From assembly GCA_947646735.1 (NCBI GenBank), contig CANTFK010000037.1, positions 62,001 through 126,000 of the forward strand: a stretch of 64,000 nt of DNA, given 5' to 3'. Origin of the DNA: Peronospora farinosa. Lineage: Eukaryota; Oomycota; Peronosporomycetes; Peronosporales; Peronosporaceae. The first letter of the stretch is position 1; the number at the start of each line of letters is the position of its first letter. This document shows, piece after piece, positions 1-64,000 of the stretch. The notes below the pieces were generated by a model. The model worked only from the letters and a program-made list of their open reading frames with translations. It was not told the origin of the DNA and ran no database searches. The translations under genes and the position numbers were made by a program.

Positions 1-1011
1 GAACGCATAAAGTTGATCTTCAGATTTTAGGTCCACTCGCTCTGACGTTGCCAGCAACGTGAACGTTGTCAAACTAACCGGAATATCTTTGTATCGAAAT
101 TTATCCAACAACAGCCATACGTTCGATATGCCCTGTTGGCGGACGAGCTCTTTATATATGTCGTTCGCAGTCCGGTCTTCGCATCCCTTCACTGCAAACT
201 GCACAACCTTGCCATCTTCGTAACCCATATAAAAGAGACAATCCGCCTGATTTTTTTTACGCAATCGTCGGTACACCAGCACATTCTTCCTGTGCTTGAA
301 AACGAGATGAAAAGCCATCACGCACAACAGAGTCGACTTGCCAATACCCGGCGAGCCTATTATAATACTCTTCTTGTTTGCCAGCGAAGAAGACTCTCGA
401 AACCATCCATCCATCAGCAGAGACACAATTAGCGTATTTTCCATTCGCCAATATATTTCTTCCTTCAGGGTGCATCCACCCAAGCTGCTCATGAATCTCC
501 AGATCGAGGGAATCTTTTGCACAGCGTTAACATCCCAGTCGTTCAGTGAGATGCACTCCTCAGCGTATTTTTCGGGCTCGTTCAATGCAGTTGTTGTAGG
601 AAGTTGAACGTTCGTTGTAAGTGAAGCAGCATACACGATCGGTTCAGGCAGTTTCACTAGCACGTGTACAGGAACAATTCCGGCTGCAACATCTTCCTTC
701 GTCACTTGAGTTCGTACAGCTTCTTCCGTGAAACCAACCACGCTAAGTGGCGCTCCCGCATATTCCAACAGCGTCAGACCACTGGTGCTCCACGCGCCTT
801 GCTTCACCTCTGTCTCCGTCAGCCACGCGCCGCGGCCCTCGTCTCTCTTTGCCAAGAAGAGCTGCAGCTTACGTGCGGTAATTTGGATTATCACCGAGGT
901 ACCCTCTTTAATGGCATCCTTCAAATGTCCCACCGACTTGTTGTTGTCGATGTCCACAGAAAAAGCTCTTCCTTCTTTCACCAGCGCGCATATTAGTGTT
1001 AGCAGCACCAT
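1..1011 (-). CDS. Crinkler (CRN) family effector, 3' end outside window
   Basis: The minus strand is open from the ATG at 1011 to the window edge (337 codons, no stop), so the gene is partial. Residues 49-55 read LQLFLAK, the CRN LxLFLAK motif. Residues 116-122 read HVLVKLP, the HVLVxxP motif that closes the DWL region. Residues 219-227 read GSPGIGKST, a Walker A P-loop that opens the NTPase-like C-terminal domain, followed by the RRLRKK-type strand common in CRNs. CRN proteins are oomycete effectors that enter host cells and mostly act in the nucleus; the C-terminal domain decides the activity and is cut off here. The N-terminus starts directly with MVLLTLICALV and has no classical long signal peptide, as in many CRNs. 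The start is chosen because the CRN N-terminal signature begins there. Family assignment is by motif order; the precise function is unknown. Confidence 0.93.
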   Translation of the reverse strand, partial: MVLLTLICALVKEGRAFSVDIDNNKSVGHLKDAIKEGTSVIIQITARKLQLFLAKRDEGRGAWLTETEVKQGAWSTSGLTLLEYAGAPLSVVGFTEEAVRTQVTKEDVAAGIVPVHVLVKLPEPIVYAASLTTNVQLPTTTALNEPEKYAEECISLNDWDVNAVQKIPSIWRFMSSLGGCTLKEEIYWRMENTLIVSLLMDGWFRESSSLANKKSIIIGSPGIGKSTLLCVMAFHLVFKHRKNVLVYRRLRKKNQADCLFYMGYEDGKVVQFAVKGCEDRTANDIYKELVRQQGISNVWLLLDKFRYKDIPVSLTTFTLLATSERVDLKSEDQLYAF

Positions 1012-1076
1012 TTCTTTCAGCCTGTAAATTGTCGAATGAGAGAGAAAGGGAGGGAGAACATTGCTGAAGTGAAAAA

Positions 1077-1299
1077 CATCACTTTGAGCTAGTGACGCCA
1101 TGTACATCACTTTGAGCTAGTGGCATCATGTACATCACTTATGCTAGTAGTTCTGCAAAACCTGTAACTGACACAACATGTCACATCATGCACATCATTT
1201 GAGCTAGTCGTTTCTGCCAAAGCTGTAACTGGCACAACATGTGACTAGCACAAGTGATGTATATGAAGAGCCTGTTGTGCCAGTTACAGTTTGACAGAA
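1077..1299. repeat. Direct and inverted repeats upstream of the CRN gene
   Basis: Two adjacent 28-bp copies of a unit starting CATCACTTTGAGCTAGTG lie at 1077-1132, with decayed copies near 1133 and 1193. A perfect 17-bp inverted repeat, CTGTAACTGGCACAACA at 1223-1239 and its complement at 1273-1289, is separated by 33 bp and extends imperfectly to 1212-1299. A third diverged copy of the arm lies near 1160. The block begins about 65 bp upstream of the CRN start codon, so it sits in the expected promoter. It could be a MITE-like remnant or a regulatory repeat; neither is proven. Confidence 0.75.
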
Positions 1300-2206
1300 T
1301 TTGTCAAGTTTCTGCATATTTTGCTAAGAAATGTATCTATCTAAACCGAAGTCTATATATATTTCCTTACATTTTGGTCACCCGCCCGTAGCTACATTTC
1401 AAACGTTATCTCCTTCCTATTTTTCCCAGTTGATTGTTTGCGCCATGCATTCTGTAAAAACACAGATGATAGAGCTGGTCTGCCTCTCTGTGCGGAGTGG
1501 AGGAAGTCACTTATATACAGGGCGTGCTGGAAATGACTCGGAATATGCTTTACAAGCTCTCTCATCGAGACTCCGAGTGGGCGAACAGCCTTAAAGCTAA
1601 TGTCTTGAGAACCAGCTGATTGAATGGAAAAATAATGAAACGTATACATACTAGTTTCCTATATAAGATGCTTTCCCAATTTTGACAACATTGCAACGCT
1701 GAAGTCTGCCCGATCCACCAAGAAGAGCAATGCGGCGTATCTTCGACACCACCGGTAGAAACGTTTGTCCGCTTGAATTGCGTAAAGCACTTGCCCTAAA
1801 ACCGGTATCCGAATCTAGTAGCGAGAAAGACGTGCCTAGTATGTGTGAGCTTTTGCGATGATGTTCACTTGCACCGTTACCAATGGCGAGATGAAACATG
1901 TGCCTGTCCAACCAGTGGTGGCCATCGACCCGTACATGTTTTTCGAAAAAGCGATAAATGTTTGGATTGCTCATCATTTGTAGTCTATATTCTCCTTCCA
2001 AAAGCGACGAAAAATGTGACGTTTTTACGTGCATAATTTATGTGGAATAACACAGTGATAATAACTGAGCGCTTCGAAACAAATGCTTAGCTCGACACAA
2101 AACCAAAACTTAATGTAGATGTGGTCTAGGCGAGACTTCTCGTCGTTTCTACACGCGGGTATCGACAAAATTTGGTTCAGTTATAGATCTTACTCTAGAT
2201 GTAAAC
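1300..2206. other. No recognised gene
   Basis: Minus-strand ORFs of 85 and 127 codons (1392-1649 and 1651-2034) are the longest here. I recognise no domain in either, and neither shows a signal peptide or an RxLR-type motif. A plus-strand frame near 1730-1850 also reads through without a recognisable family. The stretch is probably intergenic or an old unrecognised remnant. Confidence 0.4.
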
Positions 2207-2988
2207 TGTAACGGGCCAATAGCTACACGAGTCCGCTAAGTATATGATTTAATTTTTCAAGGAGTAGGTCTAACAGGCTACGTGGTACCTTAGGCCTGCC
2301 ACTTGGGTGTGGCACATTAACGTGACCCATCCCCGTGAATGTGATATCCATGGATGGATTCACATTCAATGGGGATGACGCCCAGTGGGGACTAGGCGTT
2401 GTGGTGACGCTTCAGACGGACGTCATCAGCGAGCTTAAATATATTTTTAGCTTGCACGTAGAGATACGTTCTAAAGAGACGCGTATCCGATCTTTGCATA
2501 ATTAACCAATCAGTAGTTAGATTTATATTTAATTAACTTCTATTGAACTCAGTCTTGAATCCGCTAAACATTGTCCAGTGCGCACGAGAACTGAATAAGC
2601 TTTTGCGTGTCGTAAGCTGCTGCTGGTATCTTCTTGATGGCTGGCGGCTGCTATGCGAATCCTATCGTGAGCGTTCTGACCTCGGTTGGAGCTAGTAACT
2701 TAAATTTTATACCCATTCATGAATACTGAATATACTGTGGGGACGAAAGTCTCTGCTTTTAACTAGATAGCAACTTTCATCAGTGGATGTGTGGAGCTCT
2801 TGTCTTAGCAGTTCGTTTCGCAGTTCGCTCCAAAGCGACCGGCAACGGTTGGTACTGCGCTTTAGCGCCGGCCAACAACAACACCACCACCGCACGCGGA
2901 GGTAAGACAGTCTAACCGCCTCCTCACGCTGATCAAAGGTTTGTGCTTGCGTAGTACTTGGCAGCTTCTTTCGAAGGACCCGTCTACA
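2207..2988 (+). repeat. 5' LTR of Gypsy element F
   Basis: The segment begins TGTAACGGGC and ends TCTACA, and is followed after two bases by a tRNA-primer-like site at 2991. The TGTAACGGG start is shared with the LTRs of elements C (46973) and, as TGTAATGGGG, D (56333), which belong to the same family. The limits are inferred from the TG...CA ends and the PBS, because the 3' LTR partner is missing. Confidence 0.6.
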
Positions 2989-2990
2989 TT

Positions 2991-3008
2991 TGGTAGCACT
3001 TGTAGTCC
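2991..3008 (+). other. Primer binding site of element F
   Basis: TGGTAGCACTTGTAGTCC starts with TGG two bases after the LTR end, as expected for pairing with a tRNA 3'-CCA end. The first 11 bases match the corresponding site of element D at the right window edge. The tRNA is not identified. Confidence 0.55.
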
Positions 3009-3219
3009 TTATCACGACCCGTCTCTCTGAGCGTGCGTGTGGATACGAATGTCCCTTAGTATGGATTGGGGACTCTTCTCACCTCTTCGAACGCCATAGG
3101 GAGTTGGCAGATCATTTGGTGCAGGGACTTGGTAAACAAGCCCTCGCCAACCTCTTGCATTGTCCTTCTGAGCAACATGTGGCTCAATTGGAACAATTCG
3201 AGGCGTTTGTGATCGTACA

Positions 3220-4060
3220 GCGTAGAAATGCGTCCAAGCAGTGGATGAGTCCATCAGTAAGACTTAGAATGATCTTTTGCGTGAGCAGGCACCTAATGAG
3301 GCGCTCAAAAGAACTGGTGAGACGCTCTCTGCCCGGTCTTATCAGCCAAGGCCCATTCGTATGGACCCTCCGAAGTTTAATGGGACTGCCCCACATATGA
3401 TTGTTCACTGGATTTTAACAGTGGAGCAATGCGGTATGGCGCAGCTTATCGAAGACGACACCAGGATGGTGTCGTATGCCATGTCAAATTTGCGTGGCAA
3501 AGCGACAGAATGGGCATACTCTGCGCTTATGGCAAACGCTGATGCGTTTCCATCATGGACCATCTTTAAGTCAAAAATTCGTGCCATGTACCAGCCGCCT
3601 AACAATGAAGTATTACTTCAGGCGCGCTTCTTTGGAGCACGACAGGCGAAACGATCTCTGCAATAGTATGTGCAGGAGATGCGTTCGCTGTCGGCGTCCA
3701 TTCATGTGGTTTCGATAACGGAACACATTAAGGTGCCTGCGATCATGAATGGACTACGGCACGGCCCATCGCTTTAGTCCTTTTTAGATGATGCCAAAAA
3801 CGATGGAGGAGGCAATTGATATTGCCATGGCTGAGGAGAAATCCTACAACAGTGCCTTGACGACAGCTTGTTATAAGCCTTCGGCCGAGAAGTCGGATGA
3901 CACTAAAATGGAGTTAGTCAATGCAGACGTGGTCTACTACAAGTGCGGCAAGCTCGCTGCTATGTCAAACTTGCTGCTGGGGCCAAGGGGCCCAGCAAAA
4001 AGTTTATCATGGTTCGAAGAATCGCGCACGTCGCATGGGTTTAGATTCGACCCCCGATAA
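3220..4060 (+). pseudogene. Gag of Gypsy element F, broken
   Basis: This is a Retrotrans_gag-type capsid region. The frame at 3277-3666 contains the motifs PPKFNGTAP, MSNLRGKATEWA and a proline-rich MYQPPNNE stretch. These match in order the capsid of element D (MSNLAGRAKAWAL, FEPPRAEFRA), so F and D belong to one lineage. The reading is broken by a TAG after RSLQ (3664) and by stops and a frame change near 3775, and then continues at 3788-4060. A stop just upstream of 3277 also interrupts the N-terminal part. A zinc knuckle is only weakly visible (YYKCGKLA near 3948). The gene is not functional as it stands. Confidence 0.8.
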
Positions 4061-4145
4061 GTCGGGAAATGCGGGAGCGCAGTAGGGGCGGGATGACCTA
4101 CTTTCACGGCTCTGAACCCCTATGTTCAGAGTTATCAAACAAATG

Positions 4146-4917
4146 AATAGCATAGTACCTGAGGTTTCAAAAGATCGTACCCTGGACTCAGGAGCAACGA
4201 ACAATTTCTTTCGTGAATCTTGTTTGTCGATGCTGCCTCTTAGCATTCAGGTCCGTGAGGGGCCTGGCTGAGTCGTCGTCAACTTGGCTGACGGGAAACC
4301 ACACCGCGTATCGCGGCACGAAGTGTCGTTGCCGTACAAGTTTGACGGTTTTCGCAGTAATGATGATTTCTTGGTGATCGCAATGAATTATGCATTATAT
4401 TGCATACTGGGCATGCCATGGTTGGAACGTTATAAGCCCCACATCGACTGGTTAGCCAGATCAGTGAGACGTCGACGCAAGTTCGATGTCAGTGAAGTGT
4501 TTACCCATCAATTGGTATCTCCAAGTGACTGGCCGAACGTCACAGTCGTGAATCGTGATTCCACGACGCTGGAGGTGCACAGAGCGAGCGATGTCCCTCT
4601 CTGCAGTGCTTGTGCAGTCCTTCGAGACACAAGTGACAGTGACTCCTCGCTCCACAGCGAGGAGAACGACAAGGACGACGCGGTCGAACAGGGGTCCCTG
4701 CACGTGAATGCAGTGGTTGAACCGGGGTTCCCATCTGCACCTATTGTGGTAGAGCAGGGGCTCTCACGAGAACAATGTTACGACGAACAAGAGCTCGCCG
4801 ACGAATGTGACGTGGATGGACAGGAGTCTCCGAAAGTGAGTATGATGGTCGAACCGGAATTCTTATCATCACCCATTGTGGACAAACCAAGGTTCCCACA
4901 GGGGCATATTGTGGTTG
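4146..4917 (+). pseudogene. Aspartic protease region of element F, broken
   Basis: A retropepsin signature LDSGATNN lies at about 4182-4205, with the catalytic Asp at 4185. The second lobe motif [12 protein letters not shown] follows at about 4401-4436. The frame is the same throughout and is broken only by one TGA at 4269-4271. The reading then continues as an acidic linker and is cut at 4918, where the LTR of element A begins. The ORF that runs on to 5192 is therefore a chimera with LTR sequence. Reverse transcriptase and integrase of F are not present in this window. Confidence 0.8.
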
Positions 4918-6147
4918 TGTGGTGGAGTGGGTTCTCAAGATTGTATGATGAGACCCCAAACCACTCACTGTGCCGGACTGCCGACTGTAGGAGGGGGTAC
5001 CCCGATGCCGCTTATGAACCTTCTTCTCACCTTGTGTACCCGTCGGCTGGCGGGTTGCACTCTTCGGAAGACTTGGTGAGGATGCAGACGTCTGCCTTGA
5101 GGAAGGTAGACCTGGGTGGCCTCGAGTGGATATGCTTCACTCGGTGGGCCGGTCTGTGGCCACTCGATCGACCTTTTCGAGAGTGGATTTAAAGCCAAAT
5201 TCTACAGGGGCGCTTGTCGTCCCTGGCCTTTTCCTTCTTGTTTCAGGGGTATTAACCACCTGACCTTTACGTTGCTTCCGGACCTTGATGTGAGGGAGAC
5301 CGCTTCCGATAGCGGGTCTTGGGGGGTGTTCCTACTCGAACGAGCTCACAGGCCAAGTATATCATGGAGCTCTATTCGCACTTGAACTTCGCTACACAAC
5401 TGTCTTCGACGGGGGGCCAAAATGTATCCCTTCCCGGAACAGTGAGTAGCTTAAAGCAAATTCTTCTTGGGTGACGGAGTCGTGCCACGTGGGGTTCCGC
5501 TCGCACTTGAGTCTAACCACACGTCTGTATTCAAGGGGGGGGGCCAAATATATCCCTTCCCTGGAACAGGCGTGTGGCTAGACTCGAGTTCCTTTACAGC
5601 GCGACGAAGACTTGCCAAGTAGATCGCAAATTGAGTAGTATTCAATATAGTCTTATCCTTTTAACTCCTTTACTCTATCCTTGCCTGAAGCTCTGATTCC
5701 TTGCGTCGACTGTTCTGATCCTTTTATTAACTGGTCCGGAGTGGCTGAACCCCGAGGGGCCGAGGTCGACCAATGAAGGACCCAGGTCGACCAATGAGGG
5801 ACCCAGGTCTACCAATGAGGAACCGGGTCGACCAATGAGGGACCGGGTCGACCGATGAGGGACCGGGTCGACCAATGAGGGACCCAGGTCGATCTATGAG
5901 GGACCCGGGTCTACCAACGAGGGGCCAGGTCGATCAATGAAGGGCCATGATCAACTCCCTTTGGTACCGGTTAACCGGTACCCTGATACTGATTTTCTTC
6001 GGTAGGTCCTGCGGATTGTTCTCAACCAACGGGCGCTCCCCTTCGAGGCCCCTGTCTCTCTGGTCCCCTGTCCCTGACCCACGGTCTATACTCCGAATCC
6101 AACTGGATTCTGGGACCTCCACATCACCACATTAGCACTGCACCACA
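4918..6147 (-). repeat. 3' LTR of element A
   Basis: It reads TGTGGTGGAGTGGG at its plus-strand left end and ends CACTGCACCACA at 6147, giving inverted TG...CA termini. It matches the right LTR over its whole length apart from the number of internal GGTCGACC units. It cuts the protease frame of element F. Confidence 0.88.
5764..5945. repeat. GGTCGACC minisatellite inside the LTR
   Basis: About nine degenerate copies of a ~19-20-bp unit of the form GGTCGACCAATGAGGGACC, with the palindrome GGTCGACC as core. Equivalent arrays occur in every LTR of this family: about 15286-15500, 16575-16855, 19915-20185, 21535-21795 and 22865-23095. Copy number and order differ between LTRs. Confidence 0.9.
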
Positions 6148-6623
6148 GCCGCCCCCTGCACTTGCTCAACCGTACCACGGATTAAGCACGCGCATGACTT
6201 CACTTCCTTCGTCACGTAGGTCCTTTACTGTCCCCTTTGTTGCTCATCCATCTCTAACTCGTGTCTGTCCAGCCATGTCTTCCCCTGGTTCTGACCCACC
6301 GTCTGCTGACCCACCTTCCGCTGATCCACCGTCTGAAGAGCCGACCTCGGTCGTCCCTTGAACATGAATCTTCTTTTCTCTTCGATCCTATTTTGTGTGC
6401 TTGTCCATCTTCTGTCTCCTCTTGCCATGTTTTCCTCTGTTCTAGTTGATCTTGGTAATCTTCCTCCTTTGTTCTCCATTCTTCTATACTCCTAACTCCT
6501 GAAAGTTCGAGGTCGCCCCGTAGGCGACCCTAGTCTTCCAACGAGGGGCTGGGCCGACCAATGAGGGACCAGGTCTATCAATGAGGGACTCGGTCTACCT
6601 TTCAAGAATCTTGCTACCGTCTG
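6148..6623. other. 3' untranslated part of element A
   Basis: This lies between the chromodomain stop and the 3' LTR. Just inside the LTR the minus strand reads a short purine-rich run (GCAGGGGGCGG, 6150-6160), a candidate polypurine tract. Near 6540-6600 there are three more GTCTACCAATGAGGGAC-type units like those in the LTR array. No gene is seen. Confidence 0.5.
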
Positions 6624-7178
6624 CTAGTCTTCATGGCTTTGCATTACTTCGAAGCCTTTATGGCTTGTCTTTTTGCGCTCGAAGTCCCGGAGTAAAGCTC
6701 CGCAATTCGGATCCACTTCGTCCACCCACAAGGGGCCAGGGTGCCCCTTCCATTGCACGAGGAATTCTCGTTGTTGCCTCCCATACCAAGTCTTCTTGCC
6801 GGTACGACTCTCTAAAATTTCTTCGACTTCATACTCTCCTTCTTCCAATTCCCGCACCCAGCTGTCTTCTGGTAGCAGACATTTGTCGACGTCAACTCGA
6901 TCTGTTCCATCCACTTTCAGCTCGCTGTTAGGTCGATCGGGGAGCTCTCTGACGGGCTTGAGCTTGGAGATGTGCACGATTGGGAATAGTCTGTATTCTG
7001 TACCTCGTAACTCTAAACGTACTGCATGATCTCCGACTAGTTCCCGAACTCGGAATGGTCCGTGCGGGAGGTGGACCAATTTCTTGGCATACCCTTCTTT
7101 CACCCGGTCTAAGTATAGCCATACCCGGGACCCTGGCTGAATTTCGTGGCCGACTATCCCTTCATTATGCGATTGCAC
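6624..7178 (-). CDS. Element A: integrase C-terminus plus chromodomain
   Basis: The 184-codon open frame carries the Gypsy integrase C-terminal SH3-like region, with PGSRVWLYLDR followed by HGPFRVRELVGDHAVRLEL and VHISKLKPV. After it comes a chromodomain-like module: YEVEEILESR, then FLVQWKGHP and LWVDEVDPN. This order is typical of chromoviruses, where the chromodomain targets integration to particular chromatin. The third aromatic-cage position is not the usual SWEP-type motif, so binding may be altered. The frame follows the integrase core at 7185-8083 and the stop at 6624 looks like the true pol end. Confidence 0.85.
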   Translation of the reverse strand: MQSHNEGIVGHEIQPGSRVWLYLDRVKEGYAKKLVHLPHGPFRVRELVGDHAVRLELRGTEYRLFPIVHISKLKPVRELPDRPNSELKVDGTDRVDVDKCLLPEDSWVRELEEGEYEVEEILESRTGKKTWYGRQQREFLVQWKGHPGPLWVDEVDPNCGALLRDFERKKTSHKGFEVMQSHED

Positions 7179-7184
7179 TTGAGC

Positions 7185-8083
7185 CTAACTAGCCGCCCGT
7201 ATATTCTCGTTGACTTGGTCTCTTGCTCGCTGATAGTGACTCTGAATCCGATATCTCCATCTCCGAGGTCCTGATTCTCGACGTCCAGTGTTCACCACCG
7301 GTAACATAGTCTCAAGAGTGGTCCTAGAATCCCATCCATGTACCAGATAGAACGGTGTTCCCTCCCGTACTCTGTCTTGAGCCGTGTTTAACGCGAACGT
7401 TAACCGTTCCGCGTATTCATACCAGTCTCGCTGTCCCACGTCGGCTACGTACATCTTGAGCGATCTTGTTAGAGTCTGGACCATTCTCTCCGCAGTGCCG
7501 TTCGCTTGAGGTAGGTAGGCCATGGTCGCTCTCTGAAGTTGACCCACCATACGACTGAACGCTCGGAAGAAGTCCGACATAAACCCCGGTTCCCGATCGT
7601 GACGGATCGTCTCACTGGCACCAAAACGGCGGAAAACGCATTCTTATATCCTTCAGCTACTGTTTGGGCTGTCCGTGACGCACTTGCTTTAGCCATCACA
7701 TAACCTGTGAACAGGTCGACCCAGATCAGTAGTTCCGTATTTCCTTTATGCGACTTGGGGAGAGATGGTATGTGGTCCATCGCGATAATTTGGAAAGGGT
7801 ACGTCGCTTCAACATTCCCCGGAGACTTCTCTTGTAAGCTGGGCCTCCCTTTCCCAGTCTCACAATCCATGCACTGACCCACATATTCCTGGACGCTCCG
7901 GAATAGACCCCTCCAATGACAATATCGTCGGATCCGATGATAAGTACGCCCGATTCCCTGATGGCCGCCTTCCAAACTCGTATGATAATGATAGAGGACG
8001 TCGGCTTGGAGACTCTCAGGTATCCCCAATCTGGCAATTATGTCTCGGTCGTCTCCCTTGATTCTCTGGCCGGGGCAGTACAC
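7185..8083 (-). pseudogene. Element A: integrase core, frameshifted
   Basis: The zinc-binding HHCC part is visible (HTSLEGGHQGIGRTYHRI, then CMDCETGKGRP). The DDE core follows with MDHIPSLPKSHKGNTELL and WVDLFTGYVMAK. The frame breaks near 7600-7620, and the reading continues at 7580-7185 with the region after the second catalytic Asp (MSDFFRAFSRMVGQ) and YLPQANGTAERMVQTLTRSL, which contains the catalytic Glu. The two frames together cover a whole integrase, but it is not expressed as one protein. Confidence 0.85.
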
Positions 8084-8104
8084 CAGCAGTCCCTCTTCAC
8101 TTAT

Positions 8105-8830
8105 CTAGTAATCCTCCGACATTTTGCTGCAGTTTCTGGCCGCTTCCACCGACAAGTCTTTCCAGTCTCTCTTCAAATATGCCTTCAACTCGCGTACCCA
8201 GCTCTCCTCTTCTTGCGCATCTCGGATTCTATCCATCCGGAGTTGTTGTACCACATCTTCTTGCATGACCTCTCCCGATATCTTGACAGGGAACCGTGAT
8301 CTCGTCACCGCAGATACCTTGACCGACTGACCCCGGTCTCTAGGGACCAACACCTCTGGCAGCCGATTGATTGTTTCTAGACCTGACCACTCTCCTCTTG
8401 GTATCGATTCGACCCCTTGCTGCTGATGTAAAGCCGCACTGGCCAACTGGTCTGCGCTCTGATTCCAGTCTCGTTTCGCGTGTAAGACTGCATGGGTGGG
8501 CCACGACTGGAGCTACTCAACGCCTTGGCCCGTAACGGAATTAAACCTGAAGCTATGCACTCAATCTCTATACGCATCTGTCTTGAAACCAGATTGGATT
8601 CTCCACAAATAATCAACCGCCGTCGCTCCATTGGCCCCAACAGATCAAAGCCCAGTAACATGCCCTCATATTCAGCTTCATTCACCGTAGACTTGTCGAG
8701 ATATTTCGACGCAGCTGCGACTATAGTCCATGCAGGAAGTCTCCACACAATAGCGCTGCAGGCACCTCCCCCCTTGCTTCACCCGGGCCGACCCATCGAA
8801 ACTCATCACATACAGTTCTTCATTTAGTTC
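8105..8830 (-). pseudogene. Element A: second, HI-type RNase H domain
   Basis: After the usual Gypsy RNase H there is an independent RNase HI-like domain. MSFDGSARV holds the first catalytic Asp (about 8795-8820), VNEAEYEGMLLG holds the Glu (about 8660-8695), and LIICGESNLVSRQM sits where the second Asp is normal; here it reads ES rather than DS. Frame changes occur near 8760 and 8500. The same domain is better kept in element B1 (CGDSNMVVRQM and EWNQSADRLANAAL). Dual RNase H is known from plant Tat Gypsy elements and has been reported for some oomycete elements. Confidence 0.75.
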
Positions 8831-9525
8831 CACTGTGGGCGTCGGTAGGTCGGCCACTTGCCTGGATTGCTTCTTGAGAGCAATTGACGACAGAATTGAG
8901 TCCACATTCTCTCGAGGCGTAATACTCGCTGCTAACGCCCCCAGTACCTGGTCTTCGCCTTTCTTGTATTTCACAATTTCCAAAATCCACTGGGACAACA
9001 GAGCGGCCCAATTTCCTAAGCGACCTTGCAACCCCGAAGACTTCACTAGACAGGCTAGTGTAGAATGTCTCGTCAGAACCTTGAGAGGTCGGGTGACCAA
9101 CATCGTGAAGCAAGTTTCCAATATCCGTAACAACGCCAGCACTTCCTTTTCCACTGTACCTCGTTTGACTTGAGGGTTCGGCTCGTAAACATTACCGGCA
9201 TATACAGGCCGTCGTAATTCTGTACCAACGACGCCGAGATGGCCCAATCACTTGCGTAGACAATGATGACCGCCTCTCTAGCCGGGTCGAAATGTCGTAG
9301 GATGGGCGCCGTAGCAATCTTGTTCTTGAGCATGGCAAAAGCTACTTGTACCTTCGACCATTTTTCTTCGTCGTCTTCCTGGGCCGCCACGTCATCGTTA
9401 GCCTTCAATTTGCACCTCCAAGCGTGAAAATCCACCTCTCTCAGTTCATAGAGGATCGACGCGTATACGGCATAATCTTCGATGTACCTGCTGTAGTAAT
9501 TTAGGCTTCCTAGAAATGACTGCAT
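8678..9525 (-). pseudogene. Element A: retroelement RNase H region
   Basis: The frame at 9525-9073 begins MQSFLGSLNYYSRYIEDYA, the conserved thumb/connection stretch after Gypsy RT. It continues with VQVAFAMLKNKIATAPILRHFD and IVYASDWAISASLVQ, the RNase H fold with its Asp. A frame change near 9160 leads into 9247-8678, with VEKEVLALLRILE and LTRHSTLACLVKSSGLQGRLGNW. The order fits RT-RNase H of Ty3/Gypsy. Confidence 0.85.
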
Positions 9526-9552
9526 AGCCTTCAGCGTTGTCGGTAGAGTTTT

Positions 9553-9663
9553 AGATTATTCAAAAAATTAAATTCTCCCCTATTTTTTAATAAATTTTTT
9601 TTGGGAAAAAATTTTTTTTTATTTTTTTTTTTTTTTTTTAAAATTTTTTTTTTTTTTTTTTTG
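9553..9663. other. Poly-T/low-complexity block inside pol
   Basis: About 110 bp almost purely of T with a few A and G, sitting exactly between the RT YIDD part and the RNase H part of element A. The coding frames on both sides are recognisable, but nothing in the block codes. It may be an assembly or consensus error, a filled gap, or a real poly-A/T insertion such as a retrotransposed tail. Confidence 0.85.
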
Positions 9664-10820
9664 GTGTAGGTCGACCAAAGACTGAAGATCTTTTGGGTGG
9701 GCTTCTAGTCCCTCCTTGGAAACTCGATCTCCAAGATACTCGACCTTCCGACATCCCCACGTACTCTTGACGGCACTAACCGACAAATTTCCATAATCCC
9801 ACACGTCTAGCAGCCGCTCCACTTTCCGGCATAATACGTCCCACGATTCGGCCGGAACAAGTATATCGTCAATGTATGACCGTCGACTCAATATCGAGGG
9901 GCCCGATTTTGCATCTGGTTCCCCTGTTGCGAACAAATCCTCTGATTTCCTCTGTGGTCAGCCCCTGGCGAAATCCGTAAGAATCCATATAACGCATTAT
10001 CCAACAACCTTTGATATATCTGAGGCGCATTCTTAAGCCCAAAAGGCATCCAAAGCCATTCAAATAATCCCAACGGCGTGACGAACGCCGAAATTAGTTT
10101 CGCCCTTTCGGTCATACTGACGACCCAAAAACCACTCGCCATATCAAGAGAACAGTATCACAAAGCTCCGTCCAGGTCCTCCAGTAATTCGTTAATCAAC
10201 GGAATCGGGTATACCATAAGCTGGGTGAGATCATTCACCAACCGATAGTCGATACACAATCGAATATCGACCCCATTCTTCTTCACGATAATTACAATTG
10301 GGCTGGCCTATGGCGAGGTGGAAGGCTGAATGATCTTTGCCGATAGCAGTCCCTTGATCAGGTCAGCTAGCTTCTCTCTGAATTGAGGGGCCACCTTCCG
10401 TACGCGTTGCGCGATCGGTCTTGCGTTCCCCACATCGATATCGCATATCGCTCCTCGGGCGGCCGGGGGTAAGGCGTTACCTTTGCCCATCAGCAGATGT
10501 CGTTTCTTCCATATTATTTGTCGCAACCGGTCCACCTCTTCAGGATTGTTCTCATCTGGATCAGGAATCTGTATATCTTCTAACTCAATGCCTTCGGATG
10601 AGGGGTCCACTTCCGGTATGACCGCCCATTCTGGTCTTATGTCCTCGGCCCAAAGTTCCCCTCTCTCGAAAGAACACACCTGGTCATCGGCCTGTAACAA
10701 GTCTACCAGTTTGGCTTCCTTCTCCTCGTTAGTGACCACTGCAGGTAGGTCTTCCTTAGCTACACTCCGTTCCTGGATAGACCCCTCCTGCCAATTCACC
10801 TTCTCTTCGAACGGTTGTTC
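9664..10820 (-). pseudogene. Element A: reverse transcriptase, broken
   Basis: Frame 10799-10308 carries the N-terminal part (IIWKKRHLLMGKGNALPP, VRKVAPQFREKLADLI). A TAG after QPSTSP interrupts it. The palm continues with IRLCIDYRLVNDLTQL and LDMASGFWVV, the block holding the first catalytic Asp, then FVTPLGLFEWLWMPFGLKNA in frame 10142-9888. The catalytic box appears as YIDDILVPAE in frame 9936-9619. Stops and frame changes occur near 10310, 10155 and 9900. The order and motifs are those of Ty3/Gypsy RT, and the copy is dead. Confidence 0.88.
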
Positions 10821-10940
10821 TTCTTTGTCGGGTACCGGTTAATGCGTCATATTCATCATTGAGGCTGGGGCCGCTGGTCGCTGTAAGATGTGTGATGGAG
10901 TCTTAAACTTTGGTCTCTCCACTAGTGACCCCTCTTCCTC

Positions 10941-11721
10941 TTATGTTGGGTCGACGTGACGGTCGACCTGGTCAGTGGTAGATTCATAAGCCAGATTTAG
11001 CCGTTCCGAATATCTTTGAGAGCCCACCGAGACAAACCCTGGCGTTCTCGGAACTTGATCCCCGGTCAACCACATACCTACCTTGGTATCTTCGTGTAAT
11101 GTTAAGGGGCGAGGGCTGACGTTGGTTATCTTCAAAATCTGTCGACGCCCTATCCCTTCGATCAAGGTGGTCACCCATCGTTCGCCTCTCGTGACCCACA
11201 ATTTCCACTGTTCTGAGGTCGACCTTTTGAGAGGCACTTCCGTACAACATACCGACCCAGCTTTACGTCCGATACTCGGGTATTGTAAAGCGTCCTTCGC
11301 TCGGTCAATTCTACTCGAATGTCATCGGGGAGACAAAGAGTTCCGTCGGCCAAATCTAACCGGATACCGGCTGGGTCATGAAGTCCATCCCCAAAATTGC
11401 GTCTTGACCCACCATAGAGCCTACCCACACCTTAAAGATGTACACCAAGTTCCCATTCAGAGTAAACTTGATGCGAGTGCGTCCCTCCGTGGTGTATACG
11501 CTTTCCCCAATACCAATACATTCTTGTCGTTCACTTTCATCAATTTGGTAACCTACCTTACGAGCAAAGGCGATATCCAGAATGGATATCTCGGCACCAG
11601 TATCGAACAATAAATTTGCATGGTCGTTGTTGACCTTTCCAGAGGCTTTCGCTTGCCTGAACCATTTAGTAGGGGCGTGGTATTTCCAGTACCCCCTAGA
11701 CTCGCCTGGCAATAAGTACAA
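10941..11721 (-). pseudogene. Element A: aspartic protease and linker
   Basis: Frame 11721-11356 starts MYLLPGESRGYWKYHAPTKW, then has the retropepsin motif LLFDTGAEISILD with catalytic Asp, then GQDAILGMDFM, the second-lobe ILG motif. A linker (11237-10941) follows with VSPRPLTLHEDTKVGMWLT and FVSVGSQRYSERLNLAYE. The same protease plus linker block is present in elements B1 (43090-43880) and B2 (55390-56170), so the linker is a conserved part of this family. A frame change lies near 11300. Confidence 0.87.
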
Positions 11722-11921
11722 CTACATTACTGAACTTTCTCGAACAAAATTGTTAGGTTCATTCAAAGAAGCAACTTGGAACACAGGGTAATTTCCAATC
11801 TTTGATATATTTCCAATCTTAACTGGAATACCCGTCTCCTCCTTGGGCTGTTTCTCCACATATGCAAAGATGCAACAATTAGAACGCTCGGCTCATACTA
11901 GATTCAAACCTGGCGAGCGTC

Positions 11922-12293
11922 CTAATTTGCCATCTTCTCGAGTTTCTCCGGGAACATCCCTGCATGCTTGCCCGGGTTGTACCATTGACGGAACAAATTG
12001 TAGAACTCCTCCATCTGGCACTTCCCAATCTCGTGAATATCTCCACAACCCCGGCATACAAACAGGCAGCGATCAGACGGGTGACCCTTCCTTCCACAGC
12101 GGTCGCAGGTCAATCTTTTCCAGCAATTCAGATATCCATGCTTTTTGGACCCGCAATAAGCACATCTCGTATTTAGGACCGCTGTCGACGGGCCGGGTTG
12201 CTGGTCTACTGCCTGGTGATGTTGGTCGGCCTCCCTAGTCGGTAGATTCTTTGAGAACCTCACACTTGGGTCCCTCCCCGCTTCTTTCTCCAT
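11922..12293 (-). CDS. Element A: Gag zinc-knuckle segment
   Basis: The segment holds three cysteine clusters: CAYCGSKKHGYLNC, CDRCGRKGHPSDRC (a C-x2-C-x4-H-x4-C nucleocapsid knuckle) and CRGCGDIHEIGKC. It ends with MEEFYNLFRQWYNPGKHAGM, a block kept in B1 and B2. Nucleocapsid knuckles bind retroelement RNA. The segment is separate from the capsid frame because of stops near 12295-12435. Confidence 0.87.
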   Translation of the reverse strand: MEKEAGRDPSVRFSKNLPTREADQHHQAVDQQPGPSTAVLNTRCAYCGSKKHGYLNCWKRLTCDRCGRKGHPSDRCLFVCRGCGDIHEIGKCQMEEFYNLFRQWYNPGKHAGMFPEKLEKMAN

Positions 12294-12437
12294 AAGTTAG
12301 ACTCGTCTTAGATCTCCCTCGTTCTCCGAGGAGTCTAGGCTGGAATCTTCAGAGCTTTAGTCTTCCAAGGGCGTCCGCACTGCATGTATGGAGCGGCGAT
12401 TCATATCTCTCGGCCTCTCGGGTAGTGCCGGTGCCTT

Positions 12438-13373
12438 CTAAAGAAACTTGTTTGATCCAAACAACATCTTGCCTCGTCGTGCCTTCGTCCGCTGACATGC
12501 TGTCAAAACTTCCTCCAATTCTTCCACGTCCGCCAGACGCAACATAGTCAACTTGTCTGCTAGCTCCGGGTCGTCCACCGTCAAAATGTAGTGATCGACA
12601 TGATCCTTCTGAACCTTGGGCGACCCATCCTTAATCTTCATCTTCGCCCTGAGTCCAAGCACATTCAGGTGGTACAGATAATCCAGCGGGGTCTCTTCCG
12701 ACCTTTTCTTCGCATGGTAGTACTGGCGGGCGACCGGTACCCCCGTGCCACAGAACCGAATCATGAACTCTTGGATTAAGTCCTTCCAGTTTCCTCGGAC
12801 TGAGCGACCCAGTTGACGGTACCAATTCTGTGCCGGTCCAGTCAGCAATCCTCCAAAAACGAGACATCGTTCATCATCTGGTGCTTGGTCTCTTATAAAT
12901 GCCGTCTTGACCGTTGATACCCATCTGCGCGCTCTGTCTTCGTCTTGGTCTCTTCCATGAAATTCTTTAAGGTCCGAGGTCGCCGATAGTTTGATGCGAG
13001 GGACCATATTTGGTATCTGTCCCAGCGCTGCGTTCGCCATCATCGACTGAGGTCCCCTCAAATCCATGTTGTCAGGGTCGAACTCACAGGAACCGACGGA
13101 TTCCATGTCGACGTCGGTCATCGTGTGGCCTCTTGGCATTTGTATGCCTGGATGCTGGTCATGGTGAGCGGTCGTCCTTTGCGCCTCTGGTCTTCCTCCT
13201 GCTACACTCCCGTTAGGGTGTGCCCGCGGTGCTTGGCGTTCATTCAAAAATCTTGCCATCGCTGCGTCGAAGAGCGCCTGCAGATCACCTACCGGGTACG
13301 TAGGCCCTCCCCCCCCAGCATCTTCGTCACGGGGCAGAGCAAATTCCAACTTTTTCTCTTGCTGATTTTCCAT
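12438..13373 (-). CDS. Element A: Gag capsid
   Basis: A 311-codon open frame. The capsid core reads LKEFHGRDQDEDRARRWV, then FIRDQAPDDERCLVFGGLL, TGPAQNWYRQLGRSVRG and ETPLDYLYHLNVLGLRAKMK. The same string of motifs is found in B1 (LTGPAQNWYRQLGRTVRG) and, with stops, in B2 (LTGPARNWYSQLGRS). It forms the particle shell of a Gypsy element. The N-terminal 110 residues are low-complexity and rich in P, G and D. Confidence 0.88.
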   Translation of the reverse strand: MENQQEKKLEFALPRDEDAGGGGPTYPVGDLQALFDAAMARFLNERQAPRAHPNGSVAGGRPEAQRTTAHHDQHPGIQMPRGHTMTDVDMESVGSCEFDPDNMDLRGPQSMMANAALGQIPNMVPRIKLSATSDLKEFHGRDQDEDRARRWVSTVKTAFIRDQAPDDERCLVFGGLLTGPAQNWYRQLGRSVRGNWKDLIQEFMIRFCGTGVPVARQYYHAKKRSEETPLDYLYHLNVLGLRAKMKIKDGSPKVQKDHVDHYILTVDDPELADKLTMLRLADVEELEEVLTACQRTKARRGKMLFGSNKFL

Positions 13374-13393
13374 TGGCTGAAAATCGGAATGAT

Positions 13394-14323
13394 TTACATT
13401 CTTGCCACGCGTCGCCGTCCGAGACCCCGTGGTTCCTGCTCCGCACTGCGCTCTCGGGCCTGGAGCAGCGCCGATCCAGTAGGGCCTAGGGGCATCCTAG
13501 TGACCGACCCAGTTGAGGACGATCCTGGGGACCACGGTGCTGCTTCTCTCTGGCCGCTTGGCATCCGGTGTTGAGATGGGTCTTGATTCGCCCCTGGGTG
13601 GCCAGCGGCTCCGTACATGTGGGGACCCACCGTGATGTCTTGAAGCGTCATCTGGCTGTTCTTGGACCGTGTTTGTGTGGGTGTCACCAGAGGTGGGTAT
13701 TCCGTTGCTGGTGTGGTACCCACCAGGATCGACAGACGCTTGTGCATATGCTCTAACGTTGTTGTGATTCTGTCGAGCCCCAGGGATAGCAGGTCGTCCG
13801 GGTCGAACCGACCAGCGACCATGTTCGCTTCACGAAGAAGGGTGACCAGCGCTGTGATCGCGTCCGTGATGGAGTGCAGCCGTGGCAGGGTCGACACCGG
13901 CCCAGTAAGTTGACCCAGCAGCCGGATCTCGAGGGTCTTCGCGACGGAGTCGCTCTCCAGGAACGCGTTCAGCTTGCGTTGGTGGTAGGCCCTCGTGACA
14001 TCAGCGTCTGTCCATGATGCCAGTCCTGACTTCTCGGGGCCTATCGACTTGGTGTTTCCGGGTGCCTTCATCCGGAACTTCGTCGGCTTGGATTGCGCGA
14101 TCTTGTTTTGTTGTTTATTTGGGGACCTTAGCCTCTCGGTTTTCACCGTCGGCTGATGGTCCTCTGTATCATGATAGGCATCATGACCCAAGGTGTCCTC
14201 AACGAGGACATAGGGAGGGTATTTAGGTTTCTCTTGAATAAATTCAACCTCGACCATGTTGACCGGGCCCCTCCCAAGGCCCGGTCGGTCCTTCGATCCT
14301 TTGTTTGTTTCTTCTTGAGTCAC
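13394..14323 (-). CDS. Element A: N-terminal Gag domain of unknown function
   Basis: A 309-codon open frame upstream of the capsid and separated from it by a stop at about 13394. Residues ~105-215 form an alpha-helical-looking block, AYHQRKLNAFLESDSVAKTL, RLLGQLTGPVSTLP and LVTLLREANMVAGRFDPDDL. The same block is in B1 (LDQVHGPITALP, LMNLLHEAGMAAGDFTADTL) and B2 (LIGLLQGPVSAPVE, LLKLLKEA-TAGAFDAQTL). I do not recognise it as a named domain. It is likely the matrix-like part of Gag. Confidence 0.7.
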   Translation of the reverse strand: MTQEETNKGSKDRPGLGRGPVNMVEVEFIQEKPKYPPYVLVEDTLGHDAYHDTEDHQPTVKTERLRSPNKQQNKIAQSKPTKFRMKAPGNTKSIGPEKSGLASWTDADVTRAYHQRKLNAFLESDSVAKTLEIRLLGQLTGPVSTLPRLHSITDAITALVTLLREANMVAGRFDPDDLLSLGLDRITTTLEHMHKRLSILVGTTPATEYPPLVTPTQTRSKNSQMTLQDITVGPHMYGAAGHPGANQDPSQHRMPSGQREAAPWSPGSSSTGSVTRMPLGPTGSALLQARERSAEQEPRGLGRRRVARM

Positions 14324-14424
14324 TGGCGATCGGTCTTCCAGTGACTCTTCGGTCTTGTGCTCCTTCTTGACTTGAACATCTTTATCGTCTTAGAACTCGC
14401 GGTGAAATCCCGCGTCTTCCTAAG

Positions 14425-14442
14425 ATCCGGGCACGCGCACCA
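14425..14442 (-). other. Primer binding site of element A
   Basis: On the minus strand TGGTGCGCGTGCCCGGAT begins one base after the LTR end. It differs by one base from the sites of B1 (40466-40483) and B2 (52828-52845). Its complement ends in CCA and fits a tRNA acceptor and T-arm 3' strand; the tRNA is not identified. Confidence 0.7.
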
Positions 14443-14443
14443 T

Positions 14444-15712
14444 TGTGGTGGAGTGGGTTCTCAAAATTGTATGATGAGACCCCAAACCACTCACTGTGCC
14501 GGAATGCCGACTGTCTGAGGGGGTACCCCGATGCCGCTTATGAACCTTCTTCTCACCTTGTGTACCCGTCGGCTGGCGGGTTGCACTCTTCGGAGGACTT
14601 GGTGAAGATGTAGACGTCCTGCCTTGAGGGAGGTAGACCTGGGGGGCTCGAGTGGATATGCTTCACTCGGTGGGCCGGTAGGTGGCCACTCGATCGACCT
14701 TGTCGAGAGTGGACTTAAAGCCAAATTCTTCAGTGAGCTTGTCGTCCCTGGCCTTTTCCTTCTTGCTTCAGGGGTATTAACCACCTGACCTTTACGTTGC
14801 TCCCGGACCTTGAGGTGAGGGAGACCGCTTCCGATAGCGGGTCTTGAGGGTGTTGCTACTCGAACGAGCTCACAGGCCAAATATATCCTGGAGTTCTATT
14901 CGCACTTAAACTTCGCTACACAACTGTCTTTGACGGGGGGGCCAAAATATATCCCTTTCCGGAACAGTGAGTAGCTTAAAGCAAATTCTTCTTGGGTGAC
15001 GGAGTCGTGCCACGTGGGGTTCCGCTCGCGCTTGAGTCTAACCACACGTCTGTATTCAAGGGGGGGGGCCAAATATATCCCTTCCCCGAACAGGCGTGTG
15101 GCTAGACTCGAGTTCCTTTACAGCGCGACGAAGACTTGCCAAGTAGATCGCAAATTGAGTAGTATTCAATATAGTCTTATCCTTTTAACTCCTTTACTCT
15201 ATCCTTGCCTGAAGCTCTGATTCCTTGCGTCGACTGTTCTGATCCTTGTATTAACTGGTCCGGAGTGGCTGAACCCCGAGGGGCCGAGGTCGACCAATGA
15301 GGGACCCAGTTCTACCAACGAGGGACCGAGTCGACCAATGAGGGACCGGGTCGACCAATGATGGACCCAGGTCGACCAACGAGGGACCGGGTCTACTGAT
15401 GAGGGACCGGGTCGACCGATGAGGGACCGGGTCGACCAATGAGGGACCCAGGTCGACCTATGAGGGACCCGGGTCTACCAACGAGGGGCCAGGTCGATCA
15501 ATGAAGGGCCATGATCAACTCCCTTTGGTACCGGTTAACCGGTCCCCTGATACTGATTTTTCTTCGGTAGGTCCTGCGGATTGTTCTCCACCAACGGTCG
15601 CTCCCCTTAGAGGCCCGTGTATCTCTGGTCCACTGTCCCTTACCCACGGTCTATACTCCGAATCCAACTGGATCCTGGGACCTTAACATCACCAAATTAG
15701 CACTTCACCACA
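14444..15712 (-). repeat. 5' LTR of element A
   Basis: It starts TGTGGTGGAGTGGG and ends CACTTCACCACA. It is homologous to 4918-6147 and to the other LTRs at 16375, 20692 and 22669. It contains a GGTCGACC array at 15286-15500 and forms the outer part of the left arm of the large inverted repeat. Confidence 0.88.
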
Positions 15713-16079
15713 CCTCACGGTCCGGGAGCAAAGTAAAGGTCAGGTGGTTAATACCCCTGAAGCAGAAGGAAAAGGCCAGGGATAAGCTCCCTGAAGAATT
15801 TGGCTTTAAGTCCACTCTCGACAAGGTCGATCGAGTGGCCACCTACCGGCCCACCGAGTGAAGCATATCCACTTGAGGCCCCCCAGGTCTACCTCCCTCA
15901 AGGCAGACGTCTACATCCTCACCAACACTTCCGAAGAGTGTAACCCGCCAGCCGACGGGTTCACAAGGTGAGAGAAGGTTCATACGCGGGATCGGGGTAC
16001 CCCCTTCGACAGTCGGCAGTCCGGCACAGTGAGTGGTTTGGGGTCTCATCATACAATTTTGAGAACCCGCTCCACCACA
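15713..16079 (+). repeat. Truncated LTR, inverted next to the LTR of element A
   Basis: This is a 367-bp piece of the same LTR in the opposite orientation, lacking its first ~900 bp and ending CGCTCCACCACA at 16079. The junction with the LTR of A at 15712/15713 is a head-to-head join. The same join occurs at 22668/22669. Confidence 0.85.
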
Positions 16080-16374
16080 AGTTCTACAGCGCCATAGATC
16101 TGACAGACGGCTTCTATCAGATCCTCATAAAGGACATTGACATTCCGTTCACTGGGGTCAGTTTTCCAAGCGGGATGCCATGGGAGTGGTTAGTCATGCC
16201 ACAAGGTCTAAAGATAGCTCCAGATACGTTCAATCGGAAGGTGACACAAGTACTTCGCACACTTCGCGATTTTGCACCGAGCTACTTTGATGACATTTTT
16301 GTTCACAGCCGCGCTGAACAAAAGCTTAGAACTACGGAGGCACACCTTCGACACTTAAATCTGGAAGTTGAAGT
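16080..16374 (+). pseudogene. 295-bp Gypsy reverse-transcriptase fragment (copy 1)
   Basis: Reads FYSAIDLTDGFYQILIKDID (first catalytic Asp), MPWEWLVMPQGLKIAPDTFN and FAPSYFDDIFVHSRAEQ, which holds the FDD form of the YxDD catalytic box. The piece is flanked directly by LTR ends on both sides. The missing downstream part of the same RT gene resumes at 17698. Confidence 0.92.
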
Positions 16375-17697
16375 TGTGGTGAAGTGATTTCCTAAATTGT
16401 GAAGAGCCCAGGGATCAGTAGAATTGAAGGGACTAGGGGCGTGGACTAGACAGAAGGGACCACGCACCAGAGAGAAGGTACCGGAGATAAAGGGAACCTC
16501 GAAGTGAAGCGACCGTTGGCTGAGAATGTGAAATACAACAAAGGAGAGGTCATTACCATGAACTGTTTAACCGGTACCGAAGGGAGTCGACCATGGCCCT
16601 CATTGGTCGACCCGGTCCATCATTGGTCGAACAGGCCCCTCATCGGTCGACCTGGCCCCTCGTTGGTAGACCCGGGTCCCTCATAGGTCGACCTGGGTCC
16701 CTCATTGGTCGACCCGGTCCCTCGTTGGTCGACCTTGGTCCCTCACTGGTCGACCCGGTCCCTCGCTGGTAGACCTTGGTCCCTCATTGGTCGACCTGGT
16801 CCCCCATTGGTCGACTCGGTCCCTCGTTGGTAGACCTGGGTCCCGGCGATCGACCTCGGCCCCTCGGGGTTCAGCCACTCCGGACCAGTTAATAAAAGGA
16901 TCAGAACAGTCGACGCAAGGAATCAGAGCTTCAGGCAAGGATAGAGTAAAGGAGTTAAAAGGATAAGACTATATTGAATACTACTCAATTTGCGATCTAC
17001 TTGGCAAGTCTTCGTCGCGCTGTAAAGGAACTCGAGTCTAGCCACACGCCTGTTCGGGGAAGGGATATATTTGGCCCCCCCCTTGAATACAGACGTGTGG
17101 TTAGACTCAAGTGCGAGCGGAACCCCACGTGGCACGACTCCGTCACCCAAGAAGAATTTGCTTTAAGCTACTCACTGTTCCGGGAAGGGATATATTTTGG
17201 CCCCCCCGTCAAAGACAGTTGTGTAGCAAGTCCAAGTGCGAATAGAACTCCAGGATATATTTGGCCTGTGAGCTCGTTCGAGTAGCAACACCCTCAAGAC
17301 CCGCTATCGGAAGCGGTCTCCCTCACATCAAGGTCCGGAAGCAACGTAAAGGTCAGGTGGTTAATACCCCTGAAACAAGAAGGAAAAGGCCAGGGACGAC
17401 AAGCGCCCCTGTAGAATTCGGCTCTAAGCCAACTCTCGACAAGGTCGATCGAGTGGCCACCTACCGGACCACCGAGTGAAGCATATCCACTCGAGGCCCC
17501 CCAGGTCTACCTCCCTCAAGGCAGACGTCTACATCTTCACCAAGTCCTCCGAAGAGTGCAACCCGCCAGCCGACGGGTACACAAGGTGAGAGAAGGTTCA
17601 TAAGCGGCATCGGGATACCCCCTCCGACAGTCGGCAGTCCGGTACAGTAAGTGGTTTGGGGCCTCATCATACAATTTTGAGAGCTCACTCCACCACA
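16375..17697 (+). repeat. Complete LTR inserted in the RT gene
   Basis: It starts TGTGGTGAAGTG and ends CTCACTCCACCACA, 1323 bp. It carries a GGTCGACC array at about 16575-16855. The RT reading stops at its left edge and resumes at 17698. The flanking five bases (GAAGT and AACTG) differ, so no target duplication is seen. Confidence 0.88.
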
Positions 17698-18990
17698 AAC
17701 TGATGAGCGAGAATAAAATCTATACGAATTTAAAGAAATGTGTCTTTGCGCTCCCGAGAGTCCAGTACTCGGTTGCGACGTCAGCAAGGTAGGTGTCCGC
17801 GCTGATCCTGAGAAGATCTTATCGATCCGTTCCGGGCCAACGCCCAGGAACCAAACTGAATTACGTCAAAGGCTTGGTCTGGCGAATTACTTTCAAAAGT
17901 ATATGAAGAATGATGCTGAACTAATTCAGCCATTATCGTTATTTCTCAAGAAAGACGCAGTAAGGTTATGGAAGGCATAACATCAATTTGCTTTCGACAC
18001 CGTGAAGAAGAGCTTGTCAGAGGCACCTGTGCTGATGTTATCTGATGACCCCAAGCCATTCCACGTCGTATATGACGCGAGCAATTTCGCTATAGGATGT
18101 GCCCGCATGCAATTGGATGACGAGGGTCTAGAGCGCGTCGTGAGTTTTCAATCACGACAGATTAAACCTGCAGAGAATAATCATCCGGTAAACGACAAGG
18201 AACTTTTGGCTATGCGTTACGCGCTAATCAAGTTAAGAGTATATTTGCTCGGCGAAAAGATGCTTTCTATCTACACAGATCACGCATCTTTGCGTACCGC
18301 CGTCACGATCCCTCACTTATCCCAGCGTATGGCGCAGTGGTTGTAATTTTCGCCGAGTATAATTTTGTGGTGCATTACAAGCCTGACAAGAATAACATTC
18401 TCGATGAAGCGCTTTGTCGTGGTCCTGATTACGATCCTCGACGCTACATATGTCATCAAACGGAGAATGTTGATGACGATGAAGATACCTGTGCGTGTTG
18501 TATTGGGCTGGGGCTTAATGCAATGATTTCGACCCCCCGTGCTTTCGATCCGAACTCAGATCGCTGAATCCTACGCGAATGATTCCTTCTATGCAGGAAT
18601 CATCAACTATCTCAGTGACCCGAGCGAAAAATTACTCGCGAAGTTGACGAAACCAACACGCGACAACATCAAGCGTTACGCGCTTGACGGTCCGTTGCTG
18701 ACGTACACGATGGACGTCTTTGATTCCCCGCGTGTCTTCATCCCTGCTGATGACGACCTTCGCGCCCGATTGTTTCATGAATTTCACGACAGCCCAGCTG
18801 GCGGACACCTGGGTCGCGAAAAGACCCATTCTGGATGTACTTGTACATCCGCGGCCAGAAAAACACGCGAGAAATAGCACTCTTTGTGAACCTGCCAGCG
18901 TCTAAAGCCTGCTCCTTCCTCAGAAGCCCCATTGCGTCCGCTTCCGATTGCTACGGAAGCCTGGCATTCAGTCAGCATATATTTTATGGT
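17698..18990 (+). pseudogene. Gypsy pol fragment: RT end, RNase H, integrase start
   Basis: The reading resumes with ENKIYTNLKKCVFA (RT thumb), then LGLANYFQKYMKNDAELIQP, VVYDASNFAIGCA (RNase H), LAMRYALIKLRVYLLGEK and FAEYNFVVHYKPDKNNILDE. After that come HDSPAGGHLGREK (integrase zinc finger start) and LRPLPIATEAWHSVSI near 18930-18975. Stops and frame changes occur near 17750, 17980, 18345, 18565 and 18880. It resembles the pol of elements C and D rather than A. Confidence 0.88.
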
Positions 18991-19385
18991 TGACTTCTAG
19001 AGACAGGCGATGTAGATAATAGCTCGACAACAATTCCAGCAGGCGTCCGTTACTATGAATTTTATCCACGTATGACTTTAAAGCAGCACGCCTGCTCCAA
19101 GTGTCAATGAGAGAACTTGTATCACATATTCCGAGTCGATAACATGTTGCCAGCACGATCTACCGCTACGGTTTAGACTGCTACTTGGTGCACGCATGAC
19201 ATTGCTGCGGCTGCGAGTCCCCACGCGGACGACGACGCGGATGTCGTCCGAGGGTAATACGTTGGTCGTGCCAGCTCTTTTATCGCGCAGAACGACGAGT
19301 GCATCTTGCTCGTCCGTCTTTAATACATACTGGCGCATTAGCTCATCACAAGACGCCCTAGCAAAATTGTGTCTGTGGTAAAATA
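18991..19385. other. Unassigned fragment
   Basis: The minus strand reads openly at about 19380-19150 with VLKTDEQDALVVLRDKRAG and a following basic stretch. I do not recognise it. It is bounded by the pol fragment on the left and a truncated LTR on the right, so it is probably an old repeat remnant. Confidence 0.3.
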
Positions 19386-20396
19386 GACCTGGGGGCCTCG
19401 AGTGGATATGCTTCACTCGGTGGCTGCAGGTGGCCACTCGACTTGACCTGTCGAGAGTTGGCTTAGAGCCGAATTCTACAGGGGCTCTTGTCGCCCCTGG
19501 CCTTTTTCCTCTTGTTTCAGGGGTATGAACCACCTGACCTTACGTTGCTTCCGGACCTTGAGGTGAGGGAGACCGCTTCCGATAGCGGGTCTTGGGGGGT
19601 GTTCCTACTTCCTCGAACGAGCTCACAGGCTAAACATATCTCGGAGATCTATTCGCACTTGAACTTCGCTACACAACTGCTCTTCAACGGGAGGCCAAAA
19701 TATATCCTTTCCCCGGAACAGTGAGAAAACCAGGGCAAGTTCTTCTTGGATCATGGAGTCGTGCCACGTAGATCGCAAATTGAGTAGTTTCAACATAGTC
19801 TTATCCTTTTAACTCCTTTACTACTTATCCTTTTCTGAAGCTCTGATTCCTTACCGTCGATTGTTCCTGATCCCTTTTATTAACTGGTCCGGAGTGGCTG
19901 AACCCCGAGGGGCCGAGGTCGATCGCCGGGACCCAGGTCTACCAACGAGGGACCGAGTCGACCAATGGGGGACCAGGTCGACCAATGAGGGACCATGGTC
20001 TACCAGCGAGGGACCGGGTCGACCAGTGAGGGACCAAGGTCGACCAACGAGGGACCGGGTCGACCAATGAGGGACCCAGGTCGACCTATGAGGGACCCGG
20101 GTCTACCAACGAGGGGCCAGGTCGACCGATGAGGGGCCTGTTCGACCAATGATGGACCGGGTCGACCAATGAGGGCCATGGTCGACTCCCTTCGGTACCG
20201 GTTAAACAGTTCATGGTAATGACCTCTCCTTTGTTGTATTTCACATTCTCAGCCAACGGTCGCTTCACTTCGAGGTTCTCTTTATCTCCGGTACCTTCTC
20301 TCTGGTGCGTGGTCCCTTCTGTCTAGTCCACGCCCCTAGTCCCTTCAATTCTACTGATCCCTGGGCTCTTCACAATTTAGAAATCACTTCACCACA
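19386..20396 (-). repeat. Truncated LTR
   Basis: Homologous to the LTR at 20692-22002 but missing its first ~190 bp and carrying several small differences near 19600-19860. It ends CACTTCACCACA at 20396, directly before an RT fragment. Confidence 0.83.
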
Positions 20397-20691
20397 ACTT
20401 CAACTTCCAGATTTAAGTGTCGAAGGTGTGCCTCCGTAGTTCTAAGCTTTTGTTCAGCGCGGCTGTGAACAAAAATGTCATCAAAGTAGCTCGGTGCAAA
20501 ATCGCGAAGTGTGCGAAGTACTTGTGTCACCTTCCGATTGAACGTATCTGGAGCTATCTTTAGACCTTGTGGCATGACTAACCACTCCCATGGCATCCCG
20601 CTTGGAAAACTGACCCCAGTGAACGGAATGTCAATGTCCTTTATGAGGATCTGATAGAAGCCGTCTGTCAGATCTATGGCGCTGTAGAACT
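20397..20691 (-). pseudogene. 295-bp Gypsy RT fragment (copy 2)
   Basis: This is the reverse complement of 16080-16374 and has the same length (295 bp). It contains the MPWEWLVMPQGLK and FDDIFVHSRAEQ motifs and is flanked directly by LTR ends. Confidence 0.92.
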
Positions 20692-22002
20692 TGTGGTGGA
20701 GCGGGTTCTCAAAATTGTATGATGAGACCCCAAACCACTCACTGTGCCGGACTGCCGACTGTCGGAGGGGGTACCCCGATGCCGCTTATGAACCTTCTCT
20801 CACCTTGTGTACCCGTCGGCTGGCGGGTTGCACTCTTCGGAGGACTTGGTGAAGATGTAGACGTCTGCCTTGAGGGAGGTAGACCTGGGGGGCCTCGAGT
20901 GGATATGCTTCACTCGGTGGTCCGGTAGGTGGCCACTCGATCGACCTTGTCGAGAGTTGGCTTAGAGCCGAATTCTACAGGGGCGCTTGTCGTCCCTGGC
21001 CTTTTCCTTCTTGTTTCAGGGGTATTAACCACCTGACCTTTACGTTGCTTCCGGACCTTGATGTGAGGGAGACCGCTTCCGATAGCGGGTCTTGAGGGTG
21101 TTGCTACTCGAACGAGCTCACAGGCCAAATATATCCTGGAGTTCTATTCGCACTTGGACTTGCTACACAACTGTCTTTGACGGGGGGGCCAAAATATATC
21201 CCTTCCCGGAACAGTGAGTAGCTTAAAGCAAATTCTTCTTGGGTGACGGAGTCGTGCCACGTGGGGTTCCGCTCGCACTTGAGTCTAACCACACGTCTGT
21301 ATTCCAAGGGGGGGGGCCAAATATATCCCTTCCCCGAACAGGCGTGTGGCTAGACTCGAGTTCCTTTACAGCGCGACGAAGACTTGCCAAGTAGATCGCA
21401 AATTGAGTAGTATTCAATATAGTCTTATCCTTTTAACTCCTTTACTCTATCCTTGCCTGAAGCTCTGATTCCTTGCGTCGACTGTTCTGATCCTTTTATT
21501 AACTGGTCCGGAGTGGCTGAACCCCGAGGGGCCGAGGTCGATCGCCGGGACCCAGGTCTACCAACGAGGGACCGAGTCGACCAATGGGGGTGAGGGACCA
21601 TGGTCTACCAGCGAGGGACCGGGTCGACCAGTGAGGGACCAAGGTCGACCAACGAGGGACCGGGTCGACCAATGAGGGACCCAGGTCGACCTATGAGGGA
21701 CCCGGGTCTACCAACGAGGGGCCAGGTCGACCGATGAGGGGCCTGTTCGACCAATGATGGACCGGGTCGACCAATGAGGGCCATGGTCGACTCCCTTCGG
21801 TACCGGTTAAACAGTTCATGGTAATGACCTCTCCTTTGTTGTATTTCACATTCTCAGCCAACGGTCGCTTCACTTCGAGGTTCCCTTTATCTCCGGTACC
21901 TTCTCTCTGGTGCGTGGTCCCTTCTGTCTAGTCCACGCCCCTAGTCCCTTCAATTCTACTGATCCCTGGGCTCTTCACAATTTAGGAAATCACTTCACCA
22001 CA
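20692..22002 (-). repeat. Complete LTR
   Basis: 1311 bp from TGTGGTGGAGCGGG to CACTTCACCACA. It is near-identical in reverse to 16375-17697. It carries a GGTCGACC array at 21535-21795, with a small deletion (near 21590) relative to the copy at 19915-20185. Confidence 0.88.
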
Positions 22003-22297
22003 ACTTCAACTTCCAGATTTAAGTGTCGAAGGTGTGCCTCCGTAGTTCTAAGCTTTTGTTCAGCGCGGCTGTGAACAAAAATGTCATCAAAGTAGCTCGG
22101 TGCAAAATCGCGAAGTGTGCGAAGTACTTGTGTCACCTTCCGATTGAACGTATCTGGAGCTATCTTTAGACCTTGTGGCATGACTAACCACTCCCATGGC
22201 ATCCCGCTTGGAAAACTGACCCCAGTGAACGGAATGTCAATGTCCTTTATGAGGATCTGATAGAAGCCGTCTGTCAGATCTATGGCGCTGTAGAACT
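22003..22297 (-). pseudogene. 295-bp Gypsy RT fragment (copy 3)
   Basis: Same 295-bp piece as at 16080-16374 and 20397-20691, again between two LTR ends. The tandem order LTR-RT-LTR-RT-LTR at 19386-22668 suggests unequal recombination between LTRs. Confidence 0.92.
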
Positions 22298-22668
22298 TGT
22301 GGTGGAGCGGGTTCTCAAAATTGTATGATGAGACCCCAAACCACTCACTGTGCCGGACTGCCGACTGTCGAAGGGGGTACCCCGATCCCGCGTATGAACC
22401 TTCTCTCACCTTGTGAACCCGTCGGCTGGCGGGTTACACTCTTCGGAAGTGTTGGTGAGGATGTAGACGTCTGCCTTGAGGGAGGTAGACCTGGGGGGCC
22501 TCAAGTGGATATGCTTCACTCGGTGGGCCGGTAGGTGGCCACTCGATCGACCTTGTCGAGAGTGGACTTAAAGCCAAATTCTTCAGTGAGCTTGTCGTCC
22601 CTGGCCTTTTCCTTCTTGTTTCAGGGGTATTAACCACCTGACCTTTACTTTGCTCCCGGACCGTGAGG
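22298..22668 (-). repeat. Truncated LTR (mirror of 15713-16079)
   Basis: A 371-bp LTR start fragment joined head-to-head to the next LTR at 22668/22669. It is the inverted copy of the junction at 15712/15713. Confidence 0.84.
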
Positions 22669-23922
22669 TGTGGTGAAGTGCTAATTTGGTGATGTTAAGG
22701 TCCCAGGATCCAGTTGGATTCGGAGTATAGACCGTGGGTAAGGGACAGGGGACCAGAGATACAGGGGCCTCTAAGGGGAGCGACCGTTGGTGGAGAACAA
22801 TCCGCAGGACCTACCGAAGAAAAATCAGTATCAGGGTACCGGTTAACCGGTACCAAAGGGAGTTGATCATGGCCCTTCATTGATCGACCTGGCCCCTCGT
22901 TGGTAGACCCGGGTCCCTCATAGGTCGACCTGGGTCCCTCATTGGTCGACCCGGTCCCTCATCGGTCGACCCGGTCCCTCATCAGTAGACCCGGTCCCTC
23001 GTTGGTCGACCTGGGTCCATCATTGGTCGACCCGGTCCCTCATTGGTCGACTCGGTCCCTCGTTGGTAGAACTGGGTCCCTCATTGGTCGACCTCGGCCC
23101 CTCGGGGTTCAGCCACTCCGGACCAGTTAATACAAGGATCAGAACAGTCGACGCAAGGAATCAGAGCTTCAGGCAAGGATAGAGTAAAGGAGTTAAAAGG
23201 ATAAGACTATATTGAATACTACTCAATTTGCGATCTACTTGGCAAGTCTTCGTCGCGCTGTAAAGGAACTCGAGTCTAGCCACACGCCTGTTCGGGGAAG
23301 GGATATATTTGCCCCCCCCCTTGAATACAGACGTGTGGTTAGACTCAAGTGCGAGCGGAACCCCACGTGGCACGACTCCGTCACCCAAGAAGAATTTGCT
23401 TTAAGCTACTCACTGTTCCGGAAAGGGATATATTTTGGCCCCCCGTCAAAGACAGTTGTGTAGCGAAGTTTAAGTGCGAATAGAACTCCAGGATATATTT
23501 GGCCTGTGAGCTCGTTCGAGTAGCAACACCCTCAAGACCCGCTATCGGAAGCGGTCTCCCTCACCTCAAGGTCCGGGAGCAACGTAAAGGTCAGGTGGTT
23601 AATACCCCTGAAACAAGAAGGAAAAGGCCAGGGACGACAAGCTCACTGAAGAATTTGGCTTTAAGTCCACTCTCGACAAGGTCGATCGAGTGGCCACCTA
23701 CCGGCCCACCGAGTGAAGCATATCCACTCGAGCCCCCAGGTCTACCTCCCTCAAGGCAGGACGTCTACATCTTCACCAAGTCTTCCGAAGAGTGCAACCC
23801 GCCAGCCGACGGGTACACAAGGTGAGAAGAAGGTTCATAAGCGGCATCGGGGTACCCCCTCAGACAGTCGGCATTCCGGCACAGTGAGTGGTTTGGGGTC
23901 TCATCATACAATTTGAGAACAC
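22669..23922 (+). repeat. LTR lacking its last bases
   Basis: Starts TGTGGTGAAGTG and is the mirror of the LTR of element A at 14444-15712, with a GGTCGACC array at 22865-23095. It stops at 23922 without the CACCACA end. Confidence 0.84.
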
Positions 23923-23929
23923 ATACCTC

Positions 23930-24003
23930 GGATCGCGGTTGACGAATCGCGGTCGACGGATCGCGATTGACGGATCGCAGTCGACGGATCGAGATTGATC
24001 AAC
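23930..24003. repeat. 14-bp GATCGCG-type tandem repeat
   Basis: Five units of the type GGATCGCGGTTGAC, degenerate at a few positions. The units and the flanking text up to ~24060 (GTGTGGACCACA, GATCCACACTTTG) resemble parts of the LTRs at 31434 and 51540. This is probably an end piece of an LTR of that second family. Confidence 0.75.
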
Positions 24004-24059
24004 AAGGTGTGGACCACATTTAATATTGGGCGATCCACACTTTGCAAAATATTGCTCAT

Positions 24060-25130
24060 TCGTTTCTCCAAAACTTTTTAATATATAACTGAATAGGTAG
24101 TTTGTCACTTTTCCGCGTGCGCATCCATTACATACACCGTCATTAGATGCAACAACTCTCGAAATATTATCGCAAGACTTTATCACTTGCATAATCTTGT
24201 TCGAAGACAAATGACCGAGGCGAGCGTGCCATAGTGTCATTTATCGCACCAATGCTCTCAGCCTTGTGTGCCTCTAATGTGATATGTTGTTTCACATTCC
24301 ACGCAAACAGCTTACCGGCTCGATTAATTACTGCTACATTCACGTTGTCACTTATCAAAACTGCTTGATCGCGCATAAACTGAACAAGCACGCCTCGGGC
24401 CGTCAACGCTGCTACAAACACAAGTTTCTTGTCTAGCCCAGGCACATGTAACACCTCTGTAAGCTTGAATGTGTGATCATACTCGAGCATAAAATGTACT
24501 GTGCCTGTTCCTTGTGCCTTCAACTGATACCCATTCGCCACAGTGATGTATTTGGGGTACTTAAATATTCGTATTCCACAAATTTACGCTTCTCACCAGT
24601 CATATGACGACTTACCCCGTTATCCAGCAACCAAATCGAGCTAGAAATTGGTCTGTCACTGATTGCCGACAAAAACAAAATTATTATTAGATCTCGATGG
24701 TTTTACGTTACGACACTGCGATCTTTTGTGTCAGTGTCGTCCACTTCCAAAGCACTTGCCTTGAGCACTCACATTATTCTTTCCTCTTTTAGACGATTGA
24801 TAGCGATCTCGATTTTTTTTGTCCGAGGTGTCCTAGGTTACCTCGAAAGCGTCAAGGTCCAATACGCTGAGCATGTGCATTGAAAGGGGATTCCATTTTG
24901 GCTCGCTTCTGAAGAGTGTCACACCCCTGGCGGAGCATCTCTTTCGCGCCCAACAGCGTCACGTTGCTGTGCGCCTCGATGATGCGCACCATATCATCAT
25001 ATTCGAATGATAAACTTCCCAAAAGTAAACCATATGTTCTTCATCCGTGATTTCAATGGCAGCCCTGACCTTTAGACACAGCTCAACAAATTATAGTGGA
25101 TGGTCCATAAGACTCGCAACAGTCTCCATC
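24060..25130 (-). pseudogene. Ty1/Copia polyprotein remnant (gag end, protease, GAG-pre-integrase)
   Basis: On the minus strand a degenerate knuckle-like stretch lies near 24720-24790. Then comes WLLDNGVSRHMTGEKRKF near 24580-24630, the Copia protease motif (usually DSGAS, here DNGVS). VANGYQLKAQGTGTV and VLHVPGLDKKLV follow. The GAG-pre-integrase part is MTLWHARLGHLSSNKIMQV with CNGCARGK. Frame changes occur near 24555 and 24240. RT, RNase H and the integrase core are absent. A gag-like helix region (IIEAHSNVTLLGAKEML) is readable near 24930-24990. Confidence 0.85.
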
Positions 25131-25843
25131 ACAAATTAATGTATTTCTTTCCGAACTTCTACTCCTTTATAGAGATTTTTCTTTGCAACGAACGTCTTTA
25201 GAAACTCCAAAGTATGAAAAGCAGACTCACTATCTCGGACCATGCACTGATTGGTTGGAGAGAGTAGCTTTACCAGTAAGACAGAGCCTTCATATCGGCG
25301 ACTATCCATCCGAGATTTTCCCGCAGCACTCCCGGCTCTGGTTTAATCAAAACGTGATCCAAAGATCCTTTCGCGCGAGTGTCATGCGTGCATTTTAATT
25401 CCCACATGAAGTAATTGTCATTCGTCAGAACGTCATTTTAGGAGCCATTGTATTTGGGCTCATAACTTGTAACGAAAGCTCATATACTTTTTATTTGCTG
25501 CCAAATGAAAAGTAGTAGTAGTTTAAGATACTAAAACGAATGTATAAATCCCCTAATAAACTGATCGCTTAATCCAGATCATTCGAAGACGAATGTCCAT
25601 GCAAGTTGCTCTTTACACGACACACACACATCACTGTCGTAATTCGTGATCCTCTACTAATTGCTGTTTAATTCCAAGCAGATATCTATATCTGATCGTG
25701 TTGTAAAAGAAGGGGATTGTTTGCATATTGTTAAGATACGATACTAGTGATAAAATACTGGATATATTTAGCCATAATCAACTACCCCATATGATTGGCA
25801 TCTAATCCATCCCCGGATGAAATCTCACAAGCTCCCCTACTCT
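25131..25843. other. AT-rich intergenic region, no gene seen
   Basis: No ORF with recognisable content. A 71-codon plus-strand ORF at 25183-25398 has no domain or signal. The stretch is the upstream region of the RxLR effector gene. Confidence 0.5.
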
Positions 25844-25860
25844 TCATTTTGCTCCCACAC
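25844..25860 (+). promoter_or_regulatory. Possible oomycete initiator of the RxLR gene
   Basis: TCATTTT at 25844-25850, followed by GCTCCCACAC, resembles the oomycete Inr core (TCANTTY-like). It lies 36-42 bp before the ATG at 25886, in the usual distance range. The match is short, so this is tentative. Confidence 0.35.
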
Positions 25861-25885
25861 CTCCAAGTCACTTTAAGTTTCGAAG

Positions 25886-27160
25886 ATGCCTATCAAGCCT
25901 AAGAAAACTTTGCTTACCAAGGCGCTGTTGGTCATCATACTCGTCGTTCGTTCTACCATGGGGTTGGCGACGGCAGATCTGCCACCAGAGGATGCCCTTC
26001 GCACCTCTCAGGCATCGGATACATTGGATATGGATCTGACACCTCCTGCCTCGAAACAGAAGAGGTACTTGAGGTCGGCCGCGGATGTGACGACAACCAG
26101 CACTGGTGAGTTGAGAAGACTAGTTCCTGATCTCTCGGGACTTAAGGAACTCGGAAGCTCTTTCGGAAAACAGGCGGTAGGTTTCCCTGCCAGACTGCGT
26201 CAAAGTGCTTCAGCAATCTACTCCAAGAGCATGACAAGAATTCGAGCGCAATGGTGGCTGTGGGTAAACAAACAAAAAGAACCTAAGGAGGCCTTCACAT
26301 TTCTGCAGCTCGGCAAATCGGGGAAAAATCCATTTGAAAACCCAAAGTTTCCCGTATGGAAATATATCGTCGAGAAAATTACGTCCAAGGAAGATGCGCC
26401 CAGAGTCATGTTCGAATCTATGGTTCACGCATTGGGAGATGAAGGTACACTGGACAGATTCCTAGCTCAAGCAATAAGTTCAATTAAGTTCGGGGACGTG
26501 GTTGAGAGTGTTTACAACTATCGACTCAAGCAGTGGCTCCAATCTGATTATAATTACACGCCGAAAAGAGTTTACAATCTTCTGGAACTCAACAAATATG
26601 ACAAGATCGGAGAAGTACCCGGCCGTCCAGAATTTAGCATGTGGGCTGCGTATAATTCCAAAAAGAAATCGACGAAGGAGGCTTTTAAGCTTCATAAAGA
26701 ATCAAAAAGAAGCACTATTCATCCTGATCTAATGAGGGCTCTAGCTAAAATCGGTGAAGCCGATGGCAACTATGAATTCGCTCAAGATCTGTTATACTTT
26801 CAGATCCAGTACTTGATAGAACATCCTTATTATCGAAAATCATCCTTCAAACTTTTTAAGCTTCAAGGGGAGGGAACATTAAATCCAACTGATCTGACTA
26901 CGGATCCGCTTGGAAGGCTTTGGGTTGACTACGTGTACATGAGAGCACAGGACGAAGATGGTTTTACTGGCTTGGGTGAAGTTTTTAAAAAACTTGAGTT
27001 GAGGGTTGGCCATAAAGCAGCCGTAGCTGTGATGAAAATGGTGCACAAGGACGGTTATTTCCTGAAATCGCTGGAGAAGGAGAAGCCTATCAAGGAAAAA
27101 GAAAATTTTGATTCGTTTCTGATGGACCTTCAAGAAAAGATGGCAAATGATCCCAAGTAA
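25886..27160 (+). CDS. RxLR effector with repeated W/Y-type modules
   Basis: Single open frame of 424 codons. Residues 1-27 form a basic start plus hydrophobic core (ALLVIILVV), a secretion signal. RYLR lies at residues 60-63, the RxLR motif for host targeting. No clear dEER follows, only GELRR at 74-78. The rest is alpha-helical and built of W/Y-like modules: WWLWV with VWKY (about 123-160), KQWLQ with MWAAY (about 215-256) and FKLFKL with LWVDY (about 321-349), each preceded by an A/F-x2-L-x-L helix. WY/LWY modules are the structural core of many Phytophthora and downy-mildew effectors. The protein is expected to be secreted and act inside plant cells. The host target is unknown. It is intact and lies 239 bp upstream of a core metabolic gene. 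Confidence 0.92.
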   Translation: MPIKPKKTLLTKALLVIILVVRSTMGLATADLPPEDALRTSQASDTLDMDLTPPASKQKRYLRSAADVTTTSTGELRRLVPDLSGLKELGSSFGKQAVGFPARLRQSASAIYSKSMTRIRAQWWLWVNKQKEPKEAFTFLQLGKSGKNPFENPKFPVWKYIVEKITSKEDAPRVMFESMVHALGDEGTLDRFLAQAISSIKFGDVVESVYNYRLKQWLQSDYNYTPKRVYNLLELNKYDKIGEVPGRPEFSMWAAYNSKKKSTKEAFKLHKESKRSTIHPDLMRALAKIGEADGNYEFAQDLLYFQIQYLIEHPYYRKSSFKLFKLQGEGTLNPTDLTTDPLGRLWVDYVYMRAQDEDGFTGLGEVFKKLELRVGHKAAVAVMKMVHKDGYFLKSLEKEKPIKEKENFDSFLMDLQEKMANDPK

Positions 27161-27399
27161 ATATGTGGAGGACGAAGACGAGATGGTGGAGGGAATCATG
27201 CTACAGTATCGGAGGCCTGCTATTACCTCTACTATGACGTAGGGGACAGATAGTGGTGGTAGGTGGTTTTTTTTTGTTGATAAGAAGAAATTACACTTTT
27301 CATATACTTTCCTTACTTGTTCTGTGTGTAAATATGGAAGTCGTATCTGCAACTGATCACCAGCAGCTCAACATCAAACTTTAAACGTCGGAAGACTAA

Positions 27400-28704
27400 A
27401 TGACACGCGTGTATCTCGATGATAATGCTACGACGCCTGTGGAGCCCGCCGTAATGCAGGCATTACTGCCATATTTTGGTCCACAATTTGGCAATGCGTC
27501 TTCAACTTATGCACTTGGCCAAACCGCTAAGAAAGCGGTGGAGATGGCACGTACCCAAGTGGCATCAATGTTGGGCGCCTCTGACTCGAATGAAATTGTC
27601 TTTCTTTCAGGTGGTACCGAGTCAATTAATTATGCAATCAAAGGGTCAGCACTTGCAGCAAAACGTACGAGTGGACGTAACCACATTGTCACGTCTAGCG
27701 TCGAGCATGTGGCGGTGCTGGAGACGTGTAAATGGTTGGAGACACAGGGATTCCAAGTCACATACCTGCCTGTAAATAACTTTGGCTGTGTCCGGGTACA
27801 AGATGTACTGGATGCACTTACCGTACAGACGTGTGTGGTGTCCATTATGCTTGCTAACAATGAAGTTGGATCGTTGCAGCCAGTTGCAGCAATTTCTCGA
27901 GCAGTGCGACAATTCGTCGTGGACGAGGAGAATCGGCTACCTATTGTCGTGCATACAGACGCCAGTCAAGCGATTGGTAAAGTACGTGTGAATGTCGTGG
28001 CGCTTGACGTGGATTTGGTGACAATGGCGGGCCACAAATTCTATGCGCCAAAGGGTGTCGGCGCTCTCTACGTCCGTAAAAGCATGGTACTGGACACGAT
28101 AATTCACGGAGCATCGCAGGAAAACGGACGTCGTGGTGGTACAGAGAATGTGGGACTAGTGGCGGCACTGGGCCAGGCTTGTGCGCTTGTAGAGAAGAAC
28201 TTGCACGAGTACGCTGTCATCATGCAAGAGAGCAGGGCGTTCCTCCTCGAGCAGATCCAGAAGCACTGCAGTCTTACGAATGTTAGCTACCAGGTAAACG
28301 GCCACCCAGAACTTTCTCTGCCTAACACGCTCAGCATTAGCTTTGAAAACATTGACGCATCGCGTCTCCTCGACTGTGAGTCTTGTATACTTGACTCTGG
28401 TGGTTATAGGATGCTGATCTTGGTGTTGCCTGTGTAATGAACAGTGATAGAGGCCGACGGCGTCTATGCAAGTGCAGGATCAGCGTGTCATAGCCACAAG
28501 CAAGACAGGACTACCGAACAGGAAAAGAACCTAGACCGCGACGGGAAACACATTACTACCATTTCGCACGTGCTAGCTGCCATGCACGTGGCTCCTGAGT
28601 TTGCCAAAGGCACACTGCGCTTGTCTGTGGGTCGCTCTACCACGCAGGAAGAGGTACTACACGCTGCTAACGCGATTCACAAGGCCATCCAGCAACTGCT
28701 GTAG
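27400..28704 (+). CDS. SCLY: Selenocysteine lyase / cysteine desulfurase-like enzyme, one intron
   Basis: Two exons, 27400-28375 and 28445-28704, give 411 residues. The 69-bp intron (GTGAGT...AACAG) restores the frame across RLLD and IEADGVYASAGSACHS. This is a class V PLP aminotransferase fold: DDNATTP at the start, SGGTES, SSVEH, MLANNE, HTDASQ (Asp187) and GHKFY (Lys213, the PLP Schiff base). The active Cys340 lies in SACHS. ACHS plus the ending LRLSVGRSTT resembles animal selenocysteine lyase more than mitochondrial NFS1 (SSGSACTSASLE), so selenocysteine to alanine plus selenide is the likely reaction; cysteine desulfuration is the alternative. No mitochondrial presequence is seen, so it is probably cytosolic. 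It is convergent with the ATG6 gene, 222 bp away. Confidence 0.88.
28376..28444 (+). other. Intron of the selenocysteine-lyase-like gene
   Basis: 69 bp with donor GTGAGT and acceptor AACAG, phase 1. Without removal the frame stops at 28437. Removal joins two parts of the enzyme with correct family spacing. Confidence 0.88.
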
Positions 28705-28926
28705 CTTAGCCAAAGTGTCCACAGGCACAGAACTATAACGTCTTCTTATAACGTCCCATGTTTAGTACATCGTGGCTGTTGCCTTCGTTACTGACATGTG
28801 AAGAACTTACAAAATCCAAGCAGAAGACGCAAAATACACACGTTATACTTGCTGGTCCGCTGTCATGGCGCTAGAAATGTTGCCTGGCAGATATTCTGCC
28901 GACTTGCTCATTCTTTATTCATCTCT
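28705..28926. other. Intergenic region between convergent genes
   Basis: 222 bp between the stops of the lyase-like gene and ATG6. No ORF or clear terminator structure is seen. Confidence 0.6.
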
Positions 28927-30974
28927 TCAATAGCGCTTCGAAATCCAAGCCAAGAGCCATTTAAGATGCGTGAGCATGTACTTGAGCGCTCGAGTCCACT
29001 GCTCATCGTTACCAAGAGAAATAGGCAGACCACCGATTATGCCGCGCTCCACCTTGTACGGGAACTTGAGCAATGGCTCTTCTTTCATGGCACGACGACC
29101 TGCGTCCTCCACGCACTCGAGAAATAGAATCATAGCTTGATTGAAGCCTCGACGTCGGAACATGCCACCGTCGCTGTACAGACTGTACTCTTTTCCGTAC
29201 ATATTGACTACACGGGAGAAGCTCCCCCGAGGCACGAGACGATTACGTGAAAATTCAAACCCGGCACGGTCAGCGATAGTTGCCAGCAACAACACTGCCT
29301 GGCCCATTGCCGCGTTAATTTCGACCCACTCCACCGGTTTAGACGGTAACCTGCCAAGTCTCAGTCCATTAATGGTACCGAACAGACCGTCGTGCCAGAT
29401 GTGGAAGACATCGTTGCACACGTTGTAGCGCTGGAGACGGCGCAGCATATCTGATGCATGCACTGCAAATACACCCACCGATTGACGCTCGTCGCGACTC
29501 AGACCCAATAAATGCTGCAAGAACGCTCCTTCAGCAAACGTGCCATGAACCAAACGCTCGAGATCTATTCCAGTTGACCAAAGCTCACGCCTCTTAGCTG
29601 TCACTTGTACAGTTTCATCCTCGATGGCCTCTAACTCAGCCTTTAGTTGCCGCTCTTCCTCCTCCAAAGCGCAAAGCTCTGGGTCAAGGTGCCACTCATC
29701 GGCATTGTAATCTCCGTCGTCGCTCAATGTTCGTGCTGATGCCCGCTCTTCGTCTGCAAATTGAGCCATAAAATCCTCGTATTGAGCTCGGTCCTCCTCC
29801 AGTTCGTTCAATACTCTGCAGTAGTCATCAGCAGAAAAATGTATAATGATAAGCTCTTCTCAAAGGTGGCACAAAAAGCAGGTGCTCACTTACTGAGTAA
29901 ATCGGGACAGCACCTTCGTTTCACAGTCATGACAAGTAGGCAACCTCTTTTTGTGTAGAACCGTGCTGTAGACAACAACCATGCCACATTATGATGTATT
30001 CTTAGGGAAAAACATAATTGTATTCGCCGTACCTGCAGTCCAGTAGTTCCTGGAACCAGCTGAGATCACTGCCATCAATGCGGCGCTTTCGCATCAGACA
30101 TCTTCGACGAACAACACGCTCTTGCGACATTGCATCAGCCTTTTCAGTCTTTTTGGCAGTTCCACTTAGCTCGCCACCTTTCACTGCCTCCTCTCGATGC
30201 ACATGAGGCTCCTCCAGCTTGACAAAATCTACGTGCAAGGATGCATATACCCACCCATCTTCATCGTAGTGCGGGCTGGAGTAATCCACCTCCCAGTCCG
30301 ATATCCACAAGTGCGGCTTGTTCAGTAGTCGCGCCGGCACCACATCTGCAATGTTTTGTCCGATATCTCCACGATTGCAGCTCGTGTAAGCTGCAATTCT
30401 ATTGACGAGGTCGAATTCAGCAGGCACCCAAACATCAACATCACTGCTGTAGTCCAGACGTTGTCGTTCCCACACAATCTCGGGGACGATAGCCGACGTT
30501 TTTTGCTACTGTTGCTGTGTGACTTAGTGAAGACCTGGCTGCTATATGTGATACTTCTTCCTCTTCATCTGCATCTATAGCCTCTCCAGCGTCCGTTCTT
30601 TCTGTAAGTCTTGGCATCTGGTCTTCCTCGTCTTCTACCTTGCTGTCTCGTTGCTCGGACACCTCCGACGGGTGCTCGTAGGCCACCGGTCGAAGCTTCA
30701 TGATCTTCTCCTCAATAGACACTGGACTATGTTGGAATTTGAGTAGTGCACCACATTGGTGGCAAGTGAACAAGCTCTTCCCTTCCATAGCGACGCGTCT
30801 GGCGTTACGCGCAGGACTTTTGGCGTATGGCGAGAAGGACGCACCGACAGATGAAGGTGCTGGAGATGAAGAAAAAGCAGTCAATGTAGATCCACCATGA
30901 GCACCAATTGTGGCTGGAGGTCGTGATAATGCCGTAATTATCTTAGGCGGATGCAACGAGTCATTGCTGCTCAT
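28927..30974 (-). CDS. ATG6: Beclin-1/ATG6 with an inserted dysferlin (DysF) domain
   Basis: Proposed exons on the minus strand: 30974-30555, 30505-30033, 29965-29894 and 29815-28927 (617 residues). Introns of 49, 67 and 78 bp all have GT-AG ends and keep the frame. The first CxxC (TCHQC, Cys71/Cys74) and second CxxC (TCHDC, Cys309/Cys312) match the two CxxC pairs of Beclin. Coiled coil about 324-410. The evolutionarily conserved C-terminal domain has FHIWHDGLFGTINGLRLGRL at 459-478, PVEWVEINAA and ALKYMLTHLKWLLAW. Between the CxxC pairs exon 2 encodes a DysF domain: WERQR at 152-156, WISDWEVDYSSP at 207-218, DEDGWVYAS at 221-229 and VVRRRC at 271-276. Beclin scaffolds the VPS34 lipid kinase complex in autophagy; DysF domains bind membranes (TECPR1, peroxins). 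A BH3 segment is not recognisable. The first junction is the least certain. Confidence 0.85.
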
Positions 30975-31318
30975 TGAAATGTTGATTTATTAGGCTGTAG
31001 ACGTCAGATGAGCCTGGCAAAAGTGTCAAAATGATGACAATTAATTACCAATGAACAAGAGATTATAATAGTGACGTAGTACACGTCGTAGATAGAGAGA
31101 GATGGAGCTAAGCGACAAGACGACGTAGACACTGAAGAGGAAGATGGAGTAACGCCACCGTAATCGAGTGATTCTTATGAGTGATTCTGATTGGGTAAAA
31201 TCAATTGATTATAGTATTGGACACTGGTGTGGACAACTTAATTTGTCCACCATCTGATTGAAGTACAAGACAAAATTACATTACAGCGCATGAGTTACCG
31301 ACTTGTCCTTTCTCTTGC
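30975..31318. promoter_or_regulatory. Shared promoter region of divergent ATG6 and WW gene
   Basis: 344 bp separate the ATG6 start (30974, -) from the putative start of the WW-domain gene (31319, +). No ORF lies in it. It must hold both promoters if both start calls are right; I could not pick initiators with confidence. Confidence 0.45.
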
Positions 31319-31433
31319 ATGACCAGTTCGTCTTTGTCCTCTTCAACAAGTAATGGTACTATAACTTTCTGCTTAGGAATCGAGGTAGCGACTGTAGCTT
31401 TTGACGCCAATGGAGCAGCGGAAGAGAAGAAAC
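31319..31433 (+). pseudogene. 5' piece of a split gene, probably the WW-domain gene
   Basis: ATG at 31319 opens a Ser-rich start (SSSLSSSTSNG), then ITFCLGIEVATVAFDANGAA, and is cut at 31434 by an LTR. No other host coding sequence lies between here and the WW exon at 33787, so it is the natural first exon of that gene. I do not recognise the family. If the LTR lies in an intron the gene could still be spliced; if not, it is broken. Confidence 0.45.
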
Positions 31434-33546
31434 TGTGGTGGAGTGGGATTCGCAAAATTGCTGATGCGATTCCAACTCTCCACTGGCGCCCGGACGACCG
31501 ACTAACGGAGGGGATACCACGATTCCGTGTGTATAGCCTTCCTCACCTTGTGTACCCGTCGGTAGGTCGGGTTGCTCTCTTTTCGGTGGACTTGAGTCGA
31601 TGTTGATCCTAATTGGGTTAGGGATAGGAGGTTTGGTTATCTTGTGGAAATCTTCACAAGATAAACCGAGTACTTGGTGTGATCTTCCCAATCGATCACG
31701 GTTATCCAATAAAACGAAGCTTGAATCTTCTGACCACTTGAGCAGAACCTTCTGACCACTTGATCCGTCCTGCACTTGCTTCGCCTTGTCCTACGTGTTT
31801 TATCTGCGTCCGATCGCAGTTGAGTTGTGTTGAGAGTTCTTGCAATCCCTGGCCAAACAATCCAGGGATATGACTTGCGTAGTGTGTAGGCTTCCTCGAG
31901 ACGTCGGGTGGCCAAAGAATCCAGCCCGGAAGAGAAGTCGACACGTGTATTAGAAGTAAAATTGAACTCTGTTTAGTGTTAACCAATCAAAACTCGAAAC
32001 CTACAATTCTGCCTATCTGTAGTCCAGGATCTATCACCACGTATCACCCTTTCAGGAAAAATCAGATCTCGATATGTGGTCCACCCCAAATGCCTTTGCC
32101 ATCCCGATCCATCGGCGATCTTGCCTTATCCTTGGATCGCGATCTGAACCAGATCGCGTATCAGCTCAGGATCGTGGTCGATCCATAATGCGTAATCCTT
32201 GTGAGTTGGATCGCGATCTAGGTCGGATCGCGGACCTACGTTGGATCGCGATTCTGAGTCGGATCGCGCTATACCTTGGATCGCGGTTCTGAGTCGGATC
32301 GCGCTTCTGAGTCGGATCGCGGTCTACCTTGGATCGCAGTCTACCTTGGATCGCGTTCAGCCTTGGATCGCGGTTCTGAGTCGGATCGCGCTTCTGAGTC
32401 GGATCGCGGTCTACCTTGGATCGCAGTCTACCTTGGATCGCGTTCAGCCTTGGATCGCGGTCCTGATTCGGATCGCGATTTTGATCGGATCGCAGTCTAC
32501 CTTGGATCGCGTTTAGCCTTGGATCGCGGTCCTGATTCGGATCGCGATTTTGATCGGATCGCAGTCTACCTTGGATCGCGTTTAGCCTTGGATCGCGGTC
32601 CTGATTCGGATCGCGATTTTGATCGGATTGCGGTCTACCTTGGATCGCCTTTTACCTTGGATCGCGGTTCTGTGTCGGATCGCGGTCTACCTTGGATCGC
32701 GGTCTACCTTGGATCGCGATTCTGAGTCGGATCGCGCTCAGCTTTGAATCGCGCTTCTGAGTCGGATCGCGGTCTACCTTGGATCGCGGTCTACCTTGGA
32801 TCGCGATTCTGAGTCGGATCGCGCTCAGCTTTGGATCGCGCTTCTGAGTCGGATCGCGGTCTGCCTTGGATCGCGGTCTACCTTGGATCGCGTTCAGCCT
32901 TGGATCGCGGTTCTGATTCGGATCGCGGTTCTGAGTCGGATCGCGATTCTGAGTCGGATCGCGCTCAGCTTTGGGTCGCGGTTCTGAGTCGGATCGCGAT
33001 TCTAAGTCGGATCACGCTCAGCTTTGGATCGCGTTCAGCCTTGGATCGCGGTTCTGAGTCGGATCGCGTTTTCCAAGTTGGATCGCGTTTTCTGCACAAT
33101 GTTTCGGGATCGATCCTTGATGTGTGATCCACATAACTTGGATCGCGATCTACAATTTATGAAAATTGTTTACTCGCTCCTCCACAGTGAAATAACAGAA
33201 TCACGGATCGCGGATCCACCTGAATACTAAGATTGCAGTGCGATCCAGACTTGGATCGCGGTGCTATCCAAACTCCATAGCGACACGATATGTATCTCGG
33301 ATCATGATTTGTCCATTACAATTTATTGAGGCCGCGATCCACACTTTGAGAAATTCCACTATTCCACATTCAAGTAAAGTCCGTACAAATTTAATACATC
33401 CAGTTGGATCAACCGATACTGGAACCAAGTATATCCAAGCGGTGATCTATTCCATGATAATCCAATATAACATGGAAATATGATCCATGCTACGATCAAC
33501 GGTACTTCCATTCGATCATCCATGAATTACGATCGACTCCACCACA
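31434..33546 (-). repeat. LTR of the GATC-rich family, apparently solo
   Basis: 2113 bp from TGTGGTGGAGTGGG to GACTCCACCACA. The first ~190 bp share the frame of the other LTRs (TACCGACGGGTACACAAGG in reverse), so it is the same superfamily. The middle is an array of GATCGCG units. No internal element sequence follows on either side. Flanking five bases (GAAAC and CCCAA) do not match. Confidence 0.8.
32080..33160. repeat. GATCGCG array in the LTR
   Basis: About fifty units of roughly 17-20 bp of the types TTGGATCGCGGTCTACC and GTCGGATCGCGATTCTGA, mixed into larger blocks of about 60-130 bp that are themselves repeated (for example near 32290-32400 and 32450-32620). The ORFs across the array exist only because the repeat lacks stops. 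Confidence 0.9.
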
Positions 33547-33585
33547 CCCAATAAGTCATTTTAGTAAGTGACTTAGAGGTGGACA

Positions 33586-33787
33586 GGGGTCCAACCGTTA
33601 TGGGAAAAAGGTCCAACCGTTATGGGAAAGGGATCCGACCGTTATGGGAAAGGGGTCCAACCGTAAGCGGGACAGGGATCCAACCGTTATGAGAAAGGGA
33701 TCCAACCGTTGTGGGAAAGGGGTCCAACTGTTATAGGAAAGGAATCCAGCCATTATGGGAAAGGGATCCAACCGTTGGCGAGAAAGG
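33586..33787. repeat. 22-bp minisatellite
   Basis: About nine copies of GGTCCAACCGTTATGGGAAAG-type units between the LTR and the WW exon. Stops in the WW frame (near 33690 and 33735) suggest it is non-coding, perhaps intronic. Confidence 0.88.
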
Positions 33788-34249
33788 TCCCGATAAGCGA
33801 TGGGCGGTGCTCACCTCCAAGCGTGGACGCACCTTTTATCACAATACAGAGACGGGAGAAGATCGATGGGATAAACCCGTAGACCTGGAGGCTGATGTGG
33901 CCGAAGATGCTTTCGGTGTGTACAATAAAAAGCTATACGTTGGGTGTGTGTATTGATGATTAACTAGTAGATCTCTTATTGTTATGCTGTAGTTCCGTTT
34001 AAGAACGACGCAGTGAAGAAGGCAGTATTGCGTGAACAAATGAAGTTGGAGGCTACGAAGATGGGCGTGCCGGTGGAAGTGGTGGCTGCTACGCAACATC
34101 GATTACAGCATGAGGACAAGGCTGGTGACCCCTTTGCAAACATGATGGTACGTGAGGATAAAACCGGGAAGAAGAGCACTCCTATTCGAGCTGATAATCC
34201 CGACCAACGGCGTAACTTCGGACCTGCTCAGTTATACATAACTGAGTAG
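33787..34249 (+). pseudogene. WW-domain protein gene, 3' exons
   Basis: The exon to 33915 encodes a WW domain: RWAVLTSKRGRTFYHN, then TGEDRWDKPVD, with both signature Trp and the Tyr. WW domains bind proline-rich peptides, often in splicing and transcription factors. A 77-bp intron (33916-33992, GTGTGT...GTAG) joins AEDAF to VPFKNDAVKKAVLREQMKLE, an alpha-helical tail ending ITE at 34249. The family is not recognised beyond the WW domain. The stop lies two bases before transposon sequence at 34251, so the natural C-terminus may have been lost. The true exon start is unclear because of the minisatellite upstream. Confidence 0.65.
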
Positions 34250-34250
34250 C

Positions 34251-35470
34251 GTGGACCCTAGACGTCCACGAAACGATATCTCTAATAATCAGAACTGGGA
34301 ACACCAAGCGACAATCCGAAGAGAGCATGCGCCGCAGGTCATGGATGGGGACTTGAAACCGTGGCGCTTGTATGGTCTTGAAGGTGCTGTCGAAACCGAT
34401 CCACTGGAGGTCATGAAGGACCTTTTCACGCGATACCGTACAGTGAGAGGCAAGGCGACGAACAACGCATATACCGACGATGCGTTGCAGAGATCTTGCT
34501 GCCTGTATCAGGCGCTGGAATGCGAGCCGACGTGAAGGAACGTCCTTCACGTCCTGGTATGACGGTCGCGAGGGAACGCGTGATAGACACGCTATTGGCG
34601 ACCTGCGCCGGCGCATCTGTCGTATGACTTGTGACGAGTATCATCTTTGTTACGTCCACATTCATGAGGGATGTTAAACGTGCAACATGGGCAGATCGCG
34701 ACCGGTCCGGCAGGAATGGGACGACCTGGTGTGTACGCGGGGCATGCCCGATCATATTCCTCCATGAATCGCCCGTTGTGCGAGCAGCCTTCGGAGCTCC
34801 AGGTGTCCGAGCTACGGCTAGTGAAAGCGCATCCTTAAGATCGCTTTGGGCATTCACGTAGCCGAGGTCGTCAACCGTATAATCTGTATGCTCCCGAGCC
34901 TCGTAATAGGTGTCGGTCTCGGAGTCGCTCGGGAGGTCGTCGTGGTTTCGTTGCTCGGGAGCATTACGGCTCGCTAGATCGGAGATGGAAACGGCAGCGT
35001 CGATCGCGATCACCGTCTTTCTACGGAGCTCATAGTCCTCGACCACGTCCGAGACATCCTTGGTCAGCGTACTCGATGGCTCCCATGTATCGTCCGCCGA
35101 GGAATATCCCAACCAGCGAACCCTGTAATGTTTCTCGACACGCTTTTTCATGAGCGCCGAGTCATTAATCGGCGCCTGGAGCTTGTGTTTCTCGTGATCA
35201 ACAATACGGTCGACATTCCAGCGTCGCGCACCCGATGCATCGTTTAAGGGCGGAGGAGTATCACGATGGAAGACCTCTGGCGATGAGCACCAATTCTTGC
35301 AATTTAACGCCTGACCGTCGAATAAAGAGGTGCGCCTACTTTTCCCTGAAGCCAAGGAGTCGAAGAATGCCCTACTTGATGCTCGCGAGATGGCTGAGAG
35401 AGCTCAAGATCGTGCAGTTGCTGCAACTAAGGCTGCTAGGCGGACTCGACGTGAGCAGCAGATGTGGTAA
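34251..35470 (+). pseudogene. Element E: antisense ORF (broken)
   Basis: Plus-strand frames read WRLYGLEGA..., YRTVRGKATNNAY and ALQRSCCLYQALE (34350-34530). Then comes the conserved block REGTRDRHAIGDLRRRIC with CYVHIHEGC (about 34570-34676), and near the end an Ala/Arg-rich helix (NALLDAREMAERAQDRAVAA, about 35365-35425). The same blocks in the same order occur on the plus strand of element C. It lies opposite the chromodomain frame at 34426-35355. Stops and frame changes interrupt it. Function unknown; the Cys/His cluster suggests zinc binding. Confidence 0.6.
34426..35355 (-). pseudogene. Element E: Gypsy chromodomain end of pol
   Basis: Minus-strand frame with WNVDRIVDHEKHK, then HYRVRWLGYSSADDTWEPSS and DVVEDYELRRK, a chromodomain of the same type as in element C (VDRIVGHED, YRVRWLGFPPEQDTWEP). 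The integrase that should precede it is absent; upstream of 35355 only the helix part of the antisense ORF remains. The long open tail downstream of the chromodomain runs opposite to the plus-strand ORF and is probably a shadow. Confidence 0.8.
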
Positions 35471-35635
35471 AGTGCCCAGGGAAATTAGAGCTAGAAGGAA
35501 ATGGGAACAGAACGCAAAGAGCAAAGAAATTTCTGGTTACTCCCATTAGGGAGTGACCACAACACGGCCTAGCAGATCTACAACCTCACAGTAGGCCCCA
35601 GCCTTATAAAGAATATAAGGACCCAGACGTGCAGA

Positions 35636-35775
35636 GCCAGCACAGGCCCCAGGGTCCAGGGTATAGGTACCAGGGTTCCAGGGTACCAGGATACCAGGGC
35701 CCAGGGTACAGGGTACAAGGCTCAGGATCCAGGGTACAGAGCCCTGGGCCCAGGGTACCAGGGCCCAATGCCCGA
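35636..35775. repeat. CCAGGGTAC minisatellite
   Basis: About 15 short units of the type CCAGGGTACCAGG in variable lengths (8-17 bp). A TTATAAAG box lies at 35604. Function unknown. Confidence 0.85.
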
Positions 35776-35859
35776 GGATGCAGAAACGGTAAATTGAACC
35801 CCGAAGCTTACAGAAAGTACAGATACTAAGGAGCCAGTTCTTCCTTCAAAAGTCGACAC

Positions 35860-36444
35860 GTGGCGCTATCCAGAGCAAAGGGTTAGGGTTAATAAAGAAA
35901 AATTATACAAAGTATAAGATAAGTAAACACACTCGTATTTGCTTTACACGTGGCAGCTGTAAGCGCCTCCTCTTAGCTTCTACGTCGCTCCATCTCTTCC
36001 GGGCGGGATACCCTTTGGCCCTCCGACGCCAGCAGGTGTTAGACGGCCCAAGCTACGCAAGTTGAACCTCAGGATAGTTGTCCTGAGGTGTCAAAACACC
36101 CAACACCCGCTACATGAAGCGGTTTCCCTACGGGAAACAAGAAAAAGGGGTCCAAGGACCAAGAAACAGTTATACACCGAAAGGGGTACGTAGTAATAGG
36201 TGCATTGCTCTCAACACAGTCGATTGAGCCCAAGAAACCCTGGACCCGAGTGAGGTATATTCACTCGTGGGCCCCCAAGTCCCACATACAAGGACCAAGT
36301 CAATAAGTCTCTTGCGTCTAACGAGGAGCAAGACCAGCCAAGCCGACGGGTACACAAGGTGAGACCCAAGGTTGACGCGACACGGTATCGGGGTACACCC
36401 TCCGTAAGTCGACAGTCCGGCGGAGTGTGTATTTGTGGTACTCT
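35860..36444 (-). repeat. Diverged LTR fragment
   Basis: Contains the LTR framework GACGGGTACACAAGGTGAG and TATCGGGGTACACCCTCCG at 36345-36405 and ends at the start of the next LTR (36445). It has no tandem array. It is an older relative of the two LTR families here. Confidence 0.6.
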
Positions 36445-39400
36445 TGTGGTGAAGTCAATCATGAAAATTTGATCGACAATATCGAAAGTGATTATAATGT
36501 GGACCACTTACACGGCGGGAGTCATATCCTATGGATTATACTTGGCTATTGTATGGGAGAGATCAAGATCTATCGATGAATGATCGCATAGTTTATACTT
36601 GGCTATTGTATTGAATGATAGCTTCTCTGGGTCAATCATGTGAATGGCCACGGTTGGCCGAGGAGTACGCGGCGGTAATGACGATCAGGGTGGGAGATCG
36701 CTCGATCGCAATCGTCGATTGTGATCAGCAAGGGTGATCGTCGATCGTGATTAACAAGTGTGATCGACGATCGTGATCAACAAGTATGATCGACGATCGT
36801 AACCTCGCTCCAGAATGCCGATCGCGAGATGTAACTGGTTACAGATCGATCATAACCTCGATCGACGGATCAAGATCGCGATGGATTGACGATCGTGATC
36901 GACAAGTGTGATCGACGATCGTGATCGACAAGTGTGATCGACGATCGTAACCTCGATCTAGAAAGCCGATCGCGAGATGTAACTGGTTACAGATCGATCG
37001 TAACCTCGATCGACGGATCAAGATCGCGATGGATTGACGATCGTGATCGACAAGTGTGATCGACGATCGCGACAAGTGTGATCGACGATCGCAACCTCGA
37101 TCTAGAAAGCCGATCGCGAGATGTAACTGGTTACAGATCGATCGTAACCTCGATCGACGGATCAAGATCGCGATGGATTGACGATCGTGATCGACAAGTG
37201 TGATCGACGATCGCGACAAGTGTGATCGACGATCGCAACCTCGATCTAGAAAGCCGATCGCGAGATGTAACTGGTTACAGATCGATCGTAACCTCGATCG
37301 ACGGATCAAGATCGCGATGGATTGACGATCGTGATCGACAAGTGTGATCGACGATCGCAACCTCGATCTAGAAAGCCGATCGCGAGATGTAACTGGTTAC
37401 AGATCGATCGTAACCTCGATCGACGGATCAAGATCGCGATGGATTGACGATCGTGATCGACAAGTGTGATCGACGATCGCGACAAGTGTGATCGACGATC
37501 GCAACCTCGATCTAGAAAGCCGATCGCGAGATGTAACTGGTTACAGATCGATCGTAACCTCGATCGACGGATCAAGATCGCGATGGATTGACGATCGTGA
37601 TCGACAAGTGTGATCGACGATCGCGACAAGTGTGATCGACGATCGCAACCTCGATCTAGAAAGCCGATCGCGAGATGTAACTGGTTACAGATCGATCGTA
37701 ACCTCGATCGACGGATCAAGATCGCGATGGATTGACGATCGTGATCGACAAGTGTGATCGACGATCGCGACAAGTGTGATCGACGATCGCAACCTCGATC
37801 TAGAAAGCCGATCGCGAGATGTAACTGGTTACAGATCGATCGTAACCTCGATCGACGGATCAAGATCGCGATGGATTGACGATCGTGATCGACAAGTGTG
37901 ATCGACGATCGCGACAAGTGTGATCGACGATCGCAACCTCGATCTAGAAAGCCGATCGCGAGATGTAACTGGTTACAGATCGATCGTAACCTCGATCGAC
38001 GGATCAAGATCGCGATGGATTGACGATCGTGATCGACAAGTGTGATCGACGATCGCGACAAGTGTGATCGACGATCGCAACCTCGATCTAGAAAGCCGAT
38101 CGCGAGATGTAACTGGTTACAGATCGATCGTAACCTCGATCGACGGATCAAGATCGCGATGGATTGACGATCGTGATCGACAAGTGTGATCGACGATCGC
38201 AACCTCGATCTAGAAAGCCGATCGCGAGATGTAACTGGTTACAGATCGATCGTAACCTCGATCGACGGATCAAGATCGCGATGGATTGACGATCGTGATC
38301 GACAAGTGTGATCGACGATCGCGACAAGTGTGATCGACGATCGCAACCTCGATCTAGAAAGCCGATCGCGAGATGTAACTGGTTACAGATCGATCGTAAC
38401 CTCGATCGACGGATCAAGATCGCGATGGATTGACGATCGTGATCGACAAGTGTGATCGACGATCGCGACAAGTGTGATCGACGATCGCAACCTCGATCTA
38501 GAAAGCCGATCGCGAGATGTAACTGGTTACAGATCGATCGTAACCTCGATCGACGGATCAAGATCGCGATGGATTGACGATCGTGATCGACAAGTGTGAT
38601 CGACGATCGCGACAAGTGTGATCGACGATCGCAACCTCGATCTAGAAAGCCGATCGCGAGATGTAACTGGTTACAGATCGATCGTAACCTCGATCGACGG
38701 ATCAAGATCGCGATGGATTGACGATCGTGATCGACAAGTGTGATCGACGATCGCGACAAGTGTGATCGACGATCGCAACCTCGATCTAGAAAGCCGATCG
38801 CGAGATGTAACTGGTTACAGATCGATCGTAACCTCGATCGACGGATCAAGATCGCGATGGATTGACGATCGTGATCGACAAGTGTGATCGACGATCGCGA
38901 CAAGTGTGATCGACGATCGCGACAAGTGTGATCGACGATCGCAACCTCGATCTAGAAAGCCGATCGCGAGATGTAACTGGTTACAGATCGATCGTAACCT
39001 CGATCGACGGATCAAGATCGCGATGGATTGACGATCGTGATCGACAAGTGTGATCGACGATGCGACAAGTGTGATCGACGATCGCGACAAGTGTGATCGA
39101 CGATCGCAACCTCGATCTAGAAAGCCGATCGCGAGATGTAACTGGTTACAGATCGATCGTAACCTCGATCGACGGATCAAGATCGCGATGGTACGACGAT
39201 CGTGATCGACAAGTGTGATCGACGATCGTAACCTCGATCTAGAAAGCCGATCGCGAGATGTAACTGGTTACAGATCGATCGTAACCTCGATCGACGGATC
39301 AAGATCGCGATGGATTGACGATCGTGATCGACAAGTGTGATCGACGATCGCGACAAGTGTGATCGACGATCGCAACCTCGATCTAGAAAGCCGATCGCGA

Positions 39401-40464
39401 GATGTAACTGGTTACAGATCGATCGTAACCTCGATCGACGGATCAAGATCGCGATGGTACGACGATCGTGATCGACAAGTGTGATCGACGATCGTGATCA
39501 ACAAGTATGATCGACGATCGTAACCTCGCTCCAGAATGCCGATCGCGAGATGTAACCGGTTACAGATCGATCGTAACCTCGATCGACGGATCAAGATCGC
39601 GATGGATTGACGATCGTGATCGACAAGTGTGATCGACGATCGTGATCAACAAGTATGATCGACGATCGTAACCTCGATCCAGAAAGCCGATCGCGAGATG
39701 TAACCGGTTACAGATCCATCGTAACCTCGATCGACGGATCAAGATCGCGATGGTATCCGAAGTGGACCACATACCGAGATCTGATTTTTCCTGAAAGTGA
39801 CGACACGCGGCAGTAGGTACTGTCATACAGATAGGAATAATCGTAGGATTTGGTATTTCATTGGTTAACATTAAACAGACTTTCTTTTACTTCTAAGCAC
39901 GCACGCAGACTTCTCTTCCGGGCGGATAACTTTGGCCCCCGACGATCAAGAGCTTCTGCTACGCTAAGACAAGTGATATCCCTGGATTGTTTGGCCAGGG
40001 ATTACAAGAACTCTCAACCCAAGCAAAACCCCCCTGCGATCGGACGCAGTATACAACGTAAAGGACAAGGCACAAGATCGAGACGGCTCAAGTGGTCAGA
40101 AGATCAAGTGAATTCAAGTGGATCAAGTATCTACATTTGGATAAGGCGGTCTCAAGGCAGACCAGGGTGACTCATAGAGCACCCCCCATACAACTTTCGA
40201 TCGCGTGAGGATTTTCCACGTGATCGACCCCCCGACCAATTCCCAACCCTGGTCAAGTTCAGCATCGACTCAAGTCCACCGAGAAGAGTGCAGCCCGCCC
40301 TACCGACGGGTACACAAGGTGAGGAAGGAAAGTTACACGGATACGGGGTACCCCCTCCGTTAGTCGGTCGTCTGGGCGCCAGTGGAGAGTCGGGATCACA
40401 TCAGAAATTTTGTGATCGCCACTCCACCACACTCTCACGTCGTTTGAGAATCCACTCCACCACA
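36445..40464 (+). repeat. 5' LTR of B1, expanded by a satellite array
   Basis: Starts TGTGGTGAAGTC and ends CCACTCCACCACA at 40464. An earlier copy of the same end lies at 40431, so the last 33 bp are duplicated. The flanks (36445-36690 and 39740-40430) are nearly identical to the B2 LTR (51540-52826). The extra length is the tandem array at 36800-39760. Confidence 0.85.
36800..39760. repeat. 144-bp satellite array, very rich in GATC
   Basis: About 21 copies of a unit anchored by AACCTCGATCTAGAAAGCC, with a period of 144 bp and a 121-123-bp variant lacking one 22-bp subunit (for example near 37240-37360 and 38078-38198). One 144-bp unit holds 13 GATC sites. Central copies are almost identical; those at both ends are diverged (CCAGAATG, CCAGAAAG), the usual pattern of an array homogenised from the middle. 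No stop in one minus frame gives long false ORFs. Confidence 0.95.
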
Positions 40465-41206
40465 ATGGTGAGCGTGCCCGGATCATTGGGAGACGCGGGA
40501 TTTCACCGTGAGTCCCACGAAGAACAAAAGACAACGGTCAAGATATACCAAGGGACAACCAAGACACTGGAACCCGGATCGACAATGATCAAGAAGGAAG
40601 AAGGATCGGAGAACCTGCAGAGCCCGGGGAGGAGCTCTGCTATTGAGGTCAAGGTGGAATATGAAGAACATATTATGGTCCAGGGGTCCCAAGTTTGACA
40701 GCGAAAGCTAAAAAATAGTGGAATTCGAAACAAGTCTCCCAAACTACTACTCAAGAGCCAACGGGGCCCAAGGATAAGAAAAAGAAGAATGCCAAGTTGA
40801 AAGGCACCGAGAGGCGGAGACACGATGGACGAGTCGGAGAGAGCCAAATTGTGGATAGCAGGGATTGGAAGGAAGAGTACCTGGAAGAAGCATATCACCA
40901 GAGCAAGTTGAAGAAGTTTTTGCGGAAGGACCGGTGATGAAGACGCTCAAGGTCAAGCTGCTAGACCAGGTCCATGGCCCGATAACGGCCCTTCCCACCA
41001 CGACCACAGACTTGGATGTCCTCAAGGCCCTGATGAACCTGCTTCACGAAGCAGGGATGGCTGCTGGAGATTTTACAGCTGATACCCTCTTTAAATTCGA
41101 ATCTGAGACCCTGAAGAATACCCTGGTGGCCTTACATAGTCATATCAAGGCGTTAGTAGGAGAGATTCCCCACAAGGAGGTACCCCGTCAAGATGAGGAG
41201 CAGTAG
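40465..41206 (+). pseudogene. B1: N-terminal Gag
   Basis: The ATG at 40465 overlaps the PBS and starts MVSVPGSLGDAGFHRES, open to 40698. After a frame change the second block (40865-41206) has LDQVHGPITALP, ALMNLLHEAGMAAGDFTADT and LVALHSHIKALVGEIP, the unnamed helical domain seen in A and B2. Stops lie near 40700 and 40937. Confidence 0.7.
40466..40483 (+). other. Primer binding site of B1
   Basis: TGGTGAGCGTGCCCGGAT one base after the LTR end, identical in B2. The A before it makes an ATG (40465) that opens the first gag frame. Confidence 0.7.
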
Positions 41207-41380
41207 TTCCTGGTGCGGGCTCCTTAGCAGGTTCCTACGATGAATCATTACCGAGGTCCCATTACGAGTCGGCCACTTCGTCTATGGTCTCGGCCTTAAT
41301 GGAAACAGTGGATCGGAAGCAGCTGGGACCAATCGGTGCAGCGTTGCTCGAAGCACGGATTCGCGAAGCAGGAAAGATGA

Positions 41381-42400
41381 ATGCAGCGATCCCGAGGGCC
41401 CCAGCCACAAGCACGTGAAGATGTGACAGGAGCCCGGTGCAAAGCGGAGCCAGGGTCGCTAGGCACAGGAATTGATCAGAATGTAAAGTTTGAGTCTGGC
41501 TCCCCTGGTGCGCTCCAGTCATATTTCGAAAAGGCGATGGCCAAGTTCCTGGAAGAGCAAGGACCCACCCAAAACGCATCGGACAGGGGACAGATCATGA
41601 GGGGCCGAGGTCCACTTTACCCTGGGACCTCTAGAGAGCCTATCACCCGGGGTCACCCACGTGAATTTCCGGATGTGGACATGGAATCAGAAGAGTCTTT
41701 TAATGGAGAGTACGATCCGAAGGATTTGACGTTTCCGGCTACCTCGGCAAGAGCGACTGTGGCCACGGCTACAGCAGGTGGGGCCTCTACGGTTATTTCC
41801 CATATACGAGTGTCGGCCTCATTAGACTCAAAAGAATTCAACGGAAGGGACCATGATGAGGACCGTACCCGAAGCTGGAGCTCCAAAGTAAAGACTGCGT
41901 TTATCCGAGACCAGACCCCAGACAGTGAGAAATGTCTTATTTTTGGGGGCCTTCTCACGGGTCCGGCTCAAAACTGGTACCGACAACTGGGTCGGACGGT
42001 ACGTGGCGACGGGAAGCTACTTTTGCAAGAATTGCAAGCCCACTTCTGCGGCCTAGGTGTGTCTGTGGCCCGGAAGTATTATCAAGCAAGGAAGAGATCC
42101 GACGAGTCACCACTGGAATACTTGTACCGTTGAAATGTGGCGGGGCTCAGAGCCAAGTTAAAAATTAAAACGGGCCCCCCTCAGGTGAAACGTGAACATG
42201 TAGAACATTACGTGGAAACTTTCAACAATCGCGAACTGGTGGACCAGCTCACCATGCTCAGAATTTCGGATGCAGATGACCTGGAAGAAGTTCTGCTAGC
42301 GCGCCAGCGAGCGAAGGCGCGTCACAGAAAGGTCCTGTTTGGCTCCAGCAAGTTTTACCAAAAGGCCCCGACCCCCCCCCCTGACCGAGAGTATACCTAG
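41381..42400 (+). pseudogene. B1: Gag capsid
   Basis: Frame 41381-42133 has SKEFNGRDHDEDRTRSWS, FIRDQTPDSEKCLIFGGL and LTGPAQNWYRQLGRTVRG. A single TGA at 42133 interrupts LEYLYR-NVAGLRAKLK, and the same frame continues to 42400 with VKREHVEHYVETF and LTMLRISDADDLEEVL. It ends in KFYQKAPTPPPDREYT. Confidence 0.87.
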
Positions 42401-42550
42401 AATCAACCGAGACTTCCTGGCCAAGCCACCCAAGCTACATCGGGAATCGAAGGCGAGAAAGAGTCCAGCTTCAGTGGATCCGAGGGGGAGGGAGACCTGA
42501 GACGAATTTATGCGGCGACGACCAAAGCCCACACTGGTAGGACTCGGGAC

Positions 42551-42900
42551 GTGGATATACCTCGAGACCATCGGGACCCGAATCCGGATCGGGGCCGATG
42601 TGCGTCGGAGAGCCCCCGACAAACACCGTGCCCAGAGGACCCGCTGATGAAGTGTACCCATTGTGGATATATGAAGCATGGGGACCTGGACTGTTGGAAG
42701 CGACTAGTATGCGAACGAAGTGGAAAGAAGGGGCACCTGTCCAACAGCTGCCTATTTTTGTGACGTGGTTGTAACGAGATCCACGACTTGGAGAAGTGCC
42801 AGATGGAGGCGTTCTACAACTTGATTCGCCAATGGTACAACCCGACCAAGCATGCGGGGCAGCTGCCGGAGGCCGCCGAGAAGATGTTAAATTCGGACGC
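42551..42900 (+). pseudogene. B1: Gag zinc knuckles
   Basis: CTHCGYMKHGDLDC, then CERSGKKGHLSNSC (second Cys of the knuckle replaced by Ser), then a stop and CNEIHDLEKC. It closes with MEAFYNLIRQWYNPTKHAG. The order is the same as in A and B2. Confidence 0.83.
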
Positions 42901-43089
42901 TCGCCAGGTTTGAATCTAGTACGAGCCGAGCGTTCTGATTGCTACATTTATGCATTTGTGGAAAAGCATCCGGTGGAGAATTTCGTTAAAAAGAAAGAAT
43001 TGGTTGGAAATACATCGGAATTTTGTATTAATTCTTTAGCTGTTGTGGCCAATGCACTTATATCCAATGAATATACACGGGAGGAGCCG

Positions 43090-43880
43090 GTGATGATGCT
43101 GGAATTATTGCTGGGAAAATCGAGAGGATACTGGAAACATCATGCTCCAAAAAAATGGTTCAAGCAGGCCAAGGCCTCTTTTGAGAAGGTCAATAATACT
43201 CGCGCGAATCTGCCCTTCGATTTCGGTGCCGAGGTATCTATTTTGAATATCGCCTTTGCTCGTAAGGTAGGCTGCCAAGTCGATACGAGCGAGAGACAAG
43301 CGTTTGTGGGTATTAGAGAGGTGGTTTACACCACGGAAGGACGTACAAAGGTGAAGATTACGCTTAATGAAGTATTGGTACATTTTTTCGATGTATGGGT
43401 TGGTTCCCTGATTGGTCAGGATTCACTCTTGGGAATAGATTTTTGATGCCAGCCGGAATACGATTGGACGTGGCAGATAGAACTATTTGCTGACCAGACA
43501 AGGAGCGAATCCGGCTTGCAGGTCGCAAGACCTTGTATAGTGGACACATTTCGGAAGTGAATTTGGGCCAGTATGTGAATCTGTCAGCGACTCAGTACGT
43601 GGAGGCTCCATTGAAGATATTTGTATCAAATCAGCGGAAATTATAGATTACCCGTGGAGAACGATGAGTGACTACAACGGTACATGAGTATGGACGACGC
43701 CAGTTTTAAATGGTCACCAATGTTAGTGACAAGAATTTAATTGTGCATGAAGACACCAAACTGGACATTTGGATAACCAAGGACCGGGTCCCTCGATCTC
43801 AAGGATTTGTGTCAGTAGGTTCTAGGAGGTATGCTGAATGGCAGAATCTGGCCTACCAAGCTACCACTGACGAATAAGAC
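43090..43880 (+). pseudogene. B1: aspartic protease and linker
   Basis: LGKSRGYWKHHAPKKWFKQA, then LPFDFGAEVSILNIAFA with the catalytic DTG replaced by DFG, then GQDSLLGIDF and a stop at 43444. The linker is readable at about 43715-43875 (NLIVHEDTKLDIWIT, FVSVGSRRYAEWQNLAYQ). It is dead both by the stop and by the DFG change. Confidence 0.83.
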
Positions 43881-44474
43881 TCCGAACCCTTTCAAGAAGA
43901 AGGATACCAAGGTCCCATGGTCGAGAAACCCCAGTATAAGACCCCAGAAAGAATATTGTCACGAACATGAGCCCAATCCTCAGTGGTTACTACAGTGCTG
44001 GGTGTTCATTTAAGGAGATCCGAGTCAGCACTGCTGGACTTAGAGGTAGGAGAAGAAACTTTTGACGGACCAACCAGCAGAAGTCAGACTGAGCAAAGAA
44101 GCCCCAAGAATTGACGCGTTCGGGATGGATAAGGTCCAATAGCGGAGGGGCCAACAAGATAATCGAGCCTATGCATATATAGCCGATGACCAGGTCTGGG
44201 TCCACGAGAGTGGAGAGCTATGCGCGAAAGATATTGACAAAACTGGTCGATCATCCCTGAGGTCGCCCCTTCTACAGACGAAGTCACGATGGAAGATATC
44301 CAGATTCCAGACTTTGGTGTAACTCCAAAGGAACAAGTGGACCGTCTTCACCAAATTATTTGGCAAAAACGACATCTGTTGATGGGAAAAGGCAACGCGT
44401 TACCCCCGGTAGCCTGACAGTCGGTCCCTAGAAGACTACGCCATTTAGTATCCATCCTGTATGAACTAAGGGAA
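43881..44474 (+). pseudogene. B1: remnant before the RT deletion
   Basis: Only fragments of the RT N-terminal region are visible, such as QVDRLHQIIWQKRHLLMGKG near 44335-44395. The sequence then jumps to the RNase H-side motif ILYELREVDYHVL near 44455. The RT palm with its catalytic Asp residues is missing. Confidence 0.7.
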
Positions 44475-44910
44475 GTGGATTATCACGTATTACGAAAACG
44501 GATAAGCAGTACTGGGGACATACGGAGAGATGACCAGGAGGAGGACCGATGGGCCCGGGTGCAGGTGGCATTTGCTATGTTAAAGAATAAGATCGCCACT
44601 GCCCCAATTCTCCGCCTTTTCGATTCAGACCGGGAACCTGTCATTATCGTCTATGCTAGCGAGTGTGCCATCTCGGCGTCCCTTGTACAGGAGTATGAGA
44701 GTGTATATATGCCAGTGACTTTTACAAGCCGGACATTAAAGCCGTGTAATATAAATAATGGCTTGGTAGAAAAGGAAGTGCTAGCATTATTGCGAATTTT
44801 GGACCTTTGCTATACATTGCTGGTTACCCGTCCAATCAAAATTCTAACTCGACATTCCACGTTAGCGTGGTTGGTCCGGTCACCAGGTCTTCAGGTTCGC
44901 CTTTGAAATT
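44475..44910 (+). pseudogene. B1: RNase H (retroelement type)
   Basis: VQVAFAMLKNKIATAPILRL, IVYASECAISASLVQEYE and FTSRTLKP, matching element A. Later comes VEKEVLALLRILDLCYTLLV and LTRHSTLAWLVRSPGLQVRL, then TGA. Confidence 0.83.
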
Positions 44911-45089
44911 GGGCTGCACTCCTGTCTCAATGGACGTTGGAAGTGGTCAAGTGTAAGCGGGGCGAGGATGAAATACTGAGGACATTGTCATCCAGCATAA
45001 CTCATCGCAAAAACGTGGACTCCGTCTTGTCTACAAATGCCCCTAGGAAACACCCGCGCCAAACTATCACGGTGGCTCCCCCTACGGTT

Positions 45090-45874
45090 GAGTCCGAGGA
45101 AAGCCTCCATGTGGTCACTTTTGATGGATCTGCACGAGTTAAGCGTGGAGGAGGGGCCTGCAGTGCTATTGGGTTGGATGGACTGTGGTCGCCACTGATT
45201 CCCGACATTTGACTGAAGCAACAGTAAATGAGGCATCGTATGAATGCCTATTGTTATGCTTCTTTCTACTAAAGAACCTGGAGCGTAGACGTCTGGTGGT
45301 GTGTGGAGATTCTAACATGGTCGTGCGACAGATGCGAAGAGAAATCGAGTGTAAGGCGCAGGGCCTGACAGTACGACGGGCGAAGGCCCTGGAAAAACTC
45401 AGGTCCTGGCCCGTTCACGAGTTTCTACACATGAAGCGCGAATGGAACCAAAGTGCAGACCGACTTGCTAACGCGGCTTTGCACCAGCAACAGGGTGTCG
45501 ATATAGTGCCGGAAGAAGAGTTCAAGGGCCTCGAAGCAATCAATTGTCTACCTGAGCTGTTAATACCCAAGGACCAGAACCATGCATTGCGAGTTACAGC
45601 TGTTACGAGATCCCGGGCCCTATCCAGAATGCTGACGAAAGTCTTGCAGGAGGAAGTAGTGCAACGGATAAGGATCGAACGAACTGCAGCAGCCCAAGAT
45701 GAAAAGATGTGGATACGTGTTTTAAAAGTATACATACGGGGTAGCTGGAGTAGTTTATCGGCCGAGGTGGCATTTACGTGTGAAAAGATCGAGATGAACT
45801 ACGCTTTGGATGATGACAAACTTCTTTGTACTGCCCTTACCTGGGAACAACCGACGAGGACCATGATGGGTTGA
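45090..45874 (+). pseudogene. B1: second RNase H of HI type
   Basis: VVTFDGSARVKRGGGACSA holds the first Asp. After a frame change at about 45190 come VNEASYECLLL (Glu), VVCGDSNMVVRQM (Asp) and HMKREWNQSADRLANAALHQ with the final Asp, so all four RNase HI catalytic positions are recognisable. The frame then runs on into an integrase-side linker to 45874. Confidence 0.82.
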
Positions 45875-46972
45875 TTCGGCTAGTTATACCTGAAAGTCTA
45901 CAACAAGACTTTCTACACCACTACCATACGAGTCTAGAAGGGGGACACTAGGGAATTGGCCGTACATACCAACGGATTGCAAACATTTCCATTGAATAGG
46001 ATTATTCCGGAGTGTTCAGCGCTATGTTGGTACTTGCGTAGACTGTGAGACTGGCAAAGGTAGCCCCACCTGACGAAAGGAGAACATCAGGGAACATTCA
46101 AGCTACCTACCCGTTCCAAGTTATCGCGATGGACCATATCCCATCGTTGCCCAAGTCGTTTAAGGGTAATACAGAGCTGTTTATTTGGGTGGACCTGTTT
46201 ACGGGATATGTGATTGCCAAGGCTAGCTCGTCGAGGTCGGCCCAAACCGTGGTAGAAGGATACGAAGAGTGCTTGTTCCGTCGGTTTGGAGCCAGTGAGG
46301 CGACCCGTCACGACAGAGAACCCAGTTTCATGTCAAATTTCTTTCGTGCCTTCAACCGCATGATTGGGTAGAAACAGCGGGCTACTATGGCGTATCGACC
46401 ACAGCCAATGGAATGGTACAGACTATTACGCGTTCCATCAAAATGTATGTGTCAGAGGTGGATCAGAAGGACTGGGATGCCTATGCAGAAAGGCTCACTT
46501 TCGCGCTAAAATACGGCACAGGACCGGATCCGAAAGGAAACGCCATTTTTCTTGGTACATGGATGGGACGCCCGAAGTACTCTAGAAGCCACCATACCGT
46601 TGAGAAGCACAAAGCGGCGTAAATGTGAACCCCGTCGATGGCGATATAGCATGCAACGTCAGTATCGCAGAGCGAGAGCACAGGCCAACGAATTATTACG
46701 ATCTGCGATGGAAAGTCAAACCCAGGCTCACAATGAGGAGGTGGGTAGATGGTCATATTGAGGTAGAGTCCCAAATCTGATTATACTTGTACCGGGTATA
46801 GAAGGTTTATGCTCGAAGCTGGCACATCTATGGCATGGTCCGTTCCGAGTGAGAGAACTGGTGGGTGACTATGCCGTTCGTTTAGACATCAGTGGAACAG
46901 ACTACCGTATATACCCGTTGGTACACATTTCAAAGTTGAAGCTGGTCTGGCAATACCCGGATAGACCAGATA
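45875..46972 (+). pseudogene. B1: integrase and pol C-terminus, cut by element C
   Basis: The zinc-finger part is scrambled by stops (near 45874-46040). The core reads MDHIPSLPKSFKGNTELFIW and VDLFTGYVIAKASSSRSAQT, then MVQTITRSIKMYVSEVDQ in another frame. The C-terminal part near 46815-46950 has WHGPFRVRELVGDYAVRLDI and VHISKLKLVW. A TAA at about 46976 and the LTR of C at 46973 end it; no chromodomain is left. Confidence 0.82.
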
Positions 46973-47315
46973 TGTAACGGGGCTAGAACGTACCGTCACT
47001 AGCTTACACGTGCGCGCGCTTGAGGAAGACTCAAGCCCAAGTGTTAGGTATTAAGTAAATTTAACTCTGATTTTTATTTTGGGTTTAATTCGTACTTATT
47101 ACGAAGACTTTATTCGTAATAAATACGACAGTGTTCCCGCCTTTTGGGAACCGCTAAATTTCAGGTTGATTTATCATTGTTCCATATTGGGACTTTAGGC
47201 CCAATTATAAACCAATAATAAATTGTCACGCTGTGCCCGCTATTCGGGCCCAGCACCTGTCTACATATGTATATGTTTATTTGTGTTAACTATGTGTGTA
47301 ATGTAGCCCATTACA
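46973..47315 (-). repeat. 3' LTR of element C
   Basis: 343 bp with TGTAACGGGG at the left and CCCATTACA at the right. The purine tract AAGGGGGTGA on the minus strand (47316-47325) directly precedes it in element orientation and is a good polypurine tract. Confidence 0.78.
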
Positions 47316-47329
47316 TCACCCCCTTCTCA

Positions 47330-48793
47330 TGACAGCACTCACCAACTGTGAGTGCTCAACTGTCGAAAACCCGTCGCTCACAAACGAACAAGCGATGACC
47401 GGAGACCCAACACCCAATCCAGCAGCACTCCCAAGTACCATCAGAGGGAGTGCAAGAACCAGCATCATGGCGCGGCAACTCATACCTTGGTCACTGTACG
47501 ACTTGTCCGGAGCTCATACTGCGGACTCGCTGTACACGATGCGGGACTAATTCCGCCGATTTCGAAAAATGCGCGGGAAAGGTTTTGATGGAATCGAGCA
47601 TGAAGCTCTACAACGTTCTTGGTGCCTTCATCCAACGTTGAAATCGGATGTTCGAGGATGGTAGCAGCTTCCAATTATAGCTCGCCAATCGAGAGGAGCT
47701 TCGCGCCGATCACTCCATCGGCGCGCTACGCGAAAGAGTGTGTGGGGATGCTTGGAATGAGGACCGCTTCTGCTTCGTTCATGTCGATGAAGGATGCCAA
47801 TCTTGTGACTCGACTCCACGCCCAACTCTTGACGAATGGCGACGACACATCGCTGAGTGTCCACTCAGTGATCGCGAACGAAGTTGGATTGCAAAGTATG
47901 AGCGAAGTATGAGCGAACGGAGAAGAGCAGTTAATAGTGATGCGCCTCGCTGGCAGCACCACTTGCGACAGCGGAGTCAATCTCCGCGGAATCATCAGCG
48001 CAGGGCAGCGACACGTTCGCCTGCCCGTCCTGCTGCGCATTTCTCGCCTCGCAATCGTGATAATATGTATTCACCACGACGTTCTCGTTCACGGCATCGT
48101 TCTCGTTCACGGCATCGTTCTCGTTCACGACATCGTTCTCGTTCGCGTCATCGTTCTCTTTCTCGACGACGTGGATCTCCTTACCGCTCTCGTTTGTCAC
48201 GAGAGCGTTCGCGTGCTCGCCCGCCTTGGAATAGTCCGACTTCGTGGCTTCATACGACAGAACCACATCTGGAACGTCACGAAGGAGCGAGGAACGTGGT
48301 TCCCATGTATCCTGCTCAGGAGGGAATCCAAGCCAACGTACTCGGTACCGGCGCACGGATGAAATCGCGCGCTTCTCATGAGCCGACTGCAGTGCTGGTT
48401 TTGGAGAGTCCTCGTGACCCACAATGCGGTCTACAATCCAGCGCAACTGTCCCTCCGCATCAACAAGCGGATGAGGGCCCTCGCGATGGTAATGCTGGCG
48501 TCCTGGTTGCCCAGGACGATGTTGGTCAGGCCGTGAACATAGCTGCCGATGCTCAGCTGAAGGCTGAGGCTGCCAGTGAACGTGCTGCTCAGGCGGAGAA
48601 GACTGCGAGTGAGAACCTACAGTCGAACCGTGAACTGCTCGAACGGATAAGGCTTCTGGAGCGCCGGGTGCTTAATCAGGTTCAGACGGGATCGAGGCCC
48701 CTCCCCATGTCATCGGCGCGTCGAGCACGACGGAAAGGCCGCTCGACTTACGAACCTCTGAAGCCGGCGTCGGAGCCAAACCGTGAAGCGTAG
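47330..48793 (+). pseudogene. Element C: antisense ORF with Cys/His cluster and SR repeats
   Basis: Starts with ATG 15 bp inside the LTR. N-terminal frame LIPWSLYDLSGAHTADSL stops at 47550. EALQRSWCLHPTLKS follows in another frame. The block NREELRADHSIGALRERVC with CFVHVDEGCQSC (about 47682-47812) opens a 351-codon frame to 48793. That frame includes an Arg/Ser repeat (SRSRHRSRSRHR, about 48078-48190) and a C-terminal helix (AEAASERAAQAEKTA, about 48568-48612). Elements E and, more distantly, D carry the same arrangement. It overlaps the chromodomain frame on the other strand (47931-48446). Gag-like or regulatory protein; function unknown. Confidence 0.7.
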
Positions 48794-48930
48794 CCGGACG
48801 ATATTCCTTCAGCCGCCCGACATAGCATGTCAGGTGGAGTCGCAGTGAAGAGGGGACGTCAAGTGTATAAGCGCCGCCCATTGCCTTAAGAACTTTGAAT
48901 GGACCAATGAAGCGTGGCGCGAGTTTTCTC
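47931..48930 (-). pseudogene. Element C: pol C-terminus and chromodomain
   Basis: The SH3-like end GGAYTLDVPSSLRLHLTCYV and GRLKEYRPA is at about 48780-48880. After a frame change the chromodomain follows in frame 48446-47931: IVDRIVGHEDSPK, RRYRVRWLGFPPEQDTWEPR and DVPDVVLSYEATK. The acidic NEND-repeat tail is the mirror image of the SR repeats of the plus-strand ORF. Confidence 0.82.
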
Positions 48931-48939
48931 GCGCCCAGA

Positions 48940-49986
48940 TTAGAACCCGGCTGAATCCCTTAAACCTTCCGTAAATAATAATACACGGTCACCTTTCTCA
49001 AACTTGCTCATGTTCTTTCTGCCATGTTTGTCAGCGCTCTCCTTCTGTTGATCTACCGCAGATTGTAGTGCGTCGCGTACAAACCGGGTGATGGCTTGAC
49101 ATCGGAGTATAAATTTCGACAAAGCCATGGAAATTCCGACAAAACCAATTGGTCGCGCCGACTCAATCGGTGCGTAGTTGGCAGTAGGTGAACGCTTACC
49201 CGAATACGGGTAAATCAATGTCTGCGCAGCCCATCGAGCTAATGGGGACGCCACGTTTGATGGCGTCAAAGTGGCCGTCTTTGCCTTGAATCGGGTTACT
49301 GCATTCGCGCTCAAAATACCGTGAGCTGCACTCGATCCTTGTTTATCACCTTTATCCCCCCAGAGTGGAGCCACTAGGTGTTGTGGGTCGCCCCACGGCC
49401 AGGAGAGTAGGAACACGAGGGTGACGAGCCGAATTTACAAAAAATGGCGGCAACCCTGTTGACGCGTATACGGCGTTGTTGAGTGCGAACTCAGCGAGTA
49501 GTAAAAATGCACTCCAACTCGTGAATGACGTAGCGTAACTTCAAAGAACGTCTTCGAGGACCGGTTCACGCGCTCGGTTTGCCCATCCGTTTCCGGATGG
49601 GCCGCAGTCGACATCAGCAGTTTTGTCCCGAGGAGCTCGAAAAGTGACGTCCAAAATGCGGACGTAAATTGCGGATCACGGTCCGAAAAAATGTTTTCGG
49701 GAAGTGCATGATGGCGGAACACCGCGTCGATAAAGTGCGCCGCGGTCTCTGCCGCGTTAATCTTAGCGTGAATAGGCACGAGATGTGTCATCTTGCTGAA
49801 TCTGTCAACGAAGACCAAGATGCCCGTTCGAGCTTGGCTATTGGGGGCAAGCCCGAAGATGAAATCAATCGAAACGGATAGCCAGGCCTTTGCTGCAATT
49901 GGCAACGATCGAAGGGAGCCTGTGTCGATGGAGATAGCTTCACACGCTGGAATATTTCGCACGTTCGGATCCAGTTGCGTACCCAC
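48940..49986 (-). pseudogene. Element C: integrase
   Basis: LRSLPIAAKAWLSVSIDFIF, ILVFVDRFSKMTHLVPIHAK (first Asp), FSDRDPQFTSAFWTSLFELL (second Asp) and HPETDGQTERVNRSSKTFFE (Glu): all three DDE residues are in place. The N-terminal zinc finger is in the previous frame. Frame changes fall near 49440 and 49880. The C-terminal part has SKFEKGDRVLLFTEGLRDSA. Confidence 0.87.
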
Positions 49987-51539
49987 TTATACATGTGGGG
50001 CCAGAAGAAGTCTCGAGACACAGCCGCAAAAGTCTTTTCGCGACCTAAATGGCCGCCAGCAGGGGCATCGTGATACTCGTGGATGATTCTTGCACGCAAA
50101 TCCATGTCGTTGGCAATTACCGTGCGAGGAGAATCGAATTGGTCGATGCTATACAAAAGCAAATCGCCGTCTAAACTGTATCGATGAATATGGTCGCGCT
50201 TGGTTCGGGATAATGCTCCCAGTGCAGCATCGCTGGGAGCACGCAGATACTCGATAACGTCTGCAAAATCTGAATCGCCCTTGTACGCTGCGACGATCTC
50301 ATCAAATAAACACGGTTCGGGTGTAACCCGAGTTAAGTTCAGCGATACACACATTGCACATCGGTCATCATCGTCCTCGTCATCAGTCGCCTGACGACTC
50401 AGAGCAGTCCGAGGATCGTAGTCGGGACGTCGTGACAAGGCGTCAACGAGAATATTAGTCTTGCCTGGCTTGTAATGCACGACGAAGTTGTACTCAGAGA
50501 AGAATGAGAGCCATCGGGCCATCCGTTGGGACAGGTGTGGGCTCTTCATCGCTGTGCGCAGCGATGCATGATCGTAGTACAAAGCAAATGTACGTTCACC
50601 AAGGAGATGCACGCGAAACCTGATGAGTGCATAGCGCATCGCTAACAACTGTTTGTCGTGAACCGGATAGTTCTTCTCAGCGGGCTTCATCTGTCGCGAC
50701 TGATAGCTCACGACTCGTTCACGGCCCTCATCATCAAATTGCATGAGGGCACAACCGATTGCAAAATCACTGGCGTCGCAAACCTTGTGGAACGGCTTGG
50801 AGTCGTCTGGTAGGACCAGGACTGGCGCTGACGCCAGGGTCTTCTTTACTGCTTCGAAGGCTGCTTGGTGCTCGGGACGCCATAACCACGTGGCGTCTTT
50901 CTTCAAGAGTGACGACAAAGGCTGAATAGAACCAGCATAATCCTTCGTATACTTGTGCAAATAATTAGCCAAGCCGATCCACTGGCGCAGCTCTGTAGGG
51001 TTCTTGGGTGTGGACCAAGAACAGATGGTCGACACCTTCTCTGAATCAGCTCGAACTCCCGATTCACTCACATAGCAACCTAACACCGGAATCTCCGGTG
51101 CACAAAAGACACACTTCTTAAGATTCGCGTACAACTTGTTGTCCCGCATAACTTGAACACTTGCTTCAGGTGTTGAAGGTGAACTTGGACATCGTTGAGG
51201 TCGCCCTCGACGCGACTATAGACGAAAATGTCGTCAAAATAACTTGGAGCAAAGTTCCGAAGGGGTCTCAACACTTGAGACACCATACGATTGAAAGTGG
51301 CCGGAGCGTTCTTCAATCCTTGTGGCATGATCAACCACTCCCATAAACATGCCACTCGGGGTGCTCACCGCGGTGAGTGGGATATCGCTCGGGCGCATCA
51401 AAATCTGGTAAAATCCATCGGTCAAGTCGATGGCACTGAAGATGACACTTCCTGACATGGAATTCAGCACCATGTCCTTCCTGGGAATTGACGTTTGCGC
51501 AAGAATAGTGGCATCATTTACCTTATTGAACGCATGCAC
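49788..51539 (-). pseudogene. Element C: reverse transcriptase (from middle), RNase H, integrase zinc finger
   Basis: The start VHAFNKVNDATI lies against the B2 LTR. Then SAIDLTDGFYQILMRPSDIP (catalytic Asp), WLIMPQGLKNAPATFNRMV and FAPSYFDDIFVYSRVEGD (FDD box), with a frame change near 51350. The long frame 51149-49788 holds YANLKKCVFCAPEIPVLGC, CDASDFAIGCALMQFDDEGR, LAMRYALIRFRVHLLGERTF and FSEYNFVVHYKPGKTNILVD. After these come HEYHDAPAGGHLGREKTFA and CEIFQRVK (zinc finger; the second Cys of the usual CxxC reads F). It is closely related to the fragment at 17698-18990. Confidence 0.88.
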
Positions 51540-52826
51540 TGTGGTGAAGTTGATCAAGAAAAATTTGATCATTGATATCAAAAGTGATCATAATGTGGAC
51601 CACTTACACGACGGTAATCATATTCTATGGATTATACTTGGCTACTATATGGGAGTGATCAAGATCTATCGATGAATGATCGCATAGTTTATACTTGGCT
51701 ATTGTATTGGAATGACAGTTTATCGGATCGATCATGTGATGGCCACGGTTGACCGAGGATTACGCGGCTGTGATAACGATCAGGGTGGGAGATCGTTCGA
51801 TCACAATTGTCGATCGTGATCAACAAGTGTGATCGACAATCGTGATCAGCAAGTGTGATAGTCGATCGTGATCAGCAAGTGTGATCGTCGATCGTGATGA
51901 ACAAGTGTGATCAACGATCGTGATCAGCAAGTGTGATCGTCGATCGTGATCAACAAGTGTGATCGACGATCATGATCAACCAGTGTGATCAACAAGCGTG
52001 ATCGTCGATCGTGATCAGCAAGTGTAATCGTCGATCGTGATCAACAAGTGTGATCGACGATCGTAACCTCGATCCAGAAAGCCGATCGCGAGATGTAACC
52101 GGTTACAGATCCATCGTAACCTCGATCGACGGATCAAGATCGCGATGGTATCCGAAGTGGACCACATACCGAGATCTGATTTTTCCTGAAAGTGACGACA
52201 CGCGGCAGTAGGTACTGTCATACAGATAGGAATAATCGTAGGATTTGGTATTTCATTGGTTAACATTAAACAGACTTTCTTTTACTTCTAAGCACGCACG
52301 CAGACTTCTCTTCCGGGCGGATAACTTTGGCCCCCGACGATCAAGAGCTTCTGCTACGCTAAGACAAGTGATATCCCTGGATTGTTTGGCCAGGGATTAC
52401 AAGAACTCTCAACCCAAGCAAAAACCCCCTGCGATCGGACGCAGTATACAACGTAAAGGACAAGGCACAAGATCGAGACGGCTCAAGTGGTCAGAAGATC
52501 AAGTGAAATCAAGTGGATCAAGTATCTACATTTGGATAAGACGGTCTCAAGGCAGACCAGGGTGACTCATAGAGCACCCCCCATACAACTTTCGATCGCG
52601 TGAGGATTTTCCACGTGATCGACCCCCCGACCAATCCCCAACCCTGGTCAAGTTCAGCATCGACTCAAGTCCACCGAGAAGAGTGCAGCCCGTCCTACCG
52701 ACGGGTACACAAGGTGAGGAAGGAAAGTTACACGGATACGGGGTACCCCCTCCGTTAGTCGGTCGTCTGGGCGCCAGTGGAGAGTCGGGATCACATCAGA
52801 AATTTTGTGATCGCCACTCCACCACA
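51540..52826 (+). repeat. 5' LTR of Gypsy element B2
   Basis: 1287 bp from TGTGGTGAAG to CCACTCCACCACA. Its last ~760 bp are almost identical to the end of the B1 LTR. Its array (51775-52080) has about twelve 24-bp units of the type GATCGTGATCAACAAGTGTG, the presumed ancestor of the 144-bp satellite of B1. Confidence 0.88.
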
Positions 52827-53893
52827 ATGGTGAGCGTGCCCGGATCATTGGGAGACGCGGGATTTCACCGTGAGTCCCTGAGAGAAGATGTCAAGATCAA
52901 GACTGAATCTGGGATTGAAGCGTCAGAGGAAGAGGGATCGCCGCTGACGCGTGAAGAAAAAGGATACCCGGATCATCAGCGTTTTAGGAGGGGCGCAGAT
53001 GAGCAGAAAACAAAAGAGGAAGATCGATCGCTCGATCTGGAAGAAAAACTTCTACCCCCTCCCCAGGTCCCTTCGGGGGACCCCTGCGGATCACGTTGCA
53101 AACGAGATTCGCGAGATGAAAATCTTTCAGTTAAAACTGAGATAAATATATATTTAAAACCGCTCCTACAAAACCTAAGAAGAAAGAGTCGAGAAATTCA
53201 CAAGTGCGGATAAAGGAACCACGATCACAACTCAACGTTCAGACGAAGAAATCGGAAGATTGTGGTGTCCAAGGAAAAGAGTCAGCCGATCATGGATCGA
53301 AAAGCGAAAGATCGACGAACATGGAAGAATTGGAACGGTGTTTATACCAGAAAGAACGAAAGACTTTGCTATCAAGCGATCCAGCTCTCAAGATATCGAA
53401 GTCAAAGCTAATCGGATTATTACAAGGACCGGTATCAGCTCCGGTAGAAACACCGAACCAATTGGAAGCGATTCGTCGTTTGTTGAAGTTACTCAAAGAA
53501 GCTTGATTCACCGCTGGAGCGTTTGATGCGCAGACATTGCTGGATTGTGATCATGATCATGATCAAGTAATTAAAGCAGGACGATCGTTGTTCGAGGCGT
53601 TAACCCCTCTCACTGGAAAGTACCAAGCGATCGTGCCAGCCACTGAGACATATCAAACGGGCTCATCACAGTATGCATCGGCAGAATCGGAGGCGGATTT
53701 AGGAGAATTAATTCCTATTCAACGGATGTCGTTGGGACCGTCTGGTGCGGCGTTTATACGCAAAAGATCGACGCCGATCGAAACGGGAGCGAAATCGACC
53801 GATGTACCTATGGTCCGAGAAATGAAATCATTTGGATCAAACCAGCTGGATTCTAATGTTAAAGCAGCCATGAAGAAGTACGAAGACGATTAA
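52827..53893 (+). pseudogene. B2: N-terminal Gag
   Basis: ATG at the PBS gives MVSVPGSLGDAGFHRES as in B1 and is open to 53213 (129 codons). After a frame change near 53200 the helical domain follows: LIGLLQGPVSAPVETP, RRLLKLLKEA, a TGA at 53504, then TAGAFDAQTLLDCD in the same frame. The frame reaches 53893 (YEDD, TAA). The Lys/Glu-rich start is likely disordered. Confidence 0.72.
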
Positions 53894-54712
53894 CGGATTT
53901 TAGCTTTACAAAATGCTGATCGATCAAGGATTAACGCCACTCCTCAAATGATGAATATTCCAGACGTGGAGATGGAGTCAGTTGGATCGCGTCATAGTCG
54001 ATCCAGTATTGGCGATCCGCTGGATTTAGGACTCGAGGATCTGAGACGACCGTTGGTGGCAGCTGCAGAAGCGATGCCAAGTGGTGAATTCACTACACAA
54101 CGAATCCGTGTATCGGCGATCGCAGATTTAAAAGAGTTCACTGGGCGAGACAGAGACGAAGATCGAGCTAGAATCTGGATCAGTAAAGTCAAAACTGCTT
54201 TTTTACGTGATTAAGCTCCTGAAAACGAAAAGTGTCTCGTATTTGGAGATCTGCTGACGGGACCAGCACGAAACTGGTATAGCCAGCTTGGCCGATCGAC
54301 TCGTCATCACAGGAAATCTCTATTGGAAAGTTTCATAATACAATATGGAGGGTATGGTGTATCTGTTGGATGACAATATTACCATGCAAGGAAACAATCG
54401 AATGAAACTCCATTAGAGTATCTATATCGGCTAAATGTGGCAGCGATCAGAGCAAAAATTTCAATTCGAGAAGGAACGCCAGCTACCAGACGTGAACATG
54501 TGGAACATTTTATTGAGACACTGGATGATCGCGATCTGGCGATTCAGTTGAGTTTATTACGTTTGGACGATGCTGACTACATGGAAGAAACTCTACGTGC
54601 GTATCAACGTATGCAGATTCGTCAAGGCAAGGCATCGATGGGATCCACTAAATTTCGTCAGCGAGCCGCCCCTGCACCCGATCAAGCGTCATCGAACCGA
54701 CTCGCGCGGTGA
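53894..54712 (+). pseudogene. B2: Gag capsid
   Basis: Same frame as the preceding block, broken only by stops. LKEFTGRDRDEDRARIW runs to FLRD, a TAA at 54212 where A has Gln, then LTGPARNWYSQLGRS. A TGA near 54373 stands where A has Arg before QYYHA, followed by ETPLEYLYRLNVAAIRAKIS and MEETLRAYQRMQIRQGKASM. The damage is by nonsense substitution rather than indels. Confidence 0.85.
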
Positions 54713-55200
54713 GAGCGATCCATATCGAAAACGGTAACAGTGGATCAGAGTCGGAATCGAGTGGATCTGAAGTAGAAGTGGATCGACGCCGCGTGTTTTC
54801 CGCGATGACGCATGCCCCAGCTGAAAAGCCGAGAGATTATCGCGATCGACAGAATGAGAGTGACAATCGTGATCGACAGAATGTGATCGACAATCGTGAT
54901 CGACAGAATGTGATCGATCAAGGCAAAGGTCATGTTCCCACTGACCCACCAAGAGCCTGCACCCATTGCGGATCGAAGAAACATGACGATCGTAAATGTT
55001 GGAAGCGGTTGACCTGTCAGAAATGTGGGCGCAAAGGACATCCTTCAGACAAGTGTTTTTTCGTGTGTACTGCCTGTGGAGAGATGCACGAAGGAGGGAA
55101 CTGCCCGATGGAAGAATTTTATAATCTAATTCGCCAATGGTACGTGCCGACCAAACACGCTGGGATGCTCCCGCCGAAGGCAGAGGAGATGTTAAACTAG
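54713..55200 (+). CDS. B2: Gag zinc knuckles
   Basis: Open frame (from 54709) with CTHCGSKKHDDRKC, CQKCGRKGHPSDKC (intact C-x2-C-x4-H-x4-C) and CTACGEMHEGGNC, closing with MEEFYNLIRQWYVPTKHAGM. It is preceded by a repeated NRDRQNVID stretch (54845-54915) encoded by GATCGACAGAATGT units, the same kind of GATC repeat as in the LTR. Confidence 0.85.
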
Positions 55201-55389
55201 GACGCTTGCCAGGTTGAAATCTGGTACGAGCCGAGCGTTCTAGGCTCTGCATTTATGCATTTGTGGAAAAAAGATCGACAGATCAGGGCGTTAACACTCA
55301 GATCGACCCGAATAATACATGTGAGGATTCAAAAAATTTGCGTTCAATATCAAGTGTCGTAAGAGTTGATGAATATCCCCGATCGCCTG

Positions 55390-56332
55390 CGAAAATGGAG
55401 CTCTACTTAGCACCAGGTGACTCACGGGGATATTGGAAATATCATGCCCCAGGAAAATGGTTCAAGCAGGCCAAGGCAGTGGAAAAGAGCAACAATGAAA
55501 AGGCGACTATGTTGTTTGATTCTGGAGCCGAAGTCTCAATCGTCGACACCACCTTTGATCGTAAGGTAGGATGTGTCATTGACGAGAGTCAGAAGCAAGA
55601 ATGTGTTGGAATTGGTGAGAACACATACATGACGGATGGTCGTACAAGAATCAAGATCACATTAAATGGATCACTGATATATATTTTGACGCCTGGGTGG
55701 GCGATCAAGTTGGTCAAGAAGCGATCTTGGGTATGGATTTTATGGTCCCAGCTGGGATACGTTTGGATCTGGCAGATGGAACACTTTGTTGCCGGATGAG
55801 GTTATATTTCAATTGGCGGGACGAAGGCCTCCATACTAAACGAACAGACAGCCGATCACGATCAATGATCAATATGTGGTGATCCCAGTAGGCGGATGGA
55901 CGGAATTACGAATCGGTACTGGTGCACCGAATTCTAAGCTTTGGGTGAGACGAGACCCGAGATGGATACCAATAGTCACAACAGGGCCGGGGAAGACTAA
56001 ATATCTGCAGCTAACTAATCTTATGATCGAGAAGTGATTGTGAATCACGGAGCTCCAATAGGCTAGTGGATGGCTGCGGATATGATACCTCGCTCACCTG
56101 AATATGTCTCGGTGGGGTCACGCCGATATAATGAGTGGCAGACTCTGGCCTATGAAGCAACTACAGATCGGAAGGATGCAATCACTGATGAGCCAACAGG
56201 ATCACTATCTGATCACCCGTCGTATCCACTATTAACTAAGATTTTGATGCGTCCAAGGAAGGGAGAGAACGAGAAGTTCGCAAAAGTAGAGCAAATAGCA
56301 TCGCAGTCGGATAAGGAAACGATCAACGTGGG
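55390..56332 (+). pseudogene. B2: aspartic protease and linker, cut by D
   Basis: LAPGDSRGYWKYHAPGKWFK, then MLFDSGAEVSIVD (catalytic DSG intact) and, after a frame change near 55690, GQEAILGMDFMVPAGIRLDL. The linker reads VSVGSRRYNEWQTLAYEATT near 56105-56165. The text ends at the LTR of D. Confidence 0.85.
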
Positions 56333-56792
56333 TGTAATGGGGCACCCTCCGACTATACTGATTACAGTATAGTCTACTTTCACTGATTACAGTGAAGGCA
56401 GGTGCCTCGATTACCTCTCTTACACAAGAGGCAGAGGAAGCTTTACTTCTAAACAAACGCTTAGAAGTAGAGGAAAAGAAAACTGTATTTAATATAGTTA
56501 ACTATCTTAATAAAACTAATCTGTTATAACCTATGTTAACTATATTAAACTACAACTATGTATGTCGACAACTTGCCCTCCACTCATTGCGCGCGTCCAT
56601 CGGTCATTGGTCAGCGCGTTGGTTGATATGATGGCCCATATCAACCAATGATAGGGCATCTCCAACTTCAAGGAGATCTGGGAACAATATTATGAGTAAA
56701 GGTAATATTGTCAAAATATTATTAGTTATAATAATATTTTATTGACACTTCATATAAGTGTCAATATTATGTAACGGGCTCACCCCGTTACA
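56333..56792 (-). repeat. 3' LTR of element D
   Basis: 460 bp, TGTAATGGGG at the left, CCCCGTTACA at the right. Near its right end lies an inner repeat of the terminus (TGTAACGGGGC-like, 56770-56792). The middle (56340-56420) has short inverted repeats such as ACTGATTACAGTATAGT. Confidence 0.82.
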
Positions 56793-56807
56793 TCACCCCC
56801 CCTCAAC
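56793..56807 (-). other. Polypurine tract of element D
   Basis: On the minus strand TTGAGGGGGGGTGA directly precedes the 3' LTR, the standard plus-strand primer site. Element C has the similar AAGGGGGTGA at the same place. Confidence 0.7.
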
Positions 56808-56886
56808 CAACAGTCACATTAGTGACTGTTTAGTGACTATGGGAAAGGAGACTTGTTGAATTTTCTTTCATTCAACAATTACGCTA

Positions 56887-58592
56887 TGACAAAGTCAATG
56901 CGCGTCGCTGCTAAGTCAGCCAAGAGCTCGGCTGCACGCCTGTGTGCAGCCGCTACTGAGGCTTCACAGTCTCAGCCAGCAGACACTAATGTGTCTGCTG
57001 GAAGTCAACATCAGCCTGCAACACCTGTTGCAGGTTCACGTAGCGCTTCGCCACGTAAAGATGTTGACCCAGAGTTAGTCGTTGACTACTCTGGTGAGTC
57101 GGATGACGCATCCGACTCAAAGCCACCTGTGTCACTCCCGAGCTCTCCCCGGGGTGATGACTCGTCGTCGAATTTACGAAGAGGGATATGGTACATTGAG
57201 TGAATCAATGTACCGTGAAATGTTCGGGTCGACTGATGAATCAGACGACTCGTCAAACGAGTCGAAGGATAGTGACTCGGGTGGGGACCGTAAGGGTGAT
57301 GTCAGTGCTTCTACTGACATCAATAATCATAGTGTTGGTACTTCTGTTGACACTAATGCTCGTGGTGTCGGTACTTCTGTTGACACCACGCAGGAGGCTT
57401 TAGACCGCAACGTATTGCGTCTTGCTCCTGATCGCAAGCCATGGATGCTACCTAAGCATCTGCTTGATCGTTGGTCTGGAAAGACCAACGAACGGTTCTC
57501 CATACCGTTGTTTGATGCGTCAAAGCTTCACGGCCTTGACGCCAGTGCGAAGAACTTTCGCACTGAGAACGACCATTACATCGATGTGTTTCTGAAGCAT
57601 CGATGGTATGGCTCACACAAGAAGCGTGAGGCTGACGCGTTCCTTCAATGTTGGAACGCGTTTATCGCCAACGTCTTAAACGTTGGAAAAGAGGCTTGGT
57701 TTCAAAGACTTTATGCTAGCCGCAATAAGTTTGAGAAACGAAGTACTTCCGGTGCATGCTATCGTTTGCACCGGTTATCTAGAGAGTCAGGCCTGTTATG
57801 CCTCTCTTGGGGCGACCCATGCCCGGGGTGCCTGAGCACCTCGTCAAGAGCGCCTAAGGAGGCGTACCTCCTTACTGAGCCCTGGTGTAGAGCTCGAATC
57901 TCTTCTGAGATGCGTGAAGGGATTACTACTTTGCAATCCCTTTACGAGCGCGCTGGGCGCTCGTTTTCCGATGGTCCTTCACCATCGGGTGCCCCTTGTC
58001 GTACTGCTCGACAAGGCCGGGAACGTCGGCCATCAGTTGGACCCGAGGTTCCCAGCTATCCGCCGAAGGCGGATAGCCACCCCACCGGACGAGATAACTC
58101 GTCCGACGTCCCTTCACCTCGCGATGCTTTAGTAAGCGTTCCACGAGGAAGCGCTTCCCACCATGGGAGTCCACCAGCGGATGCGGTGGTGGAGGGAAAA
58201 CCCTGTCCGATTCTTTCATCGGACTTGGCTGCTGAGTTAGACGGGTTTGCCCGTGTAACTCCGTTGTGATGTTGATCACGAGCGGGATAAGCGTCGCCGC
58301 TTAGAGACATTGTGCGACACTTGGGTTTAACCATGAGAGGTCTCGGGCAAACAATTATGTTGCACTATTGAAGAATGAACGGCGACTTCATTCTCTAAGT
58401 AACGAGCTGGCGACAGCTCGTCAGGAGGTCGTCCAATATCATGGGACGATCTCATCTCTACACGACCAGATATCGAATCTGGTTCGTGACAACAAGAATC
58501 TGAAGGAGATTCTTGAGAATAACGGCTATCTTCGTCGTTCGAAGAAGCCGCGTACTGAACGTACGGACGAAGACGTCCCACGTAAAACGTAG
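56887..58592 (+). pseudogene. Element D: antisense ORF
   Basis: ATG at 56887, 95 bp inside the LTR. Frame one runs to about 57170 (Ser/Ala-rich start, then VDYSGESDDASDS). After a shift a 395-codon frame continues to 58269 with RRIYEEGYGTLSESMYREMF, HYIDVFLKHRWYGSHKKREA, FLQCWNAFIANVLNVGKEAW and a Cys cluster (CLSWGDPCPGC). After another shift a coiled coil follows at 58368-58592 (LSNELATARQEVVQYH, LVRDNKNLKEILENN). Restoring order would give a protein of roughly 560 residues. It lies opposite the chromodomain (57926-58279) and ends opposite the integrase end. The family is unknown to me; it could be a second Gag-like or accessory protein. Confidence 0.7.
57926..58279 (-). CDS. Element D: chromodomain at the pol end
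   Basis: GGKRFLVERLLKHREVK, SYLVRWGGYPPSADSWEPRV and ADVPGLVEQYDK: a chromodomain with both cage aromatics (F/Y and W) visible. It is in a different frame from the integrase frame that stops at 58327, so a frameshift near 58300 separates them. Confidence 0.82.
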   Translation of the reverse strand: MINITTELHGQTRLTQQPSPMKESDRVFPPPPHPLVDSHGGKRFLVERLLKHREVKGRRTSYLVRWGGYPPSADSWEPRVQLMADVPGLVEQYDKGHPMVKDHRKTSAQRARKGIAK

Positions 58593-59643
58593 GATGCGTA
58601 CGCATCCTACGTGGCAACTCGATCGTGTATGCGTTGCCTAGGCGGCGCAATACACGAAACGGGCCGATGTACTTGGGCAACAATTTATTGCTGCCCACGT
58701 TAGTCACTACATGTTTAGGTAGGTTTACTGTTGACAGTAAAACTAAATCACCTTCAATAAATGTTTGAGCATTTGCCCTACCATTATTTTCTGCGTTTCG
58801 CTTTTGCTTATCCACCGCTTCTGCAATGGAGTCTTGCACGAAACGGACTACCGCTTCACGAGTCAGCAGGATATCCTCAGCTGACTCGTTGCTTTTGGCT
58901 GCAGTGCATTGTGAATGCACTGCAGAGATATCGGTTACTAATCCAGTGAGAACATTACTGTTCTCACTTGTGATACCTCGAACGATGCTGATATCTTCAG
59001 CATCGTTGTCAGTAAGAGCGTCATCGCTCTTACTTTCTTCCTCTTCACCGAAGTCGAATGGTACGACTTCGGTTACTTTCGCGTCGCCCATAACGTCGTC
59101 GCGTGATGAGCAAGAGCCAGATTGGTTCTCGCTCGAGCGAGTCTCTCGCCTCCTTAAATTAGAGTCATCCTCTACTAAGGTGGGGACACGTGGATGGCGA
59201 AGGACATTCACGTAGAACGGTGTATGCATCGTTGGAGCATGCACTGAGTTGTTGATGGCGAATTCGACCATCGACAAGAACTCGCTCCAACTCGTAAGCG
59301 AGTGGACGTACCCTAGAAGAATCTCTTCGAGGACGCGATTGGAGCGTTCAGTCTGACCATCAGTTTCTGGATGGTCAGAAGTAGACATTGTGAGCCGTGA
59401 TCCAAGTGTTTGGAACACGGAACTCCAAAATTCAGCCGTTAACTGGGTGTCCCTATCGGACACAAGTTCACGGGGTATACTGTGCAATCGAAAGATTGTA
59501 TCGATGAACACGCGAGCACAGCCCTCTGCTGTGATCGACTCAGGTACAGCAACAAGATGTACCATCTTGCTGAACCTGTCCACAAACACGAGAATACCAT
59601 TATTCCCGTGAGCGTCTTTGGGAAACCCAAAGACGAAGTCCAT
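58327..59643 (-). CDS. Element D: integrase core and C-terminus
   Basis: 438-codon open frame. MDFVFGFPKDAHG, LVFVDRFSKMVHLVAVPES (first Asp), LVSDRDTQLTAEFWSSVF (second Asp) and HPETDGQTERSNRVLEEILL (Glu) form a full DDE set. A long acidic insert (residues about 180-255) precedes FIEGDLVLLSTVNLP and PKYIGPFRVLRRLGNAYTIE, the C-terminal SH3-like domain. The zinc finger lies in the preceding frame 59933-59690. Confidence 0.9.
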   Translation of the reverse strand: MDFVFGFPKDAHGNNGILVFVDRFSKMVHLVAVPESITAEGCARVFIDTIFRLHSIPRELVSDRDTQLTAEFWSSVFQTLGSRLTMSTSDHPETDGQTERSNRVLEEILLGYVHSLTSWSEFLSMVEFAINNSVHAPTMHTPFYVNVLRHPRVPTLVEDDSNLRRRETRSSENQSGSCSSRDDVMGDAKVTEVVPFDFGEEEESKSDDALTDNDAEDISIVRGITSENSNVLTGLVTDISAVHSQCTAAKSNESAEDILLTREAVVRFVQDSIAEAVDKQKRNAENNGRANAQTFIEGDLVLLSTVNLPKHVVTNVGSNKLLPKYIGPFRVLRRLGNAYTIELPRRMRTHPTFYVGRLRPYVQYAASSNDEDSRYSQESPSDSCCHEPDSISGRVEMRSSHDIGRPPDELSPARYLENEVAVHSSIVQHNCLPETSHG

Positions 59644-59689
59644 TGATACGGACTCCCAGCACTCTTCCGGAAAGGTAGAGGCTGCAATA

Positions 59690-60405
59690 GTGCACGGAGT
59701 GAAGGACTAGGCTTCACTCGTTGACACACCTCACAATCACGCACGTACTTGCGCACAAACTTATACTGGCGTGGCCAGTAAAAGTCGCGACTGACCGTGA
59801 GGTAGGTCTTCTCACGGCCGCGATGCCCACTTATTGGTGCATCGTGACATTCAAACATGATCCGTAGCCTGAGATCATGTTGTGGCGGTACAACGACACG
59901 AGTCGTGTCGTTGTTGACGGCTGTATAGTACAATAAGCCGTTCCGCTGGTTTGTATTGATCGAGAGAAGATCGATACATGGCAGGCAAGCGCTTCTTAGC
60001 TTGCGTGGATGGGTCCTTGAGGTACTCCATCAGGCGTACAAGATCATTATCTTGTGCGCATGCCCTTCTAATGTCGTCGAGTAAGATCGACGACAAGACG
60101 CTGGTACTCAGCGTGGCGACAGTGGTGTTCACATCACTGTCGGATTGCACAGTCGGCTCTAGGTCAGGCCGACGTGAGAGAGCATCGGCGACGACGTAAA
60201 GTCGTCCCGGCTTATAATCCACTGAGAAGTTGTACTCCGCGAAGAATGACAACCATCTTGCCATACGTTGCGAGAGGTGTGGACTGTTTACAGCCGTGCG
60301 TATTGACGCATGGTATGTATATACAATGAACGGTCTATCTCCTAAGAGATAGACGCGAAACTTAGCCAGTGCATACTTCATGGCAAGGAGTTCCTTGTCA
60401 TGCAC
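59690..60405 (-). pseudogene. Element D: RNase H end and integrase zinc finger
   Basis: Frame 60405-59875: HDKELLAMKYALAKFRVYLL, FFAEYNFSVDYKPGRLYVVA and DALSRRPDLEP (RNase H end). A frame change near 59940 leads to HDAPISGHRGREKTYLTVSR and CEVCQRVKPSPS (HHCC zinc finger). Another change near 59690 leads into the integrase core. Confidence 0.85.
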
Positions 60406-60441
60406 CGGGTAATTGTGCTCAGCCGGTTGCAGCTGACGCTA

Positions 60442-61551
60442 TTAATAATAGACGACACGCTCTGCGCCGTCTGTATCATATTGCATTAGTGCACAGCCGA
60501 TTGCAAAATCACTGGCGTCACAGACCACATGAAATGGTCTGTATTGATCGGCAATCGCCAATACTGGCGATTGTATCAAGCTTTGCTTGATACGTTCAAA
60601 GGAACGCTGACAATCAGCGTTCCAGTTCCACTTTACATTTTTCTTGAGTAAACAAGAAAGATGTACTGTCATTTCGGCGTAATTGCGCGAGTACTTGTGC
60701 AAGTACGCCGCTAGCCCAAGGAACTTCCTTAGTCCCTTGACATCGACTGGCACTGGCCAGTCGGTGATCGCCTTGATCTTTTCTGGATCAGGGCGTACGA
60801 CGTTCTTTCCGACGATGCACCCAAGAAGTGGTATTTCACTAGCTGCGAATTTACACTTCTTGAGGTTGGCGTACAGCTTATGCTCGCGCATAAGTGTAAG
60901 AACCTTACGGACGTGGATTCTATGGACTTCCACGTCTGTTTTCCCGTCCATAGCCCGACTATGGACGAACACATCATCGAAGTAACTCGGTCCGAATTCG
61001 CGCACCGGTCTCAATAGATGTGAAACACATCTATTGAATGTGGCTGGTGCATTACTAATCCCTTGCGGCATCACCAACCATTCCCAGAGCATACCACTGG
61101 AAGTGCTCACTGCTGTGTACGGGATGTCCCGTTCACGCATTAGGATCTGATAGAAACCATCCATCAGATCCATGGACGAAAAGATGGTACTCTTAGACAT
61201 ACCATCTATGATTACGTCCTTTCTCGGTATCGTTGTTTGCGCCGATATCGTTGCAGCGTTCAACTTATTGAACGCGTGTACTATCCGCCACCCTTCTGTG
61301 GCCTTGCGCACACAGAAGGTCGGAGAGCTGTGAGATGAAGTTGACTCCCTCACATGGCCCGCTGCTAGGCGATCGGCAAAGGACTTGTCGATCGCCTCGA
61401 CCTGTCCCCGAGGCAGTGGCCACTGTTTCATGACACAATACTTTATGCCTGGAACTAGGTCGATCTCGTGTCGAGTACCTTTATTCTTAGGCAACTCGCA
61501 CGGAACGGATTCGGGGAATACATCCTTGAATTCGACCAAATCCTTGTACAA
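60442..61551 (-). CDS. Element D: reverse transcriptase and start of RNase H
   Basis: 369-codon open frame. VHAFNKLNAATISAQTTI, SMDLMDGFYQILMRERDI (first Asp), LWEWLVMPQGISNAPATFN and FGPSYFDDVFVHSRAMDG (FDD box) form a complete palm. LYANLKKCKFAASEIPLLGC and GLRKFLGLAAYLHKYSRN form the thumb. RNase H starts with VCDASDFAIGCALMQYDTDG. The frame stops at TAA TAG (60442) where related copies read Gln-Ser. This is the best-kept RT of the window. Confidence 0.92.
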   Translation of the reverse strand: MYKDLVEFKDVFPESVPCELPKNKGTRHEIDLVPGIKYCVMKQWPLPRGQVEAIDKSFADRLAAGHVRESTSSHSSPTFCVRKATEGWRIVHAFNKLNAATISAQTTIPRKDVIIDGMSKSTIFSSMDLMDGFYQILMRERDIPYTAVSTSSGMLWEWLVMPQGISNAPATFNRCVSHLLRPVREFGPSYFDDVFVHSRAMDGKTDVEVHRIHVRKVLTLMREHKLYANLKKCKFAASEIPLLGCIVGKNVVRPDPEKIKAITDWPVPVDVKGLRKFLGLAAYLHKYSRNYAEMTVHLSCLLKKNVKWNWNADCQRSFERIKQSLIQSPVLAIADQYRPFHVVCDASDFAIGCALMQYDTDGAERVVYY

Positions 61552-61562
61552 AGAATTTGACT

Positions 61563-62315
61563 TCAGCGACCCCAGGATTGCGATGTATATCGCTCAATCC
61601 GAGTCTTCTCATCAAGGACATTCTCGTCCATTGATGAGCTGCTGAGAACCAGTTCGTTCTCGGCAAAAACTGTTGCTGACCGAATGTCAGTCATGTACTC
61701 GTCCTCTGCGACGAGCACACAGATCTGCTTGACTTTGCCACTACGCAGATCACGCAAGAACCTTTTAGGTTCTAGCGTAGGCAACTGAGTTATCTCCGAA
61801 GTTAACTTCGGAGGCGCGATCAGATCAAGCGTATAAGCGCCTACGTTTGATCCGTCATTAACCAAGACATTCAACGTCTCGGTTACTTCCTGGGGACTTA
61901 TTCCCGCTGGCTAGATGGAACCTGTTCCATCGACTTTCTCTAGCTGTGGTGGCGCAACCACAGCGAGATCCTCTACGATCAACTCTCCAGTTGATCTAGG
62001 ATTACCGTGTTGCCGCTTCTGGGCAACCGATTTACTCTTCGGTGACTGCACAAGAACTCAGCGTGACAGACAGTCACGCTGTGGAGCAAGCTGCCGGCGG
62101 CTGTGCACAAGCACAGGCAGCGCCGAAGGTCGACCACTCGAATAAGTCGAGTGTACCGGGACATGAATGCTCGCCTAGAGGGCAGCACTAACGACCGAAC
62201 CACAAGTGAGGCCCTCACACTCAATCGTAATACATTCACACGCTTGTGAACGCTCCAAGACGTTCATCAGATGGCCATATGATGAACAAGCGGCAGGCAT
62301 CTTCACGGTTCGATG
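61563..62315 (-). pseudogene. Element D: protease-RT linker
   Basis: A 103-codon frame at 61874-61563 reads NVGAYTLDLIAPPKLTSEIT and FLRDLRSGKVKQICVLVAED. Upstream, HRTVKMPAACSSYGHLMNVL at 62260-62313 directly continues the protease after a single TAG. A noisy Cys/Ala-rich stretch with several frame changes connects them. Confidence 0.75.
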
Positions 62316-62705
62316 CTACCAGCTGACCCATGGCTCATACCTTCTGAGCCATGGTACTCCTAGGATGACATCAAATTTGTCATCCAGGTCAAGTACGATG
62401 AAATCATCATCGTACTTTTTGCCTTCAAGCGTGTAGTGAATTCCCACTACACGTATCTTTACTGTTACGGATGCGCCCGTTGCAAGGCGCACCGTCATCC
62501 TCGTTGGTGGGGTCTCGCGCTCAACATATTTGAGCCTACGATCATCTAGCGATTGGCGTCGAACAAAGTTGTATGAAGCCCCACAATCAACTAGGACGCG
62601 AAGTGACATGTTCTTTGTCACTTCGATCTTCAATGTGATGAGGGATACCTCATCACTGGGAGCGGCAACACACAGTGACTGTGTGTTGGGATCAACCTTC
62701 GTCAA
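62316..62705 (-). CDS. Element D: aspartic protease
   Basis: LRVLVDCGASYNFVRRQSLD holds the catalytic motif, DCG instead of DSG/DTG. The second lobe has VILGVPWLRRYEPWVSW, as in element F ([12 protein letters not shown]). It ends at a TAG in place of the Gln expected before HRTVKMP. Confidence 0.87.
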   Translation of the reverse strand: MTKVDPNTQSLCVAAPSDEVSLITLKIEVTKNMSLRVLVDCGASYNFVRRQSLDDRRLKYVERETPPTRMTVRLATGASVTVKIRVVGIHYTLEGKKYDDDFIVLDLDDKFDVILGVPWLRRYEPWVSW

Positions 62706-62755
62706 GATTCCCGCGAACTCTCTTGACGTTGCTGGATCAGTAGGGCGCTCTGCCC

Positions 62756-63939
62756 CTACTGAACCCGACCGTTTTTTGATGGTCCACCACGTTGTTGCGA
62801 TTTCGCAGCAACGTGGGACCCACGTCTCTGGCCCTTCTTGGCAGACGGTCGATCGTCACTCCCAGTGTTACGAGACACTGGGCGTGGGGCACTACACTCA
62901 TAAGCGTAGTGGCCCAACTTCTGACAGCAATTGCACTTTTGCAATCGCTTGTACCCTGGAGAGCGAAGTCGCTCGCTCTCTACATAGGAGATGTCCATTG
63001 GTTTTTGGACCTCCGCCCTCCTGTCATCTCGGTGGACGAAAGGACTCCAAGTGGACGTGAGCCTGTTGTAGGCTATAGTCCTCCTGTTCCGCTGCAGAGA
63101 TCGCTTGATCCAGCGATTCTAGCTCCAAGCGGAACAGGTGGGTCTTGACAGGACCATCTGTCAGACCCTTGATGAACACAGTAACCTGCGTGTGTTCATC
63201 GATTGGGTACAGTACGATACAGCTAACGAGGTATCGTACGTGTTGGGCGTAAGCGTGTATATCACGCTTACCCTGTTTCAAATCCAGGAGCTCAGCCCGA
63301 GCCCTGAATTCGGCGCGAGGCGGTTCAAACGTGTGTTTGAGCCGCGCCTTGAAGACGTCATACGTTGGGAAAACGTATGGGTCGTGCAGTTTGAGCCCTA
63401 AGGCCCAGGCTTTGGCACGTCCTGCCAAGTTCGACATGGCGAACTTGACCTTCTTCGCATCGTCATCGATGCGACGAGCCTCGATGGCATCGTCGAGCTC
63501 GACGAACCATCTTAACAAGGAGTCGCTTTTGACTGCCTTGTGCTTGGAGACATCAATCTTCAAGGACTCGGGTCGACGTATACACGTCGACCCGGCAGCA
63601 ACAGCACTAGCCTGCTGTTGTCTCAACAGTTCAGACTGTTGAGCACCCTGCTGCATCAACAAGTCAGCTTGTTGAGCGCCTTGTTCTCTCAACAGTTCAA
63701 CCTGTTGAGAACCTTGCTTCTCTAGCAAGGTGAGCTTCTTTACAACTTCGTCAAGTTCATGTTGTATGAACTTGGCGATGGTTGCATGTTGGTCGTCTCC
63801 GCTATGAGAGCAACATGGCACCAACGGCAGGGTTGCCGATGGTTTCAGCCATACGCTGAACCGCATTCCATTCGAGTTCACTCAAATGGCGGAAATCATC
63901 ACGCGTTGCGTGATGACGTTCATCTTTCGCTGATTCCAT
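62756..63939 (-). pseudogene. Element D: Gag
   Basis: ATG at 63939 gives MESAKDERHHATRDDFRHLS. A stop and frame change near 63810 lead to frame 63881-63024: a Gln-rich coiled coil with repeated QQGAQQ(S/A)(E/D)LL units, then FAMSNLAGRAKAWALGL, LKHTFEPPRAEFRARAELLD and VRYLVSCIVLYPIDEHTQVT. A TGA plus one extra A near 63010 precede MDISYVESERL and the knuckle CNCCQKLGHYAYEC (62880-62940). The capsid type equals that of element F. Confidence 0.88.
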
Positions 63940-63966
63940 AGCGGGTGGTGCGGTGGTCGCTGAACG

Positions 63967-63984
63967 GACCACGAAGTGCTACCA
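63967..63984 (-). other. Primer binding site of element D
   Basis: TGGTAGCACTTCGTGGTC on the minus strand, two bases after the LTR end at 63987. It shares TGGTAGCACTT with element F. The tRNA is not identified. Confidence 0.6.
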
Positions 63985-63986
63985 GG

Positions 63987-64000
63987 TGTAATGGGGCACC
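63987..64000 (-). repeat. 5' LTR of element D, first 14 bp only
   Basis: TGTAATGGGGCACC is identical to the left end of the 3' LTR at 56333-56346. The rest lies outside the window. Confidence 0.8.

Follow-up and report, generated by a model that had tools for sequence, protein, structure and literature searches.

The window, the whole 64,000-nt stretch of Peronospora farinosa DNA analysed here, carries on its minus strand what looks from sequence like a damaged duplicate of a gene for a Beclin of ATG6b type, with a DysF domain between its two CxxC pairs (Table 1). The four pieces proposed as exons in the earlier note (420, 473, 72 and 889 nt) do join in frame across three GT-AG gaps, giving 1854 nt and a product of 617 residues, and Pfam recognises both the Apg6 coiled coil and BARA in this product. 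The order given there (CxxC, DysF, CxxC, coiled coil, BARA) is likewise correct and is common to relatives in a 20-sequence alignment; in the relative P0001 the CxxC pairs lie at positions 71 and 322. Introns 2 and 3 are supported by comparison, with GT and AG kept in all nine aligned copies of the locus and both introns absent from two uninterrupted ORFs of relatives, while the stretch proposed as intron 1 is a different matter, considered below.

Table 1 Features of the DysF-Beclin locus, in coordinates of the window.
Feature	Position	Strand	Basis or remark
DysF-Beclin (ATG6b-type) gene, window copy	28927..30974	-	Joined pieces translate to Beclin; reading frame disrupted
First CxxC pair (CHQC)	30753..30764	-	C71/C74 nearly invariant in 20-sequence alignment
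Stretch proposed as intron 1, 49 bp	30506..30554	-	Coding in intact copy; nine-copy alignment, codon comparison, homologous proteins
DysF domain	30077..30481	-	Myoferlin DysF profile match; model and structural matches; core W/R residues
Conserved helix SDLSWFQELL after DysF	30041..30070	-	Predicted helix; W and E invariant in 20 rows
Intron 2, 67 bp, GT-AG	29966..30032	-	GT and AG kept in 9/9 aligned copies; missing from ORFs P0014, P0019
Second CxxC pair (CHDC)	29923..29934	-	Alignment
Apg6 coiled-coil region, spans intron 3	29443..29940	-	PF17675, E 9.2e-17, residues 307-446
Intron 3, 78 bp, GT-AG	29816..29893	-	GT and AG kept in 9/9 aligned copies; missing from ORFs P0014, P0019
MFRR at BARA aromatic finger place (FFW in human Beclin 1)	29152..29163	-	BARA alignment
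BARA domain	28936..29436	-	PF04111, E 1.1e-59; six-frame search gives same place

A class V aminotransferase gene (27400-28437, +; PF00266, E 3.8e-58), which we take to be cysteine desulfurase-like, is convergent with the Beclin gene and has been co-duplicated with it, in whole or in part. Matches to a chromo domain and a reverse transcriptase at 34429-35355 (-) and 21993-22409 (-) are probably retroelement remains near the locus. A 424-residue ORF at 25886-27160 (+), with a hydrophobic N-terminus and a Pfam PexRD54_WY match (E 7.8e-10), looks like a gene for a WY-type secreted effector adjoining the Beclin gene; PexRD54 is reported to bind host ATG8 (PMC5025708).

The presence of DysF in a Beclin, read from the letters alone in the earlier note, is borne out by a match of the window protein to the profile of a solved DysF domain (myoferlin), by a predicted model and its structural matches, which support the DysF fold, and by comparison with two DysF proteins of the same genome. 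Pfam, at E up to 1, reports no DysF in the window protein. In the model of the relative P0001, ranks 1-10 of the structural matches are Beclin/Vps30 chains (best E 8.5e-17). Across 12 oomycete sequences, a set that leaves out the degenerate P0037, the stacking core residues W118, W122, W138, R159, R161, R165 and R167 are kept in every one and W116 in none; in 20 rows that include P0037, five of the eight W/R core residues are invariant, with W118 and R159 nearly so. DysF itself is shared with the Pex23/Pex30 family, and Pfam Pex24p matches six of the 12 DysF slices when E values of up to 10 are admitted (best 0.0059). Pex30, however, is described as an ER membrane protein (PMC12101078), and DysF-Beclin is a Beclin by its other domains.

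The two DysF proteins of the same genome are a 1053-residue protein (L022, 2417-5578, +) with DysF near its C-terminus and, by eye, PH, C2 and lipid-transfer-type repeats upstream, and a 362-residue protein (L023, 3948-5036, +) in which DysF is followed by an apparent coiled coil. These and the DysF-free Beclin of this genome are other genes, not split orthologues of DysF-Beclin.

Two protein searches yielded 129 proteins, 38 of them oomycete by name. The DysF profile matched 36 of these 38 at E < 1e-10 (P0024 and P0078 with only part of the domain) as well as four further ORFs, 40 in all; the two named oomycete rows without a match are incomplete proteins (232 and 270 residues), and the remaining proteins of the 129 gave no DysF profile match at E < 1, save P0037 (0.0018). 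Names with DysF-Beclin in the searched set include Peronospora, Phytophthora, Hyaloperonospora, Pythium, Globisporangium, Lagenidium, Albugo, Thraustotheca, Achlya, Saprolegnia and Aphanomyces. The fusion was attributed earlier to this one oomycete; it is instead common to Peronospora, Phytophthora, Pythium, Globisporangium, Lagenidium, Albugo and Saprolegniales. The searches showed no orthologues that split DysF and Beclin into two genes; those 36 named proteins have both. In a tree of 70 BARA domains, hand-picked from 179 proteins and with bootstrap values not fully settled, 22 DysF-Beclin rows (P0035 and P0037 included) are set apart from the rest by a branch supported at 100/100, as are 15 ATG6a rows by another (100/99). 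P0035 and P0037 pair together (98/78) as the earliest branch within the DysF-Beclin group as drawn; their insert is degenerate and, by eye, partly DysF-like. ORFs P0014 and P0019, whose contigs measure only 2268 and 2486 bp, extend unbroken from the first CxxC pair past both intron sites to the end of BARA and would represent spliced messages, while P0038 and P0039, from the same source, have other sequence from the intron 2 site on.

The DysF-free paralogue, ATG6a (P0130, on contig C58), has the same two CxxC pairs, coiled coil and BARA but no DysF, its CxxC pairs flanking a spacer of ~160 residues, and is 32% identical to DysF-Beclin over coiled coil and BARA. DysF-free oomycete Beclins (P0130 to P0134) have 513-516 residues, and Peronosporaceae rows with DysF 544-661, fragments and the 850-residue P0023 aside. 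Since PlATG6a of Peronophythora litchii, at 514 residues (PMC8836449), is closer to the former, P0130 is probably of the PsAtg6a/PlATG6a type, an assignment made by length alone. PlATG6a knockouts are reported to be viable yet impaired in autophagy (PMC8836449), so a second Beclin could have tasks of its own; the words ‘dysferlin’ and ‘DysF’ are absent from the main texts of that study and of one other published oomycete Atg6a study.

Beclin 1/Vps30/Atg6 proteins share with DysF-Beclin the arrangement of two CxxC pairs followed by coiled coil and BARA, but have neither DysF nor the long linker that separates the CxxC pairs of the oomycete protein. The suggestion that DysF replaces the BH3 region holds only in part, as a conserved predicted helix (SDLSWFQELL) remains between DysF and the second CxxC pair, roughly where the BH3 region would end. 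With its invariant Trp and Glu, this helix, which may be equivalent to BH3, makes the BH3 end look remodelled rather than simply deleted. The further suggestion of lost Bcl-2-type control finds no support: a search of the genome for the Bcl-2 family was empty, and its controls were empty too. The aromatic finger of BARA, reported as a main membrane contact of human Beclin (PMC6358306), also differs, FFW of the human protein aligning with M-F-R-R in Peronosporaceae, Globisporangium, Pythium and Albugo rows and with F/L-Q-R in Saprolegniales, an alteration that would fit membrane contact being partly supplied elsewhere.

In our preferred reading, to which we give a probability of roughly 0.55, an ancestor of the sampled oomycetes gained DysF in the N-terminal region of one Beclin (ATG6b), between the CxxC pairs, as a putative lipid or membrane site, and what the window carries is a duplicate of the resulting gene, now disrupted. 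In human VPS34 complex II the two CxxC pairs of Beclin are reported to hold one zinc ion jointly, the UVRAG C2 domain is sandwiched by this zinc finger and VPS15, and the BH3 helix is one contact to the C2 domain (PMC13218723). If the oomycete CxxC pairs bind zinc in the same way, DysF would protrude as a loop from this finger, which lies at the base of the VPS34 complex, near the position that UVRAG C2 has in human complex II, and might give the complex a further place at which to touch membranes or bind lipid. The domain order, DysF fold, conservation, single tree group and DysF-free paralogue are established by sequence and prediction; that DysF supplies or tunes membrane contact is what we infer from them. 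Its ligand would most likely be a lipid other than sphingomyelin, with phosphatidic acid and ceramide phosphoethanolamine as candidates. The N-terminal DysF of TECPR1 is reported to bind sphingomyelin (PMC10476172), and the DysF of Pex30 phosphatidic acid, via a similar distal cluster (PMC12101078). DysF-Beclin may then direct PI3P production to particular membranes, with ATG6a serving other complexes. Also in favour of this reading, a search for the ATG14/UVRAG family gave two places in the genome above the cut-off; below the cut-off, two of 14 control genomes gave matches too. A bolder extension, in which the class III PI3-kinase scaffold itself reads a membrane lipid via its zinc-finger DysF and recruits PI3P synthesis to damaged or lipid-altered membranes without a separate receptor, the role of the aromatic finger having partly shifted there, is speculative and unlikely.

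The main rival to a lipid role is a structural one at the C2 domain, with DysF as a protein-binding module that replaces the BH3-region contact to UVRAG C2, or to a part of ATG14, and has no lipid function. Its position between the CxxC pairs, beside the region that contacts UVRAG C2 in human complex II (PMC13218723), would suit such a module, as would retention of the stacking core while TECPR1 contact residues are not kept, and mean identities among ten Peronosporaceae rows that are higher in the first CxxC block (0.93) and in the helix plus second CxxC pair (0.91) than in DysF itself (0.66). However, both DysF domains with a direct role shown in the literature covered, those of TECPR1 and Pex30, are reported to bind lipids, and we regard a purely structural role as somewhat unlikely, though a serious contender.

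The other part of the preferred reading, that the window copy is a disrupted duplicate, depends on the stretch proposed as intron 1. Splicing it out would restore the frame, but comparison lends no support: in C10 and relatives the stretch is coding, a Ser/Gln-rich run, homologous proteins contain matching sequence in alignment, and exons 1 and 2 read through it stop-free in four other copies (C10, both C142 and C11:148 kb). In the window copy it holds a frame-shifting indel, unique among the nine copies, and also a stop when read in the frame that the intact copy uses. By DNA search, in which copy counts are lower bounds, the genome assembly (46.85 Mb, 274 contigs) has the DysF-Beclin locus at no fewer than nine sites: four on C11 (the window copy among them), one on C10, two on C141 and two on C142, the last two sets each forming an inverted pair, with a further decayed fragment at C10:64630-65196. 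With two introns assumed, C10 has the sole copy that stays open from end to end (1902 nt, 633 residues, one terminal stop). Each C142 copy is interrupted in exons 3-4, one by a single internal stop and the other by two, and the remaining five, the window copy aside, are more damaged, with the 5′ part inverted in four of them. Outside the disputed stretch the window copy looks constrained at the codon level (pN/pS 0.22 against C10; 22.5 synonymous and 16.5 non-synonymous differences over 632 codons), so the damage would be recent or due to faulty assembly; less probably, a new intron conceals it.

This last possibility, that the window copy, unlike the others, now splices the 49-bp stretch as a real intron and still functions, draws on that constraint and on the location of both lesions inside the sole GT-AG stretch whose removal preserves the frame. 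Against it, the stretch is coding elsewhere, as described, and is of low complexity, so that both changes could come from one event or from faulty assembly; we consider a new intron unlikely, and a disrupted duplicate remains the preferred reading.

The inverted copies on C141 (18.9 kb) and C142 (19.5 kb) lie ~9 kb apart, and a like arrangement is seen at 177-190 kb of C11; these pairs stem either from a palindromic duplication or from the assembly. Immediately upstream of the duplicated unit, the flanking sequence (window 31427-31500) is a short repeat, and 31 of the 52 matches listed in the DNA search of the locus are this repeat elsewhere in the genome.

The earlier view, in which Beclin is fused to a sensor of sphingomyelin on damaged membranes like that of TECPR1, is very improbable. 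Among twelve residues reported as needed for TECPR1 DysF recruitment (PMC10476172), eight (W77, C84, L88, I142, D143, K152, W154 and C157) are kept in none of the 12 oomycete sequences, R76 and L89 in four, K153 in two and S90 in one, and the TECPR1-type sphingomyelin-binding tip is not recovered in oomycete DysF-Beclins, in an alignment that is uncertain in these loops. TECPR1 itself reached 8.8 bits against the sequence profile, compared with 6.3 for the best shuffle, and its other domains were not found in the window protein by Pfam. PF14360, which we take to be the family with sphingomyelin and ceramide-phosphoethanolamine synthases, has five matches at four genome places, a match that cannot separate the two synthase types. 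The dominant sphingolipid of Pythium ultimum, Phytophthora infestans and P. capsici is reported to be ceramide phosphoethanolamine (PMC8624791), which also argues against a sphingomyelin sensor.

An artefact of gene models, in which annotators joined separate DysF and Beclin genes across the intron that separates the DysF exon from the second CxxC pair, can be set aside as already contradicted in relatives unless the contigs of P0014 and P0019 are misassembled, as these ORFs hold all five elements uninterrupted, the C10 and C142 copies have the first CxxC pair and DysF in a single open frame, and the same order recurs across oomycete orders.

No description of DysF within Beclin was found in the literature searched, which left out most subscription papers, and to that extent the earlier claim of an undescribed architecture stands. 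In the literature covered, DysF and Phytophthora came together in work on PEX proteins, with Beclin not among them. Beclin and DysF are both known; their combination and its conservation across oomycetes appear to be new, as far as a literature search, which is not proof, can indicate.

The eukaryotic lipid-kinase complex of which Beclin is a core subunit is widespread. Pfam labels DysF-Beclins as plain Atg6 and misses DysF, a point of relevance to annotation. As an insertion common to the sampled oomycete orders, and of a domain type that includes lipid binders, DysF provides a natural test of the role of the poorly ordered region between the CxxC pairs, and of whether the scaffold itself can aim PI3P production. 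The presence of DysF-bearing and DysF-free Beclins in one organism allows direct tests of whether VPS34 complexes divide their work.
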